Assembly: GCF_034702125.1 (NCBI RefSeq) | Contig: NC_085862.1 | Coordinates: 14,781,396 to 14,845,395, forward strand | Direction of reading: 5' to 3' | Length of the DNA stretch: 64,000 bases | Source: Engraulis encrasicolus | Lineage: Eukaryota > Chordata > Actinopteri > Clupeiformes > Engraulidae | Part shown: piece after piece, positions 1-64,000 of the stretch | Numbering within the stretch: position 1 is the first letter of the stretch | Layout of the letters: each line of letters begins with the position of its first letter | Notes under the pieces: generated by a model | Told to the model about the DNA's origin: nothing | The model's input: only the letters and a program-made list of their open reading frames with translations | Database searches by the model: none | Program-made: the position numbers and the translations under genes

Positions 1-60
1 ACACATACATACCCACACACACTTCCCCGTCATGAACCCCATTACCTCTCCCAGATCCTG

Positions 61-260
61 GTGCATGAGGAGAGGAGAGGAGAGGAGAGGAAAGAGAAGA
101 GGAAAGAGAAGAGAAGAGAAGAGAAGAGAAGAGAAGAGAAGAGGAAAGAGAAGAGAAGAGAAGAGAAGAGAAGAGAAGAGAAGAGAAGAGAAGAGAAGAG
201 AAGAGAAGAGAAGAGAAGAGAAGAGAAGAGAAGAGAAGAGAAGAGAAGAGAAGAGAGAGG
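61..260. repeat. (GAGAA)n purine microsatellite
   Basis: A tandem GAGAA pentamer runs for about 190 bp with occasional GAAAG variants. The strand is almost pure purine. Long open frames here are artefacts of the repeat. Confidence 0.95.
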
Positions 261-354
261 TTGTGGGTGGGGGACGGGTGTTGCTGCTGTGCACTGAGAG
301 AGACTAGTCCCTGGGTGGTGTCTGGTATGGAGAGACATGCGGATTTATATACGC

Positions 355-751
355 AGGCACGCAGGCACAGGCGCACACACACGTGCACGCACGAGTGCCT
401 ACACACGGGCGCACACACACTGGACGTGCACACACACTGGACGTGCACACACACTGGACGCGCACACACACTGGACGCACACACACACTACACGCACACG
501 CGCACACACACTACACGCACACACACACTACACGCGCACACACACACTTCACGCGCACACACACACTACACGCGCACACACACACTACACGCGCACACAC
601 ACACACTAGACGCACACACCAATGTGAGGGCAGGGGAGCCATTAGTGGTGTCCTGTGCTTGGGCTCGGCCATGCTGAAGTAAGGCAGCTGCATTATTGAT
701 GCTCTGCAGACAGGGCAGCCCTACCGTACATCACAGGGAAGCAGGCAGGCA

Positions 752-815
<64 letters not shown>

Positions 816-860
816 ACGCACACGCACACACACAGGCGCACACACACACACACACAGCAG
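355..860. repeat. CA-rich minisatellite and microsatellite tract
   Basis: The tract contains units such as CACACACACTGGACGCG and CACACACACTACACGCG repeated in tandem (about 417-612), then unique sequence, then a (CA)n run at about 755-858. Confidence 0.9.
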
Positions 861-1012
861 GATCTGCTGGCCCTGGGCAGGCGAAGCTAGAGGTAGAGCA
901 GAGCAGAGTGGTTGTGTTTACATTTCATAGCACCAATGGCAGCTCAATGTGCTCTACTCAGACATGAAAGATTAACATTCGAGAGTCTCCATCTCTCTAT
1001 AGTAGTGTTTCT

Positions 1013-1208
1013 CAACTGGGGCAGTACAGCCCCCCAGGGGGCGTAGGGGAGAGGGGGGGGAGGTAGAGAGGGATACGGTTGAGAGGGGATGGCGCTTAGT
1101 TGTCATTGGGGGCATTAGTCCATTTACATTTTTTTAATAGTAAAGGGGACGTTGGCAGGCTTAGGATGAGGTGCAGGGGGCGTTTGCTCAAAAAAGGTTG
1201 AGAAGCAC
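1013..1208. mobile_element. MITE-like element with AGTGTTTCTCAAC termini
   Basis: The segment begins AGTGTTTCTCAAC and ends GTTGAGAAGCACT, which are near-perfect inverted repeats. Such ends are typical of hAT-derived MITEs. I could not find a clean target-site duplication. Confidence 0.5.
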
Positions 1209-1851
1209 TTCTCAAACTACCAATGGTAAGATATACCAGATCTCCCAAAAGAAAACAATTGTCGTGGGTGCAGGATATAAGAAATGCTATGTTAATTGTG
1301 ATTACTTCTTTGTGCTTGCAGCTATTGGTCTGAAGATGAGACTTTTTGAGGATGGACACTGTGGTGACCGATGATTCACAATTGAAATGTAAATTAAAAT
1401 GATGATAATTTTATGTGTGCTAGTGGTGTGCTGGATTTATGTGAAGCACAGTATCCTAGAGTGCACACACACAGTATTTCAGCTGTATTTGAAATACACA
1501 GTGCACACAGTATTTCAACTGAACAATACAAGACTAAGACTCCAAGACACACACACACACTCTGCTAGCTGGCCTCCGTTACACTGCCCCCCTTAAACCT
1601 CACTCCCATCTGGGTGGGTCACAGCACCAGGCTAAAGACCTTTACAGAGATGTTCCTGCGCAGACCCAGTCGCAGTCGGGGCTCAAACTCGCCACACTGT
1701 ACCAGTCATCACGTCAGTTTGGGTATGAGGGAGGTTTAATAACGTTCCATGCCACACTATGGTGGTTGACCTCCGTTACACTTACTACAGTAGGCTACAG
1801 GCAAATACGTTTACATACAAATCCACACTTACAGAGATAACTACATGCTTA

Positions 1852-1990
<139 letters not shown>

Positions 1991-2158
1991 GATGATAATG
2001 ATAGTGCCCACAGCGCAACTGGCACACAATGGCATGAGTGGCAGAGTGTGGAGATTGGGTTTTGCCGCCCATTCAAACAGGCCAGAGGCCGGCGGGGGCT
2101 TATATTAACATAACATGCGCTTATGGCTCATTCTTTTGAAACTCCGTAGTCAGTAGAC

Positions 2159-2424
2159 TAGGGCTGTAACGATATTGTATCGAACCGAGAAATCGTGATA
2201 CACAGAGACACGATACTGTATCGTGATACAAGGACGCAGTATCGTGATACGCCCTTTCAAAGTTTTATTACCCATTAGTCCAGAAAACAACCTTATGATT
2301 TGATGTGATAGTGTTTCCAAACTTCAGTGGAGATACATTTCAGAAATCGTGTGGTGTATCGAACCGTAGGTCAAAAATCGTGATACGAACCGAATCTTGA
2401 GTTGAGTGTATCGTTACAGCCCTA
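2159..2424. mobile_element. hAT-like MITE with TAGGGCTGTAACGATA termini
   Basis: The element starts TAGGGCTGTAACGATA and ends TATCGTTACAGCCCTA. It is flanked by the 8-bp direct repeat CAGTAGAC at 2,151-2,158 and 2,425-2,432. The interior repeats the ATCGTGATAC motif on both strands. A longer relative is at 34,366-34,793. Confidence 0.85.
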
Positions 2425-2675
2425 CAGTAGACCCAAGTTCGTTCTCCTAACATCCATTGTAAATGTGTTATATTGCAATAGTTGGGGACAATACAAATGC
2501 TTGAAAACACCAATGCTTAACGAACTCAGAGTATACCAAACTGCTCCGAGTTTATGTTTCCAAACCCTGATCTGAGTACCCATTCTGTTCTATTGCCCTT
2601 TCGCAGAGGCGGTGGTCGGGGTTTCAGACTACCAAGTTTCACAAGAATGAGCCATTAGCGCTGGACTGGCTGTGG

Positions 2676-2889
2676 GCATGGTTGCCAGATATGTCTGTTG
2701 ATTTCCAGCCCAAAAAATGCTCAAAACCCACCTGGAAGCACTAAATCCCACCCAATTTGAACTCATTTCTATTGATTTCAATGGCCATAAATTAGCAGGA
2801 AAAAATGTCCCAAATGCCTTTTTTTAACCCCCAGACGGCCATCCCAAGCAGCCCAATTGGGCGGGAAACCGCCCCAATCTGGCAACACT
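2676..2889. mobile_element. hAT-like MITE with GTTGCCAGAT/ATCTGGCAAC termini
   Basis: This 214-bp element has inverted ends (ATGGTTGCCAGAT and ATCTGGCAACACT). It is flanked by the 8-bp duplication GGCTGTGG at 2,668-2,675 and 2,890-2,897. There is no coding capacity. Confidence 0.75.
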
Positions 2890-3437
2890 GGCTGTGGGTT
2901 TACATTAACATGTGTTTAGTGCTGGAGTGCCGCGGCTGGGCGCTGGGACAACAGCCCCACGTCACTCCCCTATGGAGATTATAATGATAACCCCCACGGC
3001 TATAGTTATTAATATGAGGCATGACGGGGGAGAGCAGAGCCAAAGCTCAAGGCCACAATGGCTGCCATTCATTCATGCCTCAGTTTATAAACCATTACAT
3101 GCAGGCAGCTATGCACACTACATTACCACAGCCTACCAACTCACCCACCAAACAACTGGACACTCAACATGCTCGCTCCACATGCTCGTCACCATTCTGG
3201 CCTTCATTACCAATATGTGTGTGAATAACATTGTTATAAAACCACATACTGCACATTATCACATGCTTTCGCAAATAGAAATGTGCGTATCTGAAAGTCA
3301 GCAAGACTTCCAACACAAAATGATTCTCCTAGAAAGTCTCCACATTGGACATTGGATATTAAGCGCTCCTAAAAACACAAACACAGGCAGCTGCCCTGAC
3401 ATCATGGATCGCTGTTGGGGAAACACTTGGGGCCTAT

Positions 3438-3613
3438 AATACAAAGCAAGCTCAGGAGTAAAACAGGTTAGGTTAAGAGGTAAATCATCTAAAAGAAAAG
3501 CCCAGAGTCCTCAAGAAAATGAGAACTCCGGGCTCTTCTACTGTATTACTTATATGATTTACCTCTTAACTTAACATGGTTTAAGTAAGTCCTGAACCAG
3601 CTTTGTAGCATAA
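3438..3613. repeat. Imperfect hairpin (foldback repeat)
   Basis: Arms of about 55 bp (3,438-3,488 and 3,554-3,613) are inverted copies sharing GTTAAGAGGTAAATCAT and AACAAAGC-like segments around a loop of about 65 bp. It is probably a small MITE. No duplication was identified. Confidence 0.55.
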
Positions 3614-3822
3614 ATGTACTCCCCTGGAATTAAACTTGAGTTCAATCTGAGTCCAACCCAGGGATTGAGTGAGACACGGTGACCCAGTAAGCACCTGGTT
3701 CTGGAGCAGACTGGTCCCAACCGGGCCAGGTCAGGGCCGAGCCAGAACCGGAGTCTGTGGATGGCTGAGTAGAGCCAGAGTCCCTGCTCTCACTGCAGAA
3801 CGAACTGCTGGCTCAGAAATGG

Positions 3823-4373
3823 CCTTCCCTTCCCTTCCTTTGCCTTCTCTTCCTCTTCCTCTCCCTTCCCTTCCCTTCCCTTCCCTTCCCTTCCTTTGCC
3901 TTCTCTTCCTCTTCCTCTCCCTTCCCTTCCCTTCCCTTCCCTTCCTTTGCCTCCTCTTCCTCTCCCTTCCCTTCCCTTCTCTTGCCTCCTCTTCCTCTCC
4001 CTTCCCTTCCCTTGCCTTCTCTTCCTCTCCCTTCCCTTCCCTCCTCTCCTCTCCTCTTCCTCTCCCTTCCCTTCCTCTCCCTTCTCTTCCCTTCTCTCCT
4101 CTCTTCTCCCCTTCCTCTCAGCAGAGTGTAAGCTGATGGAGGACTCAAGTGAGGAATTCAAATAGTCATCCCTATGACATTCACACACACAGACACACAT
4201 GCACACATGCACACACACACACTCACAGTGAATATACACGAATATACACTCATGCCTGCACACACGCGCACACACAGACGCACGCACGCACACACACACA
4301 CACACACGCACACGCACACGCACACACACGCACACGCACACGCACACGCACACGCACACGCACACGCACACGC

Positions 4374-4410
<37 letters not shown>
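3823..4410. repeat. Polypyrimidine (CCCTT/CTTTG)n tract followed by CA/CG-CA microsatellite
   Basis: The stretch 3,823-4,120 is TTCCC/CTTCC-rich with a roughly 60-bp higher-order repeat. The stretch 4,183-4,410 is (CA)n with a (CGCACA)n core. Confidence 0.9.
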
Positions 4411-4411
<1 letters not shown>

Positions 4412-5493
4412 CTGAAAGGGTTGGTTGTGCACAGCACATCTCCCTACAGTAGTCACTCGCAGGCGCTTCCAAAGCTACAGGCCAAACCAAATATTTACTG
4501 CAGCCAGCAATGTTCCCAGTGAGCCGGCCGAAATAGAGAGGAAGAGGACAGGACAGGAGGACAGGAGGATGGCGCAGCAGGAGACTAAAGGATAGAGCAG
4601 TGGTTCTCAAACTTTTTGTGTGAAGTACCACCCGAGAAAATATTGAGCTCTCCGAGTACCACCTTGACAACCAACATTAGAATATCACAGCAAAGGCCTT
4701 CCATTTTCACTTTTGCAGGAGAGGTGCATAACGGCATCAACAGCTATGGTCACATTCAAAGTTTTAAATGTCTTGCTATTTCCTAGTTTTATTCTGCATT
4801 AGGGTCATTTCACGTGAAATCAGACACTTTGGGACCCGACCGACCCGGATTTCAATCATACTTGGTGTGCCTTTTCAGTAGCAAGGTAGCACCCCAGAAC
4901 TGCATTGGTTTGAATCTGACACTAATATTAAGGGAGAAACAGACTAGGAAAGGTTCACATGTGAGGGTAGGACACTATACATTCAGCCTTGAATATATCA
5001 GTCAGTGTTAGTCACAAAAAGATGCCTGTGGTGTTGTTTGAAAGCTCTTTTCTGGCTCTACATATTACACAATCACCTTGGAATACAACTACTCTCAGAA
5101 TATGAATTATGATAAATTGAAAAATAAAAAATTGAATATCTAAAAAACTCATATTTTAAAATGGCCAGTTCCTTGTCCAAACGTAGCCGGCAATGTCATG
5201 AGCAGCACCTAAAATGCTGGTGTTCGGTTTGTTATTCATTCAGAGAGAATTTGACTCACAAATATGGCGTCATACAGACCACTTACTAATAATATGGTAA
5301 TACCATAGTAGCATCACATGACAAAACAAAAACAAAACAAAAACTGGTCAGTGTCCATGGTCCCAGGTTTCAGAAACTAAGGCAGTTGTCAATTTATACA
5401 CACCAAATGATGATATGTTGAATGTTTGAACATTCCTTCTCTGTGTACCTGTGTCATCTTCCCTTTACCATACTTTAAAGAGATAATCAATGG

Positions 5494-6463
5494 CTACACT
5501 CTCATTTTGTACTCTACCAGTGCATTTGAAGCAGCAGCTGTGTCTTTTATAGATAATGTATAAGTACGTCCCGTTGCAGTTACAGGTTCCACTACCAGAA
5601 GCACATCCTGATGATCCATGACAAGTCTATCTGGTCTGAAGGGAAAAGTGAAGGATGGAGATGGCCCATGAGGATGCAGGAAATTCAGTTTCACCTCTCC
5701 AGTGCTTGGCATACATTCCTCAGCACATGCTAGCCACCAGTTGCCATCATGTACAGCTACAACATACCCTTTGATGCTTGAAAATGTAACACATTCCTTT
5801 ACTGGGCTCACTCTTTCAACTCTGCCTTCTCTGAATGCTGAAAATGGCCTAACTTCCACTGTGTCCATTGACAATGGGCAGAAGCTGTGTAGTTTTTGAG
5901 TACCTGGAATAGTTCTTGCAGATTCAAACCCTTTCAACAGGTTCTCAGCTTCATGATGGTACATCTCTGTTGTGGCAAACTGGCAATGGATGTTCTGAAC
6001 ATTATCCTTGACAATTTCAAACAGTTGGTATGGCGTTACAATTTAATTGTCAATAGGACGTTGCAGACTTGCTCGTGCAGCAAGCCATTTAACTGTCCCT
6101 CCAACGCCATCACATGGACCTTTGCCATGTGATGTGGCAAAAAAGCGCCACTCTGCAGGTATGTGAAAATCTGCCTCGTGGTGGCACAAATTTGTTGTGT
6201 TTTTAAGGTTCTTATATTGTACAGCACAGCCATCAGAAAAAATATAGGATCTTCTTTGGACGTTCTGTCATTGATGAAGTGTCACTGAGGAACTGAATTA
6301 GGAGCTTCTGAAACAGATGTACAGCAATTGTATCATGAATGTTGCAGTCTGAAATAACAACAAAACAGATTTTTTTCCCAGTTTCAACTGATCTTGGTAG
6401 TAGCATACAAATGGATGGATTGTGGCCTGCACTGGTTGTTCCAGTGAAATGATTGAATAGCAT
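5494..6463 (-). pseudogene. Broken protein-coding remnant of the foldback element (copy A)
   Basis: Three minus-strand open segments (6,463-6,233; 6,233-6,036; 5,964-5,494) read as successive parts of one protein separated by stops or frameshifts. Recognisable pieces include a Cys/His-containing segment around LCHH, then SHGKG-CDGVGGTVK, and a C-terminal region with NWWLACAEECMPSTGEV. The same segments recur in copy B (plus strand, 48,165-49,119) and in decayed form in copy C. Similar proteins are, to my recollection, widespread as uncharacterised transposon-like ORFs in animals, but I cannot name the family. No intact ORF remains here. Confidence 0.6.
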
Positions 6464-6654
6464 CTTGAATTACAAAACTATAGTTTTAAAAACGTTCCTG
6501 GTTCAAGGGAGTCAGTCAAGGATAATGTCAAGAACATCCATTGCCAGTTTGCCACAACAGAGATGTACCATCATGAAGCTGAGAACCTGTTGAAAAGGTT
6601 TGAATCTGCAAGAGAACTATTCCAGGTAGTCAAAAACTACACAGCTTCTACCCA

Positions 6655-7037
6655 TTGTCAATGGACACAGTGGAAGTTAGGCCATTTTCAGCATTCAGAG
6701 AAGGCAGAGTTGAAAGAGTGAGCTCAGTAAAGGAATGTGTTACATTTTCAAGCATCAAAGGGTATGTTGTAGCTGTACATGATGGCAACTGGTGGCTAGC
6801 ATGTGCTGAGGAATGTATGCCGAGCACTGGAGAGGTGAAACTGAACTTCCTTGCATCCTCATGGGCCATCTCCATCCTTCACTTTTCCCTTCAGACCAGA
6901 TAGACTTGTCATGGATCATCAGGATGTGGCTTCTGGTAGTGGAACCTGTAACTGCAACGGGACGTACTTATACATTATCTATAAAAGACACAGCTGCTGC
7001 TTCAAATGCACTGGTAGAGTACAAAATGAGAGTGTAG
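6655..7037 (+). pseudogene. Inverted duplicate of the foldback ORF 3' end (copy A right arm)
   Basis: The plus strand repeats the C-terminal coding region of the minus-strand ORF (MDTVEVRPFSAFREG..., then EYKMRV). A single-base insertion near 6,853 shifts the frame relative to the left arm. It exists because the coding 3' end lies inside the inverted arms. Confidence 0.6.
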
Positions 7038-8384
7038 CCATTGATTATCTCTTTAAAGTATGGTAAAGGGAAGATGGCACAGGTACACAGAGAAGGAATG
7101 TTCAAAACATTCACATATCATCATTTGGTGTGTATAAATTGACATCTGCCTTAGTTTCTGAAACCTGGGACCATGGACACTGACCATTTTTGTTTTGTTT
7201 TTGTTTTGTCATGTGATGCTACTATGGTATTACCATATTAATAGTAAGTGGTCTGTATGATGCCATATTTGTGAGTCAAATTCTCTCTGAAATGAATAAC
7301 AAACCGAACACCAGCATTTTAGGTGCTGCTCATGACATTGCCGGCTACGTTTGGACAAGGAACTGGGCATTTAAAAATATGAGTTTTTTAGATATTCAAT
7401 TTTTTATTTTTCAATTTATCATAATTCATATTCTGAGAGTAGTTGTATTCCAAGGTGATTGTGTAATATGTAGAGCCAGAAAAGAGCTTTCAAACAACAC
7501 CACAGGCATCTTTTTGTGACTAACACTGACTGATATATTCAAGGCTGAATGTATAGTGTCCTACCCTCACATGTGAACCTTTCCTAGTCTGTTTCTCCCT
7601 TAATATTAGTGTCAGATTCAAACCAATGCAGTTCTGGGGTGCTACCTTGCTACTGAAAAGGCACACCAAGTATGATTGAAATCCGGGTCGGTCGGGTCCC
7701 AAAGTGTCTGATTTCACGTGAAATGACCCATTGTGTTTTCAGATTCATAGGCTTACAGTTCAATATTACAAAATGTGAGAACAAAGACACATTTTCGACT
7801 GCAACAACTTGATCAGCCTTCAAATCAATGCACAAAAAAATAATTATTCCAAGTACCACCAGATATGTCTGAAGTACCACCAGTGGTACGCGTACCACAG
7901 TTTGAGCACCACTGGGATAGAGGAAGAGGACAGGGACAGGACAGGAGAATGGAGCAATGGGAGACTTAAAGGATAACCGTCCTCAGCCAATTTCAACATG
8001 CAGTTAGTAATGCTCACACTACCATGGACTTGTCAGTACCTGAGGTTTTTTTCCCCTCCTTCAGCCTCTTCTGAGATCCTGGTCATTGTAATGGGGGCAG
8101 GTGCTTGTTTACATTTCAAAAAACATCTTGATTTATTCCCAAAAACATCCAAAAGGTTACGTAACATCAGCAGACAACTAGCAAACAGCGATAGCTTTTG
8201 GGAAAATATTTGCAGTAGGTCTATGTTAAGATTTTTTAAAATGTAAACAAAAGCTGCCCCCATTAGAATAGCTCAGATCTCGGAAAGGGCTGAGCAGAAA
8301 AATGTGGCATCAACGGATACTGACAATGCAAGGGTAGCATGGGCAATACAACAGCATATTGAAATTGACTGAAGTGGTCCTTTA

Positions 8385-8456
8385 AGCAGAGAGGAAGAGG
8401 ACAGGACAGGACAGGAGGACGGCGCAGTAGGAGACTAAAGCAGAGAGGAAGAGGAA
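8385..8456. repeat. Dispersed/tandem AGAGGAAGAGGACAGGACAG minisatellite
   Basis: The unit (GAGGAAGAGGACAGGAC...GCGCAGNAGGAGACTAAAG) occurs at about 4,534-4,590, 7,915-7,975 and 8,385-8,456. This suggests a minisatellite that was split by the transposon insertions at 4,598-7,914. Confidence 0.6.
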
Positions 8457-9616
8457 CAACTTCAGACTGGCCTTGTTGTCTTTTTTAAAAGAATGTGTGT
8501 ATGAATCCAAACACCCCATTGGGACACAGCTGGAGGCTTGAATCCATCCTTCTCTGTAGTAACACAGCCCGTGATGTCTGATAGATACACACTGTCTGAC
8601 CAAAAAAAGGGTCACTGAAAAGAAAATATAGGACCGCACCACTGTTCAATGTTCCCAGGCAAAGTTTAATGGCACGGCCGAGATCTTTTGTATGGTCCAG
8701 CACCTGTGTTACTGATGTGTGCGCATTCTCAAGACATTTTGGGCAAAAAAAGGCAACAAAAAAAAGGTCACATACTCTCATATGTCGTTGGAGCGCATTT
8801 ATCTGTGGTTATGGCACGCTATGCTGTGACATTGCTTTGATTTTATTGAGTGTCTGAAATGTCACAAGACTTATTTTCATTCAGTCTCGCATTAATTTTT
8901 CACCAAGATTGTGCATTGATGACGGTAGAGTCTGACCGCCATTCAAGGTCTTCTTCAGCACATGACAGGGATTCTCAATAGGGGTAGCCTCTTAATGCGC
9001 GTCGTACTTCCTGTGGCACGGTGTAATAGACATTGGAAGTTAACTACTATAGTACTACACTACTATGACAGTGCATGGGGCCTTAATACATTACGACTTG
9101 GTCATTACCATTCTGGTAACAGCTAATGTATAATGCTGTGTCTTAAGGGGTAGGGCTTGCAATCTGTTGTGACCAATCTATGCGTAAAGAGGATGTCTCA
9201 TGCGCCCTGAAAGACACTTTCAAAATTATAGCCTATGAATCGCAGCATTGTAAATCTTGGAATATGCCCATGGCATTAGCAAAGAAAAATCCAGTGATAG
9301 AAAAACCTGGTCATTCACTATACATGAAGTCAGCTGACCATATTCTTTGAGCCCATTCTGTTGCTAAACCTATTTCACCTACGAACCTATGATTGCTGAT
9401 GCAAATGATTGCACCCTTCTTGAACAAAGTAAATTATTTTCAGCAAACCACAGGATGTGTCTTTTGAAATGGTAATTTAAAGGGTCACGTGTGATGGCGC
9501 TGGTGGTAAGTATTCATGAAAAAGTTAACATTAGTGTATGGGCAGCATGAATTCTGGAAATAAACAACTAAAAATCTCACACAGTGTCCCTTTAAGAACT
9601 GAGAACCAGGGCACCA

Positions 9617-9905
9617 GGGCTGGTCAAGGAGCATGACACATAATTTTCACACATGGATTGGCCATCACCATAAGCCCATTGAGAAGCTTTGGGATGTGCT
9701 GGAGAGGGCTTTGCGCAGCATTCAGACTCCACCACCATTAATTCAAGATCTTGGTGAAAACATAATGCAACACAGGATGGAAATAAATCTTGTCTTGAGA
9801 CTCATCAAAGCAATAACAAAGCAACATGCCATAATTAAAGCTAAATAACCAATTAGCGTGTGTGGCCTTTTTTGCTGGCGACTTATTTTGGGCCAAGCAG
9901 TGTAC
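9617..9905 (+). pseudogene. Decayed mariner/Tc1 transposase C-terminus with 3' terminal repeat
   Basis: The reading frame from about 9,633 contains KPIEKLWDVLERALRS, matching the conserved NPIE-LWDxLER block around the catalytic glutamate of Tc1-like transposases, then runs to a stop at 9,848. Upstream the frame is broken. The sequence ends TTATTTTGGGCCAAGCAGTG next to TA, as expected for a Tc1 terminal repeat. The 5' half is absent. Confidence 0.7.
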
Positions 9906-11222
9906 AGTATTTCCATTAACACTAGGCCTATGTGCTATTTGAAATTGCTTCAGCTTGGGAGAATTAATAGGCAAGTACACAGAGAGTGTCAATAGTGGGT
10001 TACAGAGATCCCATGGATTGAAAGTGTTTTTAGACAGCAGAGCCGACATTGCCACATGGAATGTGCAATTTTGGTTTCAGGCCGCTAGCTTCGTGGAATT
10101 ATTTCAGCCTCTTTCTGACTGAAAATGAATGGGTGATGGAAAATAGCTTTTAACAGAAATGCCCGAGGACTAACTTGCAGTTCAGTATAGCCCAATTCGG
10201 GACGGAGCGCTCTAACCATAACATGAGATAAAAGCCTGCGCAGTAGGGGAAGTTGGCGATGAGCGTCATGTGATGGCACAGTGCTGCTGTGATGTTTGAA
10301 TGTTTTATAAGGGCTTCAGGGGAGAACGTGTCCCCATCCACAGATGTGAGCTGAGATCCCATTTCCACCCAGAGCCATGAGGCGTCAGCTATGGACGGCG
10401 TTGTCCAGAGTGCACGCCTCCCTCCCTCCAAAGACATTGGCTCATTGTCATATTTAAACTACTGCTAGCCTACCCACAGCAATAACAGTCATATAACAAT
10501 ACCACTATATTCAGACTTTTTGTAAGATGACTGTGTATTTCCTCCTAAATATCGGTAGCCTACCAAGTTTAGCTTGCGAAGAAGCAGTTCAACATGCGCA
10601 TTGGAGCTCTAACACATGGCACGAGGACATGGAGCCATAACCCTATAGCACGAGTACATAAACTACAGAAGCACTTCTGTTTGGCTCGAACTGTCATACA
10701 AAAGTAGTATCGCAATTTAACTTCACTTAACATTTAAAAAACACTGCCACTGGGAATAGATTTCCAATACAAATCTGATCTTGTTGTGAGGACAGTGATA
10801 AAACTTTGTTGCATCCTATCTGGATCCCGATTCCTCCCATAGTTCTACGTCTTGTCACTAGGACTAACCGTATAGGCTCGCTTTGAATAAGTTTCCAAAT
10901 GAAATTTCACAAGGAGGTAGTTCTACTATGAAGCAGAGGCACACTAGGCGAAGGGAGAAAATGCGAGCCTGTCGGGAGAGCGGAGTGTTACAAGTAAAAA
11001 AGGGGACGTTCGAAATGACTCAAAATAGGAACAAAACGGATACAGTGTGTCAACCGCAGACCGTTTGTTTACATGCCGTTGACGGTGGTTTGAGAGTTGC
11101 TGCGTTCACCTGAATGAAATAATACGAACACTCTTTTTACAGTGCAGTGGCAATAGGTCAGTGGAGCAGTGCGCGGGATGGCGCTTATTCAATACCCAAA
11201 GGGAGAACGAAGATCACTTTAC

Positions 11223-11379
11223 CTCGGTCAATCTCTGCAACGACGAAATCCACAAATCCCGTCTGACTGTGCTCTCCGACTATGACAAGTAGAGAATATT
11301 TGTCATTGCTAAACCCTGGATGGGAAGTTAAATTCGCTTTTTCCATTGCCTCCACCTCATCCGTGAGATCTGTCGCCAT
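11223..11379 (-). CDS. map1b: First coding exon of a MAP1-family microtubule-associated protein, probably map1b (partial)
   Basis: The exon encodes 52 codons plus one base, starting at the ATG at 11,379 and ending in a consensus donor (GAG|gtaaag). The peptide has an acidic lead (MATDLTDEVEAMEK) and then the segment NDKYSLLVIVGE...VAEIDRG. That segment resembles the start of the MAP1 heavy chain, where a K-F/Y-x-LLV-VGE strand is followed by an I-x-x-I-E/D-x-G helix. MAP1 proteins bind microtubules and actin in neurons and are cleaved into heavy and light chains. The paralogue choice rests on synteny: human CARTPT lies just upstream of MAP1B in the same orientation, as here. Only the N-terminus is in the window; the remaining exons lie beyond position 1 on the minus strand. 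MAP1A or MAP1S cannot be excluded from this exon alone. Confidence 0.62.
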
Positions 11380-12264
11380 GTTGCAAAGTTTAGTCTAATG
11401 ATGTCATCTGAAGACACCCCTGCCTTATCTGACGGGGCGGAACCGGTACGATTGACACTTCTTCCGACCAAACAAATAGCTTCTCTTTTCCATTATAGTT
11501 TTTGCTTATAGCCTGTCCTGTTTATAATACAGTGAATATCAAAAACGTACCAAAGGCTGTGGTTATTTTGTGAGGACAAGGAACATTATAGGCTATAGGA
11601 AGCGACATATTGACACTTCTACTGTCCACAGAAAAGGCCCAATATCCACCTCATCACCTGCAAACTACATGCACGCAGATAAATGAGCATAGTTAGTCTA
11701 CCTTAATGCAATTTCAGGAATTTTAAATTAGTGCCTTGACAATGACAAATAATATAAGCTGCCAAAGTAGGACTGGCACGTCTATAGAAAAATGGTAACA
11801 GCGCGGTGTGTTTCATTTAGGAATTTGATTGTTGCAGTTACCACAGGGGAAATGTTGAGGCTTTGGTATCCCATGCTCACATTCATCACTTGTGAATTTG
11901 TGAGACGACTTCCAAAAGAACACACAGAATGCAATCAGATAAAGAAAATGTTATGGCTGTCAAGATTTTGCGCATTGGTGTAATTTTCCAACATAGCCAA
12001 CTTTTACCCATTTGTCCTCAGTACAGATCCCATACTTAGAGTCTTATTTTAGAACTGTTTGGTACGCTACACAAAATATTGTCATGCAGTCAAGTATGGC
12101 CCGTGCGTAATGCCGTATCCCCTTCAGCGCGCAAAACACAGCATGTGAAATTAATCGTACTACGCCATCTAGTGACAGAAGGCGTTCTCACAAATAAGGT
12201 GTACAACGATTGTCCATTTGGCATTCCAAAGCTTTGCAAATATACTTTGGTACAAATGTGCTTG
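11380..12264. other. Short intergenic region between cartpt and map1b
   Basis: Only about 0.9 kb separates the cartpt poly(A) signal from the map1b start codon. It must hold the map1b promoter and 5' UTR. I saw no TATA box, CpG cluster or repeat that I would call with confidence. Confidence 0.4.
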
Positions 12265-12270
12265 TTTATT
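12265..12270 (-). terminator. cartpt poly(A) signal AATAAA
   Basis: AATAAA on the minus strand lies 198 bp past the cartpt stop codon and is followed by a T/G-rich stretch. This gives a short 3' UTR typical of CART transcripts. Confidence 0.6.
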
Positions 12271-12467
12271 TAAATACAATAATTTACATTAATATGTACA
12301 ACAAACCCATGTATTTCACTCCATGAAGTTGAGATTTTTTGGAATCGGACGGCAACGGTGTTACTGACATGGACACGCACCTATCCATTATCCATTCATA
12401 CATCCAAACATGAAAATAAGACGAAGCTAAATGTTTTAATAATCAACGAAAAATTATAAAAACATCA

Positions 12468-12575
12468 TCAGAGACACTTAAGCACATCGAAACTGCAGGA
12501 CGTTCCTCTTGGGCAGCTGCAGAGCTTCCCAATGCGCGCTCCCTTGCGCAGGGCGCACTGCTCTCCAGCATCGCA
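12468..12575 (-). CDS. cartpt: cartpt exon 3
   Basis: 35 codons plus TGA. It encodes the whole cystine-knot-like CART domain with six cysteines, ending KCL. The acceptor is acgcag|TGC. Confidence 0.93.
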
Positions 12576-13367
12576 CTGCGTAAAACGGACAACACACATG
12601 GAGGTTTTCACTACAAGTGGCAGTAACAACATCAGACAAGAGATATTAAAATGGATTCTTATATCTTATCTTATTCTTATATAATGTCTTATATTCTTAC
12701 ATTTATTTTTATATTCACTATAGCTACACACTTTCTAAAAAATAGTTGCAAGGTGTTAATATGCACATGCCAATTTGCAACTCTCATTTAGACAGACAGG
12801 TCATCATACAATTAAATCAAATCAATCAATTATTGTATTTGTATAGCACACTATCATAAAACCAATGCAAATACATGTTATTAAATGTGGTTAAAGACAA
12901 AACGGGCCAATACAATATCGTACACGGTTGTCATGCATGGTGCGTAAAAGAAAATTCATCCATAAAAAGTTAGAGGTTAAATGAGAAGTGGACATCGTAC
13001 CGACGGGACCCAGCCCAGTTTCTTTTCGGTTGTTGGTATTTCTTTGTTCCTCAGCTTTTCAAGCACTCCTTGGAGGGCCTCGATCTGCTCAGCACAGTCA
13101 GAAATTAATTGTGAAAATGAAAGTGAAAGCCCATACCGGTAGGCTATAGGCTACAACTATGCAGTTGGTGAAAATAACTGACTGTCAAAAATACCCACAG
13201 TAAGAGAAATGGACCATGCTTACCAAAATGCTTACCAAATCTTTTTCTTCTTGAGTTTTGATGATGGAGTCCTCGACTGAGCGAATATCGAGAAAATCCT
13301 CGCAGGTAGCCCAGGAGACCCACGCGCAGCAGGACACGGCGAGCAACAGGACGCGCACGGTGATCAT
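12468..13367 (-). CDS. cartpt: cartpt: cocaine- and amphetamine-regulated transcript prepropeptide (whole gene span)
   Basis: Three phase-0 exons (13,236-13,367; 13,001-13,084; 12,468-12,575) give a 107-residue secreted neuropeptide precursor; human CART is 116 aa. Residues 1 to about 21 are a signal peptide ([17 protein letters not shown]). Residues 45-72 contain the IEALQ-VLEKLR helix region and the dibasic K65-K66. The C-terminal domain (from C73, [19 protein letters not shown]) has the six cysteines of mature CART at 73, 79, 91, 93, 99 and 106. The peptide regulates feeding and stress in vertebrate brain. The Lys-Arg cleavage site usual upstream of the KK site reads K58-E59, so the longer mature form may not be made. 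Fish have several cart paralogues; which one this is cannot be told here, though smn1-map1b synteny fits the human CARTPT locus. Confidence 0.92.
13001..13084 (-). CDS. cartpt: cartpt exon 2
   Basis: 28 codons ([13 protein letters not shown]...KKLGWVPS). The acceptor is gagcag|ATC; an alternative acceptor 3 bp upstream would add one Gln. The donor is TCG|gtacga. Confidence 0.9.
13236..13367 (-). CDS. cartpt: cartpt exon 1
   Basis: 44 codons: signal peptide and start of the propeptide ([22 protein letters not shown]). The donor is TTG|gtaagc. Confidence 0.9.
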
Positions 13368-13451
13368 GTTTGGTGTCCGGTGATAATGGGGATGTCCAAG
13401 AGAACGCGGGCGAACAGGTGGTCAGAGCGTTGCGATCACCTCACTCTAACG

Positions 13452-13474
13452 TTTTATACAAGTGGCTGACATCA
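13452..13474 (-). promoter_or_regulatory. cartpt core promoter: TATA box and CRE-like site
   Basis: TATAAAA on the minus strand (13,452-13,458) lies 85 bp upstream of the ATG. It is preceded 9 bp upstream by TGATGTCA (13,467-13,474), one base from a consensus CRE. A CRE in the proximal promoter is a known feature of mammalian CART genes. Confidence 0.6.
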
Positions 13475-13479
13475 CCCGG

Positions 13480-14965
13480 GGCATCTCTAATATTTATAAG
13501 ACTTCTCATGATATTGACATAGTGTAGCAATCAGCATTTTGAAGAGAGGTCTGGTCATGCAGCTAGGCCCTACCATGTGTCAACATTGCCAACAATTTGA
13601 AATGGGCACACATACCTAATATATATATATACAAAAACATAAAACATATACATTATAGGTAAACTCATGTAAATTGGGCCACTTTTGGCCATTCACTTAT
13701 ATGCAAAAAAGTGGCCAATTTACCTGAATTCACTACCACAATATGTAATAAAGCAATATAATTTAAAAAAAGATATACTAATAGCTGTTATTAGATGAAT
13801 GGTAAAATAGGACAATGCCTATCTTTTTACTTATAGGCTAGATCACAATTTAGGATTTTTATGCTGCAAGCTGAACCTTTGACCTCCGGGTGACCTCTAA
13901 CTCACCCTGCAGAGAACAGGGTATGAGCCTGGAACTTCCCATCTGCGTCATGAACAAAGCCTATCATCAAATATTACAGTGTTTGCTTTCAAATTGTCTA
14001 TTACTGGCACCATGTAGGCTAATAGAGAACCTTTTTTGGAGAGAAAGACCAAATATGTCCAGTACAGTGGCTGGGTGTGAGAGTTTTTGGCTTCTTTTGG
14101 CAGTGACAACCTCTTTCTGACTGGTATGATTCTGTTATGGCCTTTTCAGGTCTTTCTGCGCAATTTTCGACATACAATCAGGGTGCGATTTGTAGGGGTA
14201 GATGGGGGGGATTGCCCCCCCTTCTGGTTTTGATATTGACACTTTTCTACATACTTTTAATCACAGCTTTATGAAATTCCATAGATAATGCTTAAAATCT
14301 TAAACATATCCCCCCTTCTGGTTTTCTGACAAATCGCACCCTGCATACAATGAACACAAATATAAAACCCACAATGTATTATGATGGTCAGCTGAAGAGG
14401 GATCCATGCAATAAGTAGGCCTACACCATCTAATTAGCATGTTGATGCCATATCTGAAGTGTACCAGTTATTTTGTCAAAATCACACATTTCTTAATTTT
14501 TATTTTTGTAAGAAATGTTTTGGACTTTTTGTGTCTTTATTATGTCAGTGTCAGCAGGGTCGGATTAATGCACAGGCTAGATATGGCTACACAGTACACA
14601 CCTCATCAATCTATAGCCTCGGGGCCCCAGACCATCTTAATCCTGCCCTGAGTGTCATATTTAGACAGGGAATGAGCATGAAGACGAGAGTAAATTGGGG
14701 CAGCGTTGGGACTGAGGTCAGACTACGCTAGTTCGCCACTAGGGGCTCGAACCTGCACCCAACTTGTCAACACTCGAGTTCGGGCATGGGAGGCACACCA
14801 CAATGCCGCTGAGCAAAAGGACCAGATCGATAGCTCAGCGCTACGATCCTTTATGAGGCTTCGGGAGGGAGGTTTACTAATGTTCTATTGCCGAACTCTT
14901 TTAGTTGGCATTCATCATTACATTAATTATAAGCAGCAAGCAGGACAAAGTGCTTATTTAAACAA
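13480..14965. other. Intergenic region between smn1 3' end and cartpt promoter
   Basis: About 1.5 kb with one MITE (14,179-14,343) and a tRNA/SINE-like fragment at about 14,700-14,860. I saw no coding exon. Confidence 0.4.
14179..14343. mobile_element. hAT-like MITE (CAGGGTGCGATTTGT ends)
   Basis: This 165-bp element has 15-bp perfect inverted ends CAGGGTGCGATTTGT/ACAAATCGCACCCTG. A perfect 8-bp duplication CATACAAT is at 14,171-14,178 and 14,344-14,351. The interior is an imperfect palindrome (CCCCCCCTTCTGGTTTT repeated). Confidence 0.88.
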
Positions 14966-15355
14966 TTTATTGTACAAACGCGTACCAGAACAGCAAGCGT
15001 TCACAGGTCGTGTGTGTGTATATACAGTATAACAGTCTTTATATTTTGACAGGCACCATAAAGCCAGTTCTTACCCTCTCACAATACATCACATGTTCAG
15101 CCCCCCGCACATAAACTGGCACTCTGAGACACTTGGAGATACAACAGGTTGGTTAATTAATAAACATCAAAATAACATAGAAATAGTAAGTCCCATAAAC
15201 AACGAAGAAATCTCCTGGGGAAAAAAAACATACTGGGAAACATACTGAACAACGGAAGTGCAAAAATTCCATCAAAAGTTTTTTTTTTTAGCATAAAAGT
15301 AAAACAAAGTACATTCATAAATAACCATTTGAAAAAATCTATTTAGAGTTGGTCT

Positions 15356-15361
15356 TTTATT
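15356..15361 (-). terminator. smn1 candidate poly(A) signal (proximal)
   Basis: AATAAA on the minus strand, about 230 bp past the smn1 stop. A second AATAAA at 14,966-14,971 would give a longer 3' UTR. I cannot decide between them without transcripts. Confidence 0.5.
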
Positions 15362-15586
15362 CAGTCCTGTCCTCACAGACACATGATGGACCAGGTTCAG
15401 AGGTCATTCTTCCGTCTTCACGGCAACAGGTCTTTCACTAGACGAGGAGAGAGAGAGCAAGAGCGAGCGTGAGAGAGAGAGAGGGAGGGAGAGAGAGAGA
15501 CCCTTACTCGGAGCCAGACCATCAGAGCAGTGGTCAAACTTGACCAAGTCTGCCGCATGACACTCCGATAACAGAAGCCTTCCGTC

Positions 15587-15649
15587 TTACTTGGCTTTCT
15601 TCTTCTTCTTGGAGTCCAGATCCGAGGCTGCGCCCCCCTGCTGAAGACC
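15587..15649 (-). CDS. smn1: smn1 exon 9 (C-terminal tail)
   Basis: 20 codons plus TAA: GLQQGGAASDLDSKKKKKAK. It takes the place of human exon 7 after ...GYYM. The acceptor is ccccag|GGT. The tail ends in a K5AK cluster rather than the mammalian QNQKE-type sequence. Confidence 0.88.
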   Translation of the reverse strand, partial: GLQQGGAASDLDSKKKKKAK

Positions 15650-18600
15650 CTGGGGATGGACAGGACAGAGACAACATCTCAGTAACATTCAGGGTTCCCA
15701 CACCTTTTTCATGAACAAATTCAAGCACCTTTCAAGCACCTTCAAGCACCAAATTTTCAGTTCTCCAGCACCTTTAACAGGTCGCGGGAAGGGGGTGTGG
15801 GGGTCCTCTTCCAGAAAATGTTGTTTTTAAGATACAATTTCCTGCATTCTCATCAATTTTAGGGTGTCGAATGGCAAATCCCATCTGACATCTCACTACC
15901 TAAGATTTTTGATGTAGCTGAACAATAGATTTCTATTATTTGGCTTACTGAGTTTGACTTGACACAAATTTCAAGCATTTTCAAGCACTTCAACAAAAAT
16001 TCAAGCATTTTCACAACCTTGAAAACACTTAATTGAAATTCAAGGAATTTTCAAGGAATTCAAGCACCAGTGGGAACCCTGAACATTTGGAGGTTGGTGT
16101 GTGCACATCCACAAAACAATTATCCAGGTGCCAGACAAAAGTGGTAGGCAGTGTGATGATGAAGTGGCCCGCACACTGGGCATGAGATCCAAAAATATAA
16201 ACTTTATTGAATTGTACAAGCAGCAACGTTTCGATCCACCAGTGGGATCTTCCTTCAGGTTGGCTCAAGCGGTAGGGCACTGCACTGCTACACCGGCGAC
16301 CCGGGTTCGATTACGGCCCGGGTCCTTTGCCGACCCTTCCCCATCCGTCTCCCTCTCCTCACGCTTGCTTCCTGTCTGCATCAATGTCCCATCTCTCAAA
16401 ATAAAGATCCCAAAAAGCATCAAAAAAAAATTGAGAAAAAAACCCTCACCATGTAGTAGCCGGTGTGGTATCCACACAGGTACCAGGAGAGCAGCATGCT
16501 GGAGAGAGACGCCACCTCGTCGTCACCTGCTCCGTCGCCGCCGCCCGCCATCATCATACCTGCACCTGCCTTACCTGGCGGACAGGTGAAGGAGGGCGGG
16601 GGAGGAGGCGGGAACATGGGGAACTCCTGCGGGGAGAGACAAGAGCAACGTCTCAGTTTTTCATTTTAACAAGCATAGGGAAGAGCGCTTTCAAAAATTC
16701 AGAGAATGCGCGCACATCAGCTGTGCAGGTGCTACACCAAACAGAAGACAACTGAAAGGAAGTGAGGTAATGCTTTACTTTACGGTACAGTAATTACTGT
16801 GTAATTTCTGTGTAACAACAGAGTAACCGCTACGTTACGTGGTATCTAATGGGTAAAAAGGGGGTTATTGCAAAGTAAATACCATGCAATACATATATCT
16901 CAAGAATGACTATGAAACTACTGCATATTTTCTAACCATCTCATCATAGAACTTCTCTCTGTTACCCTGTTGTTACTCAATTAAATGGTGCCCTTTTTAC
17001 CTGTTAGATACCATGTAATTTCTCCCTGTGGTTACCGAGAAAGAAAGTACACCATAATTACATATGGTAACTGTACCGTAACGTAAAGTGTTACTGGAAA
17101 TGATAAAGGTCCACAACACAGTTCTACCAGAGGGTAGATTACAGAAAGAGGACTCAAACTCCCCTCAGCCAATGGAAAGGAGTGTGCTCAACATAGAGGT
17201 AGAAAATAACACTAGAGGTGACCACGCCCCCCTTTTTACGGCAATCTGTAGCGGCCTTTATCTGTAGGTAGATCAGACAAATGGAAATAATGGAGAAGGA
17301 GGCTCAGCTCTGTCAAAAATGGCTTAATCATGTGAAAATGTCCCTCAACACACTATACAAGGACTAGTGTTGAAGTGTGTTGTTAACTATGTTCATAAAA
17401 GATATTATTTGATTTTTAAATGTATTTTATCGACTCATATGATTTAAGTAGATATTTAGCCTGGCACTTCAAATCTGGTCTTTGATTAATGTGTTACTTC
17501 ATATTCACACAGTTTTAGTCAATTTTTTGACAGGGGTGGGCGTGTTCTCCATTGACTTGCATTGCCTGAAGGTACCTACACTACCTACGGAAGTTGGGAA
17601 GCTCAATCTGCCATTTCCCAGTGCTGTCACAAATTGCTGTGTCCTCTCTAGTGTTATTTTCTACCTCTATGGTGCTCAAGTTTGGTCTCCTAAGGGGGCG
17701 TTGTCCACTTCTTCTCGTCTTGTGATGTTTGGTGATAGCTTGCACAAGATGTGCGCTACGCTACAGCCATCTACAGCACTAATGGGACCTCAACTGTAAG
17801 GTCATGTCAACAAAGGTCCCCTAACCAAAGGTCTCCTAAAGGGGCATTCACCTGAAATCACATGGATCCCTGAAAAGTCAGAGCCCGAGTTATGTTCCTC
17901 TCGTCTACCCTCTTTGGTTCTATGCTCCCATTACAGATGTCTTACCGCTGTGCCCATGGGCAGCGTGGCCGGTGGGAAGGGGAAAGGGAAGGGCGGCATG
18001 GATCCAGACTTCGACTTCTTCGGGGACTTCTTAGCCTCCTTCTGGCCCTGCTGCTTACCAACACACACACACGCACGCACGCACACACAGTATTTTTCGA
18101 TATTGAAGCAGGGCAAACACATACAGTACATGCTTACTTCTTAATCCTTGTCATGAGTTATTACTATAACATGTTCTTTGTATCCTTTCCACTCTAATTT
18201 GTACAGTTATGTACTATTCTGACGCAGGTGAGTCAGTAGAGTCAATATAATTATTTTGACTTATTGTGCTTTCATGTGGTCTGGTAATTTAAGGTAAATA
18301 AATACCAAACGCCGACATTCGAAGCACACAACACATCACACATCAACACATCACTTCTGGTATTTTTCACTGGACAACTCGTAGAAAATTTTGATACACA
18401 AGTTTACGAGATGATGACGTACACAACAGCTGGCTCACCATGGCAACCACTAACTTTAAAAACTCAAAAACCGGCATGTTCAGTATGTTAAGACGGTGTC
18501 ATGGTAAATGCATTTTTACCTTTTGACTTTCTAATTCATTTTCCTGCTGTAGCTGATGAACAACGCAGTCTACAATCGTTTTAGTAAAGAAACAGGCCTG

Positions 18601-21600
18601 AGTCTCAATCTGGTCCGCCATCTTTAATTAACAACAAAAAAAGCACATGAACGCAATGTGTTGGTAAATACCTCTTCGCAACTGGATAATATCTACTTCC
18701 GAAGACCACATGAATGCACAATTAGGCACTTATTTCCAAATGTTCCACCACCCAATTCCCTATCACGATAAACATATCAATGCAGGCCAACAATGGGGCA
18801 CAGAGACACAAGATGTGGTCAGGAAATCATCTTATGAGTATATTGCCATAAAAATCGCAGTACCAGTGCCCTACCGAACACATCTTAATGGTAGATGCTG
18901 CACTTTGCCTTCATAAATTATTATTATTGTGAAATGGTTATTATGATAACTACTATTGGGGTTACTGTCAAAAGTCATGTCAATGGTCTTTTTTTCAATA
19001 CAGTTTTTCTTCTTGTAAAAACATAATTTGAAGTTTTTATACTGGCCAGTCAAACATTACACAAGGCACAATAGTGGTATTACTTTCAAAGGCCTTTTTC
19101 TCAGTGTCAATGTTGGTGTAGTCACTGCGTTCTTGATATGTATCGGTCAGTATAATGTACACACCATTTGATGGCATTTGCATCTCGTTTCATTCTTTGA
19201 GCAAGTGCCTTATAGTGCTGTTGTGTGTAAGGACTGACGATCCAAGACCAACCGACTAACAATTAAATGATTGATTGATAGATTGACTCACAGGTGAGTG
19301 CTGGGATTTCAGGGGACTTTTTGAGCTTTTTTCTGGGACTTTCTTCTTCCTCCAGTCCGAGCTGCTGCTTGCCGTTTCCTCTGGTGTCTCTTCTTCCTCC
19401 TGCACATTAAAGGCATTAACTATTATTATTATTTATATCCTTATTTTCGAGATAGGACAATGGAGGAGAGACAGGAATCGAATTTGGAGAGAGAGAAGGA
19501 AGGATCGGCAAAGGACCCGGGGCCGGAATCGAACCCATGCCGCCAGAGTAGACACCCAGTGCCCAGCTGGTAGCGCCATGACTGGTTCTTAAATGCATTA
19601 ATTAAAGACCAGATGACATGTTAGCTTTTTTCTGTCTGGATAACACAAGTGTATGAGCAGTACTGTTACCAAACACTTAAGTAAAATTATTTAGTGACTT
19701 AAACTAGGAGAAAAAAAATTGCACAAACAGATTTCTTGCACACCTTCTTTGGCCAGGTGCATAGGAGGGGAACCCCTGGGGTCACCAGCGTTAGAGACAA
19801 GAAACCTGGTGTTATCTGGTAACCACTTGTACCGTTAAATTGCTTGAAGAAGTTCAGTAGACCGCAGCGTTATTAAACGCTGCAAATGTGGACAGCATGC
19901 AGGAGCTTTGTTGTGTCTGATGATCCTAATGAAATGCCAAAATACCTGGTGATCTGTATCGTATCGTAATTAAATACTAAGTACCTGTTGATCTGTATCG
20001 TCCTCTGTCTGGGACTCCTCGGGAGGAAGTAGAGCAGAGACGTCCATGTCTTCCTCGTTCTCGTAGACGTCGAAGCGAACTCGGCAGCGCTCGCCCTTCA
20101 GCCACACCACCACCCCGGGGTAGACCAGGCCGTCCTCTGACCACACAGCACGGCACGGCGAGTCCAGGGCCCACTGTTCACACAGGGTTGACAAAAATGT
20201 TATTAGTCCAGACGGTGGTGCTCAACCTTCTGATTCTTTGAAAACAGAACTTTCAAGAGGGACATTTTTGTACAGTAGGTAAAGAGGCAGGTGTTTTAGC
20301 ACCACCTCGTCCCAATCTGTGCACACCTATGCATGACATGTGACAATCTTTACAAGATATTAGAGTCTGAATAGCTAGCCAAAAAAAAAAAAGATTAAAA
20401 AAAAAGGCATCAAAAGGCATCCCCCAGAAGCTGACCCATATTGGAGATGGGATTTATGGCTCTCAGTCGTGAATGAGCCACTATAAGGGGTCTTACACAC
20501 CAGGGCGGTAAAGCGTCGCGGAGCGGCCGCGTTTTTTTACCGGCGTCGGTGAAAATACATTGAAACATATCTGTCCTTACACACCAACCGGCGGTAGTCG
20601 AGCGTCAGCGGCGCGGGAGCCGGCTCCCTCTAATACGGATCCTCTCTGTCATAACTGACCCTTATGTCTCGCCACGGCTGTTTGGGTAGCACCGGCAGCA
20701 GGGCACTCAGGTCCACGTCCTCCTCGTTCCCGTAGCCCTCAAACTCCACTCGGTATCGCTCGCCATCCACAGACAGGATGACTGCTGGATACACCAGCCC
20801 GTCCTCAGAGTACGTCGCCCGGCACTGCGATCCCACACTCCACTGAAACACACCACAGACAATACCAAAGACAATCAACACACCAAAGACAATCACGTAA
20901 AGGCCATTACATGCTGAAGAAGGGCTCAGCCCCAAACGTTTATGGGTGAATAAACTAAGACAACATCTGCAGAGTGCTGTCCTCGCTTCCTTCATTCATT
21001 TATTCATTAATTTATGGTTTATGTGGGATTCAGCAGCACCCACTTAGAAACTGTGAGAATCATTAGGCGATAGTGTGAGTGCGTCTCCACCACCATAGGC
21101 AACATTTAATAAGTGTTTTATTGAAAATGCATGTAGCAAAAATGCATACTTGCCGGACTCTGTAACAAAAGACAGAAACGATCATCCCCATTTAGGATTG
21201 CAGTCTTGAGGTGCTCTGGCACAGCACGCAAAGAGTGCATTGCAATATGCGACCTTGCCTCCTCCACTTGCGCTTGCCTCCTCGTCCCGCCTCCTGGCCC
21301 CTCCTCCGTGGAGAAAACGATAAAGTTTCCCAGCTGTCAGCCTAGCCACAACAGCTTTTGAGGGACTGTTTTTCATTCACCATCCCAATTGCAAATGAGA
21401 AAAAGACTCTATAATTGAGCTTTTGATGTGAAGTGAAAGCCCATTGGGAAACTCCAACTCCCATTGTCATTGTGACACAGCACTCCACAGCACACAAGTG
21501 AACACTGCACACTGCACACAACGAAATTGCATTTATGCCTCACCCGTGCAAGGGGGCAGCCCTCAGTGGCGCCCCATGGGGAGCAGTGCGGTGGGACGGT

Positions 21601-23113
21601 ACCATGCTCAGGGTACCTCAGGCATGGAGGAGGATGGGGGAGAGCACTGGTTGATTACTCCCCCCACCAACCTGGCGGGTCGGGAGTTGAACCGGCAACC
21701 TCTGGGATGCAAGTCTGACGAGCATATTTTGCAAGATATTGAAATATAATGCTGTTGTCAGTGATGTCATCATGACATATTACTTCCTGGTACGAGGAGA
21801 GAAGCAAGTGGAGGAGGCAAGTGGAGGAGGCAAGGTCGCATATTGCAACGCACTCAATGACACTGTACCACTGTACCATAAGCGGGCAACCCGGGTTCAA
21901 GTCCGGTCTGGGTCATTGTCCAACCCTCTCTGTTCCACTTGCTTACTGTGATCTCTTTGCTGTTTTTTTTAAAGGTACAACCCCCCTTTAAAGGATTGCA
22001 GTCTTGTACATACTACCTTTGAGGTGGACTTGGTGGCATCTGTGGCTTCCTTCTGTGGTGTAGGCACCCTTGGCGATGAGGCATCACCACTGTCCTCCCC
22101 AGACGTCTGACCCTTTCAGAGACATCAGAATAGTCGTGTGGGTTGCAAACATAGGATGAAAAGCCCAACAAAGAACAAGTAAGGTATGCCTGTTCCAGCC
22201 ACAGTACACACAATAACAACCCTATTTAGAATGTACAAATGACAAACAATGATGTTGATGAGAATGGGTGGTTTCCAGTTGAGGACAGGGCAGCTACCAA
22301 ATGTCCCCTGGAAATATTAGTCGACCCCAAACTATGCACTAAATTAAAAGATAGCTACAAGGGGTCTTCATGACAGACTTGACTGGCACTAGTTAATCAT
22401 AAATTACCCGCAATGACTGGACAGCTTTATCATATGCCTTCACCAGTGCCGAGTCGTCGTCATCAAAGGCAAGTCGTCCTCTCTGTAGAAACGACACCAT
22501 ACCGTTATAACATGGGTATTGCGCCATTGCCTGCTTCTGGGAGTGGGCTCCCTGGGTGGTTTCGAATTGATTGAAACCAACAAGAATTTACTTGTCAGCC
22601 ATCCAACATAACAGTACAGCCCTAATCTCGGATAAACTGACTGATACAACAATAAATGCTGGTGGTTGGGTATAAAGGATGAATGCCATCCATTGTACTC
22701 ATTGAGAGTACATTTGTAGCCTACTGCATGAAACTACGGTACTTGCACGTCGTTAACGTTCGCTATTGGTTTCCCAGTCATCTTGTCATCAATTATTCAG
22801 GTGAGAATAAGGACAATTATCAAGTTACGGGTTAGCCATGCTTAAAATGAACAAACAGCACATAAGGTGTGATAAGTAAACATACATATAGGCTAGTACC
22901 CAACGTATGGCCACAACACGGACACTGTGCGTCATAAACTCACTGCAGTCTTGCAAATCAGAAAGGCTATCACTTTACATGAGAAATGTGCTCCTCAGCT
23001 CACACCTCAACTGACTTCTAGCTGTCAAACATCAACACACACGTGCTTTACAACTTTAAACTTACATTGGCGTCGTCTTTCCGGAAAACAACTGTCTCTG
23101 AGCAGTCTGCCAT
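15587..23113 (-). CDS. smn1: smn1: survival motor neuron protein with two consecutive Tudor exons (whole gene span)
   Basis: Nine coding exons, all phase 0, give 347 aa if all are spliced; using only one Tudor exon gives 284-286 aa (human SMN is 294). SMN nucleates the complex that loads Sm proteins onto snRNAs and acts in Cajal bodies and cytoplasm. Order: N-terminus (1-16); Gemin2-binding helix region FDDDDSALVKAYDKAVQSLR (17-41); basic/Ser linker (42-73); Tudor-1 (74-134); Tudor-2 (135-197); K-rich linker (198-233); Pro-rich region (234-288); YG box LSSMLLSWYLCGYHTGYYM (309-327) for oligomerisation; lysine-rich tail (328-347). The Tudor domains bind symmetric dimethylarginine on Sm tails. 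The gene is divergent from mammalian SMN outside these motifs. The duplicated Tudor exon is the outstanding oddity. Confidence 0.92.
15690..16081. mobile_element. MITE (CAGGGTTCCCAC ends) in smn1 last intron
   Basis: A 392-bp element with ends CAGGGTTCCCAC/GTGGGAACCCTG and direct repeat AACATT on both sides (15,684-15,689; 16,082-16,087). TTCAAGCA-type motifs recur about ten times inside. Confidence 0.75.
16090..16262 (-). repeat. Dispersed repeat with GGATCGAAACGTTGC-type core
   Basis: Member of a family also at 43,790-43,975 and 47,694-47,950. Shared landmarks are an AATAAAGT-type tail region and the core GATCGAAACGTTGC. The 47,694 copy has a 14-bp duplication, suggesting a LINE-mobilised SINE. 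Confidence 0.6.
16262..16430 (+). repeat. tRNA-derived SINE
   Basis: The head has tRNA-like A and B boxes (GGCTCAAGCGGTAGGGCA, then GGGTTCGATTACGGCCC), followed by a non-tRNA body and an A-rich end. A functional tRNA is unlikely because no cloverleaf closes cleanly. Confidence 0.6.
16450..16626 (-). CDS. smn1: smn1 exon 8 (polyproline and YG box)
   Basis: 59 codons: FPPPPPPS, a Gly/Met-rich stretch, then LSSMLLSWYLCGYHTGYYM, the hallmark YG box that drives SMN oligomerisation. The acceptor is ccgcag|GAG and the donor ATG|gtgagg. Confidence 0.95.
16765..17095. mobile_element. Palindromic MITE (CTTTACTTTACGGTACAGT ends)
   Basis: TAATGCTTTACTTTACGGTA at the left is matched by inverse TACCGTAACGTAAAGTGTTA at the right. 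Inner GGTATCTAA motifs are also inverted. It lies in smn1 intron 7. Confidence 0.6.
17186..17682. repeat. Foldback repeat in smn1 intron 7
   Basis: AGAGGTAGAAAATAACACTA (17,195-17,214) recurs inverted at about 17,648-17,670, with further matching flanks (TGCTCAACAT / GGTGCTCAA). No duplication was found. Confidence 0.5.
17946..18050 (-). CDS. smn1: smn1 exon 7 (basic/Pro-rich)
   Basis: 35 codons: KKSPKKSKS basic patch then PPFPFPFPPATLP, equivalent to the first polyproline part of SMN. The donor is GCG|gtaaga. The acceptor (gtaagcag|CAG) is preceded by a (GT/GC)n run rather than a pyrimidine tract. Confidence 0.82.
19292..19399 (-). CDS. smn1: smn1 exon 6
   Basis: 36 codons: acidic lead (EEEETPEETASSSSDW) then a lysine/serine-rich stretch (RKKKVPEKSSKSP). 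The acceptor is gtgcag|GAG and the donor CCT|gtgagt. Confidence 0.82.
19415..19595 (-). repeat. tRNA-derived SINE (reverse orientation)
   Basis: The reverse-complement B box GGTTCGATTCC lies at about 19,525-19,535 and is followed by a poly-purine body and an ATAATA-type tail. It lies immediately upstream of smn1 exon 6. Confidence 0.55.
19985..20173 (-). CDS. smn1: smn1 exon 5: Tudor-2
   Basis: 63 codons starting WALDSPCRAVWSEDGLVYP and containing FDVYENEEDMDVSALLP. It shares 31 of 50 residues with Tudor-1 without gaps. Cage positions are W, Y, F and Y. The conserved Gly after the first W-x-x is Asp, and the YGN turn is YEN. The acceptor is gaacag|TGG and the donor CAG|gtactt, both phase 0. 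Confidence 0.88.
20484..20640. repeat. GC-rich truncated repeat next to smn1 Tudor-1 exon
   Basis: Contains CTTACACACCAG and CTTACACACCAACC repeated around GC-rich CGGCG stretches. It ends within 20 bp of the Tudor-1 donor and occupies the intron between the two Tudor exons. The element is unidentified. Confidence 0.4.
20660..20842 (-). CDS. smn1: smn1 exon 4: Tudor-1
   Basis: 61 codons starting WSVGSQCRATYSEDGLVYP and containing FEGYGNEEDVDLSALLP. It aligns over its length with the single SMN Tudor domain. Cage residues equivalent to human W102, Y109, Y127 and Y130 are Y, Y, F and Y. The acceptor is tttcag|TGG. The best donor is AGG|gtcagt, which keeps phase 0; C at +3 makes it weaker than average. 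Without that donor the frame reads 10 more residues to a stop near 20,630. Confidence 0.85.
21420..21960. repeat. SINE fragments in smn1 intron 3
   Basis: 21,420-21,725 is the reverse complement of the SINE at 60,150-60,720 (shared GTGACACAGCA, GAGCATGG and GTTGAACCGGCAACC segments). A second tRNA-like piece with GGGTTCAAGTCC follows at 21,885-21,960. Confidence 0.6.
22017..22112 (-). CDS. smn1: smn1 exon 3 (linker)
   Basis: 32 codons rich in Ser, Thr and Lys (GQTSGEDSGDASSPR..., ending KSTSK). The acceptor is gaaag|GGT and the donor AAG|gtagta. The position matches the basic linker of human exon 2b, but the sequence is poorly conserved. Confidence 0.75.
22408..22482 (-). CDS. smn1: smn1 exon 2 (Gemin2-binding region)
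   Basis: 25 codons. The acidic run DDDD followed by SALVKAYDKAVQS matches the conserved Gemin2-binding segment of SMN. The donor is CGG|gtaatt. Confidence 0.92.
23066..23113 (-). CDS. smn1: smn1 exon 1
   Basis: 16 codons (MADCSETVVFRKDDAN) with a strong donor AAT|gtaag. It matches the short SMN N-terminus ending in a V-x-FR motif. Confidence 0.88.
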
Positions 23114-23236
23114 TCTACTAGTCAACATTCACTAATTTATAACTTCAATTATAATTTCAAAGACATGTTCACAAAGAAATCAAAGTTCCAACTCAGGATT
23201 CCCGCGGCGAACACTGCGCGTTCTATGCTCGTCATG

Positions 23237-23270
23237 TCACGTGTGCTGCCCGCCGTCACCATTTGGCGCC
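23237..23270 (-). promoter_or_regulatory. Candidate smn1 proximal promoter motifs
   Basis: An E-box CACGTG (near 23,239) and an E2F-like TTTGGCGCC (23,262-23,270) lie 125-160 bp upstream of the smn1 ATG in a GC-richer pocket. There is no TATA box. This is motif evidence only. Confidence 0.35.
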
Positions 23271-23334
23271 GAAAGCAGATCTGTAGAAGGTATGGCTATA
23301 AATCCTCTCTGGTATGGCCACATACCTGTATTAA

Positions 23335-25583
23335 CCCTTTCATGCACGGTGTCCACATACGTGGACAGTAATTCTAACCCCACTTTAGATAGGTAAATAG
23401 TGGTTATTTTTTTCCAAATTGTATATGGGAAGTACCATGAGGTTCATTACAATACTTTAACAGCAGTTATAACTTTTTGCACTAAATATTAAGTGTTTGA
23501 TGACATCATCAATCTAAGAAATCCACCGATGTGAATTATGACCATAACAAGCATGTTTATATCTGAAAATCAACCACACCAAAGGGCAATTTCAGGTTTT
23601 AAAAAATATTATGATGTTTAGTACAGTTCACTTGAGAAGTCTATGTTGTTAAAATCCAAATTTACAATAAAGGTAGGTTTTTATACAATATAAAGCTACT
23701 GTCCACGTATGTGGACGTTGCGCATCAAGGGAGTCTAATGATAAACATATTATTTATGATTACCGTGAGAATATTCTGCTCATTTTGGGCAAATACTTAA
23801 TGTTATGAGCATTTATAATGATTATAGTGTGAAAATAAATTATTTTTAACATATTTAACACATTTTAACACTTTTAATTTAATAAATTCAAGAAAAACTA
23901 CCTAAAATTAGTGTTTCACGCACGTGTCTATAGGCATATTTCGGGTTTCTTTCACCACAAAATGACACAAATGATGTAGGAATGAGCTAGAATACATGCT
24001 GAATCAAATACAGATCTGTCTTCATCAGAATTGAAGTTTTTTTCCACATGCAACAAGGTTTCCCCACAAATCTTGCCATAGCTGTGTATGTAAATATTGC
24101 TAAATTGACAGTTTTTTTTCTCTTTTTTCATCTTTGTTCGTTAAATACTGTAATATATAATGTGTAAGTGTCATATAATGTTGTAATATTACATATAGTA
24201 ACATGGAAAGTAAGTAAAATAACTTGCATTTATAATAGGAGGTCTATTTAACACTATTTTTTCACAGAAAATACTTGAACATGCTGATGAATGACTACAA
24301 AACGCATGTGTCTGGAGGCAAATTTCATATTACCTTTCATATAGGGACAACATAAATGATGTAGGAATGAGCTAGAATCCATGCTGAATCAAATACAGAT
24401 GTGTCTTCATCAGAATTTAAGGTTTTTTCCACATACAACAAGGTTTCCCCACAAATCTTGCCATAGCTGTGTATGTAAATATTGCTAAATTGACAGTTTT
24501 TTTTCTCTTTGTTTCATCTTTGTTCCTTAAATAGTGTAATGTATAATGCATAAGTGTCATATAATGTTGTAATATGACACAAGGTAACATGGAAAGTAAG
24601 TAAATTAACTTACATTTATAATAGGGGGTCTATTGACACTATTTTTTACAGAAAATACTTGAAAATGCTGATGAATGACTACAGAACGCATGTGTCTGGA
24701 GGCAAATTTCATATTACCTTTCATATAGGGACAACATAAATGATGTAGGATTGAGCTAGAATCCATGCTGAATCAAATACAGATGTGTCTTCATCAGAAT
24801 TTAAGGTTTTTTCCACATGCAACAAGGTTTCCCCACAAATCTTGCCATAGCTGTGTATGTAAATATTGCTAAATTGACAGGTTTTTTTCCTCTTTGTTTC
24901 ATCTTTGTTCCTTAAATAGTGTAATGTATAATGCATAAGTGTCATATAATGTTGTAATATGACACAAGGTAACATGGAAAGTAAGTAAATTAACTTACAT
25001 TTATAATAGGGGGTCTATTTAACACTATTTTTTTTACAGAAAATACTTGAAAATGCTGATGAATGACTACAGAACGCATGTGTCTGGAGGCAAATTTCAC
25101 ATTACCTTTTATACAGGGACAACATAAATGATGTAAGATTGAGCTAGAGTACATGCTGAATCAAACTGAGCTTTTTGTTCACCAGCATCGGCTGTCTTCT
25201 TGCATGCAATAAGAATTTCCCACATATTTTTCTATGACCGCCTATATAAACAATGCTATTTTTATATATATGTTTTGTTGTTGGTTAATTACAGTGATAT
25301 ATGGTGTTAAAGTGTTATATTGTGTTGTTATATAGCATAAAACACCATAAAAATGAATAAAAACAGCTTAATTTGAACTTGAAATACAGTATAGGCCTAT
25401 ATAACTTTTCACTCCTTTGATGCGCAGTGTCCACATATGTGGACAGTAAAATAGCCTAACTTCCACATCAAAAGAGATTTTTGAAAAATTCCAAAAGATT
25501 CTTCATATTAGCTCCATTATGAGTGAGAAAATCAATATATAAAAAATCTTGCACATTTTTTTCATGGTGTCTGCATGAAAGGG
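23335..25583. mobile_element. piggyBac-like non-autonomous element with TTAA duplication
   Basis: Flanked by TTAA (23,331-23,334; 25,584-25,587), with ends CCCTTTCATGCA and TGCATGAAAGGG. TTAA targets and CCCTTT-type termini are hallmarks of piggyBac. Subterminal palindromes GTCCACATACGTGGAC (23,351-23,366), GTCCACGTATGTGGAC (23,701-23,716) and GTCCACATATGTGGAC (25,429-25,444) repeat the terminal design. The centre holds a roughly 385-bp tandem repeat. There is no ORF. Confidence 0.8.
23910..25160. repeat. Tandem repeat, ~385-bp unit, about 3.3 copies
   Basis: Successive units start at the TGTCTGGAGGCAAATTTC-type segment near 23,924 (diverged), 24,310, 24,694 and 25,080. Each is followed by GATGTAGGAATGAGCTAGAA. 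Units two and three are nearly identical; the outer ones are diverged. Confidence 0.85.
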
Positions 25584-26173
25584 TTAATACAGGTTAATAG
25601 GCTACAGGTCTGTGGGTATGGCTAATTCTAAATTGAAGGTGGCTATGGCCAATGGTGCATTCCCCAGGGTTGGGAGATGGGATGTTTCTGACCACCTACT
25701 TGCTGAAATGCATTGGAACGCCTGTTGAAGCGGAATGTTCAAGTCGTGAGCTGGGGCAAAAGCGAAGCAAACCGACTTCGTCCCATTGACAATCGTGATG
25801 TCATCACAGCAATGGCAGCTCACAGTGTAAGGAATAGTTTATGTTGCACATTACTTAGCAATCACCATTCTATGGAAAAATAGAGTTGATTTGGACAGGT
25901 TAACAGTTGCAAAACCACCCATGAACCTTTCTAAGGTGTAGTTATTGGCATTGCCTCTTTCAAAGATGAAATGCGGCTACATGAAAAAAACGCATGGTAT
26001 TGTTTACACCTCATCGTTTACATTGCTGACATCTTAGAGAAGTGGATATGTATTTTTGTCCCTCCATGTTTGTAGTTTGGTTGGCTTGCTGGTTGGAACG
26101 CTTTCAAGTGGGAGGTAGCTGCCTTCTGGTTGCCTACTAGGAAGCTCCTACCTCTGGGGAATGCACCATAAGA

Positions 26174-26362
26174 CAGTGGTGTAGTCTACGTAGAACGCGG
26201 GTATACGGAGTATACCCACTTCTAAATTTCAGGGATTTCAGTATACCCACTTAAAATTGATTGATCCATTGTTTTGAATGGCACTAATATATACAGTATA
26301 CCCACTTAAAAAAAACTCAAATATACAGTATACCCACCATAAAAAAGTAGACTACACCACTG
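26174..26362. mobile_element. hAT-like MITE (CAGTGGTGTAGTCTAC ends)
   Basis: A 189-bp element with perfect 16-bp inverted ends CAGTGGTGTAGTCTAC/GTAGACTACACCACTG and the 8-bp duplication CCATAAGA (26,166-26,173; 26,363-26,370). The interior repeats AGTATACCCAC four times. Confidence 0.9.
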
Positions 26363-26438
26363 CCATAAGACACCAAATGACTTAATTCAAGCCTATAGTT
26401 CTGACAGTGATCCAGCGGTTGGGTGTGAAGCACTCTTT

Positions 26439-26472
<34 letters not shown>

Positions 26473-26993
26473 TGAATCAATCGAATGAGTATGGTTTTGA
26501 CAGTGATCTAGCGGTTGCGGTTCAGCAGCATCACAGCACACTGTTGTGTTTACAACAGGGGCTTAATCAGCGCGCACGACAGACTGCCCGTGACCTCCTA
26601 TCACTCATCATGCCACAAGGAAGAAGAGCCGGCTCCGACAGGCAGGCAGCGACCCACTCTAGTCTCCCAGATGTAAATAACGTGTGATGATGTGCCAGGT
26701 GCCTAGCAACAGCAGCATCCCTCACTGTGGGTGTGGTGGTACCATATGTATGCCATATGTTCAAAGTATTTAGGAAGCCGTACTATGTATGCACTTTAAA
26801 TATGCACTTTATGCATCTATGATTACACTTTATGTTTGTATGTGTTTTCTTTTGACGTTGTGTTGTATGTTATGCTGCAGCTACATGTAGGCTAGGCCTG
26901 GCTATATCCAAGACAAATTTCCCTTGGGACAAATAAAAAGAATCTTGAATCCTGAAGTGCGTTTTACAGGTTTGTTGTCAGTTGTAGGAACAA

Positions 26994-27758
26994 CTTAAAG
27001 GTGAACTGTGTAATATTTTTAGTGGTTTATTTCCAGAATGCATGCTGCTGCCCATTCACAAATGTTACTTTTTTCCCGAATACTGCCACCATAGGGTGAC
27101 CAGACGTCCCGGTTTGACCGGGACAGTCCCGGTTTGGAGTTGTGTGTCCCAGGTCCCGAGCGAACCCTCTCGGGACACAAATATGTCCCGGTTTTGGCCA
27201 ACCACTACATTGCGCCATGTCTATCAGGGTAAATATATGGAAAAGATTACATGTTTACCTGCCACAATTAATGGCAGCCAGCGCTTGTATAGAAAGTCTA
27301 AAGGAGTCAGTTGCGATTTGTCATCCCTCCCTCTAAAATTGATTAGAATGCAGGAAATTGCATCTAAAAAATACAAAATTTCCTGGGGGAGGACCCCCAG
27401 ACCCGCCCGCTAAATATTGTCATTCAGTCTCACGCACGAAGTGTCCCGGTTTCAGACTACAAAAATCTGGTCACCCTATGCCACCACCATCAAATTCTAA
27501 GTATTAATCATGACTGGGAAAGTTGCACTTTTCATACATGAAAAGCTGGATCTTCTATTTGTCCAACATTTTGAATATCCAGAAATAGACATTTGTAGCT
27601 GCAAAACCTACTGTACTTTGGTCATACTATTACATATTAGTTAACTACTTAGTAAATACTCATGAAAAGGTCATATTTGGCAATAGGCAGCACTGTTTCA
27701 ATGAGCAGCATAGTTACAATACCTATACTCTGGTCACCATCACACAGTGCACCTTTAA
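26994..27758. repeat. Dispersed fish repeat split by a MITE
   Basis: Shares TTTATTTCCAGAAT, CATTCACAAATGTTAC and GGAAAGTTGCACTTTTCATA with copies at 41,640-41,999 and, inverted, 42,213-42,400 and 44,872-45,108. The ends carry CCTTTAA and the GACACTGTGCA motif. The MITE at 27,092-27,478 interrupts this copy. Confidence 0.6.
27092..27478. mobile_element. hAT-like MITE (TAGGGTGACCAGA ends)
   Basis: A 387-bp element with ends TAGGGTGACCAGA/TCTGGTCACCCTA and perfect 8-bp duplication TGCCACCA (27,084-27,091; 27,479-27,486). CCCGG/CCGGT-rich motifs repeat inside. Confidence 0.9.
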
Positions 27759-28023
27759 GGAGCAGAGAAATGTGATGGCTGGTCCTGTTCCATCAACATC
27801 CTTCTGAGGAGGGGGTAGAAGGGATGGGGTAACAATGTGTGGGGGGTGGGGAGACTTGGTGTGGTTGAACATGTATGCAAGTGTGTGTGAACATACATAG
27901 GGCCTACACTTGTGGATCACTTTTCCACCATGGGCGGCCTGGCATGGCGTGCTCGCATGTGCATAGGGGAGTGTTGATGTGTCAGGGGGGAAAAACAAAT
28001 GAGTAGGCTATGTCTTGGTGTAG

Positions 28024-28128
<105 letters not shown>

Positions 28129-28409
28129 GTACCGTGCAAGAGAGTGTTCCTCTATGCGAGTCAGAGTGTTGATCAGGGGAATAACACAGCGCTAGGGTGT
28201 GTGTGTAAACTCAGATTGGTGTGAAATCGCCCCACAGACTAGAAACACTTTCGGGCTCTTTATGGAATAGACCGCTGTGCAAGACCTGCTCTACAAAACA
28301 CACACACATACACACACATACACACAGAAACACACCACTGTTGCTGTGCTACAGGTAGGCCTACCCAGTTTATGTGTTTGTGTGTGTATGTGCATATGAG
28401 TGTGTGTGT

Positions 28410-30069
<1,660 letters not shown>

Positions 30070-30463
30070 TATATATATATATGAGTGTGCATGCGTGTGT
30101 GCATGTGTGTGTGTGTGCATGCGTGTGTGCGTGCTGCGCGCGCACGTGTGTGTGTGCGTGTGTGAGCAGGTGAGAGGAGGGGTTGTGACATGAGGATAGT
30201 GATTTTCTCTTTGCCCTGAACAATTCTCCTGACAGCACGAGGAACATCTGTGCATCTGCGCACACACACGCACGCACACACACACACTAATTCAGACACA
30301 CATGTGCACGCACACACACACACACACTGATTCAGACACACATGTACGCACACTCACTCAACTCAGACACACCTGCATGCAGCATGCACGTGTGCGCGCA
30401 CACACACACAAAAACACACTCATTTGTACACACATGTACGCACGCTCACTCAAGGTAGACATA

Positions 30464-30541
<78 letters not shown>
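30070..30541. repeat. CA/GT-rich spacer between Tc1 copies, duplicated downstream
   Basis: 30,070-30,463 is nearly identical to 32,160-32,553, including the non-repetitive GTTGTGACATGAGGATAGTG segment. It ends in (TG)n(TA)n at 30,464-30,541, matching the tract before copy 1 at 28,380-28,448. Confidence 0.9.
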
Positions 30542-30544
<3 letters not shown>

Positions 30545-32159
30545 TGCCCTCCATAATTATTGGCACCCCTGGTTGAGATGTGTTAAAAGCCTTAAAATAA
30601 ATTCAGTGTTTATTGCAGAAGAATACTGTCACACTGAAAATTTTAGGAAAATGTAGCCTTCAACTCAAATGAATTGTAGGAAAATAAAAAAAATCCCTGA
30701 CTAAAAAATAATTATTTTTCATTAAATCACCTGTTCCACAATTATTGGCACCCTTAACAATTCCCAGGAAATAAATATAATTGAAGCATATCTGTCATTT
30801 CTACAGTAGTTTACAAAGTTTACCAGAGTATGTAGGAACATTTAATTAGTAATTCATCACTTCCTGTTTCCCTGGGGTATAAATATGACGTGACACCGAG
30901 GCCATTTCTCTTATCCACTCTTAAACATGGGAAAGACAAAGGAACACAGCATACAAGTGAGGCAGATGTGCGTCGACCTTCACAGGTCAGGCAGAGGCTA
31001 CAAGAAGATTGCCACTCAACTGCAGCTGCCCATATCTACTGTGAGAGGAATAATTAAGAAGTTCAAAACAACTGGAACAGTGGTAAACAAGCCTGGACGA
31101 GGACCCAAGTTTATTTTGCCACCACGCACAGTGAGGAGGATGGCAAGAGAAATCAAAATATCTCCAAAGCTCACTGTTACAGAATTACAACAAATGGTAG
31201 CATCCTGGGGTCACAAAGTCTCCAAATCAACCATCAGGCGCTGTCTACACGCCAACAAGCTGTTTGGGAGGCATGCACGGAGAAAACCTTTCCTCACCCA
31301 CAATCATAAACGCAAACGTCTGGAGTTCGCCCAGCGGTATTGGGGCTTCAACTGGGACCGTGTGCTTTGGTCAGATGAGACCAAGATTGAGTTTTTTGGC
31401 AACAAACACTCTAAGTGGGTCTGGCGTGCCACGAAAGATGCGCATGCTGAAAAGCACCTCATACCCACTGTGAAGTATGGGGGTGGGTCAGTGATGCTGT
31501 GGGGCTGTTTCGCTTCCAAAGGCCCTGGGAACCTTGTTAGGGTGCATGGCATCATGAATGCTTTGAAATACCAGGACATTTTAAATCAAAATCTGTTGCC
31601 CTCTGCCAAAAAGCTGAAGATGGGTCGTCACTGGGTCTTTCAGCAAGACAATGACCCTAAACATATGGCCAAATCTACACAGAAATGGTTAACCAGACAC
31701 AAAATCAAGCTCCTCCCATGGCCATCTCAGTCCCCAGACCTCAACCCCATTGAGAACCTGTGGGGTGAGCTGAAGAGGAGAGTACAGAGGAGAGGACCCA
31801 GGTCTCTGGATGATTTAGAGATATTCTGCAAAGAGGAATGGCTGAAGATCCCTCTTTCTGTCTTTTCCCATCTTGTGAAACATTATAGGAGAAGATTAGG
31901 TGCTGTTTTGTTGGCAAAAGGGGGTTGTACAAAATATTAACAACAGGGGTGCTAATAATTGTGACACACATTATTTGATGTCAAATAATTATTTCTTTAT
32001 GTGGGGTTTTTTCCCCACTGAATAAATGCACTTGTATTGAAGGTTGGATTTTTCTCTTTTTTTCCATTAAGGTCCCATATTATTTAGAGAAAAATAATAA
32101 TAATTGGAAGCTAAAAAACACATCTCAACCAGGGGTGCCAATAATTATGGAGGGCACTG
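30542..32159 (+). mobile_element. Tc1/mariner transposon copy 2, complete
   Basis: A 1,618-bp element with the same ends and TA flanks as copy 1. It differs by a 3-bp indel near 30,795 (TCTATCTATC versus TCATTTC) and a few substitutions. It lies in the same orientation as copy 1. Confidence 0.95.
30927..31940 (+). CDS. Tc1-like transposase, intact (copy 2)
   Basis: A 337-aa transposase identical to copy 1 except for one substitution (GPGNLVRV). All DD34E residues and the HTH region are intact. Two intact, almost identical ORFs side by side point to a recent duplication and a young family. Confidence 0.97.
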   Translation: MGKTKEHSIQVRQMCVDLHRSGRGYKKIATQLQLPISTVRGIIKKFKTTGTVVNKPGRGPKFILPPRTVRRMAREIKISPKLTVTELQQMVASWGHKVSKSTIRRCLHANKLFGRHARRKPFLTHNHKRKRLEFAQRYWGFNWDRVLWSDETKIEFFGNKHSKWVWRATKDAHAEKHLIPTVKYGGGSVMLWGCFASKGPGNLVRVHGIMNALKYQDILNQNLLPSAKKLKMGRHWVFQQDNDPKHMAKSTQKWLTRHKIKLLPWPSQSPDLNPIENLWGELKRRVQRRGPRSLDDLEIFCKEEWLKIPLSVFSHLVKHYRRRLGAVLLAKGGCTKY

Positions 32160-32961
32160 TATATATATATATGAGTGTGCATGCGTGTGTGCATGTGTGT
32201 GTGTGTGCATGCGTGTGTGCGTGCTGCGCGCGCACGTGTGTGTGTGCGTGTGTGAGCAGGTGAGAGGAGGGGTTGTGACATGAGGATAGTGATTTTCTCT
32301 TTGCCCTGAACAATTCTCCTGACAGCACGAGGAACATCTGTGCATCTGCGCACACACACGCACGCACACACACACACACTAATTCAGACACACATGTGCA
32401 CGCACACACACACACACACTGATTCAGACACACATGTACGCACACTCACTCAACTCAGACACACCTGCATGCAGCATGCACGTGTGCGCGCACACACACA
32501 CAAAAACACACTCATTTGTACACACATGTACGCACGCTCACTCAAGGTAGACATACATGCATGCAGCATGCATACACGCACATGGACTCACACACACACT
32601 AATTCAGACACACAAATGCACACTCACTGAAGTCAGACACACATGCACATGCACGCACACATACAGTTTCATTACCATCTTTGTGGGGTACTCCCATTGA
32701 CTCCTATATCCACTGCTGTCTAGGCTCATAATCTTCCTAACTATAAGCTGTCAATAAAGGCTTGCTTATGCACTTTTTTTTGCTTGTTTGGTCATAAACA
32801 ACAAAAACAACCACAAAAAAACATATTTTGCCAAGTTAAAACCTTAATATGCACTTTTTTATTTTATCTTTTATGCTTCACATGGTTACATTACAGATCC
32901 CACACACACAGACACAAACACACACATGCACACGCACAGTTTAATACTTTTATTTGGATCT

Positions 32962-33040
<79 letters not shown>
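32160..33040. repeat. CA-rich repeats after Tc1 copy 2
   Basis: 32,160-32,553 is the second copy of the duplicated spacer. 32,554-32,660 holds ACACACATGCA-type repeats, and 32,966-33,038 is a (CA)n run. Confidence 0.85.
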
Positions 33041-33042
<2 letters not shown>

Positions 33043-33339
33043 GATTTGCCAGCCATTCATTTGAGTGAATTCATAACAGTTCCTTTATTCTGCCACTATT
33101 CAAGTCCCTTTTGATCACACAATCTTTAATGGCAAACAATTAGATCAGGCGTAGCCACGGTCCACCAGATAGTGAACACATACACACATATCAGCTACAT
33201 ATACACACAAAGAATTGTGCAAACTCATTTTTCTGACACTCCCTCTGACACACACACACACACATACAAACTCCACTTTTACACAAACAGACATTCCCTC
33301 TCTCAATCTGACTCACACATGCGCGCATACACACACACA

Positions 33340-34140
33340 CACACTAGGTGTGGGTATTGGCAAAGTGTTCACGATTCAATTTGCATCACGATGCCACGAT
33401 GCGATTTTATCATGATGCATTGCGATTCATATACTATTCTGATGCATTGCAATATTTATGTCAGTAAATGTGTTAAAATGCTGCTTATTTGTCAGTTGCG
33501 GTGTAGCATTCATTAAGTCAGTTCATTTTATTTTAGCCTTTTAGCTTCCACCACAACATAAATATTACCTGCTCTCTGTTGAACAAAATAATAATTTATT
33601 ATTATCAAGTAATTGATTGTCATTAATCGATGCAGTATATCGGGAAAATAAGTATTGTGATATATTGTTATGAATCGATGCAGTATATCATGAAAATAAG
33701 TATCGCGATGCATCGTCATGACAAGGGCAGCTCGATTATGGGAAAAATAAATATCACGATTATTTCAGTCAGTATTGATATCACATTTTTTTTTATTTAA
33801 GAAAAACAATTGTGCCAAACAAATCACAATCTTCCTTCCTCTCAGCAGTGTGAGTGGAGAGCCGTAGAGAAACACACAGTAGTGTTCTGCATGAGCGTTG
33901 GGCAGTAAGTCTGCTCTGTACTCGTAATTGCTCAAGTGGAGGGAAATGTACTGTATTGCGTGTAACATATAGCCTACTTTTGGCAGTATAGAGAAATAAC
34001 AAAAAATGGTTTCAACTCGATATTAAGAAATTTGATATCATTTCACAGCAATATTGATATCGCCATATAAATTCGATATATTGCACAGCATGACTATTTG
34101 CATGAATAGTCGTGACTATTTTCAAAAATTTTCCCCACAC
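33340..34140. repeat. Decayed ATCACGAT-rich repeats
   Basis: Contains GGTGTGGGTATTGGCAAAG at the left and TTTTCCCCACACCCCTAA at the right, with many CGATGCATTGC/ATCGATGCAGTATAT motifs. It looks like one or two nested old MITEs. Boundaries are unclear. Confidence 0.4.
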
Positions 34141-34365
34141 CCCTAACGTTCACACTTCACACACACACACACACACACCCACACCCACACCCACACCCAC
34201 ACACACACACACACACACCCACACCCACACCCACACCCACACACACATTTTTATGAGCAGACAGAGCAAATTCAACCAAGCACAATCATGTGATGACTAT
34301 TTCAAGTGCAGCAGGGACGACGGACAGACAGACAGAGGTCCTGGGAGAGACGGAGGTGTGAACAG

Positions 34366-34793
34366 TAGGGCTGTAATGACATTGGAACGAACCCAGATCC
34401 CAGAACCCAGAACCCATCTTGATACTCAGAGTCACGATACTGTACCGTGATGTATGGAGGCAGTATCGTTTCAGAGTTTTGTTATCCTTCAGTCCAAGGT
34501 TATCTTCAACACACCGCGCTCTTCCGTCTTGTTGGTGCGTCTCTGAAGTAATCTAGTCGTAGGAAATGGATCGCACTCAATTTTTCTTCTTTCTTGTTGT
34601 TTTCTTTTTATTCTAACATTGCAGGGACTGACATTCCTTCAGTCCAGAAAACAACCACATGATACATTGTAGTAATGCTTCCAAGCTTCAAATGAGATGC
34701 ATTTAATCATTTCAATTGTGGAGTGTATCGAACCGTAGGTCAAAAATCGTGATACGAACTGAACGTTGAGTCGAGTGTATCATTACAGCCCTA
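34366..34793. mobile_element. hAT-like MITE (TAGGGCTGTAATGA ends)
   Basis: A 428-bp relative of the element at 2,159-2,424. Ends are TAGGGCTGTAATGA/TCATTACAGCCCTA, with perfect 8-bp duplication GTGAACAG (34,358-34,365; 34,794-34,801). It contains minus-strand ATTAAA (34,702-34,707) and AATAAA (34,607-34,612), the nearest poly(A)-like signals downstream of sirt5. Confidence 0.88.
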
Positions 34794-35110
34794 GTGAACA
34801 GAGGGGAGGAAAAAGAAAAGAAGGAGAGACAGAGAGACAGAAAAAAGCAAATCAAGAAAGAGAGAAAGAGTGAGGGATGAGAGGAAAGAAAGAGAGAAAA
34901 AGTGGCAAGGGAAAGGTGGGTAAAGCAATAGATGCAGCATAATGAAAAACGAAAAAACCCCAAAAAAACAGAATGAAAGGAGGTGTGAAAGAGATGAAAG
35001 CAGAGAGAGAAAAAAGATGGCGTAATGAAGAGAAAGAGCAAGAGCGAGAGAGATAAAGATGGCGTGATGAAGAGAAAGAGAAAGAGAAAGAAAGAGAAGA
35101 GGGCGGACAA

Positions 35111-45773
<10,663 letters not shown>

Positions 45774-45795
45774 CGGGAAAGACACTTAGGCACTG

Positions 45796-45872
<77 letters not shown>

Positions 45873-45997
45873 GAATTAGCAGATGAAGTCTTACCTGCCA
45901 AGAGGTTGCTGAAAAATGCATGTTCATTTCCTGCATCCTCTTTCATAGTACAAAACAGAGGGCGGAGCTGACTGAGGTCATAATAACCAGTTTGTGT

Positions 45998-46050
<53 letters not shown>

Positions 46051-47693
46051 ACACCTATGCCTTTGTTTTTGTCTGGGTCATTTCACGTGAAATCAGACAC
46101 TTTGGGACCCAACCGACACGGATTTCAATCATACTTGCTGTGCCTGTTTAGTAGCAAGGTAGCACCCCAGAACTGCATTTTTGTGAATCTGACACCAATA
46201 TTAAGGGAGAAACAGACTAGCAAAGGTTTACATGTGAGGGTAGGACACTATGCATTCAGCCTTGATTATATCAGTCAGTGTAAGTGACAAGATGCCTGTG
46301 GTGTTGTTTGAAAGCTCTTTTCTGGCTCTACAAATTACTCAAACAGCATGGAATACAACAACCTTCAGAATATGAATTATGTAGGGCTGGGCAACGTTAA
46401 TGCGTTAACGGTGCGCTAACTATTGAGGTCAATATCGCCCGACAATTTTGTTAATGTTATAACGCAACAGGTTTTTTTAATGGGTTTTTTTTGTTTTGCC
46501 TTTTATGACCGTCTTTCGTGGCTTTTATTTTGAACGCGTCAGCACGCTTCTGTTGCTACTTCCAGTGACTGCTGACAGAGAAGAAGAATGTCTAGAAAAG
46601 TAGGCAAAACAAAGCAGGCATAGCCTACAGAAGGGTCATTTCACGTGAAATCAGACACTTTGGGACCCGACCGACCCGGATTTCAATCATACTTGGTGTG
46701 CCTTTTCAGTAGCAAGGTAGCACCACAGAACTGCATTGGTTTGAATCTGACACTAATATTAAGGGAGAAACAGACTAGGAAAGGTTCACATGTGAGGGTA
46801 GGACACTATACATTCAGCCTTGAATATATCAGTCAGTGTTAGTCACAAAAAGATGCCTGTGGTGTTGTTTGAAAGCTCTTTTCTGCCTCTACATATTACA
46901 CAATCACCTTGGAATACAACTACTCTTAGAATATGAATTATGATAAATTGAAAAATTAAAAATTGAATATCTAAAAAACTTATATTTTAAAATGGCCAGT
47001 TCCTTGTCCAAACGTAGCCGGCAATGTCATGAGCAGCACCTAAAATGCTGGTGTTCGGTTTGTTATTCATTTCAGAGAGAATTTGACTCACAAATATGGC
47101 GTCATACAGACCACTTACTAATAATATGGTAATACCATAGTAGCATCACATGACAAAACAAAAACAAAACAAAAATGGTCAGTGTCCATGGTCCCAGGTT
47201 TCAGAAACTAAGGCAGATGTCCATTTATACACACCAAATGATGATATGTGAATGTTTGAACATTCCTTCTCTGTGTACCTGTGCCATCTTCCCTTTACCG
47301 TACTTTAAAGAGATAATCAATGGCTACACTCTCATTTTGTACTCTACCAGTGCATTTGAAGCAACAGCTGTGTCTTTTGTAGATAATGTATAAGTACGTC
47401 CCGTTGCAGTTACAGGTTCCACTACCAGAAGCACATCCTGATGATCCATGACAAGTCTATCTGGTCTGAAGGGAAAAGTGAAGGATGGAGATGGCCCATG
47501 AGGATGCAGGAAGTTCAGTTTCACCTCTCCAGTGCTCGGCATACATTCCTCAGCACATGCTAGCCACCAGTTGCCATCATATACAGCTACAACATACCCT
47601 TTGATGCTTGAAAATGTAACACATTCCTTTACTGAGCTCACTCTTTCAACTCTGCCTTCTCTGAATGCTCAAAATGGCCTAACTTCCACTGTG

Positions 47694-47950
47694 GGTTCCC
47701 TTAGGGTGCGCTCACCTTTCTGCCAGGTGGCCTACCTGGAGGTCATGTGATATAAGTCAACTTAGACCATTGTTCTCATTGCCTGAGGAAGATCCCTCTG
47801 TTGGATCGAAACGTTGCCATATGTTTAAATGAAATAAAGTATTTTTGGAGTTAATACACAGTGTGCAGACCGCTTCATCACACTACCTACTACTTTTTGT
47901 CTAGCACCTGGACAACTACCTGTGGATGTGCGCACCCTACCTCCAAACAC
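47694..47950 (+). mobile_element. SINE-like insert in copy B left arm
   Basis: A 257-bp insert with a perfect 14-bp duplication TAACTTCCACTGTG (47,680-47,693; 47,951-47,964). A variable-length long duplication suggests LINE-mediated retroposition. It contains GGATCGAAACGTTGCC and AATAAAGT. Confidence 0.85.
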
Positions 47951-48164
47951 TAACTTCCACTGTGTCCATTGACAATGGGCAGAAGCTGTGTAGTTTTTGA
48001 GTACCTGGAATAGTTCTTGCAGATTCAAACCTTTTCAACAGGTTCTCAGCTTCATGATGGTACATCTCTGTTGTGGCAAACTGGCAATGGATGTTCTTGA
48101 CATTATCCTTGACTGACTCCCTTGAACCAGGAACGTTTTTAAAACTATAGTTTTGTAATTCAAG

Positions 48165-49119
48165 ATGCTATTCAATCATTTCACTGGAACAACCAGTGCA
48201 GGCCACAATCCATCCATTTGTATGCTACTACCAAGATCAGTTGAAACTGGGGAAAAAAACTGTTTTGTTGTTATTTCAGACTGCAACATTCATGATACAA
48301 TTGCTGTACATCTGTTTCAGAAGCTCCTAATTCAGTTCCTCAGTGACACTTCATCAATGACAGAACATCCAAAGAAGATCCTATATTTTTTCTGATGGCT
48401 GTGCTGCACAATATAAGAACCTTAAAAACACAACAAATTTGTGCCACCACGAGGCAGATTTTCACATACCTGCAGAGTGGCACTTTTTTGCCACATCACA
48501 TGGCAAAGGTCCATGTGATGGCGTTGGAGGGACAGTTAAATGGCTTGCTGCACGAGCAAGTCTGCAACGTCCTATTGACAATTAAATTGTAACGCCATAC
48601 CAACTGTTTGAATTTGTCAAGGATAATGTCAAGAACATCCATTGCCAGTTTGCCACAACAGAGATGTACCATCATGAAGCTGAGAACCTGTTGAAAAGGT
48701 TTGAATCTGCAAGAACTATTCCAGGTACTCAAAAACTACACAGCTTCTGCCCATTGTCAATGGACACAGTGGAAGTTAGGCCATTTTGAGCATTCAGAGA
48801 AGGCAGAGTTGAAAGAGTGAGCTCAGTAAAGGAATGTGTTACATTTTCAAGCATCAAAGGGTATGTTGTAGCTGTATATGATGGCAACTGGTGGCTAGTA
48901 TGTGCTGAGGAATGTATGCCGAGCACTGGAGAGGTGAAACTGAACTTCCTGCATCCTCATGGGCCATCTCCATCCTTCACTTTTCCCTTCAGACCAGATA
49001 GACTTGTCATGGATCATCAGGATGTGCTTCTGGTAGTGGAACCTGTAACTGCAACGGGACGTACTTATACACTATCTACAAAAGACACAGCTGTTGCTTC
49101 AAATGCACTGGTAGAGTAA
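48165..49119 (+). pseudogene. Broken protein-coding remnant of foldback copy B
   Basis: Plus-strand open segments 48,165-48,395, 48,395-48,592 and 48,817-49,119 correspond to the copy A segments with the same stops and frame breaks. For example, ILYFF is followed by a stop in both. The shared lesions imply that both copies descend from an already inactive, non-autonomous ancestor. Confidence 0.6.
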
Positions 49120-49250
49120 AAAATGAGAGTGTAGCCATTGATTATCTCTTTAAAGTACGGTAAAGGGAAGATGGCACAGGTACACAAAGAAAGGAATGTT
49201 CAAACATTCACATATCATCATTTGGTGTGTATAAATGGACATCTGCCTTA

Positions 49251-51070
49251 GGGTCAAAGACGAGACGTGCATTTTTTTTGTTCCGCACTCATTTAACTAT
49301 CAAAAAAGTAAATGAATGAATTTTGAATGTTATGCTGATAAACAGCATAGTCTGGTTTCTCATTCCAGTAACATTTAAAGAAAAATAATTGTCAATTTAT
49401 GTGTGAAATAATCTCATAAAGTGCAAAAATGTCATTCAGTGTAATGGTCCGAACTTAAAAATCATCAATACATCCTTGAATAATTATGCAAAATGACGAA
49501 CAAAATTCTTTTTTCACTCTCTGGGCATAATTCTAGAAGTGTTCTGAAAGCACGTTTCATTATTATTTTGTTTTGATACTGTATTAAAATCATCTGGGGA
49601 CTTTTGTCCCGGATGTTCAATTCCTTAGATATCATTCAGTGTAATAAGATCAACATGGTGCTTTTAAGTCAAAATAAAAAATGATAGTCACACAACAATA
49701 TGTGACATCATCAAAAGGACCCCTAGGGACCCCTTAAGTGATGATGCAAAGGGAGAGTCTTGTTCTTCAATAGTCGAAAATTCTGTATTTTTATCTTGTG
49801 GTAACAGCGTCCACAAAAACAGATGTCATTCAGTGAAATGTCAAAAAATACTCAGATATTCATCCAAATAAGCATATTTTCTAAATACACATAGTAAACA
49901 TTGTGGGTCAAAGTCATTGTCTCATGTAGGTGACTAACTGAGTGCTTGTAAAAAGGTAAAAATAAGGTGAAAAATATTTGGTCGTCCTTCAGTGTAAGAG
50001 ATGTCATTCAGTGACATGCAGTCTAAGGGTTACTTCATTCAGTGTAATCAGTTCATAGTTGTATATTAAGAATCAAAATGGCAATATAAGTTGCAATATT
50101 ACTATAAGATACAATAATATGATGATACTACTTGAAATTATGACTTTTATTGTTATTTCCATTACAACCTTGTTATTACCATGTAGCAACCATATTACTG
50201 GGTAGATTCTGGGATTTTGGAAGTTGTACATGAATTATCAGAACACCCTAATCGAGATCCCCCGAAATATGCAGGTCAACAGACAACATTTTCTTTTTTA
50301 TTGTTTTAGGCCTAAGTATAGCCTACTATAGCCTACCTCTAAGCTTGTGATCTTGGAAGTTTTTCAAAACACGTTTTAATGCCCCAATATTAAGTAAAAT
50401 GCCAATTATTTGACAACATTTATTTCTGTTGTCACTCGTTCAGGACGTTGAGTACTGTAGTATGATGGTAACAATATGATAGCAATGAAAAATATAGCTG
50501 TTTATATAGGCTTTTTTGCCAAGGAATCATTCAGTGTAATAGTTGTGGTCATTCAGTGAAATGCACATTTTTATGTGAAAATAAAGTCAAATTCTTACGA
50601 AACTTATTTGTTTAGCACAACACATGCGGGGGCATACAACAAATGAATAATTGTGTATTTTAAACTGATTTTCTCTTCCGTGGAAAAACTTCTTAAAGCC
50701 AAATGGGTGAAATGCACTCGGTGAAAGACTACAAACACTGCAAAAACTATTTGCAAATGCCTTTTACTAGATTTTTTTAGGTTTGATGAAGACCTTAAAT
50801 ATAGCCCTTTACTATGTTATGTAGCTTATTTCAGTTTTTTAACGTCATCTATATGTTTTTTGCATTATCAACTGTTTAACACCGTATTACACTAAATTAC
50901 ATTTTATGGTTAAAAATGGGGTAAAAATGCATGTTGCATACTATTTTCTGAACAGAAAATAATAAACTTAATCACTCTACACTCCAATGTACCCAAAAAA
51001 AGTTGAAAAATGGTGTCAGGGAACAGTTTTACTTTTTGGAGTCCTGAAAACCCTGTTTCGTCTTTGACCC
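49251..51070. mobile_element. 1,820-bp non-autonomous TIR element in copy B right arm
   Basis: Ends are GGGTCAAAGACGAGAC and GTTTCGTCTTTGACCC (15 of 16 matched), with the 4-bp duplication CTTA (49,247-49,250; 51,071-51,074). It is AT-rich with no ORF over 60 codons. An array of TCATTCAGTGTAAT-like motifs is dispersed through 49,430-50,560. Superfamily unassigned. Confidence 0.85.
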
Positions 51071-51684
51071 CTTAGTTTCTGAAACCTGGGACCATGGACA
51101 CTGACCATTTTTGTTTTGTTTTTGTTTTGTCATGTGATGCTACTATGGTATTACCATATTATTAGTAAGTGGTCTGTATGACGCCATATTTGTGAGTCAA
51201 ATTCTCTCTGAAATGAATAACAAACCGAACACCAGCATTTTAGGTGCTGCTCATGACATTGCCGGCTACGTTTGGACAAGGAACTGGCCATTTTAAAATA
51301 TAGGTTTTTTAGATATTCAATTTTTAATTTTTCAATTTATCATAATTCATATTCTGAGAGTAGTTGTATTCCAAGGTGATTGTGTAATATGTAGAGCCAG
51401 AAAAGAGCTTTCAAACAACACCACAGGCATCTTTTTGTGACTAACACTGACTGATATATTCAAGGCTGAATGTATAGTGTCCTACCCTCACATGTGAACC
51501 TTTCCTAGTCTGTTTCTCCCTTAATATTAGTGTCAGATTCAAACCAATGCAGTTCTGTGGTGCTACCTTGCTACTGAAAAGGCACACCAAGTATGATCGA
51601 AATCCGGGTCGGTCGGGTCCCAAAGTGTCTGATTTCACGTGAAATGACCCAGAAGGACATCAACTTCTGAATGGACATTTTCGG

Positions 51685-51952
51685 CAGGGGCGGTTCTAAG
51701 GGGTGGCAGGGGGTGGCATTTGCCCCCCCAAGAAATATGATTGTGACCAATAGCCTTAATGCTTGACATCATTTCAGACATAGAACTTTAGGTTGCAGGG
51801 TTTCACTTTAAGGGATTCACTGTATCACATAAGTGTGTGTGTGTCGATTATATAGTGTTTATAATTTCCCCTTAGTATAGGAGCATGCCCCCCTGAAATA
51901 CACTTCGCCACCCCTTTGCCACCCCAAGAATAAATGTCTGGAACCGCCCCTG
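51685..51952. mobile_element. hAT-like MITE (CAGGGGCGGTTCTA ends)
   Basis: A 268-bp element with ends CAGGGGCGGTTCTA/GGAACCGCCCCTG and perfect 8-bp duplication ATTTTCGG (51,677-51,684; 51,953-51,960). It is inserted in the TAGGGCTGGGC repeat after the copy B site. Confidence 0.92.
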
Positions 51953-53695
51953 ATTTTCGGTACACAGTTCTACAGTCCTCCTTGCGCAACGCTCGAGCAG
52001 CATGTGGCTCGCCTTTGCAGCTCGCAAGGTTATTGTACGGTCAGCATGAAAAGCTAGTCTACTGATATGCTGGCCGTCTATCAGCTGTCAATAACGCCAC
52101 GCGGACTTACTAAAGCCCTGATCAAAAAGCGGATAATACATTCCTCACGCAACGTTTTGGTTTCTATGATACATTGAAAAATTTAAAATTGAATATCAAA
52201 AAAACTTATATTTTAAAATGGCTGGTTTCTTGTCTAAACATAGCCTGTAAGGTCATAAACAACACCTGAAAATGTGGTGTTTGGTTCTTTACTCATTTCA
52301 GAGATAATGGGACATAAAGGTTGAAATGAGTTGTAATGAAGTAGTAATAGAGTAGTGTCAGGGACAGGGCTGGACTGGCCATCTGGCATTTACCGGGCAT
52401 TTTCCCGTTGGGCCCTGCACCCATGTCGCTCCCTATTCCAGGTATTCAAAAACTACACGGCTTCTGCCCATTGTCAATGGACAAAGTGGGACCATTTTAA
52501 GCATTCAGAGAAGGCAGGGTTGAAAGAATAAGCTCAGTAAAGGATTTTTAAAAAATATTCAAGCATCAAAGGGTATATTGTAGCTGTATATGATGGCAAC
52601 TAGTGTCTAGCATGTGTTGAGGAATGTATGCCGAGCACTGTAGAGGTGAAACTGAACTTCCTGCATCCTCATGGACCATCTCCATCCTTCACATATTCCG
52701 ATAGACATGCTGTCATGTGATATTACTATGGTATCACCATATTATTACTAGGCCTAGGTGATTTGTATGATGCCATATATTTGAGTTCCACTGTCTCTGA
52801 AATGAATAACCAAACACCAGCATTTCAGGTGTTGTTCATGACATTGCAGGTTATGTTTAGACAAGGAACTGGACATTTTAAAATATAAGTTTTTTTGATA
52901 TTCAATTTTTATTTTTTCAATTTTTGATAATTCATATTCTGAAGGTTGTTGTGTTCCATGCTGTTTGTGTAATTTGTAGAGCCAGAAAAGAGCTTTCAAA
53001 TTACACCACGGACACATTTTTGTGACTTACACTGACTGATATAATCAAGGCTGAATGCATAGTGTCCTACCCTCATATGTAAACCTTCGCTAGTCTGTTT
53101 CTCCCTTAATATTGGTGTCAGATTCACACAAATGCAGTTCTGGGGTGCTACCTTGCTACTAAACAGGCACAGCAAGTATCCGTGTCGGTCGGGTCCCAAA
53201 GTGTCTGATTTCACATGAAATGACCCGTCTGCCATATTCCTCACATTTATTTATTATTTCATAAACATAACCACGTTCTTGATGGTAAGAGGGGCTGAAG
53301 CAAAGAAAGAACATTTTCTTATTTCATAGATTAATCTATTAATCAATTAATTAAAGTGTCATAAAGAAGGTCATTTTGGTCGAGTCATTGTCACAAAATT
53401 AAACCTTTGGCTACAACGCGAGAGTGTGAGGCAATTTTATCTTTCTTGTATGTGTTGCATTCAGTCGCCAGTGTCTCCTCTCCTGGTGTGAATTTCCAAG
53501 GCCCACTTGGAATACCTTCGGGACTGACCAGTGGGCCCCAGCCCGAAGTTGGAAAATCACTGACTGGACTAATGGCCTATCTAAACTGCTGATTCTTACA
53601 GCGCGAAAAAAACTGCTCACGGAAACATTTTCACCTCGAGATAGGCCCACGGCCCTTTCTGTGTGTCTGATCTTTTGTCTGTCGAGCCTATAGGC

Positions 53696-54034
53696 CTAGG
53701 GGTGGGGAACCTTTTGTCATTCAAGGGGCCACTTCAAATTCCTCCAAGGGCCGTCAAAGTGCTCCAAGGGCCACACTTTGAACACAAACCAGGATTTCTC
53801 CCTGCACTTATGGGCTATATTGGAGGCAGACAAGTTTAAAACAGACCCCACCTTCTCTTGGTCCCGTGGATATAGGCCTAACTTAATTGTATTGCAATTG
53901 TAATGTCTAAGATTCCTTTACAAAATATGTCATATTTCATGTGAAGCGGCATGATATTGAAATTATGTCGGAGACTGAATAAAACGGCCTCAAGGGCCAC
54001 AAACGGCTCTCGAAACATAGGTTCCCCATCCCTG
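53696..54034. mobile_element. hAT-like MITE (GGGGTGGGGAACC ends)
   Basis: A 339-bp element starting CTAGGGGTGGGGAACC and ending GGTTCCCCATCCCTG. Flanks CTATAGGC and CTATAGCC match at seven of eight bases. AAGGGCCAC motifs repeat inside. Confidence 0.75.
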
Positions 54035-55315
54035 CTATAGCCTATGCGATTTTCTCCTTGTTTCTAAATGGTCAAAGCTGGCTGCTGGGAGCGAGTGACA
54101 TAGCATACTGTAGGCTTTAGCTAATGGGTTGGTATGGTGAAGAGTGGACACTCATGTTGCTGTGACGGACATTCACCTGACGTGAGGTTATGGGGAAGTT
54201 GGCTATGTGACTTCAGTGGACAATGGTCCTTGTGTGTGGGTAGGTAGGTATGCTATTTCAGAGCAGTGGCCAACAGATTTGCACGTTCGGTTGGGTGCCA
54301 AGTTGCAAGACGACACAATGCCATTAAATAATCTCGAAACTTTTCCAGCGTTCCATTTCGACCTTGCTACTTCTCTTCACCGACAGAGCATGTTCCGACC
54401 TCTGTGATACTGTGTAACCACTACTGAAGACAGGTTGAATCAAGCAGTAACGAATTAGCCTGCTCGTTCCTGACTGATTCTCTGTAACGTTTGCTAACTA
54501 AATGAATAACGCAGCTGCGGAGGTTAGGCGGATGCTTCTGCATTATGTATCTGCCTTAATCTTACCTTCCAATCAATCCAACAACGCTTCCACTTGCACC
54601 AAATCCACCCCCCGTCTACCAAATGTTTACACGGAACTCTCGGATCGGAACCAAACGACAACCCTCTACACAGCGGCTCTAGAAACGAAATCCTATTGGC
54701 CAGAGATGAGGAATCAGCCAATCACAGCTCAGTGCGCTTTTTTTTCGGCGAAGGAAAAGAGAGTTTGCCCGTGCGTAAATCGTTGGATTGAAGAAAGGGC
54801 TCCCTCTGCTGTCGTAAGACTGCAGTGATGAGTCAGACCGTTTCAGAATTTCCTTTGGAAGTTAACAAAGCACAGACGTGATGGGACCCACGTCTCAGAT
54901 GTAATTGTATGACGACACCAGAAACTTCCACGGTCTTCACCAGACCACTTTTCTTCCTTCTGTTCCACTGAAATCTCACATCCTAGCCTATTGCCACATG
55001 ACACCCGACTGAAAAGAATCTACATAAGGAATTTGTGTCCCAAGCTATTTTATGTTTGAAATGTTTTACATGACTCCAATAAACTGACTGCAATTTCATT
55101 TAGAGAAAGGATGTCTCTCTGCCACAAGGGCTGAAGCGCAGACATCCAGTCCAGCAGTATACAGGCTGGTCCAAAAACCAAAAGAGACTGAAAAGCAGCT
55201 TTTCCCCAGCTGCTAGCACTGCATTAATGTATGCTACACACTTTTAGTTTTAGACCCACATCATGAATGTGTATGGTTGTAATATGTGTAGGTGGGTATG
55301 TGAGGTTTTAATACC

Positions 55316-55440
<125 letters not shown>

Positions 55441-55764
55441 GGCTTCATGGCTCTCTATACTCCCACTCCCATATCAATAATACCACACGGTTTACTTACT
55501 TTCATGCAATAAAAATTGTCTCTGCCCCTCCCTCACCTCCCCCACTACCTCCATTCTTGTACACAATCTTGTCACCACCCGCACTGACTACTATACTTAT
55601 CTATCTCCTCTGTGGTCTCCCTCAAAAATCCCGATGGCAGTCAGTTGAAACACACGGGATAATCACAACAAACTAATTGTATCCACAGCACAGCAAACGG
55701 TAGGCACAGCAAACCATAATCACATATATATAACCACAGCAAACCTACATTACATTGCCCCTGG

Positions 55765-56075
55765 ACTACAGCCTCTCCACTGGCTCCCCAACAAATTCAG
55801 AATTCATGTAAAAATACTCCTCCACACGATCAGTGCCATCCTTGCCCCTCCTTATCTTGACTAATCTCCAATTTGCTATTCCCTCTCGATCCCTCCGTTC
55901 CACCTACTCCATCCTCCTCACTGTCCCCTCTACCTTTCTCAGTACCACGGGGAGTAGAGCTTTCAATTGCTCTGCTCTCCACCAGCTCTGAAATGCACTT
56001 CCCCCTGATATCCACAATATTGGCTCTATACCCCTGTTCAAATCCAGACTGAAAATTCATCTGTTTTAGTTTGCC
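55765..56075 (+). pseudogene. LINE reverse-transcriptase 3' remnant
   Basis: In two shifted frames the sequence reads LHWLPNKFRIHVKILL...LAPPYL, then GSRAFNCSA...NALPPDIHNI...PLFKSRLKIHLF. This is the conserved tail of L2/Rex-type non-LTR retrotransposon ORF2. Frameshifts and a stop at the tryptophan position show it is dead. Confidence 0.8.
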
Positions 56076-57599
56076 TAATCATTAAACCTTTTTTAACTCT
56101 GTTTTGTTTTATCTTGTGTTTACATTCTCTGAGCTTTTAATGTGTCTTGATTTTACTATTGTTTATCTTTGAAAGGTGCTTATAAACAAAATGCATCATT
56201 ATTATCACCATTAAAAACTATAGGCTATTCTATGATGGTCGCATGCCTTTTATTTAAATCTGAACAGCAAGCTGTATGTGAATGTGATGGCCTAATTATT
56301 TGAAGGTTGCTCAAGCCTCTCCACGCCTCTTGTTGGAAATGTCTATTATTCCTTTGTTTCCTTTGTTTTCTTTTAATATTCATTTTGTCCATTTCATTTG
56401 CATACTGTATGCTGTGGCCTGTTAGCCTATATGATGTGTAGGCTATAAACCAGTAAGACAATCATTAATCTAGACAAAGATTCAAGTGCTAACACCAACA
56501 ATCTCCATCTACATTAAACGATATCATGTCGGTTATGCGCTGCATCAGGCCTATTTACAACACACATTTTAGGACCTTTGCCACTCATTTACACTGCACA
56601 CATTTACACTGAAGTGTACATATTGTACACAGTGCATTGGCGCCCTCTGCAGGACATACGGTGTATGGTTTTGTTACCAAATCTGCACTACACAAGCGCC
56701 AAAATGTCATCGACTACAGCACGGTGCGGGCGCTCTCTGATAGTGCCCCACCCAGAAGTTTATAACAAAGACACCATACAGATAACCAAAATTAGGCATC
56801 TATTTGTGCCAGAGAAATATATATATTTCAACCAGATTACTGAGTGTTTGAATTGGAGATTTTGAAATGAGCACACACCTGCATTGATGCAGCTGGATCA
56901 CACTGCCACAATAGACCTAAACAAGAAACTGGGGTGCTTTTACAAAGGCATTTCCATAGCCTAACATACGACCCTTGATGCCAAGTTACAAACAAGCTAG
57001 TAGGTTATAAGAAGCCATTAACAAAAGGTCAAATGGTCGTTCTGTTTCAGATGACAGCACGACAAGGCAAAATAATTTGACACTCGATTGCATGCTTGGG
57101 ACAACAGCAGCAGTAAAACAAAAATATAAACAAAAATAGGCCTAAAACAAAATTCATGATGAATATTTTGTAATTTTTTTTTTTTCAGATTGCTTGACAT
57201 TTTTGGCTCCTGGTATGCGAACTGTAGGTGCTTTCGCTCAAATCACAACGACATGCCCATGAATGCTAAGGTCTGGTGACCAGACAAGTGTACACTCAAC
57301 TGAAGCCTAAAAACCATCCAGACTATTTTGCCTAATCTTTCAAGACAAACTGTCCCAAACGATCACACACACACACATACACACACACCACCACCACCAC
57401 CACCATCCTCCGCCTCCTCCTCATCTTCACCATCGTCATCTTATTCCACCAAAAGAACAAGAATATTTGCCAGAAACTAAATCACCCAATGCTTTCACTC
57501 CCTCTCTCATTATCTCTGACACGCGCACATGTGCATCTCCGAAGCCACGCGCATAACAGCAGCAGCCTCTAGTCTACACCAACTCTTTTTTTCTCGTTC

Positions 57600-57871
57600 T
57601 AATCTTTCTTCCAGACCTCGTGCCGGTGTAGTGTCATCGTTACCCGTCGCGCGTGGGTTTAGGCGCTGTGGGAGGATAGATATTCGCCTCCGTTCCTCCC
57701 GTCTCCGTGGCTCAGGTTCATGCCATCACGAGCCCCTCCCCCTGCTGTGTGAATTAACGGCAGTGGCGGGCGGCAGTGCAGCGTTGTTCGCGTGCGTCTG
57801 AGAGGTCCCACCGAGCGCCCCGCGGAGCTTTTTTTTTGGTTGCGAGATTCTAGGTGTTGTAAGTGGCGCAA
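57600..57871 (+). promoter_or_regulatory. GC-rich phactr1 5' region
   Basis: CpG-rich sequence (GTCGCGCGTGGG, CCGAGCGCCCCGCGG) directly upstream of the phactr1 start codon, with no TATA box. It is probably the 5' UTR and CpG promoter. The exact transcription start is not visible. Confidence 0.5.
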
Positions 57872-57986
57872 ATGGCTGCAGCAGCATCTGAAGATGAGGC
57901 AGACCGGCGGCCGTTCAGAAGAGCTAGATCCAAGAGCGACACCCCGTACCTCGCCGAGACCAGGCTGTCTCTCAACCTCCAGTCAG
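57872..57986 (+). CDS. phactr1: phactr1 first coding exon (partial gene)
   Basis: 38 codons plus one base, ATG in good context (gcgcaaATGG). The peptide MAAAASEDEADRRPFRRARS, then KSDTPYLAETRLSLNL, closely follows the N-terminus of mammalian PHACTR1 (MAASSEDDIDRRPIRRVRS, KSDTPYLAEARISFNL). PHACTR1 binds G-actin through RPEL motifs and protein phosphatase 1 through its C-terminus, linking actin levels to dephosphorylation; the RPEL and PP1 regions lie in later exons. The exon carries a basic RRPFRRARSK patch of nuclear-localisation type. The donor TCAG|gtagtg lies in phase 1, consistent with the human boundary before AEEVERL. Confidence 0.9.
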
Positions 57987-58467
57987 GTAGTGTAATCTAC
58001 CTTTTCTTGGCACTCTCGGGTTTTTTGGCTCGCCACACGCACACGTGTGCTTGTGGTAGTCGAAGGCTCGGCTGAGCTCACAGACCGCAGGGCTCTGCGC
58101 CGGTTCAGTGTGTCGCCAGCCGAGCAGCGGTCACGTTCGGCTGCTCAAAGTGCACGGTCAGACGGAATGAAAGGTAAGCTAGCTGCAGCTTTGGAACATA
58201 CATAGAATGACTCGTGTATGATAGTTTTTTTGTGTGTGTGAATATGCGGCTGTTAGCTGGTGTCAATATGTCAGCTGGGCGTCTGACTTTGATGCCTAGT
58301 GCGCTAAGGGGGGCTATCCATTACGATTGTCACAACACAGTCACGACAGCATTCCATGGATGGTAATAGATATTAAACGTGCTCACGAGTCTGTCGTCTC
58401 TAGCTTTCTCTCTGTTACTCGCATACACACTCCCTCTGTCTCTGTCTGCATGTGTGTGAGCGCCAGG

Positions 58468-58516
<49 letters not shown>

Positions 58517-58870
58517 GGATCGAGAGAGAGATAGTTGCGAGGGGGCGTGCACATTTTGAGGCAAAAAAAATTGCCAGAGGCGACGCTCGCGCTGGCTTTG
58601 GGTCGAGGCTGGGCGCGTGAAGAGAGCATCCGCTGTTGCTATGGCGCTTTAAATCACCGGCTACCCCAAAGGCGAATGTCGCAGACACCGGAAGAGGACT
58701 AGAATGCCAATTTCAACATGTCTCGCGCGGGCTCGGCTGCACGTGCAGGGCGCGTGCCAGTCCTAAAAGCGCAGCTGAAACACCAAACACCAGCTGCCCC
58801 GGCGCGCCATGGCATGGCAGACTGCAACTTCTTATAGCCATCCGGGCAACCCTAATCCAACATGTAGTAC

Positions 58871-58943
<73 letters not shown>

Positions 58944-59559
58944 ACCTCCAACCCCCTTCTGAATACGTCTTCACACCCACGTGTTCCACTTTGCTTGGCT
59001 TTATTTGTTTATTCATTCTGGCTCGATGTTGACCCTAAGGGGGATAACGTTTGGAGTGGGAGGTGGAGATATTTGTGTTTGTGCGTCTGCCTGTATGTGT
59101 CTTTGTGTTTGTGCGCCTGCCTGTATGTGTTTGTGTGTGTGGGCCTTAATGACTGTGTGTTTTCACGTGTGTGGGGGTGTGACATCTGCAGCGACTTTTG
59201 TCAGGATGACTGTGCTCTGTATGACATCACTGTGGATGGAAGCAACAAGCAAAAGAGAGAGATTACAGAGAGAGAGAGAGAGAGAGGCACAGATATATCC
59301 TGTAGGCTTTGCTCTGTCCTGCCACATTGGATTAATCAAGTCAGCAACAGATAAGCGGAGAGGGCCAAGATGAGCCAAGAAAGAGAAAGAAAAGAAAAAG
59401 ACACGAGCCACGGAACTGCTGCTAGCTCCACATGGATGCCGCTTGTTTTTCTTCTCTTTGTCGTCATAAAAGCCAGCTTTATTGGCATAACCATACAGTT
59501 ATTTACAGGTTATACACAGGATCCAGATAGCCAGGCTATTGCCACTACAATTGGCCTGG

Positions 59560-59645
59560 CCAAGTTCAAGATTCAAGATTATTTTCATTTGTCCCGCAGG
59601 AAATTTGTCAGGGACAATCACAAAGCTGCTGCATACAACACATAA
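59560..59645 (-). repeat. LINE 3' tail fragment
   Basis: CAAGATTCAAGATT followed by a TTTGTCCC segment is the inverse of the (TTGAATC)-type tails seen at 26,890-26,950 and 61,790-61,835. These are likely 3' ends of one fish LINE family. Confidence 0.5.
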
Positions 59646-60258
59646 TACACAATTCCCAACACCTAACAAGAAACAACAAAACAAAACAAAACACACATAA
59701 CAAAAGATAGACTCAAATAAATCAAAGTGCAGTACTGAAGTGCATAATGGGTGTATCCATACATAGGAAGTTGCATAGCAAGTTACATAGCAAGTTGCCT
59801 TGTACCATGAACCGAGCTCTTGGAGAGCCGGTTAAACCCGCATCCTCTGTGTGCTTCTGGTTGAAACGACAAGAAATTTAGAACACTGTTTCTCCGAAAA
59901 GCTAAGGCATCATTAATGGAATTGGAGGCCGATTTGGATTTCGCAGAATTTTGTGCTGCATCACAACGAGGATGGGCGGGACCAGACCAGGCCACAGGAT
60001 TTGCCGTTGACCCCAAACTGGCTGTCACATCCGTAAAGGCTCATGCAAGCTTAAGGCGGGCCAAGCTCCTCTGCTAATTGATCAAAGATACACGTCTATC
60101 AGATGTCTTTGGAGGAAGCCACAACAAATCACACCACTCACCACTAGGGCAGTCATGGGTAAGCGGTTAGGGCGTCAGACTTGTTGCCAAAGGTTGCCGG
60201 TTCGACTCCCGACACGCCAGGTTTGTTGGGAGAGTAATTAAGCAGTGCTATATGCTCT

Positions 60259-60524
60259 GGTTACGTGGCGCTATTCCGACATGTCGCTATTCCGACATTG
60301 ATGTCTATTGACGGAATACCGGCGCGAGTTATGCAATTTCTTTGGTTTGTGCTACGTTGCTCAGCTTTTACTAAGTTTAGGGAGAGTGCATACAGTTACC
60401 CTAACCCTAACCCTAACCCTGACCCTAACCCTAACCCTAACCCTAACCCTAACCCTACGGTATGTCAGCTGTCTGAATAGCGGTATGTCGGAATAGCGGT
60501 ATGTCGGAATAGCGATTGCCCCCC
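60259..60524. mobile_element. Palindromic MITE-like insert containing telomere repeats
   Basis: Flanked by the direct repeat ATATGCTCT (60,250-60,258; 60,525-60,533). The left end carries CGCTATTCCGACAT-type motifs twice and the right end their inverse three times. The centre is about ten CCCTAA units. Confidence 0.7.
60396..60457. repeat. Interstitial telomeric repeat (CCCTAA)n
   Basis: About ten CCCTAA units with one CCCTGA variant, identical to the vertebrate telomere repeat. Confidence 0.95.
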
Positions 60525-62044
60525 ATATGCTCTTCCCCATCCTCCTCCATGACTGAGGAACCCTGAGCATGGTACCATCCTGCCTTGGGGCTGATCGATG
60601 GAAGGGTGAGGCATAAATGCATTTTTTTGTGTGCAGTGTGCACTTGTGTGCAGCGGACTGCTGTGTCACAATGACAATGGGAGTTGGAGTTTCCCAGTTT
60701 GACTTTCAATTCAATATATTGCAAATTAATGCTGAAACTCCACTATTTGGAACTCTACCCTATCAGGGGAGGCATCACACCAAACTCAACCACTGTGCAT
60801 TTTGTTACAAAATCTAGGGGACCCTGAAATGGTGGGAGGTTGGGCCCAACTGGATTGGCTGTGAAATTAAATACAGCATCACAGGAAGCTTGTGCAAGCC
60901 CAGACTACCTTAGGCATACAGGGTACATTCCATTGCCCTAACTCCTGCCCAGGCACAGGCTACCCTAGACATACAGTGCTTGGCACTGGCACCTGCCAAC
61001 CAGCCAAATAATACTGGTAAAACTTGGCTGTGGCTAGTAGCAATTTAAGTGTCACTAGCCACTTGACAAGTAACTTATTTTTTGATGTGAAAAATTACAG
61101 TAGTTGTGCATCAATTGTTTGTATTTAAATGCAAGAATATTCGAAGGGAAAAAAACTGACAACAAAACTCTGGCTAGCATAAAGGCTAAATGGCTAGTGA
61201 TTCAGGAAAACCACTAGCCACAGTGGCCAGTGGCAGTGAGGACAAGGTACATTCTACTATCCCAACTCCTGTCCTTGACCTATGCTTGTGATCTTGAGCT
61301 TCGATGATGCCCCGCCTCTGTGGAGAAAAAAAACAACCTTTCCCTGCTGTCAGTCTCAACACAATAACTTTTTGGGTACTTTTCCTCATTCAACAACCCG
61401 AATGCAAATGAGGGGTCAGTTGTCCTGGACCCAGAGATATGGGGGGCCCAGCATTTGGTCCTCATTAGTGTATTGTACTGTCTGGAGGGGCCTTTTTCAG
61501 ATGACTTTGTCCCGGGCACAGTCAAAACTGTCAGCAGCCCTGTTCATAGCTGTGCAGACATGACACAATGATGCCATTTAGCCTAAGCAGTATCATAAGT
61601 CTTCTTCAAGCAGTACCAGCAGCATAGTACATAGAAGTGTCAGTGCGGTACAGTTGTAGTGGCACAGGAGAGGGGTTCTTGAAAGAGGCAGCTCATTCTT
61701 GACCCTTTTTTTCATATTTTTCTTTTAAAAATGATTATTTATTTATTATTCTACACAGCATGGAGTAGTTGCACCCTTCATTTCACTGCCAATTGTGCCT
61801 GCACAAGAAAGCATGTGACAAATAAAAATCTTGAATCTTAAATCAATTTCCCAGGCCAGGGCAGGGCAGAGAAGGCGGGCAGGCGGGTGGGCACACCTAG
61901 ACTTCAAGACTCCTTAGTCATTCTTTGGCACAGCTCTCTGGGGACTGCAGTACAGCAAGTCCATTTTCCTGGGTAGCTACAGTAAGGGGGTGCAGAATCC
62001 CCCGTTCCTGGTGATCCAATCCCCACCACGCTGCGTTCAATACA

Positions 62045-62099
62045 GGCAGCAGCAGCAGCAGCAGCAGCAACAACGTTAGTAGCAGCAGCAGCAGCAGCT
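62045..62099. repeat. (CAG)n trinucleotide repeat
   Basis: Two blocks of CAG/GCA repeats (eight and six units) separated by CAACAACGTTAGTAG. It is intronic. Confidence 0.9.
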
Positions 62100-63689
62100 C
62101 CACTGTGTGGTGGAATGCTAGAACTGACAGGATTTCAGTGTTTTAATCTGTTCTGATTAAATGGCCCCTGTTAGGGCCTACTATATGAATGTGCTGTTAC
62201 CAGAATGGCAATGACCACGTTGTAGATTAATTAGTGGTGGTGACACAGTTAAAAAGAATTCTTCTTTTGGTCCATGTCACGGTATTGAGGTCACGGTTTT
62301 TGGTTCACAACGGTCCTTGATTTTTCATGTGTTCATTTTCATGAACACATTATTACACACATTTCATTTATTTGACAAAAAAGAAAAACTAAGTCCTACC
62401 TTTCAAGCACATCTTATAAGACATATTAAATGTAGAAATAGAACAGCTATAGACTATTCTGTTGGCAGTGGGACTGTTGTTCAGTTATTACATACATTTT
62501 ACTCATACATTGTGTACAGTGATACAGTAGATACAGCAGGCCTAGCATATATGGGTCTTTGATTTTACTATGAACCATTTGAGTGTATGCGAGAGGTGCA
62601 TCGTGTGCTCAACTGCACCTGATGTGGGCTGTGTGAATGTTGCTAATGCCGACTTTCAGTTGGCTGATTGAATCGGACTTAACACACAAACAAATATGTC
62701 TTTTAGAGGCTTATGAAAATAGTGTGATTTTAATTGTGTTGTCTCAAATTAGAATGGTTTAATAGATGCTGTGGAACCATGGACACGGTGCGGTTGTAGG
62801 CCTATTACTAAGGCTTTGTGTCATAGTGGTGTAGTGGTAGTATAGTCAGAGATTCTTTAAGTATATAGAGATATGCCAACATAATAGGTTTCTATGGCCA
62901 CCTAACGTGACCAGGTTCCGGTCTGCCTAAAGGGGCGTGTCATAATGCTCCTAGAATGAATAGAACAGTCCTTAGGTCTGCCTAAAGGGGGATTTCCCCC
63001 CCATCCCCCTTGCAACAGTAGAACCCGGAAACAATGGGCCAGCAGCTCTCTCTCTCTACTCTCTCTGGTATAGTAACGTCTTTTCCAAGGCTGTTAACAT
63101 TGTTCCACTGGCTGTGCACATTATGGGGCTGAGGCTGGTTGACTGAAGACTCAGGTTACATTTTGTTAAAAAAGAAAGAAAGGTAAACACTCAGAGGTCT
63201 TCTTTGGGTGTGTGTTCATTCCTCTGATTTAAAGTAGGAGACACCTTCTTCCTTGCCTGGGAAATCCTGTGATGCTGTACACAATCTGAAAGACTGCATG
63301 GACTCTACACTCAGTACAGTGAGGGTACCAGATCATGGTCCCTGTCTCTCTCCAATTATTTAGAGAGCAGGGGGGGGTGTGGAAACTGTGACTGTAGTTT
63401 GTTGGAATAGATACAACTGGCACGATTGGCTATGGTTACGTATGCGAAATGATACACATTCGTAAAGCCCAAATTAAACAGCCGTCGTCAATAGTAAACA
63501 CATCCCCTACGAGATTTGCAGTAGGCAGGTCTCCAGACCTTATCTCACTTGTGACTAGGTCTGGTGATAACTAGGCAACCTTCTTACCCCATCCACACGC
63601 ATCCATGTGCATACCAGGAGATGAGTGGAGTGGAGATCAATGGAGATTGGAGATTGCCTGGACTTTACATGGTGCAGTCAGGGAAACAT

Positions 63690-63800
<111 letters not shown>

Positions 63801-64000
63801 AATACCCATCCTCATGCCAAAGAGCAAAGTTTGCCCAAATTTGGGCATGTTTTGCTGGTCCAGAGCTGTGGTGCTGAAGTGGTCGGTCTCCATGGTGCTG
63901 AACGTCCAACTGTCACAATCAGCGCACGTGTCTTTGGGATTAAAATGATGATCGCTTGACTTGTGACTGGAGCATGTTTGAAAAGGTGGATTGGATTTAT

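Follow-up and report, generated by a model that had tools for sequence, protein, structure and literature searches.

An anchovy paralogue of smn1 with two Tudor exons that probably stay together in one mRNA

SMN is an essential protein whose loss causes spinal muscular atrophy and, to our knowledge, work on vertebrates assumes a single SMN gene with a single Tudor domain, human SMN2 aside. The related SPF30 (SMNDC1) carries a single Tudor and is not known to have a YG box. Two consecutive Tudor folds are known in 53BP1, UHRF1 and KDM4A, which bind methyl-lysine and differ from one another in how the two Tudors are packed or interlaced. In a survey of Tudor genes from 2025 the SMN group (SMN1-2-DC1) is given as single Tudor (PMC12147562), and a mention of "tandem tudor" in PMC9684302 is a reference on FXR proteins. 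A search of the open-access literature, covering titles and the first lines of abstracts, returned no description of a tandem-Tudor SMN layout; a multi-Tudor SMN paralogue is apparently undescribed.

The window (the whole stretch of 64,000 nt of Engraulis encrasicolus DNA that was analysed) contains a minus-strand gene in which nine exons, all in phase 0, assemble around two Tudor exons into an otherwise complete SMN-like protein. The NCBI model P0003 (survival of motor neuron protein-like isoform X2, Engraulis encrasicolus) is a mosaic of window exons over 371/371 residues, so a single anchovy protein with both Tudors is already among the NCBI predictions; the anchovy isoforms are predicted models, and X2 is the one that was read. 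The features of the gene are:

Exon 1: 23066..23113, minus strand, MADCSETVVFRKDDAN; P0003 begins 15 nt upstream (MLTSR...)
Exon 2a: 22408..22482, minus strand, Gemin2-binding-like segment, DDDDSALVKAYDKAVQSLR; Pfam SMN_G2-BD 29.2 bits, cut-off 22.2
Exon 2b: 22017..22112, minus strand, linker; by reading, without the Lys-rich stretch of canonical SMN
Exon 3A: 20660..20842, minus strand, Tudor 1; Pfam SMN_Tudor 40.1 bits
Exon 3B: 19985..20173, minus strand, Tudor 2; Pfam SMN_Tudor 26.8 bits
Exon 4: 19292..19399, minus strand
Optional 102-nt exon: 18520..18621, minus strand, MADQIETQ..., MADQIETQACFFTKTIVDCVVHQLQQENELESQK; present in P0003
Exon 5: 17946..18050, minus strand, Lys-rich then Pro-rich
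Exon 6: 16450..16626, minus strand, Pro-rich stretch and YG box, LSSMLLSWYLCGYHTGYYM; Pfam SMN_YG-box 37.1 bits, cut-off 21.3
Exon 7: 15587..15649, minus strand; the frame either stops at the exon end or goes on to the terminal exon through a donor after 15591
Terminal coding exon: 15404..15437, minus strand, NERPVAVKTEE and stop; used in P0003

Read to the stop of exon 7, the gene gives the 347-aa product proposed in the initial annotation, with an end like that of Coilia P0004. P0003, however, uses the other end: its donor in exon 7 precedes the end of that stop codon by 4 nt, and it finishes in 15404-15437. Similar tails are present in the Clupea, Sardina and two Alosa proteins (P0005-P0008) and not in Coilia P0004, and a product with exon 2a and this tail has 357 aa. 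When the SMN family is defined broadly, its Gemin2-binding segment is found in the exon-assembled 357-aa protein (PF20636, 29.2 bits), the SMN-type Tudor is recognised as two stretches (PF06003, 62.7 bits, cut-off 22.7) and the YG box is likewise present (PF20635, 37.1 bits, cut-off 21.3). Isoform X2 is without exon 2a, hence without the Gemin2-binding segment; residues equivalent to exon 2a occur in Coilia, Clupea, Sardina and Alosa. The 102-nt exon, absent from the clupeiform relatives P0004-P0008 and without a Pfam match, may be an exonised piece of a mobile element.

The locus resembles canonical SMN1 in having a Gemin2-binding segment, an SMN-type Tudor, a Pro-rich stretch and a YG box in the same order, and in an exon order with phase-0 exons that we take human SMN1 to share. 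It differs in being a separate gene and clade, in carrying two Tudors instead of one, in the missing Lys-rich 2b stretch, in a 2-residue deletion in both Tudors and in its YG box (LSSMLLSWYLCGYHTGYYM versus LGSMLISWYMSGYHTGYYL in Chanos smn1). With SMNDC1/SPF30 it shares the SMN-type Tudor, the solved SPF30 Tudor being the next-best sequence match after SMN, but by Pfam the window gene also has both SMN end domains. Like 53BP1, UHRF1 and KDM4A it has two consecutive Tudor folds, in its case in a predicted model. The NCBI and UniRef entries called "survival motor neuron protein-like", a name that looks machine-given, are relatives of the window gene, and P0003 is the window gene itself.

The gene had first been called smn1 from its exon anatomy, a name that we dropped given the trees and a second anchovy locus. 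A canonical smn1 lies on a different chromosome from the window, at C3, ~49.2 Mb; it has the canonical WDDTALIKAYDKAVASFK and, besides one Tudor and the YG box, the Lys-rich 2b exon. Searching the anchovy genome with the SMN_Tudor profile returned two matches, C3:49209079 (89.7 bits) and window exon 3A (40.1 bits), in a list from which exon 3B is absent; within 180 kb around the C3 smn1 the Tudor profile has one match. In a tree built without the Tudors, SMN-like proteins (29 rows) split from canonical SMN (21 rows) with support 99/98; here the anchovy canonical row is short (42% filled) and oddly placed. A second tree, rooted on three invertebrates, added frogs, turtles, crocodilians, a gecko and the coelacanth and omitted that row, Denticeps and some twenty other rows of the first; its SMN-like side is supported at 89/98 (22 rows) and its canonical side at 74/87 (20 rows). 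In both trees, whose rows were hand-picked from the match lists, the window gene falls outside the canonical vertebrate SMN group that would hold smn1 orthologues (splits 99/98 and 89/98), and its two Tudor exons depart from their single Tudor. Members of the SMN-like clade come from ray-finned fishes, coelacanth, lungfish, amphibians, turtles, crocodilians and a gecko. Sixteen fish species are named in both the two-Tudor (SMN-like) and the one-Tudor lists, among the matches listed, and the caecilian Microcaecilia also has both (P0052 and P0309); in the zebrafish smn1 search, 120/120 of the matches listed have one Tudor. On these sequence comparisons, the window gene is an old SMN paralogue, a sister copy of smn1.

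Both Tudor exons are real. They lie on the minus strand with GT-AG ends and open frames, are 183 and 189 nt long (multiples of 3), begin and end in phase 0 and stand 486 bp apart, and 31/50 residues are identical between the two Tudors without gaps, the phases, spacing and identity being as first noted; each encodes a complete SMN-type Tudor (40.1 and 26.8 bits in Pfam, cut-off 22.7), and the human SMN Tudor is the best solved-structure match of both by sequence. Nucleotide matches between Tudor 1 and Tudor 2 number 39, 38 and 24 of 50 at codon positions 1, 2 and 3, with dN 0.30, dS 1.05 and a ratio of 0.29. This pattern, together with the identity, points to an old duplication under purifying selection and not to chance. 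The 200-bp flanks of exons 3A and 3B have no blastn match with each other, which again indicates an old event and led us to reject a recent duplication. A single origin of the Tudor pair was looked for in a tree of single Tudors (60 Tudors, 53 columns, 14/56 inner branches starred), which mixes Tudor 1 and Tudor 2: sturgeon Tudors cluster irrespective of their position (99/98), and frog Tudors 1 and 2 group with caecilian Tudors 2 and 3 (100/98, 98/91). Such mixing makes repeated duplication or homogenisation of the Tudors likely.

The four aromatic cage residues and Asn132 expected of a dimethylarginine-binding Tudor are found in both anchovy domains: Y102 Y109 F127 Y130 N132 in Tudor 1 and W102 Y109 F127 Y130 N132 in Tudor 2, in human SMN numbering, positions to which we presume cage roles. 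Two loop differences noticed at the outset, Gly/Asp and Gly/Glu, hold and correspond to human positions 95 and 131, and a further one, Gly/Val, is at 129. The Tyr (Tudor 1) versus Trp (Tudor 2) difference at 102 is also there, but it is peculiar to anchovy: among the matches listed, Tyr102 occurs in 1/90 first Tudors of two-Tudor proteins, that of anchovy alone, and in most fish models the Tyr is in the second Tudor (59/90). Over these 90 proteins the cage of Tudor 1 is nearly invariant, and in Tudor 2 Trp102 is replaced by Tyr or Phe in 67/90 and Gly131 by Asn in 58/90, so the ligand of Tudor 2 may differ. Tudor 2 is better conserved than Tudor 1 in 4/4 clupeiform comparisons.

A neuropeptide gene in the same orientation is found ~2 kb downstream:

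CART neuropeptide gene: 12468-13367, minus strand, exons 13236-13367, 13001-13084 and 12468-12575; Pfam CART 121.5 bits

In annotated SMN-like models from Acipenser sinensis (P0040), Xiphias (P0044, P0055) and two salmon (P0031, P0106), the frame continues past the YG-box exon into CART sequence, which indicates that the SMN-like/CART linkage is conserved. The junction is phase 0 on both sides in the window, for exon 6 as for CART exon 2, and read-through SMN-like/CART transcripts may exist. A CART match was also sought around the C3 smn1, as a sign of duplication of an SMN and CART block, and none was found within ~90 kb on either side.

Two Tudors are not new to anchovy. The best 120 of 184 matches, in which a gene may be represented by several isoforms, comprise 94 proteins with two Tudors, 1 with three and 25 with one; at a stricter cut of 60 bits at least two Tudors remain in 91/120, and P0101, P0107 and P0119 drop to one. 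P0107, an MMETSP transcript of 330 aa, has SMN-like ends and two Tudor matches (67.8 and 51.0 bits). The 25 one-Tudor models comprise 9 that are canonical or outside the fish SMN-like group, 1 from sturgeon, where the Tudors are indistinguishable, and 15 fish SMN-like models, all of which (15/15) best match Tudor 2. Ten of these 15 are salmonid and some are short models. In O. keta and O. masou the Tudor 2-only and tandem models are on different contigs, so that many of the 15 probably derive from a second locus; in Symphorus a two-Tudor (P0063) and a Tudor 2-only model (P0118) are on one contig. Among the matches listed, 92 further proteins include 16 with two Tudors (14 from tetrapods or coelacanth, one from a silverside and one from eukprot whose second match is weak) and 1, from coelacanth, with three. 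Three Tudors are seen in a caecilian (P0052) and in coelacanth (P0244), and the coelacanth models P0277 and P0256 have, respectively, the first of the three alone and the set without the first. Mammals, birds and Ostariophysi yielded no SMN-like protein among the best 120 of 184, 659 and 545 matches. The tandem layout is old and widespread, and Tudor number is labile in SMN-like proteins.

The initial annotation had left two outcomes for this gene, a tandem-Tudor protein or mutually exclusive exons, and it is the tandem that the data favour: P0003 carries both exons and most of the relatives listed have two Tudors, so that tandem inclusion, with two or three Tudors in 95/120 of the best 120 of 184 matches, is likely the main product. 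P0085, a 329-aa frame on a 1,246-base contig that most likely comes from spliced RNA, also has both Tudors. We consider it highly probable that the smn1 paralogue keeps both Tudor exons in one mRNA and makes a ~357-residue protein that is predicted to engage two dimethylarginine tails simultaneously. Mutual exclusion, giving two single-Tudor isoforms with different cages, would keep the frame with either choice, both exons being in phase 0 and multiples of 3, and single-Tudor models do occur in relatives (the 15 fish Tudor 2 models and coelacanth P0277 and P0256); yet the same frame-preserving exons, with their 486-bp intron and GT-AG ends, mean that nothing enforces exclusion. Models with Tudor 1 alone were sought and found in 0/15 of the fish SMN-like single-Tudor models among the best 120 of 184, the coelacanth P0277 having Tudor 1 only. 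Together with the tandem majority and P0003, these predicted models make exclusion very improbable.

Since the one-Tudor fish models all retain Tudor 2, Tudor 1 (exon 3A) looks, on present alignments, like a dispensable cassette, and the main anchovy product could be Tudor 2 alone, as at the second salmonid locus, seemingly without Tudor 1. The salmonid models, the separate contigs of O. keta and O. masou, the Symphorus pair and the better conservation of Tudor 2 are consistent with this. We nevertheless regard it as unlikely, as tandem models outnumber Tudor 2-only ones among the best 120 of 184 matches, P0003 has both Tudors, and the 3A donor outscores those of 2b and 3B, two of the seven others scored, on consensus frequencies. 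Least credible of all, to the point of being nearly negligible, is that the gene is smn1 itself with a recent or decaying duplicate exon: CART adjoins it, and human SMN1 and CARTPT presumably share 5q13.2, but the canonical smn1 at C3 refutes this reading, the SMN-like clade is separate in the trees, and the dS, the dN/dS ratio and the dissimilar flanks do not fit a recent copy.

For the tandem protein, an AlphaFold2 model of P0003 was built with 50 of the 120 matches. Both Tudor folds are of high confidence and each closely matches the human SMN Tudor, the linker is fairly confident, and the YG-box helix 317-349 is of middling confidence, with a pTM of 0.35 for the whole model. In Foldseek, the top tandem-Tudor matches have an rmsd of ~10 Å or more over both domains, so that no known tandem packing is matched; a packed arrangement as in 53BP1, from which the window protein differs in this respect, was discarded for the same reason. 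Judging from sequence and model, the window protein likely reads dimethylarginine bivalently and could take part in SMN oligomers. The aromatic cage of each Tudor would hold a methylated RG tail, from SmD1/SmD3 or from a different SMN client; the exon 2a segment, when included, would bind Gemin2; and the YG box would let the protein enter SMN oligomers and so raise the valency of methylarginine reading, which frame-preserving skipping of exon 3A would cut to one Tudor. Pfam finds no Gemin2-binding segment in Lates P0030 or P0085, so that Gemin2 binding does not appear general to the SMN-like family, part of which may have left the Gemin2 pathway.

The interest of this gene lies less in anchovy than in its spread across vertebrates. 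We see an even chance that bony vertebrates have had, since before the split of ray-finned and lobe-finned fishes, another SMN gene next to smn1, one with several Tudors, that its product reads methylarginine polyvalently, with exon duplication and cassette skipping setting the number of Tudors, and that its loss in mammals, birds and the zebrafish group let it be missed by the usual models of spinal muscular atrophy. If zebrafish is without the SMN-like gene, as the match lists suggest, this would explain why that species never revealed it. With its two or three Tudors, a conserved additional SMN that accompanies smn1 in many fishes and also occurs in amphibians and reptiles offers a natural test of what Tudor valency does in SMN oligomers and condensates, and would show whether SMN can be backed up by a paralogue.

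Elsewhere in the window, a minus-strand open frame of 156 aa (5494-5964) has no Pfam match at E 0.01. Two nearly identical Tc1-type transposase frames of 337 aa lie on the plus strand at 28837-29850 and 30927-31940 (Pfam HTH_Tnp_Tc3_2 72.5 bits, HTH_SB and DDE_3). Upstream of the SMN-like gene, a 385-bp unit is repeated in tandem at 23965-25165 (3.1 copies, 95% matches), and a minus-strand frame at 43136-43612 includes sequence of the Sir2 family (Pfam SIR2 26.1 bits, cut-off 24), sirt5 by eye, that can serve as a synteny marker.
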